From positions 124,001 through 188,000 of the forward strand of contig NC_019814.1 in assembly GCF_000319245.1 (NCBI RefSeq): 64,000 nt of DNA. Reading direction: 5' to 3'. Positions 1-64,000 of the stretch are shown here, piece after piece. The notes beneath the pieces are model-generated. The model did no database searches. It saw only the letters and a list, made by a program, of their open reading frames with translations, and was not told where the DNA came from. The DNA is from Candidatus Kinetoplastibacterium blastocrithidii (ex Strigomonas culicis). GTDB lineage: Bacteria > Pseudomonadota > Gammaproteobacteria > Burkholderiales > Burkholderiaceae_B. Position 1 is the stretch's first letter. The number at the start of each line of letters is the position of its first letter. A program made the translations under genes and the position numbers.

Positions 1-634
1 TCTTATCCAAACTAAGTAAATTATTAACATTATCCTCACACCATTCCCAAAAGCTGGAATCTAGTATAAGGCCATATTTAATTACTTCTGCTAAACCTGA
101 AGAAATCTCTCTAGGGGCAAGAGTTGTCAAAACATCTGTATCAATTTCAACAGAAATAGGCTGATAAAATGATCCTATCATATTCTTTCCCATAGGATGA
201 TTTATAGCTGTCTTACCACCAACAGAAGAATCAACTTGTGCTAATAATGTTGTAGGAACCTGGATAAAACGAATGCCCCGCATATATACAGATGCAGCAA
301 AGCCAGTTATATCGCCAATAACCCCACCACCTAATGCTACTAATACAGCTCTCCTGTCTAACTTAAAACTTAATAAAGAATCAAATATTTTATTCAATGT
401 AATCCAATCTTTATATTTTTCACCATCAGGCAATTCTACATAGAAAACATTTTTACCTGTTCTTAATAATACATCTCTAACTTTCTTCCCATATAAAATA
501 CCCACAGTAGAGTTAGTGACGATAGCAATAGAAGTGACATCTTCAGGTATAATTTGATCTAAACTATCCAATCTACCTGGTTCAATATTGATTGGATATG
601 ATCCATTTGTGATATTCACATTAACTACATTCAT
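1..634 (-). CDS. aroB: 3-dehydroquinate synthase, partial (3' end outside window)
   Basis: Converts DAHP to 3-dehydroquinate, step two of the shikimate pathway, in the cytoplasm with NAD and a divalent metal. I translated the reverse strand from ATG at 634: about 211 residues are present before the window edge. They include the NAD-binding glycine-rich stretch ALGGGVIGD and the family signature PTTLLAQVDSSVGGKTA, followed by HPMGKNMIGSFYQP and an LAPREISSGLAEVIKYG segment. The ATG overlaps the aroK stop codon (ATGA, 4 bp), which indicates translational coupling in an aroK-aroB operon. Nothing seen suggests decay; the missing third cannot be judged. Confidence 0.95.
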   Translation of the reverse strand, partial: MNVVNVNITNGSYPINIEPGRLDSLDQIIPEDVTSIAIVTNSTVGILYGKKVRDVLLRTGKNVFYVELPDGEKYKDWITLNKIFDSLLSFKLDRRAVLVALGGGVIGDITGFAASVYMRGIRFIQVPTTLLAQVDSSVGGKTAINHPMGKNMIGSFYQPISVEIDTDVLTTLAPREISSGLAEVIKYGLILDSSFWEWCEDNVNNLLSLDK

Positions 635-1266
635 TTAAATTTCTCGTATGTTTGTAAGATAGATACTAAATTATTAACTAAATCACTGATACTAGCATTA
701 CTAGTACTTATAATAATATCAGCAACTTCTTTGTAGATAGGTTCACGTTGTTCTAACAATTCTCTTAATATTGCGTAAGGCTTATCCGTGTTTGATAAAA
801 GAGGCCTGTTAGAATCCAGGTTAGTCCGCTGAAATAAATCATCAAGTGATGCTTGAAAATACACTACGATCCCTCTTTTCTTTAATACATCTCTATTAGA
901 ATGAGAAAGCACAGCACCACCACCTGTTGCTAATACGGTATTAATTTCATTAGAACAATCTAATAAAACTATCTCTTCCCTCTTACGAAAACCAGATTCC
1001 CCTTCTATTTCAAATATAGTCGGTATGCTTACCCCGCAACGAGACTCAATAGCAAGATCTAAATCAATGAATTTTCTATCTAAAATGCTAGAAAGATTCC
1101 TTCCTATCGTGGTTTTACCAGATCCCATCATGCCAATTAAAAAAATTGGCGTATCATAAGGTAGACTTTCATTTACAACATTTTCAGATTCTATATTTTG
1201 ATTTTTAGATTCAGGTAATATACTCTCTAGATCAACCATCTCAGATAATTTCCTTAAATTAATCAT
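631..1266 (-). CDS. aroK: shikimate kinase
   Basis: Phosphorylates shikimate at the 3-hydroxyl using ATP. The 211-residue product has the P-loop GMMGSGKTT near residues 45-53, the shikimate-binding Asp pair in FIDLD (66-70), SGFRKRE and GGGAV motifs, and the RPLL lid near the middle. It is about 40 residues longer than E. coli AroK (173). The extra N-terminus is acidic and rich in Asn and Ser; the only ATG placed to remove it lies well before the P-loop, so I keep the full frame. It is first in a two-gene operon, coupled to aroB by a 4-bp overlap, and divergent from mrcA. Confidence 0.95.
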   Translation of the reverse strand: MINLRKLSEMVDLESILPESKNQNIESENVVNESLPYDTPIFLIGMMGSGKTTIGRNLSSILDRKFIDLDLAIESRCGVSIPTIFEIEGESGFRKREEIVLLDCSNEINTVLATGGGAVLSHSNRDVLKKRGIVVYFQASLDDLFQRTNLDSNRPLLSNTDKPYAILRELLEQREPIYKEVADIIISTSNASISDLVNNLVSILQTYEKFK

Positions 1267-1358
1267 AAATGAATTATTACTTATAAATAAGAAAATTAAA
1301 ACTAATTAACTATATTTTTAATATATTACTAAACAAACCGAACTGTTCAAAACCAACA

Positions 1359-3665
1359 ATGTTTATAATGAAAGAAAGATATATATTGACAAGATTTTTG
1401 ATTAATACAATTGTTATACCCATAAGCATACTTACCGTTATTATCTTTATACTTGTGTCTTTATCTTGGCGAAAACTACCAGATCTTAGTGCAATGATAG
1501 ACTATAAGCCCAGAGTACCTCTACGAATCTATAGCTCAGACAATATATTAATCGGTGAATTCGGAGAAGAACGCAGGAGCGTACTCAATTTCCAAGATAT
1601 ACCGAACATAATGAAATTATCAATATTAGCAGCGGAAGATGATAGGTTCTACAAGCATGGCGGTATAGACTGGATTGGAATAATCAGGGCTGGATTAATA
1701 AATCTAAAAAATATGTCGAAAACTCAAGGAGCTAGCACTATAACAATGCAATTAGCTCGTAATTTTTATCTATCTTCAGAGAAAACATACTCAAGAAAAT
1801 TATACGAACTAATGCTAACATTAAAAATAGAATCTGAGCTAACAAAAAACAAAATACTAGAACTATATATGAATCAAATATATCTAGGTAATAGAGCATA
1901 TGGTTTTGCTGCTGCCTCATTAGTATATTTCAACAAACCATTATCAGATATTAATTTAGCGGAAGCTGCCATGTTAGCTGGAATACCTAAGGCTCCGTCA
2001 ATCTATAATCCAATTTCAAATTTTAAACGAACAAAATTACGTCAGAATTACGTTCTAAAAAGGATGCTGTCTCTTGGATATATAACAAAAATTGAATATA
2101 AAGAAGCGATTGATGATGATATAAAACTTTATAATACTAATAAAAAACAACATATTTATGAAATACATGGTGAGTATGTTGCTGAACTAGTAAGACAACT
2201 GCTATTCAAAAACTTCAAGAGTGATCTATATTCTAAGGGAATAAATGTATTTACTACTATAAAATCGAAAGATCAAGACTCTGCCTATAAAGCCGTTAGA
2301 AAAGTGGTTATTGATTACACAAAAACAAAATACTATGGCCCCGAAGAACAAATAGAATTACCTGTTGAATTAGACATGTCATCAGTTTTATTTGAAACCA
2401 TATTAGCAGAAATATTTGATAAATATAATGATAGTGATGAAATTTTTTCTGCATTAGTTCTATCTATGGATGATACGTATATAACAGCAATAAAAAGAGA
2501 TAAAGTCATCGTAAAAATAAACAAAGAAAACAACACAATAAATAATATTGAACTATCAAAAGAAATAAAACGTGGATCAGTCATACATTTATATTTAGAT
2601 AAAGGAGAGCCACGAATTATAAATATGCCGACCCTACAAGCAGCCTTTGTATCAATATCACCACAAGATGGTAGAATACTATCCCTAGTAGGAGGATTTG
2701 ATTTTTATCGAGGTAATTTTAACAGAGTAACACAAGCCTGGAGACAACCTGGGTCGAGTATTAAACCATTCATATATGCATCAGCTATAGAAAAAGGAAT
2801 ATCTCCAGCAACACTAATTTCCGATCTTCCCCTGAATATGACAGCAGAACAAACAGGATCAAAAGCATGGAATCCAAAAAACTATGGTCATAAATATGAA
2901 AAAGATATGATTTCTATGCGAAATGGTTTATATCGATCAAAAAACATGGTCTCTATAAGGATATTACAAACAATAGGACCAGAATATGCTAGAAACTATC
3001 TAGAAAAATTTGGTTTCGATAAATCCCGTCATCCTGCTGTCATATCCCTAGCATTAGGAACAGGATCAGTAACACCTTTACAACTCACAAGTGCTTTTGG
3101 CACATTTGCTAATGAAGGACATCTTATACCTCCTTGTTTAATAGAGAAGGTAACAGATAGTTATGGAAGAACAATCATGCAACATAGCATAATTAAATCT
3201 AATAAAAGTAATCAAGCAATAGATTCACGAGTTTCATACATAATAAATGATATCCTTAAAGGAGTTGTAAAATATGGAACAGCATCCAAGGCTCGAAAAG
3301 CACTGCGACGTGATGATATAGCTGGTAAAACAGGAACAACAAATGACTCAGTAGATGCATGGTTCTCCGGATACACAAAAGATATTGTGGCAACAGCATG
3401 GGTAGGCTTCGATCAACCAAAATCTTTGGGATCACATGAAACAGGGAGCAACATAGCAATGCCTGTATGGATTAACTATATGAAAGACGTAATACAAGAA
3501 AGGCCAGAAGAGCAAGAAGAAGAAAAAATTCCAGATGGAATAATTATATATAACAATGAATTATACTTAGAAGAGTTTCCTCCAGAAATAGCCATATCAG
3601 AAATTAAACCATCAGAAGAATTCTATGATGAGGATTTAAAAGATGTTATACATAGCGAATTTTAA
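1359..3665 (+). CDS. mrcA: penicillin-binding protein 1A, bifunctional
   Basis: Polymerises and cross-links peptidoglycan at the periplasmic face of the inner membrane. One N-terminal membrane segment (about residues 14-36) is followed by a glycosyltransferase domain with AAEDDRFYKHGGIDW and QGASTITMQLARN, then a transpeptidase domain with the active-site SSIK near residue 466, SKN near 530 and KTGTT near 655. All catalytic motifs are intact. At 768 residues it is shorter than E. coli PBP1A (850). Two in-frame ATGs, at 1359 and 1368, are both possible and no clear Shine-Dalgarno decides between them. It diverges from aroK across about 90 bp and converges on cyaY with a 2-bp gap. The pil genes often found between mrcA and aroK in free-living relatives are absent. 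Confidence 0.95.
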   Translation: MFIMKERYILTRFLINTIVIPISILTVIIFILVSLSWRKLPDLSAMIDYKPRVPLRIYSSDNILIGEFGEERRSVLNFQDIPNIMKLSILAAEDDRFYKHGGIDWIGIIRAGLINLKNMSKTQGASTITMQLARNFYLSSEKTYSRKLYELMLTLKIESELTKNKILELYMNQIYLGNRAYGFAAASLVYFNKPLSDINLAEAAMLAGIPKAPSIYNPISNFKRTKLRQNYVLKRMLSLGYITKIEYKEAIDDDIKLYNTNKKQHIYEIHGEYVAELVRQLLFKNFKSDLYSKGINVFTTIKSKDQDSAYKAVRKVVIDYTKTKYYGPEEQIELPVELDMSSVLFETILAEIFDKYNDSDEIFSALVLSMDDTYITAIKRDKVIVKINKENNTINNIELSKEIKRGSVIHLYLDKGEPRIINMPTLQAAFVSISPQDGRILSLVGGFDFYRGNFNRVTQAWRQPGSSIKPFIYASAIEKGISPATLISDLPLNMTAEQTGSKAWNPKNYGHKYEKDMISMRNGLYRSKNMVSIRILQTIGPEYARNYLEKFGFDKSRHPAVISLALGTGSVTPLQLTSAFGTFANEGHLIPPCLIEKVTDSYGRTIMQHSIIKSNKSNQAIDSRVSYIINDILKGVVKYGTASKARKALRRDDIAGKTGTTNDSVDAWFSGYTKDIVATAWVGFDQPKSLGSHETGSNIAMPVWINYMKDVIQERPEEQEEEKIPDGIIIYNNELYLEEFPPEIAISEIKPSEEFYDEDLKDVIHSEF

Positions 3666-3667
3666 AA

Positions 3668-3991
3668 TTAAAAATCTAGAATAACTTTTCTACCAATAAT
3701 ATCTGAACAGCATTTTGATAATAATTCAGAAAAATTTAGGCCGTTACGGTTGTCTATCCATCTTCCATTGTCATATTTATAATGAAATCCTCCCATATTA
3801 CTTACAGCAAACCATAACTCTTGTATACTGTTCTGACTATTAATAACCATATTGCATCCATTATCAAATTTGATGCTTAATACATTACCACTCTTCGCAG
3901 TATCAACCTCAGATGAAAATAGATCATTGATTTTATCTTCAACATCTTCTAGCAACTTATCAATCAAAATACTAAAATCTGAATCTTTCAT
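3668..3991 (-). CDS. cyaY: iron-sulfur cluster assembly protein CyaY (bacterial frataxin)
   Basis: Binds iron and modulates Fe-S cluster assembly on IscS/IscU in the cytoplasm. The 107 residues match the family length (E. coli 106). An acidic N-terminal helix (LLEDVEDKINDLFSSEVD) carries the presumed iron-binding face; the beta-sheet shows the pattern GNVLSIKFDNGCNMVIN, IQELWFAVSNMGGFHY and NGRWIDNR. It is transcribed alone on the minus strand, divergent from lptM-lysA, as in other betaproteobacteria. Its retention fits retained Fe-S metabolism. Confidence 0.9.
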   Translation of the reverse strand: MKDSDFSILIDKLLEDVEDKINDLFSSEVDTAKSGNVLSIKFDNGCNMVINSQNSIQELWFAVSNMGGFHYKYDNGRWIDNRNGLNFSELLSKCCSDIIGRKVILDF

Positions 3992-4055
3992 AATCTTTAT
4001 TTAAAATAATAATGAATATAGAATAACAAAACCTATTATGATTTGTTAAACTACT

Positions 4056-4244
4056 ATGCTTAATAATTTTATGCCTAATAATAAGAAATTTACCATCATA
4101 TTGACCACTATTATATTAACTTGTAGTACACTTAGCTCATGTGGATATAAATGTCAACTTAATTCAAGCAATCCAATTTATAACAATAAGACTTACGACT
4201 TAAGCATATTCGTAGATAAAACTACTGTAAGAATACACACTTAA
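4056..4244 (+). CDS. lptM: LptM-like small lipoprotein (YifL family)
   Basis: A 62-residue protein with a basic N-terminus, a hydrophobic stretch (about 13-27) and a lipobox LSSCG at 26-30, so the mature lipoprotein would begin at Cys29. The following GYKCQL resembles the conserved C-G-x-K-G-P-L of the LptM/YifL family, which assists disulfide maturation of LptD at the outer membrane. Its place directly upstream of lysA is the standard betaproteobacterial context. It is divergent from the family after the first ten mature residues, and the usual Gly-Pro of KGPL is Cys-Gln here. Function is inferred from lipobox and synteny. Confidence 0.7.
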   Translation: MLNNFMPNNKKFTIILTTIILTCSTLSSCGYKCQLNSSNPIYNNKTYDLSIFVDKTTVRIHT

Positions 4245-4260
4245 AGAACAATTGTACATT

Positions 4261-5523
4261 ATGAAGAATCATAACTTTAAATTTAAAAATAATATCCTAT
4301 TCGTAGAAAATATTTCTGTGAGCTCTATTGTAGAAAAATTAGAAACTCCACTCTATATCTATTCTAAAAGAGCAATAACTGAAGCTTGGGATAGTTATTA
4401 TCAAGCAATCAAAAACAGAAATTGTTTAGTATGCTATGGCATGAAAGCAAATTCTAATTTAGCAGTTCTAAAGGAATTTTCAAGACTTGGCTCAGGTTTT
4501 GATATAGTATCAGGCGGAGAACTAGAAAGAGTACTAGCTATTAAAGCAGACCCTAAAAAAGTTGTATTCTCTGGAGTTGGTAAACAATCATGGGAAATAG
4601 AAAAAGCAATAAAATCTGGGATTAAATGCTTTAATGTTGAGTCTGAATCAGAACTTTATAACATATCAAAGATAGCTAAAAACATAGGTGTTATAGCTCC
4701 TATCTCTTTAAGAGTAAATCCAGATGTGGATGCTAATACCCATCCATATATTTCTACAGGATTAAAAGAAAATAAATTTGGAATATCTATAAATACAGCT
4801 TATGATTGCTATAAAATAGCAGTTGGACTTCCAAATTTAGAGATAGTTGGCATAGATTGTCATATAGGATCGCAACTCACAGAAATCAAACCATTCATAG
4901 ATTCTATTGAGAAAATTATACTGCTAATTAATAAACTCAAGGCTTCTGGAATACAGATAAAACATATCGATATAGGTGGCGGTATAGGGATTCAATATAA
5001 AGAAGAATCATGCATATCACCTAAAGAACTTGTTGATAAAGTTTTTGCTAAATTAGAGGATAATGACCTAGGAGATCTACAAGTTATCCTTGAGCCTGGT
5101 AGATCTTTAATTGGCAATGCAGGAATATTAGTGACCAAAGTACAATATCTAAAAAAATCTGAAGATCGGAATTTTGTGATAGTGGATGCAGCAATGAATG
5201 ACCTTATAAGACCAGCATTATATCAGTCATATCATGAGATCGTTCCTGTAATAAAAAGAGATGGAGCAAAAAAAGAGTATGATGTCGTTGGTCCAGTATG
5301 CGAGAGCTCTGATTGGTTTGCTAAAGATAGGTTGCTCAATGAATTATATGAAGGGGAGCTCCTAGCAATTGAATCAGCTGGAGCATACTGTATGACTATG
5401 GCCAGTAATTATAATACTAGAGGACGAGCAGCAGAAGTAATAGTTGATGATTTTAATTATTATATAACCAAAAAAAGAGAAACGATAGATGATCTATTAA
5501 GACTAGAATCAACTATCTCATGA
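4261..5523 (+). CDS. lysA: diaminopimelate decarboxylase
   Basis: PLP enzyme that decarboxylates meso-diaminopimelate to L-lysine, the last step of lysine synthesis. Visible features: the PLP lysine in VCYGMKANSN (about residue 62), HIGSQ, the phosphate-binding GGGIG, EPGRSL and the substrate-binding CESSD with downstream SAGAYCMTMASNYN. The 420-residue length equals E. coli LysA. ATG at 4261 is preferred over an in-frame TTG at 4252. lptM ends 16 bases upstream, so the two are likely cotranscribed; engB follows. The gene is a candidate for lysine supply to a host. Confidence 0.95.
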   Translation: MKNHNFKFKNNILFVENISVSSIVEKLETPLYIYSKRAITEAWDSYYQAIKNRNCLVCYGMKANSNLAVLKEFSRLGSGFDIVSGGELERVLAIKADPKKVVFSGVGKQSWEIEKAIKSGIKCFNVESESELYNISKIAKNIGVIAPISLRVNPDVDANTHPYISTGLKENKFGISINTAYDCYKIAVGLPNLEIVGIDCHIGSQLTEIKPFIDSIEKIILLINKLKASGIQIKHIDIGGGIGIQYKEESCISPKELVDKVFAKLEDNDLGDLQVILEPGRSLIGNAGILVTKVQYLKKSEDRNFVIVDAAMNDLIRPALYQSYHEIVPVIKRDGAKKEYDVVGPVCESSDWFAKDRLLNELYEGELLAIESAGAYCMTMASNYNTRGRAAEVIVDDFNYYITKKRETIDDLLRLESTIS

Positions 5524-5554
5524 AAATACTGGAAAATAATATATCTCCTAATCA

Positions 5555-6223
5555 ATGGCGCCCTACTCCATTATTAGTAATATTCACCCCTATCACAAAG
5601 ACAATTATCTAACTAAAGTGTCCATACTACATAATACATATTTTCATTCATCATCTAAAATACTAGATACTTTACCAAGAGACGGACTCCCAGAAATCTG
5701 TTTTGTAGGAAGATCGAATGTTGGTAAATCTACAGCAATCAATAAAATAACAAATAGAAAAAAATTAGCTTTTTCAAGCAAAACACCTGGACGCACTCGT
5801 CTTATAAATATGTTTAATGTAATTGAACAAAAAAAACATAGTACTATAGGGTATCTGGTCGATCTTCCTGGATATGGATATGCAAATCTATCAAACCAAG
5901 AAAAAATCAACTTTGAGAAAGTTTTAACTAAATATGTTCAATACAGAAAGACATTAGTAGGGATAGTACTATTAATAGATATGCGTAGGGGCATTACACC
6001 CTTAGATGACGATTTTCTAAATCTAGTAACTCTAAAACCAATAATAATAATCCTTACTAAAGCAGATAAACTAAGTTATTCAGAACGCATAATTAGGAAA
6101 AGTATAACAACTGAAAAATTAACTAAATTCAAAAATATTAGAAACATAATAGAATTTTCTGCAGCTAAAAAAATAGGAATACTAGAGGTATCTGATATTA
6201 TAGAAAAACTAATTAAACAATAG
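5555..6223 (+). CDS. engB: ribosome-biogenesis GTPase EngB (YihA/YsxC)
   Basis: Small GTPase needed for assembly of the large ribosomal subunit. The GTPase motifs are all present: G1 GRSNVGKST (about residues 52-60), G2 TPGRT, G3 DLPGYGYA, G4 TKADK and G5 SAAK. Length 222 against 210 in E. coli, with a longer N-terminus from the ATG at 5555. It lies between lysA (31-bp gap) and hemB (9-bp gap), probably in one transcript. No oddities in the catalytic core. Confidence 0.93.
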   Translation: MAPYSIISNIHPYHKDNYLTKVSILHNTYFHSSSKILDTLPRDGLPEICFVGRSNVGKSTAINKITNRKKLAFSSKTPGRTRLINMFNVIEQKKHSTIGYLVDLPGYGYANLSNQEKINFEKVLTKYVQYRKTLVGIVLLIDMRRGITPLDDDFLNLVTLKPIIIILTKADKLSYSERIIRKSITTEKLTKFKNIRNIIEFSAAKKIGILEVSDIIEKLIKQ

Positions 6224-6232
6224 GAAATAGTC

Positions 6233-7249
6233 ATGAATTCACAAATTTTTTCACCATCATATCCAGAATCAAGGATGAGACGCCTAAGAAAAGGTGATTT
6301 TATACTTAGAATGCTAACAGAAAGCAACCTATCTACTAACAATCTAATATTCCCTTTATTTATAGTAGAGGGTAATGGGGTAAAAGAAGAAGTATCATCA
6401 ATGCCAGGAATATATGTGTATTCTATTGATGAAATACTATACGTAGCTGAAAAATGTATTGATCTAGGAATCCCAACAATAGCACTATTTCCTGTCATAG
6501 ATTCCACACTAAAAACAAATAATGGGATTGAATCTATTAATGCGAATGGACTAATACCTCGAACAGTAATTGAAATTAAAAAACGTTTCCCAGAACTAGG
6601 GATAATGACTGATATCGCATTAGATCCTTATACAATACACGGACAAGATGGCATATTGGATGATAGTGGATATGTATTAAATGATGAAACCATAGAAATG
6701 CTTACAAAGCAATCTCTTTTGCATGCCAGTGCAGGAGTAGATATAGTAGCACCTAGTGATATGATGGATGGTAGAATTGGCATCATAAGACAAAAACTAG
6801 AAAGCAATGAATATAAGAATACCATAATAATGGCTTATTCTGCTAAATATTCCAGTGCCTTCTACGGCCCTTTTAGAGATGCAATAAGATCTAGCAACAA
6901 CTTAAAGAAAGGAAATAAAAATAGTTACCAGATAAATCCAAGCAACATAAACGAAGCTATTAGAGAAGCAGCAGCTGATATAACTGAAGGGGCTGATATG
7001 CTTATAGTTAAACCTGGAATTCCATACTTAGATGTATTAACTAAAATTAAAGAAAAATTTAGAGTTCCAACATTTGCATACCAAGTTAGTGGAGAATATT
7101 CTATGATAAAAGCTGCATCACTAAATGGCTGGATAAGAAATGATGAAATAATACTAGAATCTCTTATATGCTTCAGAAGAGCAGGAGCTGACGGCATATT
7201 GACATACTTTGCGTTAGAAGCTGCTGAGCTATTAAGAAAAAATAATTAA
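6233..7249 (+). CDS. hemB: delta-aminolevulinic acid dehydratase (porphobilinogen synthase)
   Basis: Condenses two 5-aminolevulinate molecules to porphobilinogen in heme synthesis. The 338-residue product carries the two active-site lysines, in YSAKYSSAFYGPFRDA and in LIVKPGIPYLD, plus AYQVSGEY. The metal-site region reads DIALDPYTIHGQDG: Asp/Ala replace the cysteines of the zinc-dependent form, so this is the magnesium-type enzyme, as in Pseudomonas. ATG at 6233 is preceded by AGGAAATAGTC, a good ribosome binding site. Retained heme synthesis matches what is known of symbionts that supply heme precursors to trypanosomatid hosts; that link is inference. Confidence 0.95.
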   Translation: MNSQIFSPSYPESRMRRLRKGDFILRMLTESNLSTNNLIFPLFIVEGNGVKEEVSSMPGIYVYSIDEILYVAEKCIDLGIPTIALFPVIDSTLKTNNGIESINANGLIPRTVIEIKKRFPELGIMTDIALDPYTIHGQDGILDDSGYVLNDETIEMLTKQSLLHASAGVDIVAPSDMMDGRIGIIRQKLESNEYKNTIIMAYSAKYSSAFYGPFRDAIRSSNNLKKGNKNSYQINPSNINEAIREAAADITEGADMLIVKPGIPYLDVLTKIKEKFRVPTFAYQVSGEYSMIKAASLNGWIRNDEIILESLICFRRAGADGILTYFALEAAELLRKNN

Positions 7250-7260
7250 TTTTATTAATG

Positions 7261-7295
7261 ACAAACATGACTATATTCTAAATAGTCATGTTTGT
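7261..7295. terminator. 14-bp perfect hairpin between convergent hemB and rplQ
   Basis: Arms acaaacatgactat (7261-7274) and atagtcatgtttgt (7282-7295) pair perfectly around a 7-nt loop. It sits in the 78-bp gap between the 3' ends of hemB and rplQ and can act on both strands. There is no clean U-tract on either side, so efficiency as an intrinsic terminator is uncertain. Confidence 0.6.
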
Positions 7296-7327
7296 TGATA
7301 TAAGATTATAGCTTGACTTGCAACTAA

Positions 7328-7708
7328 TTAATCGTTCACTTCTTTTTTGGGTTCTCTATCTAGCATCTCCATAAAAGCCATAGGAGCATTATCTCCGTTA
7401 CGAAATCCTATTTTTAATATCCTAGTATATCCACCTGGTCTACTAGAAAATCTCGGCCCAATCTCTGAGAATAATTTTACTACAGCATCTCGATCGCGCA
7501 ATCTAGCAAATGCTAGTCTTTTATTTGCTAGAGTTGGATTTTTACCTAATGTAATTAGAGGCTCAATAACATGACGCAGTTCTTTAGCTTTTGGCAAAGT
7601 AGTCCTGATTGCCTCATGATTAATAAGAGAAACAGCCATATTACGAAACATAGCAAGACGATGGCTACTTGTGCGATTAAGTTTGCGTAAACCATGACCA
7701 TGACGCAT
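7328..7708 (-). CDS. rplQ: 50S ribosomal protein L17
   Basis: Large-subunit protein at the peptide exit region. The start [17 protein letters not shown] is the family N-terminus, so I place the start at 7708 and drop eight upstream residues (an in-frame ATG at 7732). 126 residues, standard length. It is the last gene of the alpha operon (rpsM-rpsK-rpsD-rpoA-rplQ). The 135-bp gap after rpoA is longer than the other gaps in this operon and shows no obvious hairpin. Confidence 0.95.
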
Positions 7709-7843
7709 AATAATTTCCTTTACAGTATCCAAGAGCTGATTTTAAAATTCACAGCTCAATATATTATTTAACTTAGATAGTCCACAATAAATCAGAAACA
7801 TCTATTGTTCCAAACCTTACAGGAAACTATCAATGCAATTCAG

Positions 7844-8830
7844 TTATTCTATCTCTACAGGTGGCCAATTATCTAATTTCATGCCAAGAGTTAAACCACG
7901 CGTAGCTAATACTTCTTTAATTTCATTCAATGATTTGCGACCTAAATTAGGAGTTTTCAAAAGCTCTGTTTCTGTTCTCTGAATCAAATCACCTATATAG
8001 TAAATATTTTCTGCTTTTAGGCAATTAGCAGAACGTACAGTTAGTTCTAAATCATCTACAGGCTTCAATAGGACAGGATCAATTCCTGGAGTAGTCCTAG
8101 AAGGTTGAGAATCATTAGGCTCTTGAGCCCCTTGTAAAGATGCAAATACAGATACTTGATCCATTAAGATACAAGCAGCCTGTCTAACAGATTCCTCTGG
8201 GGTTAAAACCCCATTAGTTTCAATATCTATAATTAGTTTATCAAGGTCAGTCCTCTGTTCTACACGAGCACTTTCGACACTATAACTAACTCTGCGTACA
8301 GGACTGTATGATGCATCTAAAATTATCTTTCCAATAGAAGTACTTCTATCAGAAACTGAAGAAGAGCGAATATTGCCAGGTATATATCCACGACCCTTTC
8401 TTACTTTAAAATGCATATCTAGTTGACCTGAATCTGTGAGATTACAAATCAAATGATCAGGATTTATTATCTCCACATCATGCGGCAATTCTATATCTTT
8501 TGCTAAAACTATAGCAGGACCTTTCCTGTTGATAGACAAACTAACCTCATCACGGCTATGTAATTTAAAAATAACATTTTTTAAATTCATCAATATGTCG
8601 ATAAGATCTTCTCTTACTCCAGGAATAGTAGAGTATTCATGAACAATACCGCTAATTTGCACTTCAGTTGGAGCATATCCTTCCATAGAAGATAACAAAA
8701 TACGACGCAAAGCATTACCAAGAGTGTGCCCATAACCACGTTCAAATGGCTCCATAATAATTTTTGCTCTATTATGAGAAATGGGTTCAACCTCAACAAC
8801 TCTTGGCTTTAAAAAATCCTGACTAGACAT
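7844..8830 (-). CDS. rpoA: DNA-directed RNA polymerase subunit alpha
   Basis: Dimerises to nucleate RNA polymerase assembly; the C-terminal domain contacts UP elements and activators. 328 residues against 329 in E. coli. The N-terminal domain (to about 235) includes [18 protein letters not shown]. The C-terminal domain has [16 protein letters not shown] and [16 protein letters not shown], so the DNA-contacting Arg-Ser-Ala-Asn-Cys-Leu-Lys surface is kept. It lies between rpsD and rplQ in the alpha operon, 81 bp from rpsD. Confidence 0.98.
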
Positions 8831-8911
8831 ACATACTTCCTATTCAATACCCTCAGTTCGTTACACCGATAAGGCTGAAGATAATAAAAGACAATAAAAA
8901 ACAGACTTATA

Positions 8912-9535
8912 TTAACGAGAATACAGTTCTACTACCATAGACTCATTTATATCTCGAGCAACATCAGAGCGATCAGGAACCGCCTTAAAAGTTCCCATTT
9001 GCTTCTCAGAGTCAAGATCTAGCCACTGAGGTATGCCAATACTAATAGCTAATTTTATTGCTTCTTTAATTCTATTTTGATTTTTAGACTTTTCTCGAAC
9101 TGATATTATATCACCAGCTTTGACTGATAATGAAGCTATGTCTACAATTCGACCATTAACCTCAATCGCACGATGACTAATTAGCTGACGAGCTTCTGCT
9201 CTTGTAGAGCCAAAACCCATTCTATAAACAACATTATCTAATCGAGATTCAAGTAACTGAATTAATATTTCTCCAGTATTTCCTTTTCGTCTCTCTGATT
9301 CCTCAAAATATCTACGAAACTGCTTTTCTAAAACACCATACATTCTCTTAAGTTTTTGCTTCTCTCTCATTTGAAGACCGTAATCTGAGATGCGAGATCC
9401 AGATGTACGACCATGTTGACCTGGTTTTGATTCTGATTTACATTTCGAATCAAACGGTCTACGAGCACTCTTGAGGAAGAGATCAGTACCCTCACGACGT
9501 GAGAGTTTACATTTTGGTCCAATATAACGTGCCAT
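8912..9535 (-). CDS. rpsD: 30S ribosomal protein S4
   Basis: Primary 16S rRNA binder; in enterobacteria also the translational repressor of the alpha operon. 207 residues (E. coli 206). Begins [19 protein letters not shown] and contains the S4 RNA-binding domain around [23 protein letters not shown]. Cys9 and Cys31 are the only N-terminal cysteines seen, so it is not the four-cysteine zinc form. Fifteen bases separate it from rpsK. Confidence 0.97.
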
Positions 9536-9550
9536 AATATTATTTTATCC

Positions 9551-9952
9551 TTAAATACGACGACGCTTTGGAGGACGACATCCGTTATGTGGAATAGGTG
9601 TTATGTCGGAAATACTAGAAATCTTAATTCCAAGAGCATTCAAAGCTCTTACAGAAGATTCGCGACCTGGACCTGGTCCCTTTATTCTTACTTCAAGGGT
9701 TTTAATTCCAAACTCCATAGCAGCACGACCAGCAGCCTCAGCTGCTACCTGCGCTGCAAAAGGGGTAGATTTTCTAGATCCTTTAAAGCCAGAGGATCCT
9801 GAAGTCGCCCAAGACAAAGCATTACCTTGACGATCTGTTATTGTAACAATGGTATTATTAAAAGAAGCATGAACATGCACTATTCCATCTGAAACATTTT
9901 TCTTTACTTTCTTTCTGACGCGAGAAGCGCCACTTGTAGAAGATTTCGCCAT
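9551..9952 (-). CDS. rpsK: 30S ribosomal protein S11
   Basis: Platform protein of the small subunit near the mRNA exit. 133 residues (E. coli 129) with [18 protein letters not shown] and the C-terminal [13 protein letters not shown]. The N-terminal tail is Ser/Lys-rich. Alpha operon, between rpsM (22-bp gap) and rpsD. Confidence 0.97.
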
Positions 9953-9974
9953 ATTCTAAATTCCTCAATAATTA

Positions 9975-10340
9975 CTATTTTTTCAGAGAAGCAGCTGCTC
10001 TACGTGGTCCTTTACGAGTGCGTGCATTAGTACGAGTGCGCTGACCACGTACAGGCAATCCACGTTTATGACGCATCCCTCGATAAGTACCCAAATCGAT
10101 TAACCGTTTAATTGAAAACTGAATCTCACGACGAAGGTCACCTTCTACCGTAAACAATCCAACTTGCTCACGAATCCGCTCTAGTTCAGCATCGGTCATA
10201 TCCTTTATTTTTTTAGAAGGAGAAATCTTTGCTGTTTCACAAATCTTACAAGCACGAGATCGTCCAATTCCAAAAATTGCGGTCAAACCAATCTCAGCAT
10301 GCTGTTGTGGCGGGATATTAATGCCAGCAATACGGGCCAT
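9975..10340 (-). CDS. rpsM: 30S ribosomal protein S13
   Basis: Head protein of the small subunit forming bridges to the 50S and contacting P-site tRNA. 121 residues (E. coli 118). Starts [20 protein letters not shown], contains [17 protein letters not shown] and ends in a basic tail. First gene of the alpha group, 46 bp downstream of rpmJ. Confidence 0.97.
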
Positions 10341-10386
10341 GACTGTTCCTTGAATAAATCAATTATAGTCAAGAATAACAAAAATG

Positions 10387-10500
10387 TTATCCTTGACGTT
10401 GCTTATGACGCGGGTCAGTACAAATAATTCGCACTACTCCGTGACGTTTAATAATCTTACAATTTCGGCAAACTCGCTTAACTGATGCCATTACTTTCAT
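10387..10500 (-). CDS. rpmJ: 50S ribosomal protein L36
   Basis: A 37-residue ribosomal protein I translated directly: it starts [18 protein letters not shown] and ends RHKQRQG. Zinc ligands C11, C14, C27 and H32 are present, so this is the zinc-binding (C+) form. It sits between infA (34-bp gap) and rpsM, the usual position after secY-infA in betaproteobacteria. Confidence 0.95.
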
Positions 10501-10534
10501 CGTTAACTCCTAACTTTCCGTAATAATTTTTGAC

Positions 10535-10753
10535 TTACTTAGCACGGAAAATAATTCTAGCCCTAGTAAGATCGTAAGGTGTAAGCTCAACTGTTACCTT
10601 ATCTCCTGGTAATATTCTGATATAATGCATACGCATTTTACCAGAGATATGACCAAGAACTATGTGTCCATTTTCAAGCTTTACACGAAAATTTGCATTA
10701 GGAAGATTTTCTAAAATCTCTCCCTGCATTTGTATTACATCGTCCTTAGACAT
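10535..10753 (-). CDS. infA: translation initiation factor IF-1
   Basis: OB-fold factor that occupies the 30S A site during initiation. Exactly 72 residues as in E. coli; begins [20 protein letters not shown] and contains the [18 protein letters not shown] signature. Located between secY (37-bp gap) and rpmJ, which is the normal betaproteobacterial arrangement rather than the separate E. coli locus. Confidence 0.97.
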
Positions 10754-10790
10754 TATCTTCTACTTAAAACAATAAAAATTTTTCATTTCC

Positions 10791-12098
10791 TTAACTCTTA
10801 AAATTAGATTTCTTAAGTAGGGAATCATATTGGTAGGACATTACACAAGATTGAACCTGTGTCATAAAATCCATCGTTACAACAACGATAATTAATAAAG
10901 AAGTACCTCCAAAATTAAAAGGCACATTCCATTTCGCTACCAAAAATTCTGGAACAAGACAGACTAATACTACATACATAGCACCAATCAATGTTAAACG
11001 CACAAGAATTTTATCAATATAACGAGATGTCTGTTCACCTGGGCGAATTCCAGGAATTAGTGCACCACTTTTTTTAAGATTATCTGCTGTTTCTCTACTA
11101 TTAAAAACAAGAGCAGTATAAAAAAAACAGAAAAATAAAACAAATAACGAGTATAAAGCTATGTATAAAGGCTGTCTAGGTGAAATTGCAATAGCTAAAC
11201 TAGATAACCAATTAATTTCACTAGCTCCTGAAAACCAGCTGGCTATTGTTCCTGGCAATAACATCAAAGAAGAAGCAAATATAGGAGGAATAACCCCGGA
11301 CATATTTAACTTTAATGGCAAATGTGAACTCTGTCCTCTATATAATTTATTACCGACTTGACGCTGTGCATAATTTACAGGAATTTTTCTTTGAGCCATT
11401 TCAACAAAAACAACTAGAGAGGTAACTAAAAAAACTATGCTTAGTATAAAAATAGCTGATGTGATAGAGATAGAATTGACGCGAACCATATCCAGTAATA
11501 AAAGCAACGAAGATGGAAGCTCCGAAACTATACCAGCAAATATAATCATAGATACGCCGTTACCAATTCCACGTTCAGTTATCTGTTCACCCAGCCACAT
11601 TACAAACATAGTACCGGTTACTAAAGTTAGAACTCTAATCATCATACAAAATGTACCGTCATCAACTATTAGCCCAGGCTGAGATTGTAAAACAAGGCAA
11701 ACGCCAAAAGCTTGTACAGAAGCAACTAAAACAGCACCATATCTTGTATACTGAGATATTTTTCTACGGCCAGACTCCCCTTCCTTCCTTAGAGATTCTA
11801 AATAAGGCACTACCATAGTCATTAACTGAACCACTATGGAAGCTGAAATATAAGGCATAATTCCTAATGAGAACACGGAGAAACGAACCAATGCTCCTCC
11901 TGAAAACATATTGAATAAACCTATTATTCCCCCCTGATTATTTTGAAACAAATCAGCTAACACATAAGGGTTAACACCAGGAACAGGAATATGAGTACCA
12001 ATACGATAAACTATAATTGCAAGAACAAGAAAAACAACCCTACGTTTCAAGTCATAATAGCCAGAACTAGTCTTAGTTGATGATTGCCATCTAGTCAC
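10791..12098 (-). CDS. secY: preprotein translocase subunit SecY
   Basis: Channel subunit of the SecYEG translocon in the inner membrane. 435 residues (E. coli 443) with ten predicted membrane segments; diagnostic stretches are IPVPGVNPYVLADLF, GGALVRFSVFSLGIMPYI (plug region), QRKIPVNYAQRQVG and the C-terminal RPGEQTSRYIDKILVRLT. Last membrane gene of the spc operon, 15 bp from rplO. Its partner secE is at 37706-38086 and the insertase yidC at 44198-45820. Confidence 0.98.
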   Translation of the reverse strand: MTRWQSSTKTSSGYYDLKRRVVFLVLAIIVYRIGTHIPVPGVNPYVLADLFQNNQGGIIGLFNMFSGGALVRFSVFSLGIMPYISASIVVQLMTMVVPYLESLRKEGESGRRKISQYTRYGAVLVASVQAFGVCLVLQSQPGLIVDDGTFCMMIRVLTLVTGTMFVMWLGEQITERGIGNGVSMIIFAGIVSELPSSLLLLLDMVRVNSISITSAIFILSIVFLVTSLVVFVEMAQRKIPVNYAQRQVGNKLYRGQSSHLPLKLNMSGVIPPIFASSLMLLPGTIASWFSGASEINWLSSLAIAISPRQPLYIALYSLFVLFFCFFYTALVFNSRETADNLKKSGALIPGIRPGEQTSRYIDKILVRLTLIGAMYVVLVCLVPEFLVAKWNVPFNFGGTSLLIIVVVTMDFMTQVQSCVMSYQYDSLLKKSNFKS

Positions 12099-12113
12099 TT
12101 TTATAAATACCTC

Positions 12114-12557
12114 TTAAACTATTAACGATCCACCAACAGACTCTATAGCAGAACAAGCACCAGCTGTTGCTGCAATACCCCTTAATACTAATTTACGTGA
12201 CAAACTACCAGACTTTATAACTTTAACAAACCTTACCTCACCCTTAACAATAGAGTTGCTTTTCAATACTTGTATATCAACCTCATTAACAGACAAAGAT
12301 TGCAAATCTGATAAATTAATCTGAGCATACAAATGATTATCAAATTTCCTAAAACCCCTCTTTGGTAATCGTCTTTGTAATGGCATTTGACCTCCTTCGA
12401 AGCCAACTTTGTGGAAACCTCCTGAACGAGATTTCTGTCCTTTGTGGCCACGGCCCGCTGTTTTTCCCAATCCAGAACCTATCCCTCGACCAACACGACG
12501 CCTAGGAAATTTACTTCCTTCCGCAGGATTTATTGTATTTAATCTTATTTCTAACAT
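12114..12557 (-). CDS. rplO: 50S ribosomal protein L15
   Basis: Late-assembling 23S rRNA-binding protein. 147 residues (E. coli 144). The basic, glycine-rich N-terminal half [19 protein letters not shown] and [13 protein letters not shown] is diagnostic. Spc operon, between rpmD (9-bp gap) and secY. Confidence 0.97.
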
Positions 12558-12566
12558 AAAGCTTTC

Positions 12567-12752
12567 CTAAACATGCGAAACATCAATAAGATATTTTACT
12601 TTTCTAAGCATTCCTCTAACCTCAGGTGTATTATTCAAAATGCTTATACTATTTACTCTACGAAGACCTAAACCTCTAACGGTCTCTCTATGAGACTTAT
12701 TAGTTCCAATAGTAGAGCGCAAAAGTCTAATCTTCAATTGATCATGAGTCAT
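12567..12752 (-). CDS. rpmD: 50S ribosomal protein L30
   Basis: Small large-subunit protein of 61 residues (E. coli 59), with the motif IGTNKSHRETVRGLGLRRVN followed by the conserved MLRKVKYLIDV end. It is preceded by rpsE (5-bp gap) and followed by rplO, the standard spc order. Confidence 0.95.
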   Translation of the reverse strand: MTHDQLKIRLLRSTIGTNKSHRETVRGLGLRRVNSISILNNTPEVRGMLRKVKYLIDVSHV

Positions 12753-12757
12753 AAGAA

Positions 12758-13279
12758 TTATCCTAATATTTCCTCTATGCTCTTACCTCTTTTAGCCGCA
12801 ACTTCAGAGGGGGTCATAGAATTACGCAATCCATTAAACGTTGCCCTAACTAGGTTATAAGGATTGCTAGAACCCAAACTCTTGGCAACAACATTACGGA
12901 TACCCATTACCTCAAAAATAGCACGCATAGGACCACCAGCTATTACACCTGAACCCTCAGCCGCCGGAGAAATAACAACTTTAGAAGCTCCATGTTTGCC
13001 AACAACAGCATGTTGCAACGTGCCACTTTTTAAAGAAACTTTAAACATGTTGCGACGAGCTTGTTCCATTGCTTTTTGGACAGAAACAGGCACTTCCCTA
13101 GCTTTCCCTTTGCCCATGCCTATACGGCCATCACCATCACCAACCACAGTAAGAGCCGCAAAACTCATTGTACGGCCTCCCTTAACAACTTTACTAACAC
13201 GATTGACAGCTATCATTTTCTCACGTAAGCCATCTTCGTTATCTTTTTCCGCGTTATTCTTGCCTTGTACTTTGGCCAT
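12758..13279 (-). CDS. rpsE: 30S ribosomal protein S5
   Basis: Small-subunit protein important for decoding accuracy and mRNA unwinding at the entry channel. 173 residues (E. coli 167). Contains [19 protein letters not shown], the [17 protein letters not shown] loop and [20 protein letters not shown]. Spc operon, 15 bp after rplR and 5 bp before rpmD. Confidence 0.97.
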
Positions 13280-13294
13280 TTATAAAATCCTCGA

Positions 13295-13660
13295 TCAAAA
13301 CTTTAATCCAGCCTCACGAGCAGCTTCAGCTAAAACTCTAACTCTGCCATGATAATGAAAACCGGAACGATCAAAAGCTACAGAGTCTATACCAGCACAT
13401 TTAGCTTTTTCTGCGATACGTGCACCCACTATAGCAGCCGCTATCTTATTACCACCATTAGTAGTCTTCTCCCTCAATAAGGACTTAACCTCAGATTCTA
13501 GAGTCGAAGCACTAACTAAGACTCTATCTCCTTCTGGCGAGAAAATATTAGCATAGATATGTAAATTAGATCTAAATACAGATAGACGATTAACACCTAA
13601 TCTACTAATTTTTCGCCGCGTTGGAATAGATCGACGCAATCTGGAATTTCTTTTATTCAT
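13295..13660 (-). CDS. rplR: 50S ribosomal protein L18
   Basis: Binds 5S rRNA together with L5 and L25. 121 residues (E. coli 117). The basic N-terminus ([18 protein letters not shown]) is followed by [16 protein letters not shown] and ends in [20 protein letters not shown], all family features. Spc operon between rplF (20-bp gap) and rpsE. Confidence 0.97.
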
Positions 13661-13680
13661 AACTTCCTCTCTTGCCTAAA

Positions 13681-14214
13681 TTACTTTTTCTTAGCTTCTT
13701 TAAGCACTACTCGCTCGTCAGCATAACGTACTCCTTTCCCTTTATAAGGTTCAGGTGGACGATATGATCTAATTTTTGCTGCAACTTGACCAACAGATTG
13801 CTTATCTATACCTTTTATAACGAGCTCTGTAGGCGTAGAACTCTCTGCAATAATACCAGATGGTAATTGATGTAAAACATCATGAGAAAAACCAAGCTGC
13901 AATTTAACTACAGATTCCTGCACAGAAGCTCTAAAACCAACACCGACCAACACTAACTTTCGTTCAAAACCTCTACTAACCCCAATAACCATATTAGATA
14001 TAAGAGCACGCAAAGTTCCTATCATAGCTTTCGACTGTTCTGAAATACGAACAATTGAAAAAACTATTTTATTCTCTACAAGATCTACTTTTACATCATC
14101 AACTAGAAACTGTGTCAAAGAACCTAAAGGACCTTTTATTGTAATTTGATTATCTTCAATTTTCGCCTCAACATTATTAGGCAAATCAATTGGATATTTA
14201 GCAATTCGTGACAT
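13681..14214 (-). CDS. rplF: 50S ribosomal protein L6
   Basis: Large-subunit protein near the factor-binding site. 177 residues, the E. coli length. Two L6 repeats are visible; the C-terminal one includes GIDKQSVGQVAAKIRSYRPP and EPYKGKGVRYADE. Spc operon, 12 bp after rpsH. Confidence 0.97.
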   Translation of the reverse strand: MSRIAKYPIDLPNNVEAKIEDNQITIKGPLGSLTQFLVDDVKVDLVENKIVFSIVRISEQSKAMIGTLRALISNMVIGVSRGFERKLVLVGVGFRASVQESVVKLQLGFSHDVLHQLPSGIIAESSTPTELVIKGIDKQSVGQVAAKIRSYRPPEPYKGKGVRYADERVVLKEAKKK

Positions 14215-14226
14215 TAGAATTTCTCC

Positions 14227-14622
14227 CTAGGCCACATAACATAAAACTTCACCGCCAACACCATTAGCCTTGGCTTTACGGTCTGTCATGACACCATGTG
14301 AAGTGGAAACTATAGCTATACCCAAGCCGTTCATTACTTGAGGAATACTAGAGCTCTTTTTATAAACTCTTAAACCAGGGCGAGAAACTCTATCAATTCT
14401 CTCTATAACTGGACGTCCAGCATAATACTTGAGAATAATCTCTATTTCTGGTTTGCTAGCAATACCTTTAATCTCAAAACCATCTATATATCCTTCCTCT
14501 TTTAAGACAGTAGCGATTGCTACCTTTATATTTGAAGACGGAATAATGACCTTTACTTTATCAGTTTGCTGTGCATTGCGGATACGAGTCAACATATCAG
14601 CAATTGGATCGCTCATGCTCAT
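14227..14622 (-). CDS. rpsH: 30S ribosomal protein S8
   Basis: Central-domain 16S binder; in E. coli it also represses the spc operon by binding a mimic site near rplE. 131 residues (E. coli 130). Starts [18 protein letters not shown], and ends with the conserved [18 protein letters not shown]. The first ATG (14622) is kept because family members begin MSM. Ten bases after rpsN. Confidence 0.97.
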
Positions 14623-14632
14623 GCTATTTCTC

Positions 14633-14938
14633 CTACCAGCTAGCCTTAATCATTCCGGGAATTTCTCCCTTCATTGCCATTTCTCGCAATTTGTGTCGAG
14701 CTAGCCCAAACTTACGAAAAACACCTCGCGGACGCCCCGTTACAACACAACGATTACGTTGTCTTGTGGGATTAGAATTGCGCGGTAACTGCTGCAGCTG
14801 TAATCTAGCTTGATATCTTTCTTCGTCTCCTTTTGATTGATCATCAATTATAGATTTTAGTTGAGCACGTTTAACAGCGAATTTATTAACCAATTTGGTA
14901 CGTTTAATATCACGATTTATCAGGGACAATTTAGCCAC
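14633..14938 (-). CDS. rpsN: 30S ribosomal protein S14
   Basis: Head protein of the small subunit. 101 residues, the long zinc-free form of proteobacteria (no CxxC pair). Diagnostic C-terminal stretch [19 protein letters not shown]. Twelve bases after rplE in the spc operon. Confidence 0.97.
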
Positions 14939-14950
14939 TTTGTAATCCCA

Positions 14951-15490
14951 TTAATTACGAAAAGGAAATCCGAAGGCTGTTAATAAAGCTTTCGCTTCTT
15001 CATCAGTCTTCGCTGTAGTAGTGATGCTAATATTCATTCCACGCAAAGTATCGACTTTATCATACTCGACCTCAGGAAAAATGATCTGTTCTTTAACACC
15101 TATATTATAATTGCCATGGCCATCAAAAGCACGACCAGAGACACCTCTAAAATCGCGAACTCTAGGCAAAGCAACAGAAACCAAACGATCCAGAAACTCA
15201 TACATGCGTTCACCGCGTAGAGTAACCATACAACCTATTGGATAATTTTCACGAATCTTAAAACCAGCTATAGCTTTACGAGTTTTAGTTACAACAACTT
15301 TTTGTCCTGATATTTTTGTTAAATCAGATACAGCATGATCAACAATTTTTTTATCAGAAACAGCCTCAGATACTCCCATATTAAGAGTAATCTTAGATAG
15401 ACGTGGAGCTTCCATTATGCTTTTATATCCAAATCTTGACTTTAGGCTAGCTATAACTGTATTTCTATACAAATCTTGTAAACGAGACAT
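14951..15490 (-). CDS. rplE: 50S ribosomal protein L5
   Basis: 5S rRNA-binding protein forming an intersubunit bridge with S13. 179 residues, the E. coli length. Contains [35 protein letters not shown] and [20 protein letters not shown]. Ten bases after rplX in the spc operon. Confidence 0.97.
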
Positions 15491-15500
15491 GCTTCGCTCC

Positions 15501-15821
15501 CTATGATTTATTATCTACAGAAGAACCATTGGAACGGAATACTCTAGTCTTTACTCCATCTAATTCCTTAATAAGGACACGCTCTCCTTTTCCAGTATCC
15601 TTATTGAATAAGGCTACATTAGATATATGTATAGGCATAGACTTGCTGGTAATTCCTCCAGGATTATTACTCATTGGATTAGCCTTTAAATGCTTCTTCA
15701 CAACATTTATTCCTTCTACCAACAAGTGATCCTTTCCAACAACTGCTGAAACTATCCCACGACGCTTTTTATCGCGACCAGCAAGAATAACAACCTCATC
15801 ACCTTTACGAATTTTATTCAT
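15501..15821 (-). CDS. rplX: 50S ribosomal protein L24
   Basis: Assembly initiator of the 50S subunit with a KOW motif near the N-terminus ([17 protein letters not shown]). 106 residues from ATG 15821 (E. coli 104); the upstream in-frame extension of 13 residues to 15860 would overlap rplN and lacks family similarity. Spc operon, 10 bp after rplN. Confidence 0.95.
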
Positions 15822-15831
15822 TAAAGCTTCC

Positions 15832-16200
15832 CTACAAAACTTCCGGAGCCAAGGATACAATCTTCATAAACCTCTCATTACGTAACTCACGAGTGACAGG
15901 TCCAAAGATACGAGTACCAATTGGTTCTAACTTTGCATTTAGTAATACAGCAGCATTACTATCAAATCGCAGTAATGCTCCGTCTTTCCGACGAACACCT
16001 TTTGCTGTACGCACAACAACAGCATTATACACTTCACCCTTTTTTACACGTCCGCGTGGGGCTGCATCTTTAACACTTACTTTAATAATATCGCCGATTC
16101 CGGCATAACGTCGCTTAGACCCGCCAAGAACTTTGATACACATAACATGACGTGCACCAGTATTATCAGCCACATCTAGCGTGGTTTGCATTTGGATCAT
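15832..16200 (-). CDS. rplN: 50S ribosomal protein L14
   Basis: Large-subunit protein near the GTPase-associated face. 122 residues (E. coli 123). Begins [20 protein letters not shown] and contains the signature [20 protein letters not shown]. First gene of the spc group; the 223-bp gap upstream, to rpsQ, is where an operon promoter would be expected. Confidence 0.97.
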
Positions 16201-16423
16201 GATTTTTCCTATTCCAACTTAACAACTTAATTTTATAGTTGTCAGTTTTGGCCCCGTTTTTCTAGAATGGCTACAATAACCAAATAGATATGGGTTGAAA
16301 TCTTAACATAATAATATCTCCCTATCCTTAAGATAAGAGAGACACCTCCCTGTATTCTCCCATGTTTTTATAAAAAACACAAGATACAATTAACTAAAAA
16401 ACAGCAAACCTAAATTTGTGATA
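16201..16423 (-). promoter_or_regulatory. 223-bp intergenic region between S10 and spc gene groups
   Basis: The longest gap in the rplC-rplQ block, between the end of rpsQ and the start of rplN. In E. coli the spc operon promoter lies here. On the minus strand there are loose promoter-like hexamers (TTGTGT, then AGAATA about 17 nt on, near 16340-16370) but none is a convincing consensus. No long hairpin was found. Confidence 0.3.
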
Positions 16424-16705
16424 TTAGATAACTCTCGCAGCATCAATCAAACGCACAACTAGCCAAGATTTAGTGCGAGAAATTGGCCTACATTCTTTTA
16501 TTTCGACTGTATCTCCCTCATTATACTTATTATCAGCATCATGAGCCTTATACTTTACTGAACGAGTCACTATTTTACCAAGAACATTATGTTTTACTCT
16601 TCTCTCAACTATAACCACAACAGACTTGTCCATTTTGTTACTAACTACTTTTCCAACTAATGTCCGTTGACGTTTAGAGCTCTGAATCTCAACAGAATTA
16701 CTCAT
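16424..16705 (-). CDS. rpsQ: 30S ribosomal protein S17
   Basis: Early 16S binder with an OB fold. 93 residues (E. coli 84). Core [20 protein letters not shown] and [20 protein letters not shown]-type segment are diagnostic. Its start overlaps the rpmC stop by 8 bp, indicating coupled translation. Last gene of the S10 group. Confidence 0.96.
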
Positions 16706-16892
16706 TTCCTATTTCCTCTGTCAATATTGTACGTATACGAGCTATGTCCCTACGTACTTTACATATCTGACTTGTATTAGCAAGCTGCTTTGTAGCTACC
16801 TGCATACGCAATCTAAACTGAGCTTTCAATAAACTCTCAAGCTCAACATTCAGATCTGTTTTGTTTTTTAAACGAAGCTCACTAGCTTTCAT
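16698..16892 (-). CDS. rpmC: 50S ribosomal protein L29
   Basis: Helical-hairpin protein at the peptide exit tunnel. 64 residues from ATG 16892 ([11 protein letters not shown], the family start); seven extra residues upstream would overlap rplP. Contains [11 protein letters not shown] and ends with [14 protein letters not shown]. Overlaps rpsQ by 8 bp. Confidence 0.95.
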
Positions 16893-16902
16893 AAAAACCT
16901 CT

Positions 16903-17319
16903 CTAAGCACCAATACGACGCGATACGAAAACAGTAGAAACTGGCAATTTAGCTGCCGCTAAACGGAAAGCTTCTCTGGCTAACTCTTCACTAACACCTT
17001 CCATTTCGTACAACACCTTTCCCGGCTGAATTTCTGAAACCCAATATTCTGGATTTCCTTTACCATTACCCATACGAACTTCTGCCGGTTTCTGAGAAAT
17101 TGGCTTATCTGGGAAAATACGTATCCATACCCTACCGCCACGTTTAATATGTCTATTAATAGCACGTCTAGCAGATTCTATTTGTCTAGCTGTTAATCTT
17201 CCTCTACCAGTAGCTTTAAGTCCAAATTCACCGAAAGCTACATTGGCTCCACTAGTGGCAAGACCAGTATTTCGACCTTTATGTTCTTTACGATATTTTC
17301 TACGAGCTGGTTGTAACAT
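16903..17319 (-). CDS. rplP: 50S ribosomal protein L16
   Basis: Needed for A-site tRNA positioning. 138 residues (E. coli 136). Starts [17 protein letters not shown] and has [20 protein letters not shown] and [20 protein letters not shown]. Two bases after rpsC and 10 bases before rpmC in the S10 group. Confidence 0.97.
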
Positions 17320-17321
17320 AA

Positions 17322-18128
17322 TTAACCTACCTCATTTTCTGAAGAAGAGCTGTTATTAGCCTGTTGAGAACGATAGTTAGTTTTTCCAGATCCTCTATTA
17401 CGTGACGACTTATTATCAACCCTTTCTTTTGGAGAGCGTCTTGACTTACGATTATCCTCTTCTCTGAAAGGTTTAACATCAGTTGGCAATATGTCATTAG
17501 AAAAAGATATATCGCCTTTATATATCCAGACTTTAACACCTATAACACCATAAGTTGTACGGGCTTCAGAAGTTGCATAATCAATATTAGCCTTAAGAGT
17601 ATGCAAAGGGACTCTACCTTCACGATACCATTCAGTACGAGCTATTTCTATACCATTCAATCGTCCTGAGCTCATTATTTTAATACCCTTAGCTCCTAAT
17701 CTCATAGCATTTTGCATCGCTCTCTTCATAGCTCTACGGAACATTATGCGCTTTTCTAGCTGTTGCGCTATAGAGTCAGCAATTAATTGAGCATCAATTT
17801 CCGGTTTTCGCACTTCTTCTATATTAACTTGCACTGGAACACCAGCCAATCTCTGAAGATCAGTCTTTAAATTCTCAATATCTTCTCCACGCTTGCCTAT
17901 AACAATCCCAGGACGAGCCGAATAAATAGTTACACGAGCATTCTTAGCTGGTCTCTCTATTAATACTCGACTAACAGAAGCCCCCTTAAGCTTTTTCTTT
18001 AAATATTCACGGATTCGTATATCACCAGCCAAGATACCTCTAAAATCACGGTCCTCAGCAAACCAACGTGACGACCAATTTCTGGTGACTGATAAACGAA
18101 ATCCAGTAGGACAAATTTTCTGACCCAT
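17322..18128 (-). CDS. rpsC: 30S ribosomal protein S3 with extended C-terminal tail
   Basis: Head protein lining the mRNA entry. 268 residues against 233 in E. coli. The N-terminal and KH domains ([14 protein letters not shown]) and the C-terminal S3 domain ([35 protein letters not shown]) are intact to about residue 212. Beyond that runs a low-complexity tail rich in Ser, Arg, Lys and Asn. Basic S3 tails also occur in other betaproteobacteria, so this is probably lineage-specific and not a fusion. S10 group, 16 bp after rplV. Confidence 0.96.
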
Positions 18129-18144
18129 ATATTACCCTCTCTCC

Positions 18145-18474
18145 CTAGGATTCTACCTTAACGGTAATATGACAAGTTTGTTTTTCGATTCTATTACCAC
18201 GACCTTTAGCGCGAGCAGAAAAACGTTTCATAGACTGAGCCTTGTCAATAAAAATCTCTTTAACATACAACTCATCTATATCAGCACCATTATTGTGCTC
18301 AGCATTAGCAATCGCAGACTCAACAGCCTTTTTAATAACACAAGCAGCTTTTTTAGGCGAAAATGCTAGTATATTAACCGCCTGCGCAACAGACTTATTT
18401 CTTATTAAATCAGCAACCAATCGAACTTTTTGAGCTGACATATGAATTCCACGGATAACAGCAGTAGTTACCAT
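18145..18474 (-). CDS. rplV: 50S ribosomal protein L22
   Basis: Binds all domains of 23S rRNA; its loop lines the exit tunnel. 109 residues (E. coli 110). Contains [18 protein letters not shown] and the beta-loop [20 protein letters not shown]. Four bases after rpsS. Confidence 0.97.
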
Positions 18475-18478
18475 TTAA

Positions 18479-18754
18479 TCACCTCTTCGCCTTCTTATCT
18501 GCAGCATGCCCTTTAAATGTTCTAGTAGCAGCAAATTCACCCAATTTATGACCAACCATATTTTCATTTATATAAACTGGTACTTGCTGACGACCATTAT
18601 GAACTGCAATTGTTAATCCAATAAAATCAGGGAGAATAGTTGACCTACGAGACCATGTTTTAATTGGTTTTTTATCCTTACTTATAAAGGCTGCCTCTAT
18701 CTTTTTCATAAGATGAAGATCGACAAAAGGTCCTTTTTTGATAGAACGTGACAT
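18479..18754 (-). CDS. rpsS: 30S ribosomal protein S19
   Basis: Head protein that pairs with S13. 91 residues (E. coli 92). Starts [18 protein letters not shown] and contains [20 protein letters not shown] and [17 protein letters not shown]. Sixteen bases after rplB. Confidence 0.97.
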
Positions 18755-18770
18755 ATTCGTTCGCCTCTTA

Positions 18771-19598
18771 TTATTTACGCTTACGTTTTTGGACTATCAT
18801 ATTATCAGTCCTTTTATTGCGACGAGTTTTATAACCCTTAGCTGGAGTTCCCCATGGACTTACAGGTTCTCTGGCCTCACCAGTTCGACCCTCGCCTCCA
18901 CCATGTGGATGATCCACCGGGTTCATGGCGACACCACGAACCGTAGGACGTATGCCGCGCCAACGCATTGCCCCTGCCTTACCTATTTGGCGAAGACTAT
19001 GCTCCTCATTTCCTACCTCACCTATGGTCGCTCGACAATCCACATGAATGTTGCGAACCTCTCCAGATCTTAAACGAACCTGAGCATAAACACCTTCCCT
19101 AGCAAGCAAGACTGCTGATGAGCCGGCTGATCTAGCTAATTGAGCACCCTTGCCAGGACGCATCTCTATGCAATGTATGGTTGACCCGACCGGTATATTT
19201 CGTATAGGCAAAGCATTACCTATACGAATTGGCGACTCAACTCCAGAAATTAAAACATCCCCAACTCCAATCCCTCTAGGAGCTATGATATAACGACGCT
19301 CACCATCAGCATAACATAAAAGAGCTATATAGGCGCTACGATTAGGATCATATTCAAAACGCTCTACTTTAGCAGATATACCATCCTTACTGCGACAAAA
19401 ATCCACTACTCTATAATGCTTTTTATGACCCCCTCCCTTATGCCTAACAGTGATATGACCATTATTATTGCGGCCTGATATGCGATTCTTTTTTTCCAAC
19501 AAAGCAAAAAAAGGATCACCCTTATGAAGGACTGGGTTTACTAATTTTACCACCCCTCTCCTACCAGGAGAAGTAGGCTTCACCTTTAAAATAGCCAT
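18771..19598 (-). CDS. rplB: 50S ribosomal protein L2
   Basis: Core protein near the peptidyl transferase centre, required for subunit joining. 275 residues (E. coli 273). C-terminal signature [20 protein letters not shown] includes the conserved histidine. Directly abuts rplW (stop to start without gap). Confidence 0.98.
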
Positions 19599-19895
19599 TT
19601 ATATCACCTCTGCAAAGTTAATCTCATGACCATCTCTAAGGGATACATAAGCTTTCTTTTCATTACGACGATGGCCAATGAAACGACCGAAACGTTTAAC
19701 TTTGCCTTTTCTATTAAATATGCTAACAGAATCCACTTTTACATTAAATAAGAGTTCTACCGCTGCTTTAACCTCTATCTTCGTAGCATCTGGCAAAACC
19801 CTGAAAGCAAATTGTCTACATTTATCAGCAATGTTAGTTGTTTTTTCTGTAATCACCGGAGCTAAAATAACTTGCATCAATCGTTCCGCATTCAT
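19599..19895 (-). CDS. rplW: 50S ribosomal protein L23
   Basis: Exit-tunnel protein and docking site for trigger factor and SRP. 98 residues (E. coli 100). Core [16 protein letters not shown] and [19 protein letters not shown]. Overlaps the end of rplD by 4 bp (ATGA type), so translation is coupled. Confidence 0.96.
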
Positions 19896-20509
19896 CCAAA
19901 CATCTCCTCTAGTTGATTAATAGCTAATTTCTCAATTACTATCTTCTTATAATGAATCAACGACAACGGATCTATATAATGCGGTTCCATCACAGCTACA
20001 TGTGGTAAATTACGAGTAGCTAGATAAATATTCTCATCAACCTCATCTAATATTATCAATATTGACTCAGAACCAAAATTTTTAATTCTTAAAACAGCCT
20101 CTTTAGTTTTAGGAGAATCAAGCTTTAAGGAGTCTATTGCTAATACACGATCTTCTTTGACTAGCTGCGACAAAATAGATCTAATTCCAGATCTATACAT
20201 TTTCTTATTAATCTTCTGAGAAAAATTCTCCTCAGGAGAATTAGGGAATATACGACCGCCACCTCTCCATAATGGAGAAGAAGTCATGCCAGCCCTAGCG
20301 CGACCAGTACCTTTCTGACGCCAAGGTTTCTTAGTGCTATGTTTGACAGCAGCTCGATCTTTTTGCGCTCTATTACCAGATCTTCCATTTGCCTGAAACG
20401 CAACTACTAATTGATGAACCAATGATTCATTTACTTCGCTACCAAAAACTAGATCAGAAACATTCATTATAGATGTCTGATCTTGATTATCAAGGAGCTT
20501 TATATCCAT
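19892..20509 (-). CDS. rplD: 50S ribosomal protein L4
   Basis: Exit-tunnel protein; in enterobacteria it also represses the S10 operon. 205 residues (E. coli 201). Diagnostic [20 protein letters not shown] and [13 protein letters not shown]. Lies 3 bp after rplC. Whether it controls this operon is unknown, but a hairpin lies upstream of rplC (21264-21301). Confidence 0.97.
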
Positions 20510-20512
20510 GTT

Positions 20513-21196
20513 CTAGCTCCTCTTCTTTAAGATTTTCTTTATAGCTGGAAGAACTACTATCTCCGAATCGGAATAACCAGGAACAGCTCCCCTAACTATT
20601 ATTAAACTTCTATCTAAATCTATTCTAACTATTTCTAGATTTTGAATAGTACAAGAAACAGAGCCTAAGTGACCAGGCATTTTCTTTCCAGGAAATACCC
20701 TGCCAGGATCCTGAGACTGACCTATAGAGCCAGGAGCCCTATGAGAACGAGAATTGCCATGAGAAGCTCTTTGAGAGCTAAAATTATGACGCTTTATGGC
20801 GCCAGCAAAACCTTTACCTATGGTTGTTCCAGAAACATCCACCTCTTGACCAACCTCAAAGATTGAATTTATATCTAAGATAGATCCAACAACAAAATCT
20901 AAAGAATCAGAAGGATTGAGGCGAAACTCTTTCAGTACACTACCAGCATCAATACCAGCTTTAGAGTAATGTCCGGCAAGTGGTTTAGTAATACGCGAGG
21001 GTTTTCCAACACCGTACGCTAACTGGACAGCTGTGTAACCATCTTTTTCAACTGACTTTATTTGTGCAATACGATTATTTGACACATCCAGAACAGTTAC
21101 AGGAATAGATTCACCATCATCCGTAAAAATTCTAGTCATGCCAACCTTGCGACCTACCATTCCTAATCTATAGGATGTAGAAGTCGAATTCAACAT
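20513..21196 (-). CDS. rplC: 50S ribosomal protein L3
   Basis: Early assembly protein reaching the peptidyl transferase centre. 227 residues from ATG 21196, which follows a good ribosome binding site (TGGAGAT); an upstream in-frame start at 21235 would add 13 residues without family similarity. Contains [20 protein letters not shown] and the loop [20 protein letters not shown], whose Gln is the known methylation position. First gene after the 177-bp gap following rpsJ. Confidence 0.95.
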
Positions 21197-21263
21197 TATT
21201 ATCTCCATTTTGGCTACGATTGGCCAATACACCACACAATAAAAAACATAAAAAATAAAACAA

Positions 21264-21301
21264 AAACAAACATAGATAGCAGAAAAAATCTATATTTGTT
21301 T
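21264..21301 (-). terminator. terminator-like hairpin between rpsJ and rplC
   Basis: On the minus strand the arms AAACAAATATAGAT and ATCTATGTTTGTTT pair over 14 positions with one G-U, around a 10-nt loop, and are followed by a U-rich run (TTGTTTTATTTTTTATG). It lies in the 177-bp gap between rpsJ and rplC, so it could end or attenuate str-operon transcription before the S10 genes. Confidence 0.6.
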
Positions 21302-21373
21302 AGAGATCTGATTACATCATGTTAAATTACACACATGCGTAAGATAGCATAACATAGTAAGATATCAAAAAAA

Positions 21374-21685
21374 CTATTGCAAAGCAATCTCTACATCAAC
21401 TCCAGCTGGCAAGTCTAACCTCATTAAAGCATCTACCGTTTTATCTGTAGGCTCCACTATGTCCATTAAACGTTGATGGGTACGAACCTCAAATTGATCA
21501 CGAGAAGTTTTATTAACGTGTGGAGATCGTAATAAATCATAACGATTAATTCTTGTTGGCAGAGGAACTGGACCCCTAACAATAGCCCCAGTACGCTTTG
21601 CTGTATCAACTATTTCTGCAGCAGATTGATCGATTAGCTTATAGTCAAAGGCTTTCAAGCGAATACGAATCTTTTGATTTTTCAT
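21374..21685 (-). CDS. rpsJ: 30S ribosomal protein S10 (NusE)
   Basis: Head protein of the 30S subunit and NusE partner of NusG/NusB in antitermination. 103 residues, the E. coli length. Contains [36 protein letters not shown] and [16 protein letters not shown]. It follows tuf by 54 bp and is separated from rplC by 177 bp, so here it is placed with the str genes more than with S10. Confidence 0.97.
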
Positions 21686-21739
21686 GAATATTCCTAAAGA
21701 GCGAATAACAAAGGCAATAAACCTTTGTTATTTATATTT

Positions 21740-22930
21740 TCAAGCAATGATTTTAGATACTACACCAGCACCAACAGTTCTACCACCCTCACGAATAGCG
21801 AAACGCAATCCTTCTTCCATTGCTATAGGTGACAATAACCTTACTGTCATAGCAACATTATCGCCAGGCAGAACCATCTCTTTATCTTCTGGCAACTCAA
21901 TAGTACCAGTTACATCAGTGGTTCTGAAATAAAACTGTGGACGATATCCTTTAAAAAATGGAGTGTGTCTACCGCCTTCTTCCTTAGATAAAACATAAAC
22001 TTCAGCAGTAAACTCTGTATGAGGAGTAATAGATCCTGGTTTAGCTAGAACCTGACCTCTTTCAACATCTTCCCTTTTAGTTCCTCTAAGAAGAATTCCA
22101 ACATTATCACCAGCCTGACCTTGATCAAGCATTTTGCGAAACATTTCAACACCAGTGCAGATGGTTTTTACTGTAGGCTTAATACCTATAATCTCTATCT
22201 CTTCTCCTACCTTTACTACACCGCGCTCTACACGACCGGTAACAACGGTTCCACGACCAGAGATTGAGAATACATCCTCAACTGGTAATAAAAATGCACC
22301 ATCTACTGCTCTTTCTGGGGTCGGTATATAATTATCTAAAGCATCAGCTAGAGCTAAAATCGCTTTCTCACCAAGCTCACCTTTATCGCCCTCTAAAGCT
22401 AATTTGGCAGAACCTTTTATTATAGGAGTGTCATCACCAGGAAAATCATATTTTGATAGCAACTCTCTAACTTCCATCTCAACAAGTTCTAAAAGCTCCT
22501 CATCATCTACCATGTCTGCCTTGTTCAGGAAAACAACAATGTAAGGCACACCAACCTGACGAGATAACAATATATGTTCTCTAGTTTGTGGCATTGGCCC
22601 ATCAGCAGCAGAAACAACCAATATGGCACCGTCCATTTGTGCAGCACCAGTTATCATGTTTTTAACATAATCAGCATGACCAGGACAGTCAACATGAGCA
22701 TAGTGACGCGCTGATGTTTCATATTCAACGTGAGCGGTATTTATAGTAATACCTCTGGCTTTCTCTTCTGGAGCGGCATCAATCTGAGCATAAGCTCTCG
22801 CTTCCCCACCAAATTTAGTAGCTAATACCGTAGTAATGGCAGCTGTTAAAGTTGTTTTACCATGATCAACGTGACCAATAGTACCTACATTTACATGCGG
22901 CTTGCTACGTTCAAACTTGCCTTTCGCCAT
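21740..22930 (-). CDS. tuf: elongation factor Tu, copy 1 (str operon)
   Basis: Delivers aminoacyl-tRNA to the ribosome as a GTP complex. 396 residues. G-motifs GHVDHGKTT (about 19-27), [12 protein letters not shown] and NKADM are intact, as are domains II and III. It lies between fusA (80-bp gap) and rpsJ. The protein is identical to copy 2 at 38269-39459. The DNA also looks identical by eye from 21715 to 22932, about 1.2 kb, which suggests ongoing gene conversion. Confidence 0.98.
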
Positions 22931-23010
22931 ATGTTCCTTCCCTTAAACTTTCTTAAATTCAAATAATAATTACCCTTAACATAAATGCTAGGATAATATG
23001 CGTTAATATT

Positions 23011-25113
23011 TTACTTTGATCTTGCCGTAATAACATCATCTGCCACATTCTTGGGCGCTTCTGAATAATGCTTGAACTCCATTGTATAAGTAGCTCGTCC
23101 TTGAGTTAAAGAACGAAGACTTGTAGCATAACCAAACATTTCTGCCAGCGGCACCTCAGCCTTTATTATTTTTCCGCCACCCATAATATCGTCCATGCCC
23201 TGAACTATTCCTCTGCGTGAAGATAAATCACCCATAACAGTACCAGCATAATCTTCAGGAGTTTCCACTTCTACAGCCATCATCGGCTCTAAAAGCACAG
23301 GACTAGCTTTCCTTAGACCCTCCTTAAATGCCATAGAACCAGCCATTTTAAATGCATTTTCATTAGAGTCAACATCATGGTAAGATCCAAAGAATAATGT
23401 AACCTTAACATCAACTATAGGATAACCAGCTAATACGCCAGATGGCAAAGTTTCTTGAATACCCTTATCAACTGCAGGAATATATTCCCTAGGAACAACC
23501 CCTCCCTTAATAGCATCAACAAACTGATATCCTTCTCCTGGGGATAATGGCTCAACTTTTAATACTACATGACCATACTGACCTCGACCACCAGATTGTT
23601 TAATAAACTTGCCTTCGGCCTCTTCACAAGTTTTTCTGATAGTCTCCCTGTAAGCAACCTGTGGTCTACCTACATTAGCTTCTACTCCGAACTCCCTCTT
23701 CATTCGGTCAACTAAAATCTCTAGGTGCAATTCACCCATTCCAGAAATTATAGTCTGACCTGACTCCTCATCGCTACGTACTCTAAAGGAAGGATCTTCT
23801 TGTGCCAAACGAGACAAAGCCATGCCCATTCTTTCTTGATCACTCTTAGACTTCGGTTCTACTGCCTGTGATATTACTGGCTCAGGAAATACCATTTTTT
23901 CTAGCGTAATATGAGAATCAAGATCACAAAGAGTCTCACCTGTAGTAACTTCTTTTAGACCAACAACTGCTGCGATATCGCCAGATAAAACTTCCTTAAT
24001 TTCTTCTCTATTATTAGCATGCATCTGCAATAATCTACCAATACGTTCTTTTTTCCCTTTTATTGGATTAAAAATAGTATCTCCAGATTTTAAAACTCCT
24101 GAATAAACCCTTATGAAAGTTAACTGACCAACAAATGGATCACTCATTAACTTAAAAGCTAAAGCTGATAGTTTTTCTTTATCATCAGCCTTGCGAAGAA
24201 TTTCATTACCGTCATCATCTATGCCAGAAACAGGAGGTATATCTATAGGAGAAGGTAAGTAATCAATAACAGCATCCAACATCCTCTGCACCCCCTTATT
24301 TTTAAAGGCTGATCCACAAAGCATAGGCTGAATTTCACAAGCAATAGTCCTGGCTCTTATAGCAGAATTAATATCTGACTCATCTAAATTACCGGTTTCC
24401 AAATATTTGTTAGTGAGATCCTCCGAGAATTCAGCAGCAACCTCTAATAAATTTTCCCGCCATTTTTCCACTTGATCTTTTAAGTCTGGAGATATTTCTT
24501 GATAACTGAATTTAGTACCTTGGTTCTTTTCATCCCATATAATAGATTTCATTTTTACAAGATCAACCACACCCATAAACTTATCTTCAGAACCAATAGG
24601 TATAACGATAGGAACAGGGTTTGCTCTTAGACGTAATTTAAGCTGATCATAAACTTTAAAGAAATTAGCACCAGTTCTATCCATTTTATTAACAAACGCA
24701 AGACGAGGCACCTTATATTTATTTGCCTGACGCCAAACAGTTTCTGACTGAGGTTGAACTCCACCAACAGCACAATAAACCATGCAAGCGCCATCCAATA
24801 CCCTCATGGAACGTTCTACTTCTATGGTGAAATCCACATGCCCTGGAGTATCAATGATGTTTATTCTATGCTCAGGGTAATTATTGGCCATCCCTTTCCA
24901 AAAAGCGGTAGTAGCAGCAGAAGTAATAGTAATACCACGCTCCTGCTCTTGCTCCATCCAATCCATAGTAGCAGCACCATCGTGAACTTCGCCAATCTTA
25001 TGGTTAACACCAGTATAGAATAGGATTCTCTCTGTTGTTGTAGTTTTACCTGCATCTATATGAGCAGAGATACCTATGTTGCGGTAGTACTCTACCGAAG
25101 TTTTGCGAGACAT
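23011..25113 (-). CDS. fusA: elongation factor G
   Basis: GTPase that drives ribosomal translocation and, with RRF, recycling. 700 residues (E. coli 704) from ATG 25113 ([20 protein letters not shown]); the longer frame would overlap rpsG. G1 [14 protein letters not shown]3 DTPGHVDF and G4 NKMDR are present, as is the domain IV segment [15 protein letters not shown]. Str operon, 14 bp after rpsG and 80 bp before tuf. Confidence 0.98.
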
Positions 25114-25127
25114 TATATTACCCCCAA

Positions 25128-25598
25128 CTACCAACGAAAATGACTAAATGCTTTATTAGCCTCTGCCATTTTATGAGTATCTTCTCTTTTTTTCATAGCA
25201 GAACCTCGAGATTCAGATGCATCCATTAACTCTCCTGCTAAACGTAGATCCATAGACTTCTCGCCACGCTTTTTAGCTGCTTCACGAACCCAACGCATAG
25301 ATAAAGCTAAACGACGTACAGGTCTTACCTCAATAGGAACTTGATAGTTTGCACCACCAACACGACGACTTTTCACTTCTACTATAGGCTTAACATTATT
25401 TATCGCAAGGCTGAAGATATCCAAAGGATTTTTTCCAGTCTTGTTACCAATATGATCCAACGCTCCGTAAACAATACGCTCAGCGACAGCTTTTTTACCG
25501 CTTAACATAACAATATTAATAAATTTAGCTAATTCAACACTGCTAAATTTTGGATCCGGCAAAATATCTCTCTTAGGAATCTCTCTACGACGTGACAT
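25128..25598 (-). CDS. rpsG: 30S ribosomal protein S7
   Basis: Primary assembly protein of the 30S head; represses the str operon in E. coli. 156 residues, the common bacterial length. Starts [18 protein letters not shown] and contains [20 protein letters not shown]. Separated from rpsL by 119 bp and from fusA by 14 bp. Confidence 0.97.
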
Positions 25599-25717
25599 TT
25601 ACTAATTTCCTTGTGTAATTCAGTTGAACTATTAAAGTCAAAGCTGCTTAAAAAAACAGCCACTTACATACTACTTAATAAAAAGTAGACACACTTTCTA
25701 CAACTCTCATTGCAGTA

Positions 25718-26095
25718 TTACGATTTCTTAGAGCGCTTTGCTCCATATTTGGAACGAGCTTGTTTGCGATTTTTAACACCCTGCAAATCAAGAGAACCTC
25801 GAACGATATGATATCTAACGCCAGGAAGGTCCTTTACACGACCGCCACGAACTAAGACTACTGAGTGTTCTTGCAAATTATGTCCCTCGCCACCAATATA
25901 TGAAATAACTTCATAACCATTGGTCAGGCGAACTTTGGCAACCTTACGCATGGCTGAATTAGGTTTTTTCGGAGTTGTTGTGTAAACACGTGTACACACT
26001 CCTCTACGTTGAGGACAATTTTCCAAAGCTGGACTTTTATTCTTGATAACGCTGACCTCGCGGGGTCTACGCACAAGCTGGCTGATAGTAGGCAT
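25718..26095 (-). CDS. rpsL: 30S ribosomal protein S12
   Basis: Decoding-centre protein. 125 residues (E. coli 124). Contains [20 protein letters not shown], with the lysine whose replacement gives streptomycin resistance unchanged, and [17 protein letters not shown]. First gene of the str group; 258 bp separates it from the end of rpoC. Confidence 0.97.
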
Positions 26096-26176
26096 ATACT
26101 ATAAAATCCCTTTATATTACATTTCTGTTTAACACTTATTTATGTTGCTACAGACAAAAAATAATGAAGCGGCAAA

Positions 26177-26220
26177 CTAAATCAAAAATAAACCCAAAAT
26201 GAGGCAATAATTTGATTTAG
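26177..26220 (-). repeat. 10-bp inverted repeat in the rpoC-rpsL gap
   Basis: Arms ctaaatcaaa (26177-26186) and tttgatttag (26211-26220) pair perfectly around a 24-nt loop. The repeat lies 82 bp upstream of rpsL and could belong to the str-operon leader. No U-tract follows, so it is unlikely to be a plain terminator. Confidence 0.4.
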
Positions 26221-26229
26221 AAAACCTGC

Positions 26230-26253
26230 AAATAAAGGTGCTTGAACAGCACC
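26230..26253 (-). terminator. possible rpoBC operon terminator
   Basis: Minus strand reads GGTGCT-GTTCA-AGCACC followed by TTTATTT: a 6-bp stem, 5-nt loop and T-rich tail, about 100 bp beyond the rpoC stop. A second 8-bp inverted repeat (ctgattgt at 26303-26310, acaatcag at 26334-26341) lies closer to rpoC but lacks a T-tail. The rest of the 258-bp gap holds nothing clear. Confidence 0.45.
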
Positions 26254-26353
26254 AACAAAATAACAAAACAACATACAACTGAGGATAATACATTCGTTAT
26301 AGCTGATTGTCAAAGTAGAAAATTATACAATGAACAATCAGTCATGCAAATTA

Positions 26354-29300
26354 TTAAAAACTGACAGCCTCAAAAGGATCAATTGAACTCCTAGCTGTTG
26401 ATTTATTTAACTCATCAGAACGTGTCTTAGCTCTACGTGCATTATGACATGACAAACCAGTACCAGCAGGAATTAAACGACCAACAATAACATTCTCTTT
26501 AAGACCTCTTAAGTCATCACGTTTGCCCATAACGGCAGCTTCTGTCAACACACGAGTAGTCTCTTGAAAAGATGCTGCTGATATAAAAGAATCAGTAGAT
26601 AGCGAAGCCTTTGTAATCCCTAGTAGAATATTTTCATAAGTAGCCTGACTGCCACCTTGAGAAATAACACGATCATTCTCATTTAGTAGCTCTGACCTTT
26701 CTACTTGCTCTCCGGGAATAAATTTCGTGTCCCCTGGACTAGAAATCACAACCCTACGTAACATTTGACGAACAATAACTTCTATATGCTTATCATTTAT
26801 TTTTACACCTTGTAACCGATAAACATCCTGAACTTCGTTAACTATATAAGAGACAAGACTTTCTACACCCTGAAGCCTTAGTATATCATGCGGATCTGCA
26901 GGACCATCTACTATAATTTCTCCTTTATTGACTACCTGTCCATCATGCACCAATATTTGTTTTTCCTTAGAAATTAAGAATTCATGAGAAATCCCATCAA
27001 GGTCAGTTATAATAAGCCTTTGCTTACCCTTTGTTTCTTTTCCAAAAGAAACAGTTCCAGTTACCTCGGCAAGCATACCAGAATCTTTTGGAGATCTAGC
27101 TTCAAATAACTCCGCTACACGAGGCAAACCACCAGTTATATCTCTTATTTTTTGTGACTCTTGTGGTATCCTTGCCAATATCTCTCCTATTGATACCGAT
27201 TGTCCATCACGAACAGTAATAAGAGCCCCTATTGGGAAAGCTATATTAACAGCATGGTCTGTGCCAGCTATTTTTACCTCATCTCCACCCTCATTAATAA
27301 GTTTAATCTGTGGACGCATCATAATCTTATTTCCACGAGTCTTTGGAGTAATCACAACCAAAGTTGATAATCCTGTTAACTCATCAACTTGTTTAGCTAC
27401 AGTAACACCCTCTTCTATATTTTCAAATTTCACAGCTCCAGAATACTCAGACACTATAGGTCTAGTTAAAGGATCCCACGATGATAATCTCATGCCTGCC
27501 TTAACATTCTCACCATCTCCAACTAACAAGACAGCCCCATAAGGTATTTTATGCCTTTCACGTTCTCGAGAATTCTCATCAAAAACAGCCAGTTCTCCCG
27601 AGCGTGAAATTGCTATACGCTCACCTTTAGGATTGGTTACATATCTCATAGTGCCCATGAAACCAACAACACCATTTGATTTTGTCTCTACAAAACTAGC
27701 AAGAGCTGAGCGAGAAGCTGCTCCACCAATGTGGAAAGTTCTCATGGTTAACTGAGTTCCTGGCTCACCAATAGACTGAGCAGCTATAACACCGACTGCT
27801 TCACCTATATCAATAGAAGAACCCCTCCCCAAATCTCTACCATAACAAGAAGCACACAAACCACGTCTTGTTTCACAAGTCAAAGGAGTCCTTATTCGAA
27901 CCTCATCTATACCTAAAGAATCTATTTTCTCTACAAAGCTTTCATCTAATAAAGTACCAATAGGAATGATTGTCTCTCTTGTGTCAGGATTAACAATATC
28001 TGATGCAGTGACTCGACCCAGTATTCTATCGCGCAAGGACTCTATTACTTCACCACCCTCAATTAGAGCCTTCATATTGTAACCATGAGAAGTGCCACAA
28101 TCATACTCAGTAATCACCAAGTCCTGTGTAACATCTACCAAACGACGAGTCAGATATCCAGAATTAGCTGTTTTTAAAGCAGTGTCAGCTAAACCTTTAC
28201 GAGCTCCATGAGTAGAGATAAAGTATTGTAAAACGTTTAACCCCTCTCGAAAATTAGCACTAATTGGCGTTTCAATTATGGAGCCATCAGGCTTTGCCAT
28301 TAAACCTCTCATGCCAGCCAACTGACGTATCTGCGCAGCAGAACCACGAGCACCAGAATCAGCCATCATATAAATAGAGTTAAATGATTCCTGACGAATA
28401 TTGTTACCATCTCTATCTAATACTGGCTCAGTAGCTATATATTCCATCATGGCCTTACCTACTCTATCACTGGCCTTACCCCATATATCTACTACGTTAT
28501 TGTACCTTTCCTGGGAAGTTACCAATCCTGATGAATATTGCTTATCTATTTCTTTAACTTCTTGATTTGCCTCTGAAAGAATCTCAGCCTTTGCATCTGG
28601 AATTAACATATCTTCCATAGCAATAGATATACCAGCTCGAGTTGCTAAGGAAAAACCAGCCTGCATAAGCCTATCGGCAAAGATCACAGTAGCTCTTAAG
28701 CCACAACGCCTGAAAGAATAATTTATTAAACGAGAGATCTCTTTCTTTTTTAATGCCTTATTTAATACAGAAAATGATAAGCCTTTTGGCAATGTTTCTG
28801 AGAGCAATGCCCGACCAACAGTAGTTTCATAACGATTCACAACAGGAGAAAAATTATCTTCAGTATCATTCTCATATTCTGTGATTCGCACTGAAACACG
28901 ACTTTGCAATTCAACTTCGTTATTATGATAAGCTCTTTGAACTTCTGAAACATCAGAAAAACACATATGCTCTCCTAAACCATTTATACGTTCACGAGTA
29001 GCATAATATAAACCCAAGACTATATCTTGAGAAGGAACTATCGATGGTTCACCATTAGCAGGAAATAATATATTATTAGAAGATAGCATAAGGGTACGAG
29101 CCTCAAGTTGCGCCTCTAAAGATAAAGGAACATGTACTGCCATTTGATCCCCGTCAAAGTCAGCATTGAAAGCTGCGCATACTAGAGGATGCAGCTGTAT
29201 CGCTTTTCCTTCAATAAGAACAGGCTCAAAAGCCTGAATGCCTAGTCTGTGTAATGTTGGGGCTCTATTCAACATAACCGGATGCTCTCTAATAACCTCC

Positions 29301-30538
29301 TCCAAGATATCCCACACTACTGGATCCTGACTATCAACCATCTTTTTAGAAGCTTTGATAGTATTAGAAAGCCCCATCATTTCAAGCTTATTAAATATAA
29401 ATGGTTTAAATAGCTCTAAAGCCATTAATTTAGGTATACCACATTGATGCAACTTGAGCTGAGGCCCAACAACGATAACAGAACGTCCTGAATAATCTAC
29501 TCTTTTGCCAAGTAGATTTTGACGAAACCTACCACCTTTACCTTTAATCATATCGGCTAAGGACTTTAACTGGCGCTTATTAACACCAGTCATTGCTTTA
29601 CCTCTACGACCATTATCAAGCAAAGAATCAACCGCCTCTTGAAGCATTCTTTTTTCATTTCTAAGAATAATCTCAGGAGCCTTTAGCTCTATCAATCTTT
29701 TCAATCGATTATTGCGATTTATAACACGGCGGTACAAATCATTTAGGTCAGAAGTAGCAAAACGCCCACCATCTAAAGGCACTAAAGGTCTTAAATCAGG
29801 AGGCAATACAGGCAACACCTCCATAATCATCCATTCTGCTTTTATATCGGATCTATGGAATCCTTCCATGACTTTTAGTCTTTTGGATATCTTCTTTATT
29901 TTTGCCTCAGAATTAGTATTTTTGATTTCATTCCTAAGAACTTCAATTTCTCGACTAATATCCATAGTACGCAATAATTCACGCACTGCTTCGGCACCCA
30001 TCAAAGCTTTAAATTCATCGCCATATTCTTCTGTTTTTGATATAAAATCATCGTCAGTCATTATCTGACAACGTTTTAGAGGTGTCATACCTGCATCAAT
30101 AACACACCAAGCCTCAAAGTATAGAACTCTTTCTATATCACGTAGTGTCATATCTAATACTATACCCAATCTAGATGGCAAACTTTTCAGAAACCAAATA
30201 TGTGCAACTGGACTAGCAAGCTCTATATGCCCCATTCTTTCTCTGCGAACCTTTGATGCGGTTACTTCAACCCCACATTTCTCACAAATAACACCTCTAT
30301 GTTTTAGACGCTTATATTTTCCACATAAACACTCGTAATCCTTTATAGGACCAAATATTTTTGAGCAAAATAAACCATCTCTTTCCGGTTTAAAAGTGCG
30401 ATAATTTATAGTTTCCGGCTTACGAACCTCTCCGTATGACCAAGAACGAATCTTCTCAGGAGAAGCCAGGCTAACCTTTATAGAATCAAACTGCTCATCC
30501 TGGGAAACTTGTTTAAAAAGATCAATAAGAGCTTTCAT
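26354..30538 (-). CDS. rpoC: DNA-directed RNA polymerase subunit beta'
   Basis: Catalytic large subunit; coordinates the active-site magnesium through NADFDGDQM (about residues 460-468). 1,394 residues (E. coli 1,407). The N-terminal zinc site ([21 protein letters not shown]) and the second zinc site ([17 protein letters not shown]) are complete, and the trigger loop region [11 protein letters not shown] is present. The start overlaps the rpoB stop by one base (TAATG), giving coupled synthesis of the two large subunits. Confidence 0.98.
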
Positions 30539-33500
30539 TAGTTACGCTCCAAATCTATATCCAAACCTAAAGAACGAATTTCTTTAACAAGAACATTAAA
30601 GGATTCAGGCATTCCAGCATCAATTAAATGATCTCCCTTAACTATGCTTTCATAAACCTTAGTCCTTCCAGAAATATCATCAGATTTCACTGTCAACATT
30701 TCTTGCAATGTATAAGCCGCACCATAAGCCTCCAAAGCCCAAACCTCCATTTCGCCAAAACGCTGACCACCGAATTGCGCTTTACCTCCTAAAGGTTGTT
30801 GAGTAACCAAAGAGTACGGACCTATGGATCTCGCATGCATCTTATCATCGACCAAATGATGTAATTTCAAATAGTACATATACCCAACAGTAACAGGTCG
30901 TTCAAACTTTTCACCAGTCCTACCATCAAATAACCAAGACTGAGCTCTAGATTTAGTTAGTTGCATTTTATCAGCAATATTATCTGGGTAAGCTATATTT
31001 AGCAGATCATGAATTTCTTTTTCATTGACCCCATCAAAAACAGGAGTAGAAACAGGCAAACCTGGTTTCAAATTATTAGCCAATTCTAAAATCTCACTAT
31101 CAGTCAAACTATCTATAGAGACAATATTAGATTTATAAATACTACTTAAATATTCCCTAATTTTTGAGGACTGATGTTTCAATTCAGAATTAAGGACATC
31201 ACTGATCCGAGCTCCTATACCCTTAGCAGCCCATCCTAGATGAACTTCTAAAACCTGACCAACATTCATCCTAGAAGGAACGCCTAAAGGATTTAGAACA
31301 ATATCAACTGGCGTTCCATCAGCCATATAAGGCATATCCTCAACTGGAATAATTCTAGAAACAACACCTTTGTTACCATGTCTGCCAGCCATTTTATCGC
31401 CAGGTTGTAGTCTACGCTTTACAGCCAAGTATACTTTCACCATCTTCAAAACACCGGGAGGCAACTCATCACCTTGTGTTAATTTCTTCTTCTTCTCTTC
31501 AAATAAAGAATCAAACTGTTTTCGTTCCTGATCAAGAGAATATTTTGCTTGCTCTAATATACTAGCAGCATCTTCTGATTCAAGACGAATATCAAACCAG
31601 TACCAATGATCAATAGATTTAAGATAGTCCTTAGTAATCAAAGATCCTTTTAATAATTTTAAAGGGCCTCCATTAGCTATCTGACCGACCAATACTTTTT
31701 CAATCCTATCAAACTGATCTTTTTCAACTATACGCAAACGATCATTTAAATCTTGACGATACTTTTTAAGATCATCATCAATAATAGATTGAGCTCTATT
31801 ATCTCTTACAACACCTTCTCTAGTAAAAACTCTAACGTCTATTACAGTACCACTCATTCCAGAAGGAACTCTCAAAGAAGTATCCTTCACATCAGATGCC
31901 TTCTCTCCAAAGATTGCTCTTAGTAATTTTTCTTCTGGTGTTAATTGAGTCTCTCCCTTTGGGGTAACCTTGCCAACTAAAACATCATCAGGACCAACTT
32001 CAGCACCTATACAAATAATACCAGAATCATCCAATCTATTTAATTGTACTTCGGAAAGATTACTAATATCTCTAGTAATATCTTCTGGACCTAGCTTAGT
32101 GTCCCTTGAAACGACAGTTAATTCTTCTATATGAACAGACGTATACCTATCATCAGAGACAACCTTTTCTGAAATAAGAATTGAATCTTCAAAATTGTAA
32201 CCATTCCAAGGCATAAAAGCGATTAACATATTCTGTCCTAGAGCAAGCTCCCCTAGATCTGTTGAGGCACTGTCAGCCAAAACATCACCTTTTGATATAT
32301 TGTCACCAAGTCTTACAATTGGACGTTGATTTATATTAGTATTTTGATTTGATCTGGTATATTTAATGAGATTATATATATCAACACCAACCTCTCCTGC
32401 TATGTTTTCTGAATCATTCACTCTAATAACTATACGTTCAGCATCAACATAATCAACTAGACCACCCCTTAAGGCCTGAACTGTTGTTCCAGAGTCAACA
32501 GCTACTATGCGTTCAAGACCAGTACCAACGATAGGCTTTTCTGGACGCAAACAAGGAACTGCTTGCCTTTGCATATTAGCACCCATAAGAGCTCGATTCG
32601 CATCATCGTGCTCCAAGAAAGGAATTAATGAAGCAGCGACCGATACTATTTGAGAAGGAGCCACATCCATATAATGAACATTACCTGGAGAAGTTAATAA
32701 AGTCTCACCAGATTCTCTACAAGCAACCAGCTCATCTGTAAAAAAACCTTCTTTATTTAACTCTGCATTAGCCTGAGCAATAACATAATTACTTTCTTCT
32801 ATAGCTGAAAGATAATCAATTTGATCACTAACTTTACCATTTAGAACTTTTCTATATGGTGTTTCCAGAAAACCATATTCATTTAAACGGGCATATAAAG
32901 ACATAGAATTTATAAGACCGATATTAGGACCCTCAGGAGTTTCTATTGGGCAAACTCTACCGTAATGAGTTGGATGAACATCTCGCACTTCAAACCCAGC
33001 TCTATCTCTAGTCAACCCTCCAGGCCCCAATGCTGAAACACGACGCTTATGTGTAACCTCTGATAAAGGATTAGTTTGATCCATAAACTGAGAAAGCTGA
33101 CTGGAGCCAAAAAATTCTTTTATAGCTGCAGAAATTGGTTTTGAATTTATCAAATCGTGAGGCATTAAATTATCAGCCTCTGCCTGACCTAGTCTTTCCT
33201 TAACGGCCCTTTCAACTCTAACTAAACCAGATCTGAACTGATTTTCAGTCAATTCTCCGACACACCTAACTCTCCGATTTCCAAGATGGTCTATATCATC
33301 TATACTTCCATGTCCATTACGCAAATTAACTAATAACTTTATAATATCAAGGATATCCTCACTAGTTAGTATGGTTTTATCATCCAAGTATTCACGACCA
33401 AGCCTACTATTTATCTTCATTCTTCCCACACGAGATAAATCATAGGTAGAATCACTGAAAAATAATCGATCAAACAATGATTCAACAGCCTCCTCTGTAG

Positions 33501-34641
33501 GAGGCTCACCAGGCCTCATCATTCGATATATGGCTATCTTGGCAGACATTTGATCGACAGTTTCATCTATTCTAAGAGTCTGAGAAATATAAGCCCCTCT
33601 GTCTAAATCATTCGTATATAAAGTTCTAATATTTTTTACACCAGAATCCCTCAAAGTCTCCAGGGTTTGTTCTGAAATTTCTTCATTAGCATGAACTAAA
33701 ACTTCTCCAGTCTCGGGATCAATAATATTTTCAGCAACAACTCTACTCAGCAAAAAATCATCTGATACAGTAATAGCATTTATATTAGATTGAGAAATTA
33801 GTCTTATGCTTCTAGAACTTATTCTCTTATCCTTTTCTACTATAATATTCCCTTCTTTATCAACAATGTCAAAGCTAGCTACTTCACCCTTCCACCTATC
33901 AGGAATAAATTCTAAAACAGAACAATTACTCTTCAATTCAAATGAATCAAAATCAAAAAAATAAGAGAGTATAAATTCATCTAAGAAACCAATAGCCTTT
34001 AACAAAATTGTTACAGGCATCTTTCTTCTTCGGTCGATTCTAAAGAACAATATATCCTTAGGGTCAAACTCAAAATCTAACCACGATCCACGATAAGGTA
34101 TTATTCTAGCTGAAAATAACAATTTTCCTGAGCTATGAGTTTTACCTTTGTCATGCTCAAAAAATACTCCTGGTGATCTATGTAACTGAGAAACAACAAC
34201 ACGCTCTGTACCATTAATAATAAAGGAACCAGAAGATGTCATAAGAGGAATCTCTCCCATATAAACTTCCTGTTCCTTAACTTCCTTTATATTTGACTTG
34301 TTCGAATCTTTATCTATCAAAACCAGGCGTAATTTTGCTCTTAATGGCGAAGCATAAGACAAACCACGCTGTTGACACTCTTTAACATCGAATATAGGAT
34401 CACCTAGAGAATAGCTAACAAACTCTAGGCAAGCAGATCCATTATGACTAATTATAGGAAAAATTGACAAAAAAGCCGCTTGCAAACCATCAACAGAACG
34501 CATGGATGGATCAATACCAGCCTGCAGAAATGATTGATAAGATTGCAATTGAGTAGCAAGAAGGCATGGGATTTTTTGTACATCTTCACGCTTAGCAAAA
34601 CTTTTACGAATGCGCTTTTTTTCGGTATACGAATAAGGCAT
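30538..34641 (-). CDS. rpoB: DNA-directed RNA polymerase subunit beta
   Basis: Forms the active cleft with beta'. 1,367 residues (E. coli 1,342) from ATG 34641 ([15 protein letters not shown]); eight residues upstream are dropped. The rifampicin region reads [20 protein letters not shown] and then [10 protein letters not shown], all wild-type-like. [13 protein letters not shown] and the C-terminal [19 protein letters not shown] are present. rplL lies 145 bp upstream, with an attenuator-like element between. Confidence 0.98.
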
Positions 34642-34696
34642 GAATACTCCGACTCGAAGTTGCATAAACCGTCCACCACGGTTCTAGGTTAACACG

Positions 34697-34734
34697 TTTC
34701 CAGGAAACTCTTAGATACAAAAACTTCCTGGAAA
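34697..34734 (-). repeat. 10-bp inverted repeat in the rpoB leader
   Basis: Arms tttccaggaa (34697-34706) and ttcctggaaa (34725-34734) pair perfectly around 18 nt, between the rplL attenuator and rpoB. In E. coli this intercistronic region carries an RNase III processing stem; the position suggests an equivalent, but no sequence similarity was tested. Confidence 0.5.
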
Positions 34735-34737
34735 TGC

Positions 34738-34772
34738 AAAAACCCGGAGATAGTTACATACCAACTCCGGGT
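34738..34772 (-). terminator. attenuator/terminator between rplL and rpoB
   Basis: Minus strand ACCCGGAG (34772-34765) pairs with CTCCGGGT (34749-34742) over 8 bp, with a 15-nt loop and a TTTT tail (to 34738). This G+C-rich stem is rare in the AT-rich window. It stands 15 bp after the rplL stop. E. coli has a partial terminator at the same place, which sets the ribosomal protein to polymerase ratio. Confidence 0.85.
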
Positions 34773-34786
34773 ATCGTTACAAAAAA

Positions 34787-35164
34787 TTATTTTATTTCAG
34801 ATTTTGCGCCAGCATCATCAAGTTTTTTCTTAATGATTTCCGCATCAGCCTTAGAAACACCTTCCTTAACGGCCTTAGGAGCGCTATCTACTAAATCCTT
34901 TGCTTCTTTTAGCCCTAAGCCTGTTAATTCACGAACAGCTTTAATAACACTAACCTTATTAGCTCCAGCTTCTAACAAGATAACATTAAATTCTGTTTGC
35001 TCTTCAACTGCAGCATTATTATTACCAGACGGAGCAGCAATAGCAACAGCGGCGGCTGCTGCTGAAACACCAAATTTTTCTTCCATCGCTTTAATAAGCT
35101 CGGAAAGATCTAATACTGTCATGTTAGCAACAGCTTCTAGAATTTCATTTTTACTTAAAGACAT
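34787..35164 (-). CDS. rplL: 50S ribosomal protein L7/L12
   Basis: Stalk protein that recruits translation GTPases. 125 residues (E. coli 121). N-terminal dimerisation domain, an Ala-rich hinge ([13 protein letters not shown]) and the C-terminal GTPase-contacting domain with [20 protein letters not shown]. Followed by an attenuator before rpoB; 61 bp after rplJ. Confidence 0.97.
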
Positions 35165-35225
35165 TTAACGAACTCCAAAATTATAAGCTAGACAAAATTG
35201 TCTCTCTATTGAATAAGAAAAAATA

Positions 35226-35753
35226 TTAAGAAGATAAATTCTTCTGATCATGAATAGCGGATAGTACTCTGACAAAAGATGTAGGAACCTCATTAATAGT
35301 ACGTACAAATTTTGTGACTGGAGCTTGCATTGTTGCCATCAATTTAGCTATTAACTCTTCACGTGAAGGTATAATAGCTAATGCCATAATATCATCATAA
35401 TCTAATAGACTACTAGACAAGGCACCAGCCTTAATAACCAACTTATCATTATTTTTTGCAAAGCTAGCCAACACCTTAGCTGCAGCTACGGGATCAGAGC
35501 TAATACAATAAATTAATGGACCTACTAGTTTATCTGATAAAAACTTAAATCTCGAGTCCGCAATAACTCTGCGAGCAAGTGAATTTTTCAAAACTTTTAA
35601 GTACACACCAGCATCACGAGCAGATTTACGTAATAAATAAACAGAAGCAACATTAAGACCACGATATTCAGCAACAACGATTGATTGTGCGTCACTTATC
35701 TTTGTGGTTATTTCCTCAATAACTATCTCTTTTTCTTGACGATTAAGACTCAC
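35226..35753 (-). CDS. rplJ: 50S ribosomal protein L10
   Basis: Anchors L7/L12 dimers and, as a complex with them, represses its own operon in many bacteria. 175 residues (E. coli 165). N-terminal [18 protein letters not shown] and [12 protein letters not shown]-terminal helix region carries the L7/L12 sites. Preceded by a structured 208-bp leader. Confidence 0.96.
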
Positions 35754-35920
35754 GGATACTCCATAAAAAAACGTTTAAGACAAATGAAACAATCTCATAC
35801 GTCACCCGGAATCGGCGTCTAGCTGAGTTCATCAAAAAAACAAGAATCTCTCAGAACGCCGTCTACGTTGGAATTAAAACAATATTAAGCAAATTTTCTT
35901 TTGCTCCAACGATCTTTGAC
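35754..35920 (-). promoter_or_regulatory. rplJ leader, candidate L10-(L12) binding structure
   Basis: In the 208-bp gap between rplA and rplJ, cggcgt (35813-35818) pairs with acgccg (35856-35861), and ctgag next to the first arm pairs with ctcag at 35850-35854, giving an interrupted stem of about 11 bp. Position and G+C content fit the L10 leader, where the L10-L12 complex represses translation. A covariance-model search would decide. Confidence 0.45.
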
Positions 35921-35923
35921 AGA

Positions 35924-35947
35924 AATGTCTTATATTTACAAGACATT
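35924..35947 (-). terminator. 8-bp hairpin just after rplA
   Basis: Arms aatgtctt (35924-35931) and aagacatt (35940-35947) pair around an 8-nt loop, 14 bp beyond the rplA stop. No U-tract follows on the minus strand, so it may be a stabiliser or weak attenuator between rplKA and rplJL. Confidence 0.4.
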
Positions 35948-35961
35948 GCGCCCAAAGCACT

Positions 35962-36666
35962 TTATTTAAACAAATCATAATTTACAGAAGAAATATCAAC
36001 CTTAACTCCTATTCCCATAGTAGAAGAAACTGATAACTTGCGTAAATAAATACCTTTTGCTGTAGCTGGTCTACTCTTCTGCAACGAATTCATAAGAGCC
36101 ACTAAATTTGAATATAGCTGCTGAACAGAAAAAGAGGCTCGACCTATAGCAGAATGTATTATTCCTGATTTGTCTGTACGAAACTGAACTTGGCCTGCCT
36201 TAACCTTTCTAACAGCATCAGCTACATCAGCAGTTACGGTACCAACCTTGGGATTAGGCATAAGACCTCTAGGACCTAAAATTTGACCCAAGGTGCCAAC
36301 AACCCTCATTGTATCTGGCGATGCAATAACAACATCAAAGTTTATTTGACCAGCCTTAATTGATTCTGCTAGATCATCTAATCCAACCAAATCAGCTCCA
36401 GCCTGTATAGCAGAATTAGCTTTTTCTCCCTGAGCAAATACCGCTACACGAACAATCTTGCCAGTACCTTCTGGCAAAACAACAGATCCTCGTACCAACT
36501 GATCAGATTTCTTAGGGTCAATACCAAGCTTTATAGCAATATCTACAGACTCGTCAAACTTAGCATTAGCTGTTTCTTTTATTAAAGAAAAAGCATCCTC
36601 TACAGGATAATACTTAGAACGATTCAACTTTCCATTAATAACTGCAGCGCGTTTATAAGATGCCAC
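35962..36666 (-). CDS. rplA: 50S ribosomal protein L1
   Basis: Forms the L1 stalk that moves deacylated tRNA; represses the L11 operon in E. coli. 234 residues, identical in length to E. coli. Signature region [20 protein letters not shown] and [18 protein letters not shown]. Starts 2 bp after the rplK stop. Confidence 0.97.
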
Positions 36667-36668
36667 GA

Positions 36669-37100
36669 TTAAACTCCCTCAACCTTAATACCCATACTAC
36701 GTGCACTACCAGCAATAGTACGTACAGCTGCATCAATATTTGAAGCAGTCAAATCAGGCTCTTTTATCTTGGCTATATCTTCAGCCTGAACTCTAGTTAA
36801 AACGCCGACTTTATCCATATGTGGCTTAGCTGATCCTTTTTGTACGCCAGTAGCTTTTTTTATAAGAATAGAAGCAGGAGGTGTTTTTAACAAAAAAGTA
36901 AAACTCTTGTCAGCAAAAGCTGTAATAACAACTGGTATTGGAAGCCCTGGCTCCATACCCTGAGTCTTAGCATTAAAAGACTTACAAAATTCCATTATAT
37001 TTAAACCGCGCTGACCTAATGCAGGACCTATTGGCGGTGAAGGATTAGCCTTCCCAGCTGGTACTTGAAGTTTAATAAAACCAATAATTTTTTTTGCCAC
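36669..37100 (-). CDS. rplK: 50S ribosomal protein L11
   Basis: GTPase-centre protein, target of thiopeptides and sensor for RelA. 143 residues (E. coli 142). N-terminal proline-rich region [20 protein letters not shown] and [16 protein letters not shown]-terminal [12 protein letters not shown]. Between nusG (59-bp gap) and rplA. Confidence 0.97.
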
Positions 37101-37159
37101 AAAGTTCTCCTAAAGGGTAATAGCGCTTGAAAAGCTCCCCAAAAAAACAAGATCGATAA

Positions 37160-37696
37160 TTAAATTTTCTCGACCTGTCCAAAATCCAACTCTATTGGAG
37201 TTGACCTGCCAAATATAGTAACAGAAACTCTAATTTTATTTTTCTCATAATTAATCTCTTCAACATTGCCATTGAAATCCGCGAAAGGACCATCCTTTAC
37301 CCTCACAATTTCACCAACCTCGAACAAGATCTTAGGTCGCGGCTTATCAAATCCTTCTTCAATTTGAGACAGTATTTTTTCTACCTCTCCTCGACGAAGA
37401 GGAGTAGGCTTATTACCAGACCCACCAAGAAAACCAGTTACTCTATTAGTGCTTTTTATTAAATGCCATGTTTCATCAGTTAATTCCATCTCTATAAGAA
37501 CATATCCAGGAAAAATACGACGTTCAGTGATAGATTTTTGTCCATTTTTTATATCAATAACCTCTTCTGAAGGAATCAGAATTCTACCAAAAAATGAACC
37601 CAGACCAGATTGGTCTATTCTATCATATATCGTTTTTGAAACATTTTTCTCCATACCAGAAGAAACATGAACAACATACCAGTGTTTATTACCCAT
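37160..37696 (-). CDS. nusG: transcription elongation/antitermination factor NusG
   Basis: Binds RNA polymerase through its N-terminal domain and Rho or S10 through the C-terminal KOW domain. 178 residues (E. coli 181). N-terminal [52 protein letters not shown]. Nine bases after secE. Confidence 0.97.
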
Positions 37697-37705
37697 TAAG
37701 TGATC

Positions 37706-38086
37706 TTATCTCCAACCCAGCAAAATACCATAAATAAAAAAATCTATAATTTTATCAATCAAACAAATAAAGATACTTATCAGGATCGCAAAAACACAAA
37801 CAGTTCCAGTCATTCTTATAGCTGATTTACGATCCGGCCAACTAACTCTCTTTAACTCAAAAAAAGAGTCCCTGCAGAACGAAAAAAAACTTTTACTTAT
37901 CTCATTAAAAATAAATAAAATAAAAGATAAACAAGAAAAAACAGAAAAACAAACTAATCTAAAAAGCATAGTTTTTTCTGATAACCAAAAAATTGGTACT
38001 AGTCCCAGAAAAAAAACCAAAAAAGCTAAGAAAAACTTAACTTTATCAAAACGACTAAAACAATTATCAAAGCTAGAGATAGACAT
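37706..38086 (-). CDS. secE: preprotein translocase subunit SecE
   Basis: Stabilises SecY in the inner membrane. 126 residues (E. coli 127) with three hydrophobic segments near 15-32, 39-57 and 92-118, and the conserved cytoplasmic FFELKRVSWPDRKSAIR. The first two segments are AT-rich and Phe-heavy. Standard secE-nusG pair; tRNA-Trp lies upstream. Confidence 0.95.
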   Translation of the reverse strand: MSISSFDNCFSRFDKVKFFLAFLVFFLGLVPIFWLSEKTMLFRLVCFSVFSCLSFILFIFNEISKSFFSFCRDSFFELKRVSWPDRKSAIRMTGTVCVFAILISIFICLIDKIIDFFIYGILLGWR

Positions 38087-38114
38087 TTTAAAATTTTAAA
38101 AAGACATTATATAA

Positions 38115-38190
38115 TGGCAGGGGCAGTAGGAATTGAACCCACAGCCTTCGGTTTTGGAGACCGACGCTCTGCCAATTGAGCTATACCCCT
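38115..38190 (-). tRNA. tRNA-Trp (CCA anticodon)
   Basis: Minus strand 76 nt folding as a cloverleaf: acceptor AGGGGTA, D-loop AGCTCAATTGGCAGAGC, anticodon arm TCGGT-CTCCAAA-ACCGA with anticodon CCA, T-arm GTGGGTTCAATTCC, and encoded 3' CCA. The position between tuf and secE matches Bordetella and E. coli. Confidence 0.98.
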
Positions 38191-38243
38191 ATATCCAAAT
38201 AGATAAAATAGTTTATAGAACCAAAGATCCATTCCTTACTACT

Positions 38244-39461
38244 CAATAAACCTTTGTTATTTATATTTTCAAGCAATGATTTTAGATACTACACCAGCAC
38301 CAACAGTTCTACCACCCTCACGAATAGCGAAACGCAATCCTTCTTCCATTGCTATAGGTGACAATAACCTTACTGTCATAGCAACATTATCGCCAGGCAG
38401 AACCATCTCTTTATCTTCTGGCAACTCAATAGTACCAGTTACATCAGTGGTTCTGAAATAAAACTGTGGACGATATCCTTTAAAAAATGGAGTGTGTCTA
38501 CCGCCTTCTTCCTTAGATAAAACATAAACTTCAGCAGTAAACTCTGTATGAGGAGTAATAGATCCTGGTTTAGCTAGAACCTGACCTCTTTCAACATCTT
38601 CCCTTTTAGTTCCTCTAAGAAGAATTCCAACATTATCACCAGCCTGACCTTGATCAAGCATTTTGCGAAACATTTCAACACCAGTGCAGATGGTTTTTAC
38701 TGTAGGCTTAATACCTATAATCTCTATCTCTTCTCCTACCTTTACTACACCGCGCTCTACACGACCGGTAACAACGGTTCCACGACCAGAGATTGAGAAT
38801 ACATCCTCAACTGGTAATAAAAATGCACCATCTACTGCTCTTTCTGGGGTCGGTATATAATTATCTAAAGCATCAGCTAGAGCTAAAATCGCTTTCTCAC
38901 CAAGCTCACCTTTATCGCCCTCTAAAGCTAATTTGGCAGAACCTTTTATTATAGGAGTGTCATCACCAGGAAAATCATATTTTGATAGCAACTCTCTAAC
39001 TTCCATCTCAACAAGTTCTAAAAGCTCCTCATCATCTACCATGTCTGCCTTGTTCAGGAAAACAACAATGTAAGGCACACCAACCTGACGAGATAACAAT
39101 ATATGTTCTCTAGTTTGTGGCATTGGCCCATCAGCAGCAGAAACAACCAATATGGCACCGTCCATTTGTGCAGCACCAGTTATCATGTTTTTAACATAAT
39201 CAGCATGACCAGGACAGTCAACATGAGCATAGTGACGCGCTGATGTTTCATATTCAACGTGAGCGGTATTTATAGTAATACCTCTGGCTTTCTCTTCTGG
39301 AGCGGCATCAATCTGAGCATAAGCTCTCGCTTCCCCACCAAATTTAGTAGCTAATACCGTAGTAATGGCAGCTGTTAAAGTTGTTTTACCATGATCAACG
39401 TGACCAATAGTACCTACATTTACATGCGGCTTGCTACGTTCAAACTTGCCTTTCGCCATAT
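38244..39461. repeat. long direct repeat, copy 2 (tuf)
   Basis: Same orientation and, as far as I compared, identical to 21715-22932 (offset 16,529 bp, length 1,218 bp). The flanks differ completely. Both copies are on the minus strand, so recombination between them would delete the intervening 16.5 kb of essential genes. Confidence 0.85.
38269..39459 (-). CDS. tuf: elongation factor Tu, copy 2 (tRNA operon)
   Basis: Second EF-Tu gene, 396 residues, with the same protein sequence as copy 1 at 21740-22930. Its start is set at [10 protein letters not shown] (39459); the open frame continues upstream for 35 codons but runs into tRNA-Thr and is not coding. It is downstream of tRNA-Tyr, -Gly and -Thr, as tufB is in E. 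coli. Apparent DNA identity with copy 1 runs from 38244 to 39461 and stops sharply, two bases upstream of the start codon and about 25 bp past the stop. Confidence 0.98.
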
Positions 39462-39503
39462 ACAACCCCAAAATAAAATAAAGCAAAATACCAAAAATTA
39501 CAT

Positions 39504-39578
<75 letters not shown>

Positions 39579-39582
39579 ATTA

Positions 39583-39656
39583 TGGAGCGGGTGAAGGGAA
39601 TCGAACCCTCATCGTAAGCTTGGAAGGCTTCTGCTCTACCATTGAGCTACACCCGC
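39583..39656 (-). tRNA. tRNA-Gly (TCC anticodon)
   Basis: 74 nt on the minus strand: acceptor GCGGGTG, anticodon loop CTTCCAA with anticodon TCC, T-arm GGGTTCGATTCCC, encoded CCA. Lies between tRNA-Tyr and tRNA-Thr. Confidence 0.98.
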
Positions 39657-39733
39657 ACAGATACGCGCATTCACCAACAATAATCTAGAAATAGATATTT
39701 AAAGATTCATAGGTAACCATATCGACATAAACA

Positions 39734-39820
39734 TGGTGGAGGAGGTTGGATTCGAACCAACGTAGGCGCAAAGCCAACAGATTTACAGTCTGCCCCCTTT
39801 AACCACTCGGGCACCCCTCC
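39734..39820 (-). tRNA. tRNA-Tyr (GTA anticodon)
   Basis: 87 nt with the long variable arm of class II tRNAs: acceptor GGAGGGG, anticodon arm CAGAC-TGTAAAT-CTG with anticodon GTA, variable-arm segment TGGCTTTGCGCC, T-arm GGTTCGAATCC, encoded CCA. First gene of the tRNA-tuf transcription unit. Confidence 0.98.
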
Positions 39821-39835
39821 TATACAGTATCTAAA

Positions 39836-39864
39836 ATTGTGAAGAAATTCTTTCAAAAAGTCAA
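39836..39864 (-). promoter_or_regulatory. promoter of the tRNA-Tyr/Gly/Thr-tuf operon
   Basis: Minus strand has TTGACT (39864-39859), a 17-nt spacer and CACAAT (39841-39836), 15 nt from the 5' end of tRNA-Tyr. The -35 matches five of six consensus bases and the -10 four of six, with optimal spacing. The remaining 39865-39987 stretch to rsmG is AT-rich and otherwise featureless. Confidence 0.7.
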
Positions 39865-39987
39865 ACTATAGTGACAAAAATCATAATTAATACTAAATAA
39901 TAGTAAACAGTTAGACAGTTATACAACAAAACAACAGTGATTATATATTTATAATTAATAAAATTAAAATCAAAAAAACTAAAACAC

Positions 39988-40653
39988 TTAATTACTAGCT
40001 CTCTTAATTACTACTAGGCAACGTTGAGAATTGATGCCAGGAACATTAAGATTATATATATTGCTAATACCCCAATCATTAATACAAGAAAAATCATCAA
40101 TTTCTTTATTTGGAATTAAGCTTTTCATGGAACATAAAATACCATCGTTTTTAACATGATGGCCTGAGAGCTCTACAAATTTAGACAATGAAGAAAAAGC
40201 CCTTGATATTACAACATCACATTCTAAAGATTTAAGATTTTCTATCCTCGAGTGATAAACAATGACGTTTGATAATAAAAGACTACTTGAAACATACTTA
40301 AGGAAAGATGTTTTCTTAAAAATAGAATCTATACAGGAAATACTGCAATTTGATCGCATTATGGCTAAAACTATACCTGGAAGACCAGCTCCAGAACCAA
40401 CATCACATACCCTTAGATTTTTTTTCGAAAACGAGTCCAAGAAAGGTAAAACAGATAGACTATCTACTACGTGATATACAAGCATATCCTTATAATTTTT
40501 AACAGATGTTATATTGCAATATTTGTTCCATTTTTGCATCATAGATAAGTAGTTACTCAACAATATTTTTTGCTCATTAGATATTTTAATTTTAAGAGTA
40601 GAGCAATAATCAGATAAAAAATCATCTGGTAAGTAATTTCTATATAGATGCAT
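39988..40653 (-). CDS. rsmG: 16S rRNA (guanine-527-N7) methyltransferase RsmG
   Basis: SAM-dependent methylase of 16S rRNA G527 (GidB). 221 residues (E. coli 207). SAM motif [16 protein letters not shown] near 80-95, and downstream [14 protein letters not shown]. Its start overlaps the mnmG stop by 14 bp, so mnmG-rsmG is one translationally linked unit. In Bordetella parA and parB follow; here the next genes are tRNA-Tyr and partners. Confidence 0.95.
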
Positions 40654-42547
40654 TTGAACTCTTCAATTTTTTAACATAAACAAAAAGTACTGATATAGCC
40701 GCTGGAGTAACACCAGGAATTCTGCTAGCCTGTCCTATTGTTTCTGGTCTATAATCATTCAGTTTTTGTCGAACCTCAATGGATAGATTAATCATGGAAA
40801 GATAATCTATATTATCAGGTATAGAATATGACTCATTCTCAGATATTCTTTTTATCTCATCTGCCTGCTTAGAAATATATCCTGAATATTTTATATGAAT
40901 ATCGATTTGGTCTGATAAAATATCATCATGAGAAACACCTGGGCCTATCAAATAACAACCTGAATCTTTTATAGACATTAGTTCTTTATATTTAATGTTT
41001 GGTCTTTTTAGAATATCAAAAACAGATAAATCATTATCAAGATTTTTTCCTAATTTATCATAACTATAATATTTTCCTAGAGACCTAAAATTCAATGAAG
41101 TATTTTTTAATCTTTGTATCTCTTTATTTAAAAGATCGCGTCTTCTATTAAATAAATCCCAGCGATTATCATCGACAATACCCATGCCCCTACCTAATTC
41201 AGTAAGCCTTAAATCAGCATTGTCCTCTCTTAGAGTTAAACGATACTCTGCTCGTGATGTAAACATCCTATATGGTTCGGTAGTGCCTCTTGTTATTAAA
41301 TCGTCTACCATTACTCCGATATATGAATCACTCCTAAGGGGAAGCCATTGATCTAAACCCTTACATTTTCTTGAGGCATTTAAACCTGCTAATAAACCCT
41401 GGGCGGCTGCTTCCTCATAACCAGTAGTTCCATTAATTTGACCAGCCATATATAAACCATTTATATTTTTCGTCTCCAATGTGGCTTTTAGAGACTTAGG
41501 ATCAAAATAATCATACTCAATTGCGTAACCATACCTTAATATATGTGCGTTATATAAACCAGGCAGAGAGCGAACTAAATCAATCTGAGCATCAAAAGGC
41601 AAGCTTGTAGATATGCCATTTGGATAAAATTCATTAGTATATAAACCTTCTGGTTCTAAGAAAACCTGGTGAGAGTCCTTATCAGAAAACCTAGTGATCT
41701 TATCTTCTATAGATGGACAGTATCTTGGTCCCTTAGACTCTATTGATCCATTGTATAAAGGCGACCTAGGGAATGAATTTCTAACTATTTCGTGAGACAA
41801 TGGATTAGTCCTGGTAATCCAACAAGGTATCTGTTTGGGATGCATGTTTCTATCCCCAATGAAAGAGAAAACAGGTGCCGGTAAATCTCCTTCTTGAATC
41901 TGAAGCATATTAAAATCAATAGTTCTGCCATCTATGCGAGGAGGAGTTCCAGTTTTTAGACGTCCGTAGGGAAAGCCAAGATCTTTTAGATTTTCAGACA
42001 AAGAAACTACTGATTGATCACCAGATCTACCGCCAGAAAAACTACTATTCCCCATATGTATAATTCCATTAAGAAAAGTACCTGTTGTCAACACAACTGA
42101 TTTTGCTTTTATGTCAATCCCAAGACTAGTCTTAATACCAAAAACACTATTGTTTTTTACTAAAATACTATTAACTGTTTGTTGAATAATGTAAAGATTC
42201 TCTTGATTCTCTAGTTTTTGTCTAACAATTTGACGATATAATGATCTGTCTATTTGAGCTCTTGTTGATCTAACAGCAGGACCTTTTGATAAATTTAACG
42301 TCTTAAAATGAATGCCCGCACAATCAGCAGATAAAGCCATAGACCCCCCAAGAGCATCTATTTCTTTCACTAAATGACCTTTGCCAATACCACCTATTGA
42401 TGGATTACAAGACATTTGTCCCAGTGTGTCAAGATTACCAGTTACAAGCAAAGTATCAGAACCAGATCTTGCAGAAGATAGAGCAGCCTCTGTTCCAGCA
42501 TGTCCTCCACCTACTATTATTACATCAAAATTAAAGTTATTATCCAT
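40640..42547 (-). CDS. mnmG: tRNA uridine 5-carboxymethylaminomethyl synthase MnmG (GidA)
   Basis: FAD subunit of the MnmEG complex, which modifies wobble uridine 34. 635 residues (E. coli 629). N-terminal dinucleotide fold [52 protein letters not shown]; and the C-terminal [13 protein letters not shown]. Its GTPase partner mnmE lies 218 bp upstream, a gap that carries DnaA-box-like sites. Confidence 0.98.
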
Positions 42548-42765
42548 TAATATCTTTTTATTTAATTGTTTATTTTAATAATTATTATAATTATTAATGT
42601 GTTTTTCTGTGAATAACCTTATATTGTTTTTAATATTCAATGAGTTAATTATAATAATAACTAATGTAATAAGCATGTTTTATTACATAATAGTTTCTGG
42701 ATAAAAAACAGTTTTATTTTTTTACTCTAGTTATTCATATTTCTTCATAAAGTTATTAACAATAA
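42548..42765. other. candidate replication origin (oriC) between mnmG and mnmE
   Basis: This 218-bp gap has a perfect DnaA box, TTATTCACA on the minus strand (42608-42616), and three sites with one mismatch to TTATNCACA: TTATCCAGA (minus, 42696-42704), TTATTCATA (42731-42739) and TTATTAACA (42753-42761). Next to them 42551-42600 is almost pure A+T and could be the unwinding element. The dnaA upstream region lacks such a cluster. As I recall, Bordetella genomes are numbered from mnmG, which agrees. Confidence 0.6.
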
Positions 42766-44115
42766 TTATTTTCCTATACAAAAGCTAGAAAATATTTTCT
42801 CTAGCATATCTTCTGATGTAAATTGTCCTGTTATCTCGCACAAATTACAGTGTGACAATCGCAATTCTTCAGCTAAAATATCTAGAAATAAATTTTCTTG
42901 TGTATAAGATATTGCTATTTCTATATGTTCTAATGCTTCTTGTACGGCATGAAAATGCCTTTCCCTGGTAGAGAAAGCATCCTCATCTGATGTTTTGTAT
43001 TCTATTTTTTTTAATATTTCTTTTTTTAGAAAATCCAGACCAGCGCCGCTCTTTGATGATACCAAAATGCCATCATAATAATCGTGATTTTTTTTATATA
43101 AAAGATCTGATTTATTATATATTTTTATAACATTTGTTTTTTTTGATATTTTTTTATTTATGTAATACTCTGTATTATCATCTCCTGTGTTTGAATCTAT
43201 AACATGCAACACTATGTCTGCATTTTCTATTGCCTCCCATGACTTTTCTATTCCTTTTTTTTCTATCAAATTATTACTATGTCTTATCCCAGCAGTATCT
43301 ATAATATTTACCATGACCCCTTTTATATAAATAGCATTAGAAACTTTGTCCCTTGTTGTTCCGGCTAATGGGGTTACTATTGCTATTTCTTCTTCGGATA
43401 ATGCATTCAATAAGCTTGATTTTCCGGAATTTGGCCGCCCTGTTAAAACTATGTTTATACCGTTTTTTAGTATTAAATTGTTTTTTATTTTTGATTTTAA
43501 TTTACTTAGCTTTGATTTTATTGATACCAATGAAACATATATATCTTTTTTTTGAAGATCAGTAATATCTTCTTCAGGAAAGTCTAAATTTGCTTCTAAC
43601 AAAACTCTAAGATTTATTATTTCATTAGATATATCATTTATTACTAATGATAGCGATCCAGACATGGTTTTTATAGAACTTCTTGCCGCGGCTATTGAAG
43701 AAGAATTAATTAAATCAGATATAGCTTCTGCTTGGATTAAATCAATTTTTCCATTTAAGAATGATCTTTTAGTGAACTCTCCTGGATTTGCTAATCTAAC
43801 ACCAATATCTTTACCTTTTAATATGCATATGTCTAGAATTTGATGCTGAGTAACCATTCCACCGTGACATTGAATTTCGATCACATCTTCACCGGTAAAT
43901 GATCTAGGTGCTTTAAAAAAAATTACTATTACATTATCGATAATTTCCTGATCATTATCAATCAAAGTAAGGTAATTTACTGTTCTTTCTTTAATTTCCT
44001 TTTTAAAAAGACTCAGCATTAGCGGCAATAATTCTTTTCCAGAGATTCTTATTATTCCTATGCCGCCTGATCCATGTGCAGTAGCTATGGCTACGATTGG
44101 TACGTTTTTTAACAT
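42766..44115 (-). CDS. mnmE: tRNA modification GTPase MnmE (TrmE)
   Basis: Partner of MnmG in U34 modification. 449 residues (E. coli 454). N-terminal folate-binding domain with GSGGIGIIRISG; the G domain has GRPNSGKSSLLNAL (about 224-237), DTAGIR and NKSD; it ends in CIGK, the catalytic C-terminal motif. An 82-bp gap with a 12-bp hairpin separates it from yidC upstream. Its plus-strand composition is noticeably T-richer than that of mnmG. Confidence 0.97.
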   Translation of the reverse strand: MLKNVPIVAIATAHGSGGIGIIRISGKELLPLMLSLFKKEIKERTVNYLTLIDNDQEIIDNVIVIFFKAPRSFTGEDVIEIQCHGGMVTQHQILDICILKGKDIGVRLANPGEFTKRSFLNGKIDLIQAEAISDLINSSSIAAARSSIKTMSGSLSLVINDISNEIINLRVLLEANLDFPEEDITDLQKKDIYVSLVSIKSKLSKLKSKIKNNLILKNGINIVLTGRPNSGKSSLLNALSEEEIAIVTPLAGTTRDKVSNAIYIKGVMVNIIDTAGIRHSNNLIEKKGIEKSWEAIENADIVLHVIDSNTGDDNTEYYINKKISKKTNVIKIYNKSDLLYKKNHDYYDGILVSSKSGAGLDFLKKEILKKIEYKTSDEDAFSTRERHFHAVQEALEHIEIAISYTQENLFLDILAEELRLSHCNLCEITGQFTSEDMLEKIFSSFCIGK

Positions 44116-44140
44116 GTGATTTTGACTTTATTGATATTGT

Positions 44141-44188
44141 CATAAACCAAAGCTAGAACTTTTTTATTATGTTTAACTTTGGTTTATG
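44141..44188 (-). terminator. 12-bp hairpin between yidC and mnmE
   Basis: Arms cataaaccaaag (44141-44152) and ctttggtttatg (44177-44188) pair perfectly around a 24-nt loop, 10 bp beyond the yidC stop. No U-tract follows. It may terminate weakly or protect the yidC mRNA end. Confidence 0.5.
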
Positions 44189-44197
44189 AAGTTTACT

Positions 44198-45820
44198 TTA
44201 TTGTCTGCTTGTTTCTCTTGTTATAAACCATTGTTGAGCTATTGATAGTATATTATTTATACACCAGTACAAAACTAAACCAGATGGAAAAAAGAACATC
44301 ATGCCACCAAATACTAAAGGCATTATCATCATTACTTTTGCTTGCACCGGATCAGGTGGTGATGGATTTAGTTTTATTTGAACAACCATTGTAATCATCA
44401 TTAATATTGGCAGAATCATGAATGGATCTGTTGCAGATAAATCTTTAATCCAAAATATCCAAGGAGCTCCTCTCATTTCAACACTGGATAAAAGAACCCA
44501 ATATAAAGATATAAAAACAGGTATTTGTATAATCATTGGCAGACATCCTCCCAAAGGATTAATTTTTTCCTTGCGATATAATTCTATTATTGATGAATTA
44601 AATCTTTTTGTATCGTCCCCACACTGTTCTTTTATCGACTGTATGCGAGGAGATATTTTTTTTAATCTCGCCATTGATCTATAACTTTTTGATGCCAAAG
44701 GAAAGAAAATCATTTTTACGAATACTGTCAACAGTACTATTGTCCATCCCCAATTCTTTGTTAATGAGAAAATCCAATTCATTAAATTGAATAATGGTTT
44801 AGCTATTATTGTAAACACTCCGTAGTCTACAACCAAATCTAATCCTTTAGATATTTCTGACATTTGTTTTTGATCTTGCGGCCCAATCCATAAAAATGAT
44901 AAATTTTCATGGTAGCTATCAGGTTCTATTTGTCCTAAGGATTCTATAGTTCTTGCAGCGAATATTTTATTTTCATTATCCACCTCAACAATCTCGTTAT
45001 TTCTATTAGAATTACTAGATGGTATACAAGCGGTAGCAAAATAGTGCTGTATCATGGCGATCCATCCATTCTCAGATTTTTTTGCATATTTAGCTTTATT
45101 ATTAGAAATATCCTTGAATGATACTTTTTGAAATTTTTCTTTTTCCGAGTATAAAGCTACTCCATTAAATGTTTTATAAAAACTTGAACTATCTGTCGGC
45201 TCGCTACTATCCCTTAGTATTTGTAAATACAGGTGAGGATTTATTGATTTGTCATTTTTGTTGATAACTTTATGATTTACTTTTATTGCATAGCTATTCA
45301 TGCTCAAAATGAAAGTTTTTATGAGAATAACATCACCTGATTCACAAGAAAAACTTATTTCTATATTTTGATCTGATATTTTTTTATTTGATAATAGATT
45401 AAATTTATTATTGTGATTTGGTATATTTTCTTTTCCTAATAAACCTGATTGTATTGTATACAAGAAATTGTCATTTATATCTAATAATATAGTATGTTTA
45501 TTATCATTTTGATTAGTGTACTTTAGCAATTCTGCTTTTACTATCTGAGCTCCTGTTTTACTAAAAGTTATTTTTAAAACATCATTCTCGACTGTAACAG
45601 TATCATCCATTAGTTTTTTTGCCAGATCAATATAAGATTTGACGGTTTCTTTTTTACTGTCTTTTAGTAAAGGAACATGTTTCTGTAAATTATTATTATT
45701 TGATTCAGGCAGTAAAATTTCTTGGTTTGTTTTGATTAAGTTTTCATTTTGCCAATTGTTCCAAAGAACTAAGATAGAGCAGGAAAAAATAATCCAAAGT
45801 AGAGTTCGTTTTATATCCAT
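44198..45820 (-). CDS. yidC: membrane protein insertase YidC
   Basis: Inserts and folds inner-membrane proteins alone or with SecYEG. 540 residues (E. coli 548). One N-terminal membrane segment (about 6-20), a large periplasmic domain rich in Asn and Lys, then the conserved 60K-insertase core from about residue 345, including NWGWTIVLLTVFVKMIFFPL and NPLGGCLPMIIQIPVFISLY, with the groove-facing Arg in LASKSYRSMARLK. The periplasmic part is divergent, as in other AT-rich symbionts. It is 51 bp from yidD. Confidence 0.96.
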   Translation of the reverse strand: MDIKRTLLWIIFSCSILVLWNNWQNENLIKTNQEILLPESNNNNLQKHVPLLKDSKKETVKSYIDLAKKLMDDTVTVENDVLKITFSKTGAQIVKAELLKYTNQNDNKHTILLDINDNFLYTIQSGLLGKENIPNHNNKFNLLSNKKISDQNIEISFSCESGDVILIKTFILSMNSYAIKVNHKVINKNDKSINPHLYLQILRDSSEPTDSSSFYKTFNGVALYSEKEKFQKVSFKDISNNKAKYAKKSENGWIAMIQHYFATACIPSSNSNRNNEIVEVDNENKIFAARTIESLGQIEPDSYHENLSFLWIGPQDQKQMSEISKGLDLVVDYGVFTIIAKPLFNLMNWIFSLTKNWGWTIVLLTVFVKMIFFPLASKSYRSMARLKKISPRIQSIKEQCGDDTKRFNSSIIELYRKEKINPLGGCLPMIIQIPVFISLYWVLLSSVEMRGAPWIFWIKDLSATDPFMILPILMMITMVVQIKLNPSPPDPVQAKVMMIMPLVFGGMMFFFPSGLVLYWCINNILSIAQQWFITRETSRQ

Positions 45821-45871
45821 GTTTAGTGATATCTTTTAATAAAAGGAATTGTTATAACTAGTTAAATATTT

Positions 45872-46081
45872 TTAAGGTATTTTGTCATTACCACCTTTAA
45901 AGAAAGGATTGCATCTTAAGATGCGTAGAATAGTTAGATATACTCCTTTAATATTCCCATGTTTATTTATAGCGTCTATAGCATATGTAGAACAAGATGG
46001 ATTAAATCTACATTGATTTCTAATTAATGGACTTATCGAATATTTATAAAGCTTGATAAGCATAATTAGTACATTTTGCAT
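45872..46081 (-). CDS. yidD: membrane protein insertion efficiency factor YidD
   Basis: Small inner-membrane-associated protein that aids YidC-dependent insertion. 69 residues (E. coli 85). N-terminal amphipathic helix LIMLIKLYKYSISP, then the family signature CRFNPSCSTYAIDAI and RILRCNPFFKGG. Starts 16 bp inside the end of rnpA, giving coupled translation. Confidence 0.95.
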   Translation of the reverse strand: MQNVLIMLIKLYKYSISPLIRNQCRFNPSCSTYAIDAINKHGNIKGVYLTILRILRCNPFFKGGNDKIP

Positions 46082-46461
46082 TTCGAGATTTTATAAAAAT
46101 GATTATTGATTTCAATAGCTGCCATTTTTTTTATCTTTATTAATGATACTAACGTGACTTTTGAGTGTAGACGAACTACATAATCGTTGATAGGCATAAG
46201 ACATCTGTTTTTTCGAAATGATTCGCGAATTATTCTTTTAATTAGATTTCTGACTATTGCTTTATGGGCAAATTTTTTTGAAAATATTAATCCTAATCTA
46301 CTGTTAGATTGGTTTTTTTTTATGAAAGGATCAGCTGCCTTAACAGAGAAAAGAATACCTCGAGATAATATTTTCCCTTTAAGGACAGCTTGAAATTCAC
46401 TAGGACTGTGTAAACGAGCTTCGGTTGGAAACCTAGCCCTTGTATTTGCAACTCTCAACAA
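46066..46461 (-). CDS. rnpA: ribonuclease P protein component, TTG start
   Basis: Protein subunit of RNase P, which removes tRNA 5' leaders. 131 residues (E. coli 119). Conserved EARLHSPSEFQAVLKG and the basic signature FSKKFAHKAIVRNLIKRIIR. The frame has no ATG before the conserved core; the codons at 46461 and 46458 are both TTG and an upstream stop closes the frame, so initiation at TTG is required. It lies 24 bp after rpmH. The RNase P RNA is not in this window. Confidence 0.93.
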   Translation of the reverse strand: MLRVANTRARFPTEARLHSPSEFQAVLKGKILSRGILFSVKAADPFIKKNQSNSRLGLIFSKKFAHKAIVRNLIKRIIRESFRKNRCLMPINDYVVRLHSKVTLVSLIKIKKMAAIEINNHFYKISKCKMY

Positions 46462-46485
46462 TTTTAGTAATTATGTTAAGTTTAC

Positions 46486-46620
46486 TTATACAGCTAGTCG
46501 TTTTCTACCTTTAGCTCTACGAGCATTAAGAATAGCACGCCCAGAACGTGTTTTCATCCTTATGCGAAATCCATGTGTTCGCTTACGACGTGTTACAGAA
46601 GGTTGATAGGTTCGTTTCAT
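46486..46620 (-). CDS. rpmH: 50S ribosomal protein L34
   Basis: A 44-residue ribosomal protein translated from the reverse strand: starts [18 protein letters not shown] and ends GRKRLAV. All conserved basic residues are present. Head of the rpmH-rnpA-yidD-yidC cluster, divergent from dnaA. Confidence 0.97.
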
Positions 46621-46922
46621 TTGAAGTCTACTAAAAGAACAAAAATAGGAGTATAGTGTATCATATCAAAAATAATAACTGCTAATGTTATCCGTGTTTG
46701 TAATTTTGTCGTAAAAAATACATTTTGTTGATATATAATGTATCGCTTACAGGTACATCTCATAATTCATAGCAAACTTACATAACAGGAAGTGTATATG
46801 TTAGGCTAAGAAATTAATTTCATCAAGTCGTTTATATGATATGTATACATAACGTATAATCTGATTGCTTTGTTTTTTTATATTTTATAATACGAATTTA
46901 TCTTGGCTTGCATAATAATATC
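46621..46922. promoter_or_regulatory. rpmH-dnaA divergent intergenic region
   Basis: About 300 bp between the divergent starts of rpmH and dnaA. It must hold promoters for both. TATACT-like (minus) and TATAAT-like (plus, 46855-46860) hexamers are visible but lack good -35 partners. Only one degenerate DnaA site, TTATCCGTG (46688-46696, two mismatches), was found. A 10-bp palindrome atgtatacat lies at 46841-46850. No hairpin terminator or RNA gene was recognised. Confidence 0.45.
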
Positions 46923-48340
46923 ATGGAAGATTTTTGGTTATCTTTTATCTCTAGTCTAGAAAAGGAACTTCCTCCTCAGCAAATTAGTGCCTGGATTAAG
47001 CCACTTATTCCTGTTGCTTTTGATGAATCTAAAAGCATTTTACGTATAATGGCTCCTAATAGATTTAAACTTGATCTAGTAAAAAAGAAATTCGCTAGTC
47101 AAATTGAAGTGCTAGCCTCAGATTGGTTTAAGAAATCAGTAAATGTTGTATTTGAGTTACCAGCTAATGGTGAAAGATCTATTCAAAGGAAAAATGATAC
47201 GTCCTCTTCAGATGTTGATAATGATCCTTATGAAAAAAAGTCAGGCAGCAATAGTAGTACGATAGCCCCAAAGATTGAATTAGCAACCTCTCATGAGGTT
47301 GCTAATATAGCCTATGAGCGCTCTAGACTAAATACTGTTCTGACTTTTGATGGCTTTGTTACAGGCAAGGCAAATCAGCTAGCTAGGGCTGCTGCAGTTC
47401 AAGTTTCTGAGAATCCTGGGGTTTCATATAATCCTCTTTTCTTATATGGAGGAGTAGGATTAGGAAAAACACACTTGATACATGCTGTTGGTAACTCAAT
47501 GTTGTTTGCCAGGAGTGATGTTAGGGTTAGGTACGTTCATGCAGATCAATATGTTTCAGACGTTGTTAAAGCCTATCAGAGAAAGGCTTTTGATGAGTTT
47601 AAAAAATATTATCATTCTTTAGATTTATTGCTTATAGATGATATACAGTTTTTTTCTGGTAAAAACAGAACACAGGAAGAATTTTTTTATGCTTTTGAAG
47701 CTATGGTTGCTCAACATAAGCAAATAATAATCACTAGTGATACATATCCTAAGGAATTATCTGGTATTGATAGTAGATTAATATCTAGATTTGACTCTGG
47801 TTTAACTGTGGCCATAGAGCCCCCTGAATTAGAAATGAGAGTAGCTATTTTATTAAGAAAAGCAGAGTCAGAAAATTTACCAATGCCAGAAGAGGTCGCT
47901 TTTTTTATAGCAAAACATTTAAGAAGCAATGTAAGAGAATTGGAAGGCGCATTACGTAAGGTTTTAGCCTACATCCGTTTTCATGGCAGGAATGTTTTGA
48001 CTGTTGATGTTTGCAAAGAAGCATTAAAAGATTTGTTATCTGTTTCTAATGGACAAATTACTGTAGAGAATATACAAAAGACTGTTGCCGATTACTATAA
48101 GATTAAAGTAGCCGACATGTACTCTAAAAGAAGACCTGCTAATATAGCTCTACCACGCCAAATTGCTATGTATCTATCTAAAGAACTTACTCAGAAGAGT
48201 TTGCCAGAGATAGGTGATTTATTTGGTGGTCGTGATCACACTACTGTATTGCATGCTGTTAGAAAAATCTCTGATGCACGCATAAAACAGTCTGAGTTAA
48301 ATCATAATCTTCATGTGCTTGAACAAACTTTAAAGGGATA

Positions 48341-48341
<1 letters not shown>
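46923..48341 (+). CDS. dnaA: chromosomal replication initiator DnaA
   Basis: AAA+ ATPase that opens oriC. 472 residues (E. coli 467) from ATG 46923; an in-frame TTG at 46908 adds five residues. N-terminal oligomerisation domain ([21 protein letters not shown]), short Ser/Asn-rich linker, Walker [10 protein letters not shown], Walker B LLIDDIQF, arginine finger region [10 protein letters not shown], and the DNA-binding signature [15 protein letters not shown]. Its last base is the first base of the dnaN start (TAATG). Confidence 0.98.
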
Positions 48342-51957
<3,616 letters not shown>

Positions 51958-51965
51958 TAGATTGG

Positions 51966-52790
51966 TCATTTCAAGATTTTCATTATATCGATACTGTTCG
52001 TTATTGTTACTCCAATGCCCTCCATATCTGATAGGAACTTTCTTGTATCTTCTTCATATCCATTAACAGGACTCATGCAGTCAGTTAAGATCATTATGTT
52101 TTCAAGGTTTTTTCTTTTGCTATTATATATAAGATCTTCAATAGTCTCTTTTACACAGTGACTGCTAGATTCTCCTGCTATTAATAAAATATCACATTTA
52201 TCTAAGTGTTTTATTAATTTTTCATTTATACATTTTATATTTTTTCTGTTATCTCTGGAGAGCACGCTAAACTGTTCTCTTAGTGGATCTAATCCTTTTA
52301 AGATTATATTAGTTCTTTTTGAATTCGTATCTTCCCATGTTCTCTGTGATATTTGTATATGATTATTAATATTATTTCCCCAAGTGCCAATTTCACAATG
52401 TACCGGCCATATTGTTAGTCCTTTTTTTTCAGATTTTTCTATATACTCTAAGTATTTTATTATTTGTTTTTTGTTGTCTTTTGTCCTTGGAATAATAGTT
52501 TTCTTTACAATGTCATCTGATGTAACTATGGTAAAAGGGTCTACATCGTTATCTCCTGTTTTCCAGAAACATGTGTGAGCTATATCCATTCTATAGTGAC
52601 TGTCTAGTGTAATTATTATATTAGATATGGTTTTTATGTTTTTTTTTATAAAGCTTCCAAGTCTTTTCATATCATTATTAGAGCCCACTATTGGTAAAGC
52701 TGGTGATGTCTTATTAAACAGATACTCATTTTTAGGTGTCTCACAAAAATCATTTTGAGGATCTATAATCATTAAATTTAGTTTTGTCAT
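51966..52790 (-). CDS. nicotinamidase-like cysteine hydrolase (isochorismatase superfamily)
   Basis: 274 residues. The predicted catalytic triad is D10 (LMIIDPQNDF), K155 (ILKGLDP) and C192 (ESSSHCVKET). A metal site D63-x-H65 and H72 (TLDSHYRMDIAH) and the WPVHC motif at 118-122 are typical of nicotinamidases, which hydrolyse nicotinamide to nicotinate for NAD salvage. It is longer than PncA (about 210), with an inserted lysine-rich segment near 95-115, so the substrate is not certain. It starts 2 bp after the topB stop, so the two are cotranscribed, and converges on gyrB. Confidence 0.75.
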   Translation of the reverse strand: MTKLNLMIIDPQNDFCETPKNEYLFNKTSPALPIVGSNNDMKRLGSFIKKNIKTISNIIITLDSHYRMDIAHTCFWKTGDNDVDPFTIVTSDDIVKKTIIPRTKDNKKQIIKYLEYIEKSEKKGLTIWPVHCEIGTWGNNINNHIQISQRTWEDTNSKRTNIILKGLDPLREQFSVLSRDNRKNIKCINEKLIKHLDKCDILLIAGESSSHCVKETIEDLIYNSKRKNLENIMILTDCMSPVNGYEEDTRKFLSDMEGIGVTITNSIDIMKILK

Positions 52791-52792
52791 AT

Positions 52793-55255
52793 TTAGTTAT
52801 CTTTAGTTTTTTTATTTTTTTCAAATTTGAATTCTATTTTTCCATGATTTAATGTTAGATATGCTTTAAATTTCCTCTTGGTTCTCGCCGAAATAAAACC
52901 ATCAAGTAGGCTTGTAGATCCTATAGTTAATAGTTTAATAATTTGATCATTAGATATTTCCTGATGTAATATATTCTTATTTATGCGAAAATCACATTTT
53001 TTTTGTTCATTAATATTATTTGAGCAGATGTAACTGTTGTTATTTTCAAATACACTCCCAGAACATTTTGGACAATTTCCTAATGTTTCCTGTTCTGATA
53101 TATTAGCGATATCATTATCATTATTCTGCCCAAAATCAAACTCTAATTTCCAGTCATTATTTATATATAAAGTTGCAGAGAAAGATCTAAATGATTTGCT
53201 AACAAAGTTATCCAAGGGGCCTATTTTTTTGTTTTTTAATAAATACTCAACCTCTTGTAATTCAAAAGTTCTACTACCGGGATGTTTACTTATTGAAAAA
53301 TCACATTGTAGGCAACAATATCTACGGTAATTTTCAGCAAATTTGCCTCCGCATTTTGGACAAGGATTCTCAAAAGTAACGTAATCTCCTGGAACATTAT
53401 TATTTTCATATTCTTTTGTTTTTTTTACTATATTTTTTGTCATGTCAACTATTTCATTCATAAAAATAGAACTCTCCAGCTTATTTTGTTCTATTTTTTT
53501 TAGTTTTTGTTCCCATTCTCCTGTTAATTCTGGGGATGTTAGTTCTTTTATATTTAGCCCCGATAGTAATGTCATTAATTGATTTGCCTTTGCTGTCGGT
53601 ATTAATTCTTTTCCAAAACGACGTAAATATTGCTCACTTATAAGACCTTCAATTATAGATGCTCTTGTTGCTGGAGTACCTAATCCTCTTTCAGATATTG
53701 CTTCTCTTAATTCCTCGTCTTCTATTAGTTTTCCAGCTCCTTCCATTGCTGATAGTATGGAGGCTTCATTGTAACGTGCTGGTGGTTTTGTGGTTAGATC
53801 TTTTATGATAACTGATTTATTGGTAACTATTTCGTTGTCAATTATTCTAACTAGGTCAATATCTGTATTTTGGTTATCTTTATTGTAGACTGACAACCAC
53901 CCAGGATTAGTTAGTATTTTTCCTTCTGTTTTAAATTTATGTTCATTAACTTCAGTAGTCCTTATAGTATTTAAATATTCAGCTGCTGGAAAAAAAACAG
54001 CAAGGAATCTTTTTAGTACCATAACGTATATTTTTACTTCTAATTCACTTAATTTATTTGGGATTTGTAGAGTGGGTACTATTGCAAAGTGGTCAGAAAT
54101 TTTTTTATTGTTAAAAACTCTTTGATTTAATTTTACCCATTGATTTTGAGTAATTTGTCCTGCGCAGTTTGATATAATATTATCTACTATTTCAGTATTG
54201 GTGCTATATATCAACTTAATAGTATCTTTAACTGTTGTTATATAATCTTCTGGCAAATGGCGTGAATCTGTCCTTGGATATGTTAGTGCTTTGTGTTTTT
54301 CATATAAAGATTGAGCGAGATTAAGAGTTGTTTTAGCAGAAAGACCAAACCTGATATTAGCCTCCCTTTGTAGTGAAGTAAGATCGTATAGACTTGGAGA
54401 TAATTGGGTAGATTTTTTAGACTTATCGTAAACAAACCCAGTAGTATTTTCACATTCTCTCTTTATTCTAGAAGCTTCTTCATAAGACCATATCCTTGAT
54501 TCTCTTTTTTCTGGATCATTATCATTCTTTTTAAAAGAACTATTAACCCACTTAGCATCATAGGACCCGTTTTTTGATTCAAAAGTAGCTACTAGTTCCC
54601 AATAATCTTGAGATATGAAATTTTTTATTTGTTTCTCACGTTTGCTAACTATAGTAAGAGTAGGAGTTTGAACTCTACCAACAGTAGTTTTAAAAAAACC
54701 TCCATCTTTACTATTAAATGCTGTCATTGCTCTGGTACCGTTAATCCCAATTAACCAGTCAGCTTCAGCCCTGGAACGAGCAGCATGCTCAAGAGATTTT
54801 AGTTGCTCATCAGTTCTTAGATTTTTAAATGCATCTTGTATTGCATCTTTAGTCATAGACTGTAACCATAAGCGATAGACTTGTTTTTTTGTTTTAGAAA
54901 ACTCTATAATGTACCTGAATATTAGTTCTCCTTCTCTTCCTGCATCACAGGCATTAATTATTGATTTGATATCTTTTCGTTTGATGCTTCTGTTCAGTAG
55001 TTTTAAACGTTCAGAAGCTCTTTTATCAATAGGAATTAGTTCGAATTTATTAGGTATTATAGGTAAGCTAGAGAGGTTCCACTTACCTTTAGATGGCTCA
55101 TTTGATGCTGATAGAGTTAGTAGGTGCCCTATGCTTGATGTAATCACATAGTCTTCATTTTCATAAAACTCATTATTCTTCTTAAAGCCCCCCAAGGCTT
55201 TTGATATATCATTTGCAACAGATGGTTTTTCTGCAATTATCAGCTGTTTATCCAT
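52793..55255 (-). CDS. topB: DNA topoisomerase III
   Basis: Type IA topoisomerase that decatenates DNA and resolves recombination intermediates. 820 residues, longer than E. coli TopB (653). TOPRIM domain from LIIAEKPSVANDISKALGG with NACDAGREGELIFRYI; catalytic tyrosine in LTYPRTDSRHLPED; ERGLGTPATRASIIE. The C-terminal part has zinc-ribbon cysteine clusters (CPKCGGKF with CCLQC; CPKCSGSVF with a later C pair) and repeats, as in other betaproteobacterial forms. No sign of decay. Divergent from argD. Confidence 0.93.
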   Translation of the reverse strand: MDKQLIIAEKPSVANDISKALGGFKKNNEFYENEDYVITSSIGHLLTLSASNEPSKGKWNLSSLPIIPNKFELIPIDKRASERLKLLNRSIKRKDIKSIINACDAGREGELIFRYIIEFSKTKKQVYRLWLQSMTKDAIQDAFKNLRTDEQLKSLEHAARSRAEADWLIGINGTRAMTAFNSKDGGFFKTTVGRVQTPTLTIVSKREKQIKNFISQDYWELVATFESKNGSYDAKWVNSSFKKNDNDPEKRESRIWSYEEASRIKRECENTTGFVYDKSKKSTQLSPSLYDLTSLQREANIRFGLSAKTTLNLAQSLYEKHKALTYPRTDSRHLPEDYITTVKDTIKLIYSTNTEIVDNIISNCAGQITQNQWVKLNQRVFNNKKISDHFAIVPTLQIPNKLSELEVKIYVMVLKRFLAVFFPAAEYLNTIRTTEVNEHKFKTEGKILTNPGWLSVYNKDNQNTDIDLVRIIDNEIVTNKSVIIKDLTTKPPARYNEASILSAMEGAGKLIEDEELREAISERGLGTPATRASIIEGLISEQYLRRFGKELIPTAKANQLMTLLSGLNIKELTSPELTGEWEQKLKKIEQNKLESSIFMNEIVDMTKNIVKKTKEYENNNVPGDYVTFENPCPKCGGKFAENYRRYCCLQCDFSISKHPGSRTFELQEVEYLLKNKKIGPLDNFVSKSFRSFSATLYINNDWKLEFDFGQNNDNDIANISEQETLGNCPKCSGSVFENNNSYICSNNINEQKKCDFRINKNILHQEISNDQIIKLLTIGSTSLLDGFISARTKRKFKAYLTLNHGKIEFKFEKNKKTKDN

Positions 55256-55342
55256 ATTTTTTAAGATGTTTTCGTAAGTAATTAGGCGTATATTGTATAC
55301 TTTATTATTTGATTTATTATATTAAGGATGTTTTTAAATAAA

Positions 55343-55370
55343 TTGTCAATTGTCTAGTGGTTTATATAGT
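55343..55370 (+). promoter_or_regulatory. likely argD promoter
   Basis: TTGTCA (55343-55348), 16-nt spacer, TATAGT (55365-55370); each hexamer matches five of six consensus bases. It lies 62 bp upstream of the argD ATG within the 177-bp topB-argD divergent gap, whose remainder is AT-rich and unremarkable. Confidence 0.6.
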
Positions 55371-55432
55371 AGTACCACATTGATCTTATATATGATCTTT
55401 TATCAACAGTTTTAATTTTGGTGGTTATTTAT

Positions 55433-56626
55433 ATGGAATTAAATAAACTTAAAGTTTCCTCATTAATGGATATAACGGCACGCCCAGATTTGGTATTCTT
55501 GCGTGGACATGGTTCTTGGTTAGAAGATAGCACTGGGAAAAAATACTTGGATTTTATACAAGGTTGGGCAGTTAATTCCTTAGGACATAGTCCTAAGGAA
55601 GTTATTAATGCTTTGTTAGAACAGTCTAGATTACTTATAAATCCTTCTCCTGCTTTCTATAATAAACCATCAGTAGAGTTAGCAACTAGTTTGGTAGAGG
55701 CATCTTGTTTTGATCATGTTTTCTTTGCTAATAGTGGGGCAGAGGCAAATGAAGGAGCAATAAAATTAGCTCGCAAATGGGGTAAAATTCATAAAAAAGG
55801 AGCATATAAAATAATTACTATGAAAGATAGTTTTCATGGTCGTACTTTAGCTACTATGTCAGCTTCTGGGAAAGATGGGTGGGATAATATTTTCCCGCCA
55901 AGAATGGAAGGTTTCATAAAGGCAGATTTAAATAATATTGAGTCGGTAAAAGAACTAATTGATGATGATGTAGTAGCTATTATGCTTGAGCCAATTCAAG
56001 GAGAAGCTGGTGTAATACCAGCAGATAAGAAATTTATGCAGGATTTACGTAATCTAGCTGATTACAATAATTTGCTCCTTATTGTTGATGAGGTTCAAAC
56101 AGGAATGGGCAGGACTGGGACATTATTTGCGTACCAACAATATGATTTGGTGCCAGATATTATGACTCTGGGTAAGGGTATAGGTGGTGGTGTTCCTCTA
56201 TCAGCTCTTCTTGCTAGAAATAGTGTTTGTGTCTTCTCACATGGGGATCAAGGAGGCACATATAATGGTAATCCTTTATGTACTGCTGTTGGTTTGTCTG
56301 TATTGAATGCAATAAACAATACTAATTTTATGGAATCAGTTGTGATAAATTCTGGTTTTTTATCTAAAGGATTATCCGATTTGTCAGATAAGTATGGTAT
56401 GAATGGAGAGAGAGGGATGGGGTTCTTGCGTGCTTTAATACTAAATAGTAATGATGCGCCAGCTATTGTAGAGCTTGCAAGAAATTCTGGACCTGTAGGT
56501 TTAATTTTAAATGCACCTAGAAGCAATCTTCTGAGATTTATGCCTGCATTAAATATTTCAAGAGATGAGATTTCATTAATGCTAGAAATGTTAGATAGTT
56601 TTATTTCAAAAATATTAAAAAGATAA
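55433..56626 (+). CDS. argD: acetylornithine aminotransferase (ArgD-type)
   Basis: Class III PLP aminotransferase that makes N-acetylornithine in arginine synthesis and often also acts as succinyl-diaminopimelate aminotransferase in lysine synthesis. 397 residues from ATG 55433 (E. coli 406). Motifs: FFANSGAEANEGAIKLARKW, SFHGRTL, LEPIQGEAGV, VDEVQTGMGRTG and the PLP lysine in TLGKGIGGGVPLSA. Single-gene unit with its own promoter, convergent with dsbA. With lysA retained, a role in diaminopimelate formation is plausible. Confidence 0.85.
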   Translation: MELNKLKVSSLMDITARPDLVFLRGHGSWLEDSTGKKYLDFIQGWAVNSLGHSPKEVINALLEQSRLLINPSPAFYNKPSVELATSLVEASCFDHVFFANSGAEANEGAIKLARKWGKIHKKGAYKIITMKDSFHGRTLATMSASGKDGWDNIFPPRMEGFIKADLNNIESVKELIDDDVVAIMLEPIQGEAGVIPADKKFMQDLRNLADYNNLLLIVDEVQTGMGRTGTLFAYQQYDLVPDIMTLGKGIGGGVPLSALLARNSVCVFSHGDQGGTYNGNPLCTAVGLSVLNAINNTNFMESVVINSGFLSKGLSDLSDKYGMNGERGMGFLRALILNSNDAPAIVELARNSGPVGLILNAPRSNLLRFMPALNISRDEISLMLEMLDSFISKILKR

Positions 56627-56653
56627 TTTAGAGCGTTAAGCTTTATTTTAGAA

Positions 56654-57292
56654 TCATTCTTTACGAAGTTTTTCTATAAGATGATCTATAGTTTTTATTG
56701 TGCATTCATAATCATCTCCTGCCATAGCAGGTGATGTTATGTATTTTCCACCAATAATAAAAGTAGGTACCCCTTTTATTTCATATAATCTAGCTAATTG
56801 ATTAGCTCTATTTGATTTTGAATATATATGGAATGAGTTATATAATTCTAAGAATTCATTTGTGTTTATGTTTTTACTGTTTAACCACCATGTCAGGTCT
56901 TTTACCTGTTTTATTGATTTTTTTTTATTGCCAAACATATAGAATAATTCACTATGCAGGTGTGGTTTATTGAGTTCATTTATTGTTAGATATAATTTTT
57001 GCAATTCCTCAGATTTTTTATTGCAAGATACAGGAATTTTTATTAGAGTTACATCGGATGTTAGGGATGATTGCCATTGATTTAAGATATTTTCTATTGC
57101 TGTACAATGGTGACACATATAAGACAAGAATTCTATCACTTCTATTTTGTTTTTACCAAGAGACTCGATCTTATTAGTAATTACCTCATATCCATTTTCA
57201 GCATTACAATTATTTGATATAAGAAAAGTTATAACAATAATGATAATTCTCACTAATAATTGACATTTTTTGTAAATTTTTATCATCATCAT
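56654..57292 (-). CDS. dsbA: thiol:disulfide interchange protein DsbA
   Basis: Periplasmic oxidase that introduces disulfides into secreted proteins. 212 residues (E. coli 208). A signal peptide with a long hydrophobic core (about 13-25) ends near SNNCNA; the thioredoxin-fold active site reads CHHC (in FLSYMCHHCTAIE) and the cis-proline is in GVPTFIIGG. Three consecutive ATGs (57292, 57289, 57286) are possible starts. CHHC differs from the E. coli CPHC. Possible client: LptD, together with the LptM-like lipoprotein. Confidence 0.88.
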   Translation of the reverse strand: MMMIKIYKKCQLLVRIIIIVITFLISNNCNAENGYEVITNKIESLGKNKIEVIEFLSYMCHHCTAIENILNQWQSSLTSDVTLIKIPVSCNKKSEELQKLYLTINELNKPHLHSELFYMFGNKKKSIKQVKDLTWWLNSKNINTNEFLELYNSFHIYSKSNRANQLARLYEIKGVPTFIIGGKYITSPAMAGDDYECTIKTIDHLIEKLRKE

Positions 57293-57365
57293 ATAAGAAA
57301 TTTTAAAATGTAACTTCAGAATAGTAGAACTTTAATCCTCAGTTGCTATTCACAATAGTTTTTCA

Positions 57366-57395
57366 TAGACATTTCAGTACTGAAATGTCTATGGT
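57366..57395. repeat. 30-bp perfect palindrome between argS and dsbA
   Basis: catagacatttcagt (57366-57380) is followed at once by its exact reverse complement (57381-57395). It lies about 70 bp beyond the argS stop and upstream of dsbA (all minus strand). No U-tract follows on the minus strand. It could be an argS transcript terminator or a site for a dimeric DNA-binding protein. Confidence 0.7.
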
Positions 57396-57462
57396 ATTGA
57401 GATATCTAGTTTTATATCAATATAATAGATATCATTAGTTATTTGTTTTTTAAACACCTACA

Positions 57463-59151
57463 TTACATTCTATCAGGGGCCGATATTCCAAGAATTTCCA
57501 GACCATCTTTAAGAATCTGCAAAGTGGCTTTTCCTAATCTAAGCCTAGATAACTTTATATCTAATTGTTCTGATATAATTTGATTCGAGTTATACCATGC
57601 ATGACAATCGTATGCAAAGTCTCGCAACCAAAATGCTAAATTATGAGGTGAGAGTTCAGTAGCTGATTGATAAACAGTCTCTGGAAATTCTGATAATTTC
57701 TTTATTAAACTTAACTCTTCTGTGCTATTAAGTAATGATAGATCTGCTTTATATATTTCTTTATTATTTACATTAGCCTTATTAATAACAGAGTTTATAC
57801 GAGCATATGCGTACTGTATATAAAATACTGGATTATCCTCTGATTTTGATATGGCTAGATCTATATCAAATATGAATTCAGTATCAGAACGTCGTTGTAT
57901 TAAAAAATAACGAGCAGCATCACGTCCAACCCATTCTACAATATCATGCATAGTTACATAATTGCCAGCTCTTTTTGAGACCTTGACTTCTTCTCCATTA
58001 CGAACTATTTTTACCATTTTATGTAAGACATAACTGGGGTATTCTTTAGGTATTCCTATATTTAATGCCTGTAAACCAGCTCTTACACGTGCTATTGTTC
58101 CATGATGATCACTACCTTGGATATTAATAGCATAGTGAAAACCTCTATCCCATTTAGTTTTGTGATATGCAACGTCAGGGAGAAAATATGTGTATTCACC
58201 AGTACTTTTACGCATTACTCTATCCTTATCATCACCTGTATTTAGATCAGTAGTGCGTAACCAAACAGCTCCATCTTTTTCGTATGAATAGCCATTATTA
58301 TCAATTTCTTTTACTACTTCTGATACTTTGCCAGAAGTATAGAGTGAACTTTCCAGATAGTAGTTGTCAAATATTGTTCCAAATGATTTTAAATCTAGAT
58401 CTTGTTCTCTCCTTAAATAAGCTACTGCAAAATTTTTTATATCAGACAAAGAGTCTATGTTGCCGCTTGCTATTACTTGATTTGATTCATTTATTTGAAC
58501 AGATTTTCTATTAATAAAATCATTGGCTATGTCTGAAATATAGTCTCCTTTATATAGATCATTATCATCTACAGCATAGTTAACAATATTATTTCCTTTT
58601 GCAATTTTTTGTACACTGAGGGCTAGATTGTTAATTTGATTTCCTGCATCATTGTAATAAAATTCCTTAAACACCTTCCATCCTAATGCTTTGTATAGTT
58701 TACATATTGCATCTCCTATCGCTGCTTGTCTAGCATGGCCAACATGTAGGGGACCAGTAGGGTTGGCTGAAACATATTCTATTAGTATCTTTTTATTTGT
58801 GTTGTTGTTGTATCCATATAATATTTCTTTTTTTTCAATTGATGGAATGACTTCAAAAATAGCATTTTTAGACAAATAAAAATTTATAAATCCAGGTCCA
58901 GCTATTTCAATTTTATTAATTATTTTTGATAAATTATTATCAATAAGTAAATCTGATACCAATAGAGTGGCAACTTTTTGGGGGTTAGTTTTTGCCATCT
59001 TTGAAATGCGCATTGCAATATTAGTTGAAATATCACCATGTGCTTGTATTTTTGGTTTTTCTAGTAAAATTTCAATTTTAATTTCTGGGAAATTTTTAGT
59101 TATCAAACTTTGAATAGATGATATTATTTGTTTTTTGTGCCCTAAGAGCAT
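57463..59151 (-). CDS. argS: arginyl-tRNA synthetase
   Basis: Class I synthetase charging tRNA-Arg. 562 residues (E. coli 577). N-terminal Add1 domain, SANPTGPLHVGHARQAAIGD with the HIGH-type HVGH, a KMSK-type loop KVSKRAGNYVT, and the C-terminal anticodon-binding domain ending ILGISAPDRM. Stands alone with 92 bp to leuA; no oddities. Confidence 0.97.
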   Translation of the reverse strand: MLLGHKKQIISSIQSLITKNFPEIKIEILLEKPKIQAHGDISTNIAMRISKMAKTNPQKVATLLVSDLLIDNNLSKIINKIEIAGPGFINFYLSKNAIFEVIPSIEKKEILYGYNNNTNKKILIEYVSANPTGPLHVGHARQAAIGDAICKLYKALGWKVFKEFYYNDAGNQINNLALSVQKIAKGNNIVNYAVDDNDLYKGDYISDIANDFINRKSVQINESNQVIASGNIDSLSDIKNFAVAYLRREQDLDLKSFGTIFDNYYLESSLYTSGKVSEVVKEIDNNGYSYEKDGAVWLRTTDLNTGDDKDRVMRKSTGEYTYFLPDVAYHKTKWDRGFHYAINIQGSDHHGTIARVRAGLQALNIGIPKEYPSYVLHKMVKIVRNGEEVKVSKRAGNYVTMHDIVEWVGRDAARYFLIQRRSDTEFIFDIDLAISKSEDNPVFYIQYAYARINSVINKANVNNKEIYKADLSLLNSTEELSLIKKLSEFPETVYQSATELSPHNLAFWLRDFAYDCHAWYNSNQIISEQLDIKLSRLRLGKATLQILKDGLEILGISAPDRM

Positions 59152-59243
59152 GATGTATTTCTATAATGTAATGTAAGTTAATGTTTTATTTTACTACAAG
59201 AGACAATAATATAAATATTGTCTTTGTAGTAAATATTATCGTA

Positions 59244-60926
59244 TTATGATTGTTGTTCTGATTCAAGATGTCTATTTATTGCACTGAGAACTGCCATAAA
59301 AGATGCAGTTACGATATCCCTATCTATACCTACTCCAAATATAGAACTATTATGTTCTATGCGTAACTCAACATAACATGCAGCACGTGTATTGGTATTT
59401 GATCCCAAAGAGTGTTCGTGATAGTCCATTATCCTTGCAGGCAATCCTAGTGCTGATATAAAAGCAGAAATTGCTCCATTTCCTTCGCCGTGTATAATTC
59501 GTTTTTGTCCATTGCATTCTATCTCTGCCTCAACAGAAAAATGCTTGGCTTCTGCTGCTTGTGGATCTCCATCTATACGATGACGAATTAATCTCCATGG
59601 CGATCTTTGATCTAGATATTCTGATTTGAATATATTATAAACTGCTTCAGCTGTAACTTCTCTTCCAGTTTTATCTGTAAATCTTTGAACAGCTCTACTG
59701 AATTCTATTTGTAGTTTCCTTGGTAGAACCAATCCATATTCTCTTTCAATAAGATATGCTACTCCACCTTTACCAGACTGACTGTTAACACGTATTACTG
59801 CATCATAGCTCCTTCCTAAATCAGCTGGATCTATTGGCAGATAAGGAACTTCCCATATGGTATCCATTTTCTGTAAGGCCATTCCTTTTTTTATGGCATC
59901 TTGATGTGATCCTGAGAATGCCGTAAACACAAGATCTCCAGCATATGGGTGCCTTGGCGGTGTAATCATTTGCGTGCAATGTTCAACACATCTTCTTATC
60001 TCATCAATATCAGAGAAATCTAACCCTGGATCAATTCCTTGTGTATACAGGTTTAATGCTAATGTTATTAGATCAACATTACCTGTTCTCTCTCCATGTC
60101 CAAATAAACAACCTTCGACTCGATCAGCACCAGCCATAATAGCTAATTCAGCTGATGCAACTGCGGTACCACGATCATTGTGAGGATGTACACTTAGTAT
60201 TACATTATCCCTGTTGTTTATATTTCTATTCATCCATTCTATTTGGTCAGCATATATATTAGGTGTAGATGTTTCTATTGTTGCGGGTAGATTTAATATT
60301 AGTTTATTATTAACGGTAGGTTGAAAAATGTCTATCACTGTGTTGGCAACATCTAGTGCAAATTCTAATTCTGTTGAACTAAAAACTTCTATAGAATATT
60401 CATATTGCCAAATAGTTTTATCTGAATACTGGCTAAATAAATCCTTAACGAGATTAGCTCCATTCATAGCAATTTTTTTAATCTCATCACGATTCATATT
60501 AAATACTATTTTTCTAAAAGAAGGAGCACATGCATTGTATAAATGAACTATAGCTTTTTTTGCCCCATAAACAGCTTCTACTGTCTTCCTTATTAAGTCT
60601 TCCCTCGATTGAGTAAGAACTGAGATTGTCACGTCGTTTGGTATGTATTCATCTTCTATTAGCTTACGAGTAAAGTCGAACTCAGTCTTTGAGGCAGAAG
60701 GAAACCCAATTTCTATTTCTTTAAATCCAATTTTTAGTAATTGCTCAAAAAAACTTATTTTGCGTTCAATATTCATTGGTTCAATGAGTGACTGATTACC
60801 GTCTCTTAAATCAGTGCTAAGCCATATAGGGGCTTTTGTTATAAATTTACTTGGCCAAGTTCTATTACAGTAATCTTTTTTAAAAGGACGAAACGGCATA
60901 TATTTAGTAGCTGGTTTAGTAATCAT
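59244..60926 (-). CDS. leuA: 2-isopropylmalate synthase, long form
   Basis: Condenses acetyl-CoA and 2-oxoisovalerate, the first committed step of leucine synthesis. 560 residues with the N-terminal extension ([16 protein letters not shown]) of the long LeuA form found in Bordetella and actinobacteria. TIM barrel with [13 protein letters not shown] (metal Asp), the [16 protein letters not shown] motif, and [16 protein letters not shown] in the C-terminal regulatory domain, suggesting leucine feedback is kept. Other leucine genes are not in this window. Confidence 0.95.
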
Positions 60927-61196
60927 ATTTTATATCCATATTTATTATAAATAAAAATCATTTTGACAATAGTATCTACTATTTTTAACGCTACAAACCA
61001 AGTATTTACAGAGAAGAACTTGATACTTAGTTTATATAAGATCCATGGACATAACCTATAATTAATTATCATGGAGTCACATTCAGAATCTTTATAATAC
61101 CTTATATTTTTAATATATTATCATGTAAATATATAAGATTGTTGTCATGCGGCATCTATTATTTTGGTATTTTTACTAATTTAGTAATCAGTCTAA
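60927..61196 (-). promoter_or_regulatory. leuA upstream region, 270 bp, candidate promoter
   Basis: On the minus strand TTGTCA (60969-60964) is followed after 16 nt by TAATAA (60947-60942), or after 14 nt by a perfect TATAAT (60949-60944), 15 to 20 bp before the leuA ATG. That leaves little room for a leader. Short inverted repeats (aagtat/atactt near 61000-61028) are present, but no leucine-rich leader peptide was found. The rest is AT-rich. Confidence 0.3.
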
Positions 61197-61571
61197 TTAT
61201 TTTGTTAGGTCTATGGTTTTTATATTTTTTGACATTTCATCTAATAAAATCATTTTATCTTTTTCTATTTTTTTTTGATCTTCTGGTGAAATTTTTTTAC
61301 GATATTGATTTGTTATAGAAATATCTTTTGTCTCCTCTATAGCATCTTTTCTTAACATATATTTTTCTAGCAATTTATCAGAACTAGGTTGTGGAGGTTG
61401 TGCTATATGTTGTTTTCCATCAGCATTCAAACGCATAATGCCACTTCCTCTATTATTAATATCCATAGATAGTGGATTATTATTTGTAAGCCATTTATCT
61501 ATAAAAACGATACATATAACTAACAAAAGTATTAATGTAAATACTAGTGCTGTTCTGTTTATTCTTAACAT
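61197..61571 (-). CDS. hypothetical membrane-anchored protein
   Basis: 124 residues I do not recognise. One hydrophobic segment (about 8-28) after a short basic N-terminus predicts a signal anchor with the rest in the periplasm. The remainder is hydrophilic, with a Pro/Gln-rich patch (AQPPQPSSDK) near 57-66 and a charged, probably helical, C-terminus rich in Lys, Glu and Asp. No cysteine lipobox. It starts 8 bp after the prfC stop, so it is probably cotranscribed with prfC. Its persistence in a compact genome argues for a function; none can be assigned. Confidence 0.7.
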   Translation of the reverse strand: MLRINRTALVFTLILLLVICIVFIDKWLTNNNPLSMDINNRGSGIMRLNADGKQHIAQPPQPSSDKLLEKYMLRKDAIEETKDISITNQYRKKISPEDQKKIEKDKMILLDEMSKNIKTIDLTK

Positions 61572-61579
61572 CTTTGCTT

Positions 61580-63175
61580 TTATTGCTTTACAAATGTTTT
61601 ATTATGTTCTCTAGTTCTATGGAATTTTATATTAGGATATAGCTCCGATAGTGATCTGAGTTGAGCGCCAGAACTGATTAGAAGCGCAGGTGAATTTGTA
61701 ATATCAAATGCCATATTTGTAATGTTTGAGTTTATGAATCTATCAAGTATTTGTTTATTGTCTGATGTTATCCATCTTGCCATATTATATCGAGTAGCAT
61801 TCATCATAACATCAGCACTATATTCGTTCTTTAGTCTATGTGCTACGACTTCAAATTGTAATTTGCCGATAGCTCCTAGGAGTAATGGTCCTCCAGAATA
61901 ATATTGGAATACTTGTATAGCTCCTTCTTCTCCAAGTTGTCGTAATCCGTTATATAGTTGTTTTGTTTTTAATGGATCTTTAGGTTCTACAGAATAGAAC
62001 ATTTCGGGAGCAAAAAATGGTAATCCAGTAAATTCTAGATATTCTCCTTCAGTTATAACATCTCCTAGATGGATAGTCCCATGATTAGGAATTCCTATAA
62101 TATCACCTGCAAAAGCCTCTTCTACTATTTCTCGGCGTTGTGATAAAAAAGATACAACACTGTTAGTTTTTATTTCCTTTTTTGTTCTTATGTTTTTTAG
62201 ACTCATGCCTCTAGTAAACTTACCGGAATTTATTTTTATAAAGGCCACCCTATCTCTATGAGATGGATCCATATTTGCCTGTATCTTAAATACTAAGCCA
62301 GAGAACTTTTTTTCTTCAGGGTATACTGTTCTGCTTATAGTAATAATAGGGGAAGGAGCAGGTAAATAATCTACTATAGAGTCTAATATTTCTTGAACTC
62401 CAAAATTATTTATAGCAGAACCAAAGAATATGGGAGTTTGATCGCCATTAATAAATTTTTCTTGTTCAAATTTTGGGGTTGCGTTACGAATTAAATCTAT
62501 TTCCTGAGCTATTGGCGCAAAGAAATTATTAAATCTTTCTTTGTTGTCATATGAGTTATCCAGGATGTTTTCAGGTTTAGTGTATGTTTCTTGTCCTGGT
62601 TTGAATACAAGTATTCTATCATCCTTAAGATTAAATACTCCTTTAAATGACTTTCCCATTCCAATAGGCCATGAAAATGGTACAGATTCAATTTTTAAAC
62701 TATTCTCTACCTCTGACAATAATTCTAATGGCTCTCTAACTTCTCTATCAAATTTATTTATGAATGTAATAATAGGAGTTTTTCTAGATCTACATATATC
62801 TAAGAGTCGTATTGTTTGTGATTCAATTCCATTAGCAGCATCTATTACCATTAATGCGCCGTCAACAGCCGTCAAAACTCTATAGGTATCCTCGGAAAAA
62901 TCTTGATGACCAGGAGTATCCAGAAGGTTTATTATACAATCACGGTATTCTATTTGCATTACTGAAGACGCTACTGAAATGCCCCTTTGTCTTTCTATTT
63001 CCATCCAATCAGAAGCTGCATAACGAGAAGACTTTCTAGCCTTAACACTGCCTGCTATTTGTATAGCTCCAGCAAACAATAGTATTTTCTCTGTAAGTGT
63101 AGTTTTTCCAGCATCAGGGTGTGAAATTATAGCAAAAGTTCTTCTTCTTTTAACTTCTCTAGCAATATCCTTCAT
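61580..63175 (-). CDS. prfC: peptide chain release factor 3
   Basis: GTPase that removes RF1/RF2 after peptide release. 531 residues (E. coli 529). G1 SHPDAGKTTLTEK, G3 DTPGHQDF, G4 NKFDR, and the RF3 C-terminal domain around QFEVVAHRLKNEY. Downstream is a small membrane-anchored gene; upstream are tRNA-Asn and tRNA-Thr. RF3 is dispensable in E. coli and often lost from small genomes. Confidence 0.97.
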   Translation of the reverse strand: MKDIAREVKRRRTFAIISHPDAGKTTLTEKILLFAGAIQIAGSVKARKSSRYAASDWMEIERQRGISVASSVMQIEYRDCIINLLDTPGHQDFSEDTYRVLTAVDGALMVIDAANGIESQTIRLLDICRSRKTPIITFINKFDREVREPLELLSEVENSLKIESVPFSWPIGMGKSFKGVFNLKDDRILVFKPGQETYTKPENILDNSYDNKERFNNFFAPIAQEIDLIRNATPKFEQEKFINGDQTPIFFGSAINNFGVQEILDSIVDYLPAPSPIITISRTVYPEEKKFSGLVFKIQANMDPSHRDRVAFIKINSGKFTRGMSLKNIRTKKEIKTNSVVSFLSQRREIVEEAFAGDIIGIPNHGTIHLGDVITEGEYLEFTGLPFFAPEMFYSVEPKDPLKTKQLYNGLRQLGEEGAIQVFQYYSGGPLLLGAIGKLQFEVVAHRLKNEYSADVMMNATRYNMARWITSDNKQILDRFINSNITNMAFDITNSPALLISSGAQLRSLSELYPNIKFHRTREHNKTFVKQ

Positions 63176-63281
63176 TGCATATTCTTATAAGTGATTTTAA
63201 ATAGTGTAATTTTGTTTATTTGGCTATCGAATACCTAGTAAATTAGGAAAGAGGCCGACTAAAAGGATTTAATAAAAAATA

Positions 63282-63357
63282 TGGCTCCCCGAGCTGGACT
63301 CGAACCAGCGACCTGCGGATTAACAGTCCGTCGCTCTACCAACTGAGCTATCAGGGA
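63282..63357 (-). tRNA. tRNA-Asn (GTT anticodon)
   Basis: 76 nt on the minus strand: acceptor TCCCTGA pairing with TCGGGGA (one T-G), anticodon arm CGGAC-TGTTAAT-CCG with anticodon GTT, T-arm GCTGGTTCGAGTCCAGC, encoded CCA. Confidence 0.98.
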
Positions 63358-63391
63358 AAAATAATATTGACTCAAAATACCATTATTAAAG

Positions 63392-63420
63392 ATGATATTT
63401 TTAAATTAAGAACATGTCAA
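63392..63420 (-). promoter_or_regulatory. tRNA-Asn promoter
   Basis: Minus strand TTGACA (63420-63415, perfect), 17-nt spacer, TATCAT (63397-63392, five of six). The predicted start lies about 28 nt before tRNA-Asn. Confidence 0.7.
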
Positions 63421-63462
63421 TAGCTAAATTAAAACTACTTAAAATATGATGATCTTATACTA

Positions 63463-63538
63463 TGGTGCCGACTAGAGGAGTTGAACCCCCGACCTTCGCA
63501 TTACAAGTGCGCTGCTCTACCAACTGAGCTAAGCCGGC
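63463..63538 (-). tRNA. tRNA-Thr (TGT anticodon)
   Basis: 76 nt on the minus strand: acceptor GCCGGCT pairing with AGTCGGC, anticodon arm GCGCA-CTTGTAA-TGCG with anticodon TGT, T-arm GGGGGTTCAACTCC, encoded CCA. Complements the GGT isoacceptor at 39504. Confidence 0.98.
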
Positions 63539-63560
63539 TCTATAAAAACAAACATCCTTT

Positions 63561-63589
63561 ATTGTAATAAATTTTTACAAAAAAGCCAA
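63561..63589 (-). promoter_or_regulatory. tRNA-Thr(TGT) promoter
   Basis: Minus strand TTGGCT (63589-63584), 17-nt spacer, TACAAT (63566-63561, five of six), about 22 nt before tRNA-Thr. Confidence 0.65.
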
Positions 63590-63605
63590 TGATAACATAT
63601 TTTAA

Positions 63606-63977
63606 TTATTTGACTATAGAAAACTGTTTACTCTTAATGTTTTCTAAATTGCTATCATTATTAGCTTTTGAAAAAGTAAATTCCATACCAATTCCTGTTA
63701 CAGGGGAGTATATAGCTATAATATTAGCCATTGGTATAAAAATATTTTCTATTGTATTATTAAAATTAGCTTGAAACGTTATAGCATCGTTCTTTATTTG
63801 CAATTTGGCAGTTGCGTCTATACTTATATTTAGCGTAATTTCTCCGTTTTTAATATATAAACGAGGAACTATAGTAGTATCATCAGTTTTAACTAAAATG
63901 TAAGGTTCATAGTTATTATCTGTACACCACTCATGCAAAGCTCTTATTAAATAAGGCTTAGTTGAATTTGATTGCAT
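63606..63977 (-). CDS. sspB: ClpXP specificity-enhancing factor SspB
   Basis: Adaptor that delivers ssrA-tagged proteins to ClpXP. 123 residues (E. coli 165). The substrate-binding domain is intact: STKPYLIRALHEWCTDN, PRLYIKNGEITLNIS and the IIAIYSPVTGIGMEF segment. A shortened linker of about 15-20 residues leads to FSIVK at the end, resembling the ClpX-binding tail of E. coli SspB. sspA is normally upstream and would begin outside the window. Confidence 0.92.
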   Translation of the reverse strand: MQSNSTKPYLIRALHEWCTDNNYEPYILVKTDDTTIVPRLYIKNGEITLNISIDATAKLQIKNDAITFQANFNNTIENIFIPMANIIAIYSPVTGIGMEFTFSKANNDSNLENIKSKQFSIVK

Positions 63978-64000
63978 ATATTTTATCCTAATTCTATCTA

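What the first reader, a model, noticed from the sequence alone, without database searches (positions are those of the whole stretch)
42548..42765. Likely replication origin sits between mnmG and mnmE, 4 kb from dnaA
The gap holds one perfect and three one-mismatch DnaA boxes beside a nearly pure A+T stretch, whereas the rpmH-dnaA gap holds only a two-mismatch site. Composition also seems to shift here: on the plus strand a 180-nt mnmG sample (41341-41520) has A 55/T 59, while a 180-nt mnmE sample (43201-43380), coded on the same strand, has A 45/T 75. A switch at this point is what opposite replication arms would give.
Basis: partly seen in the sequence, partly recalled or inferred. Interest (0 to 1): 0.62.

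Follow-up and report, generated by a model that had tools for sequence, protein, structure and literature searches.

The report
Symbiont replication origin beside mnmG
The 218-base gap between two tRNA-modification genes is almost certainly where this tiny bacterial symbiont starts copying its chromosome: a shortened version of the E. coli-type origin, 4 kb away from the initiator gene dnaA.

Summary
Confirmed and strengthened. The window is from an 820,037-bp reduced betaproteobacterial genome, by size and kinship a Candidatus Kinetoplastibacterium (inferred). A gene-strand-aware composition model trained outside the window places the switch between replication arms at 42,392-42,826 (3 log-units), essentially the mnmG-mnmE gap. 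The rpmH-dnaA gap is worse by 29-63 log units. The left part of the gap is the least stable duplex in the 64 kb. The gap has the E. coli oriC layout and orientation: mnmG | AT-rich element | R1-type DnaA box | IHF-type site at +27 | R4-type box at +145 (E. coli: +27, +180). Seven of eight genus members share it (IHF +26/27, R4 +143-146). The eighth has lost both the IHF site and the IHF subunits, keeping only HU. Several free-living family members carry R1/R4 pairs 178-181 bp apart in the same mnmG-mnmE interval, and skew puts the origin of one of them there. So this is an inherited, compacted E. coli-type oriC: a new member of a known kind. The paired loss of IHF and its site is the part most worth pursuing. 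No marker-frequency data were available.

The parts
42548..42765 (.). proposed oriC: mnmG-mnmE intergenic gap, 218 bp, 85% A+T
   Evidence: arm-switch interval 42392-42826; boxes above chance
42558..42597 (.). proposed DNA unwinding element
   Evidence: least stable 40-mer of the 64-kb window by nearest-neighbour energy; weakest 60-, 100- and 200-bp stretches cover it
42608..42616 (-). R1-type DnaA box, TTATTCACA on the minus strand (TGTGAATAA on plus)
   Evidence: perfect to TTATNCACA; aligned R1-type box in all congeners, degenerate in G003 and G004
42635..42647 (+). IHF-type site ATTCAATGAGTTA, one mismatch to WATCAANNNNTTR, 27 bp after the R1 start
   Evidence: same motif at +26/27 in seven of eight congeners and at +27 in E. 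coli
42696..42704 (-). weak inner DnaA box TTATCCAGA
   Evidence: one mismatch; TTATCCAAA at the same place in G001 and G002
42731..42739 (+). weak inner DnaA box TTATTCATA
   Evidence: one mismatch; also in G001
42753..42761 (+). R4-type DnaA box TTATTAACA, 145 bp after the R1 start
   Evidence: one mismatch; R4-type box at +143 to +146 in seven congeners, perfect TTATTCACA in G004
40640..42547 (-). mnmG (gidA), left-arm composition
   Evidence: TIGR00136 857 bits; arm score -11.4
42766..44115 (-). mnmE, right-arm composition
   Evidence: NF003661 403 bits; arm score +17.0
46908..48341 (+). dnaA, initiator
   Evidence: TIGR00362 537 bits; all examined E. coli box-contact residues and H/B motif residues kept

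Best explanation
The gap 42548-42765 is the chromosomal replication origin (oriC), a compact descendant of the E. coli-type oriC kept next to mnmG. Inferred mechanism: DnaA, encoded 4 kb away, binds the R1-type box at 42608. IHF bends the DNA at 42635, bringing DnaA bound at the weaker inner boxes and the R4-type box back towards the AT-rich element at 42558-42597. That element melts, its T-rich strand is held by the DnaA H/B motifs, helicase is loaded, and two forks leave in opposite directions, giving the opposite strand asymmetries of mnmG and mnmE. Shown here: the place of the arm switch, the low duplex stability, the conserved elements and spacings, and genes for DnaA with the needed residues and for IhfA-like, IhfB-like, HU-like and Hda-like proteins. 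Inferred: binding, bending, melting and initiation.
For: Arm switch pinned to 42392-42826 by a model trained outside the window; all analysed genes through mnmG score left arm, all from mnmE on score right arm. Switch within 1 kb of the same gap in six congeners. Box enrichment over shuffles. Weakest duplex of the window. R1, IHF at +26/27 and R4 at +143-146 in seven congeners; R1+IHF pairs in 0.1-1.4% of shuffles. E. coli oriC measured the same way has IHF at +27 and R4 at +180 with mnmG on the same side. R1/R4 pairs 178-181 bp apart between mnmG and mnmE in several free-living relatives, origin there by skew in G009. DnaA residues, IHF/HU, Hda.
Against: No read-depth or biochemical data. Only one box is perfect; the IHF site of this species has one mismatch and the R4-type box one. 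Raw cumulative GC skew has its minimum at 45,213. In congeners G004 and G006 the best break lies inside mnmG and the gap is 4-5 log units worse. Congeners are related, so their shared motifs are not independent.
Confidence: 0.88

Rival explanations
1. The origin is between rpmH and dnaA (46.6-46.9 kb), a common bacterial place, and the mnmG-mnmE gap is only AT-rich spacer with chance DnaA boxes.
For: Five of the six fully assembled congeners in the set are numbered from just before dnaA; raw cumulative GC minimum at 45,213 is nearly as close to it.
Against: 29 (fourfold) to 63 (third positions) log units worse than the gap, worse in all six congeners by 6-43 units; no box with fewer than two mismatches there.
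Confidence: 0.05
2. The origin is in this gap, but the IHF-type motif is coincidental; DnaA alone or with HU opens it, and only position and boxes are inherited.
For: The IHF site has one mismatch in this species and its two nearest relatives; an HU-like protein is present; G003 lives without IHF.
Against: The motif stays at +26/27 in all seven genomes that keep three HU/IHF proteins, and is missing only in the one that lost two of them; E. coli needs this spacing (PMC5742627).
Confidence: 0.2
3. The composition switch marks an old inversion or rearrangement border rather than the origin.
For: A border between two differently oriented segments would also flip strand asymmetry.
Against: The flip holds over both whole arms to a single opposite point at about 525-538 kb, and its place is shared by congeners and by the free-living G009.
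Confidence: 0.02

Closest known systems
Escherichia coli K-12 oriC (NC_000913.3, 3925744-3925975)
   Same: Beside mnmG with the same orientation; AT-rich element, R1 box, IHF motif at +27, R4 box in inverted orientation
   Different: R1-R4 about 145 bp instead of 180; boxes more degenerate; no GATC in the gap sequence (printed); neighbour is mnmE instead of mioC
Origins of free-living family members (G009, G011, G012, G014, G020, G024; Pusillimonas, Advenella alkanexedens)
   Same: Lie between mnmG and mnmE, R1/R4 boxes in the same orientation; skew supports the place in G009
   Different: R1-R4 178-181 bp; IHF-like motif best at +36; some carry two units
Oxalobacter sp. unit upstream of mnmG (L226)
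   Same: R1-R4 145 bp and perfect IHF motif at +27, the same compact spacing
   Different: Opposite orientation relative to mnmG; its skew was not tested

Membership tests
Bacterial chromosomal oriC | Lies at the switch between oppositely replicated arms | tested here: met
   42392-42826 at 3 log units
Bacterial chromosomal oriC | Cluster of DnaA boxes | tested here: met
   one perfect and three one-mismatch boxes, P 0.0015 by shuffles
Bacterial chromosomal oriC | Easily melted AT-rich element beside the boxes | tested here: met
   weakest duplex of 64 kb
Bacterial chromosomal oriC | Replication starts there (marker frequency, autonomous replication) | not testable with these tools
   no reads and no bench work available
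E. coli-type oriC | Order and orientation mnmG-DUE-R1-IHF-R4 | tested here: met
E. coli-type oriC | R1 to IHF spacing of E. coli (+27) | tested here: met
   +27 here with one mismatch, +26/27 in seven congeners
E. coli-type oriC | R1 to R4 spacing of E. coli (180) | tested here: not met
   145 here, 143-146 in congeners; spacing varies in other betaproteobacteria, 145-181. I therefore file it as a compact relative, not as an identical oriC
E. coli-type oriC | Initiator with E. coli box-contact and ssDNA-binding residues, IHF and Hda encoded | tested here: met
   IHF and Hda scores lie below the curated cut-offs
E. coli-type oriC | Inner low-affinity site arrays and GATC/SeqA control | not tested
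   two weak inner boxes seen; arrays too degenerate to call in 85% A+T DNA; SeqA and Dam genes were not searched

The most novel reading that the evidence does not exclude
In the most reduced congener (G003, 741,697 bp) both IHF subunits and the IHF site of the origin were lost together, so initiation there has become IHF-independent (HU or DnaA alone), while seven sister genomes keep both: a natural experiment in how a bending-dependent origin is simplified in a symbiont.
Probability: 0.5. Interest if true: 0.55.

Novelty: new member of a known kind. Interest (0 to 1): 0.42.

Why it matters
It gives a near base-level origin for a symbiont that divides at a set stage of its trypanosomatid host's cell cycle, where replication control is of direct interest. 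It shows that numbering such genomes from dnaA does not number them from the origin. It also supplies a set of minimal E. coli-type origins with natural spacing changes, including one lineage that lost IHF, which could be tested in a reconstituted E. coli initiation system.

Tried and rejected
Raw cumulative skews misplace the switch (GC minimum 45,213; AT maximum 40,484 on a plateau that runs to about 42.5 kb) because of gene strand, so I used a gene-strand-aware likelihood. Locally fitted breakpoints in free-living relatives with a crude ORF caller gave scattered answers. Training on stretches far from the origin put G009's break at its R1/R4 unit; in G020 the break fell beside mnmE, a few hundred bases from its pair, which was 3.8 units worse. 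IHF at +27 was expected in the free-living relatives too; it is best at +36 there. The dif-motif search was inconclusive: 34 matches with up to 3 mismatches against 18 for the reversed control. G008, G025, Achromobacter and Advenella S44 have DnaA boxes upstream of mnmG but no clean 170-190 bp pair. Literature searches found no paper on the oriC of this genus in the library; whether the DoriC database lists a prediction could not be checked.

Full report
SETTING. The window is G000:C1:124001-188000 of a single 820,037-bp contig. Seven further genomes of the same genus are 0.74-0.83 Mb. Gene order is rsmG-mnmG(-) | gap | mnmE-yidC-rnpA-rpmH(-) | dnaA-dnaN-gyrB(+).

OBSERVATION. The gap is 218 bp and 85% A+T, with one perfect TTATNCACA box and three with one mismatch. 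Dinucleotide shuffles reach four such boxes in 0.15% of cases. The rpmH-dnaA gap has none with fewer than two mismatches, though eight with two rather than one.

WHERE THE ARMS SWITCH. Stretches sampled round the chromosome show that the fourfold-degenerate A/T balance, read by gene strand, is opposite on the two arms. A likelihood model trained only outside the window (leading-strand genes A 0.305, T 0.517; lagging A 0.461, T 0.361) places the break between 42,485 and 42,491. The 3-log-unit interval is 42,392-42,826 with fourfold sites and 42,395-42,814 with all third positions. Every gene analysed up to and including mnmG scores left arm, and every one from mnmE onward scores right arm. A break at rpmH-dnaA costs 29 (fourfold) or 63 (all third positions) log units. 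The opposite switch, the terminus, is diffuse at about 525-538 kb of the contig, giving arms of roughly 360-370 and 450-460 kb. In six congeners with both flanks the locally fitted break falls within 1 kb of the same gap, on the mnmG side. The gap is 2.2-5 units below the best there (outside the 3-unit interval in G004 and G006), and the dnaA-upstream site is 6-43 units below.

ANATOMY. From the mnmG side: 42558-42597 is the least stable 40-mer of the 64 kb, and the weakest 60-, 100- and 200-bp stretches also cover it. An R1-type box TGTGAATAAC starts at 42608. An IHF-type site ATTCAATGAGTTA (one mismatch) starts at +27. Weak boxes follow at 42696 and 42731, and an R4-type box at 42753 (+145). 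E. coli MG1655 oriC, fetched and measured the same way, has R1, an IHF motif (two mismatches to the consensus) at +27 and R4 at +180, with mnmG on the same side. In the genus, R1 plus an IHF motif at +26/27 occurs in seven of eight gaps, and an R4-type box at +143 to +146 in the same seven. The joint R1-IHF match (each with at most one mismatch) arises in 0.1-1.4% of shuffles of each gap. The congeners are related, not independent samples, though the seven fall into at least three groups by MnmE identity (G000-G002; G004; G005-G007). In G004 the whole unit is duplicated in tandem, shift about 270 bp.

PROTEINS. DnaA keeps every E. coli box-contact residue examined (R399, R407, Q408, H434, T435, T436 and others), the H/B residues V211 and R245 and the arginine finger R285. 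The genome encodes three HU/IHF-family proteins, one closest to IhfA, one that I read as IhfB and one as HU, and an Hda-like protein. These namings rest on scores below the curated cut-offs and on sequence inspection. G003, the smallest genome, has only the HU-like protein (with an IhfA query) and is the only one whose gap lacks the IHF motif at +26/27. This is a single event, so suggestive rather than proof.

ANCESTRY. In several free-living members of the family the mnmG-mnmE interval (about 1 to 27 kb) contains pairs TGTGGATAA...TTATCCACA 178-181 bp apart in the same orientation (G009, G011, G012, G014, G020, G024), as do Pusillimonas, Advenella alkanexedens and an Alcaligenaceae isolate upstream of mnmG. 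An IHF-like motif there is best at +36, about one helical turn further than in the genus. Remote-trained skew puts the origin of G009 at 30,405-33,299 of its region, containing one unit, with the dnaA site 17 units worse. In G020 the break falls a few hundred bases from its pair. So the mnmG-side origin looks inherited, and the symbionts kept a shortened form. Oxalobacteraceae carry R1-IHF(+27)-R4(157-159) units, often two in tandem, and Oxalobacter has the same 145-bp spacing as the window. The Burkholderia and Ralstonia loci listed show no boxes within about 10 kb upstream of mnmG.

MECHANISM. In E. coli the spacings between the unwinding element, R1 and the IHF site are strictly required for unwinding (PMC5742627). 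By that homology I infer DnaA binding at R1, IHF bending at +27, return of the DnaA complex to the unwinding element, melting and bidirectional replication. Position and layout are shown; binding, bending, melting and initiation are inferred.

VERDICT. The element is a well-supported origin of a known kind. The new information is its precise place, its compact E. coli-type layout, its ancestry, and the paired loss of IHF and IHF site in one lineage. Without read depth or biochemistry it remains a prediction.

Noticed in passing
G003 (gap in L055, 15630-15869) and its whole genome: The smallest congener has one HU/IHF-family protein where the other seven have three, and its gap lacks the IHF motif at +26/27.
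   Followed up: partly
G004 gap (L057, about 15320-15864): The origin unit is duplicated in tandem with a shift of about 270 bp (two R1-like boxes, two IHF motifs, two R4 boxes).
   Followed up: partly
L166, L177, L186, L198, L202 (Oxalobacteraceae and kin), upstream of mnmG: Two tandem R1-IHF(+27)-R4(157-159) units about 330-440 bp apart, in the opposite orientation relative to mnmG.
   Followed up: partly
G009 (L071-L073) and G024 (L090), between mnmG and mnmE: Two R1/R4 units about 1.2-1.3 kb apart in one interval: possible double origins.
   Followed up: no
window 42899-42907: A further perfect DnaA box (TTATACACA, minus strand) inside the 3' part of mnmE, 134 bp from the gap; not at the same place in the congeners.
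   Followed up: no
G000:C1 about 525-538 kb: The terminus switch is diffuse and off the antipode of the origin, so the arms are unequal.
   Followed up: partly
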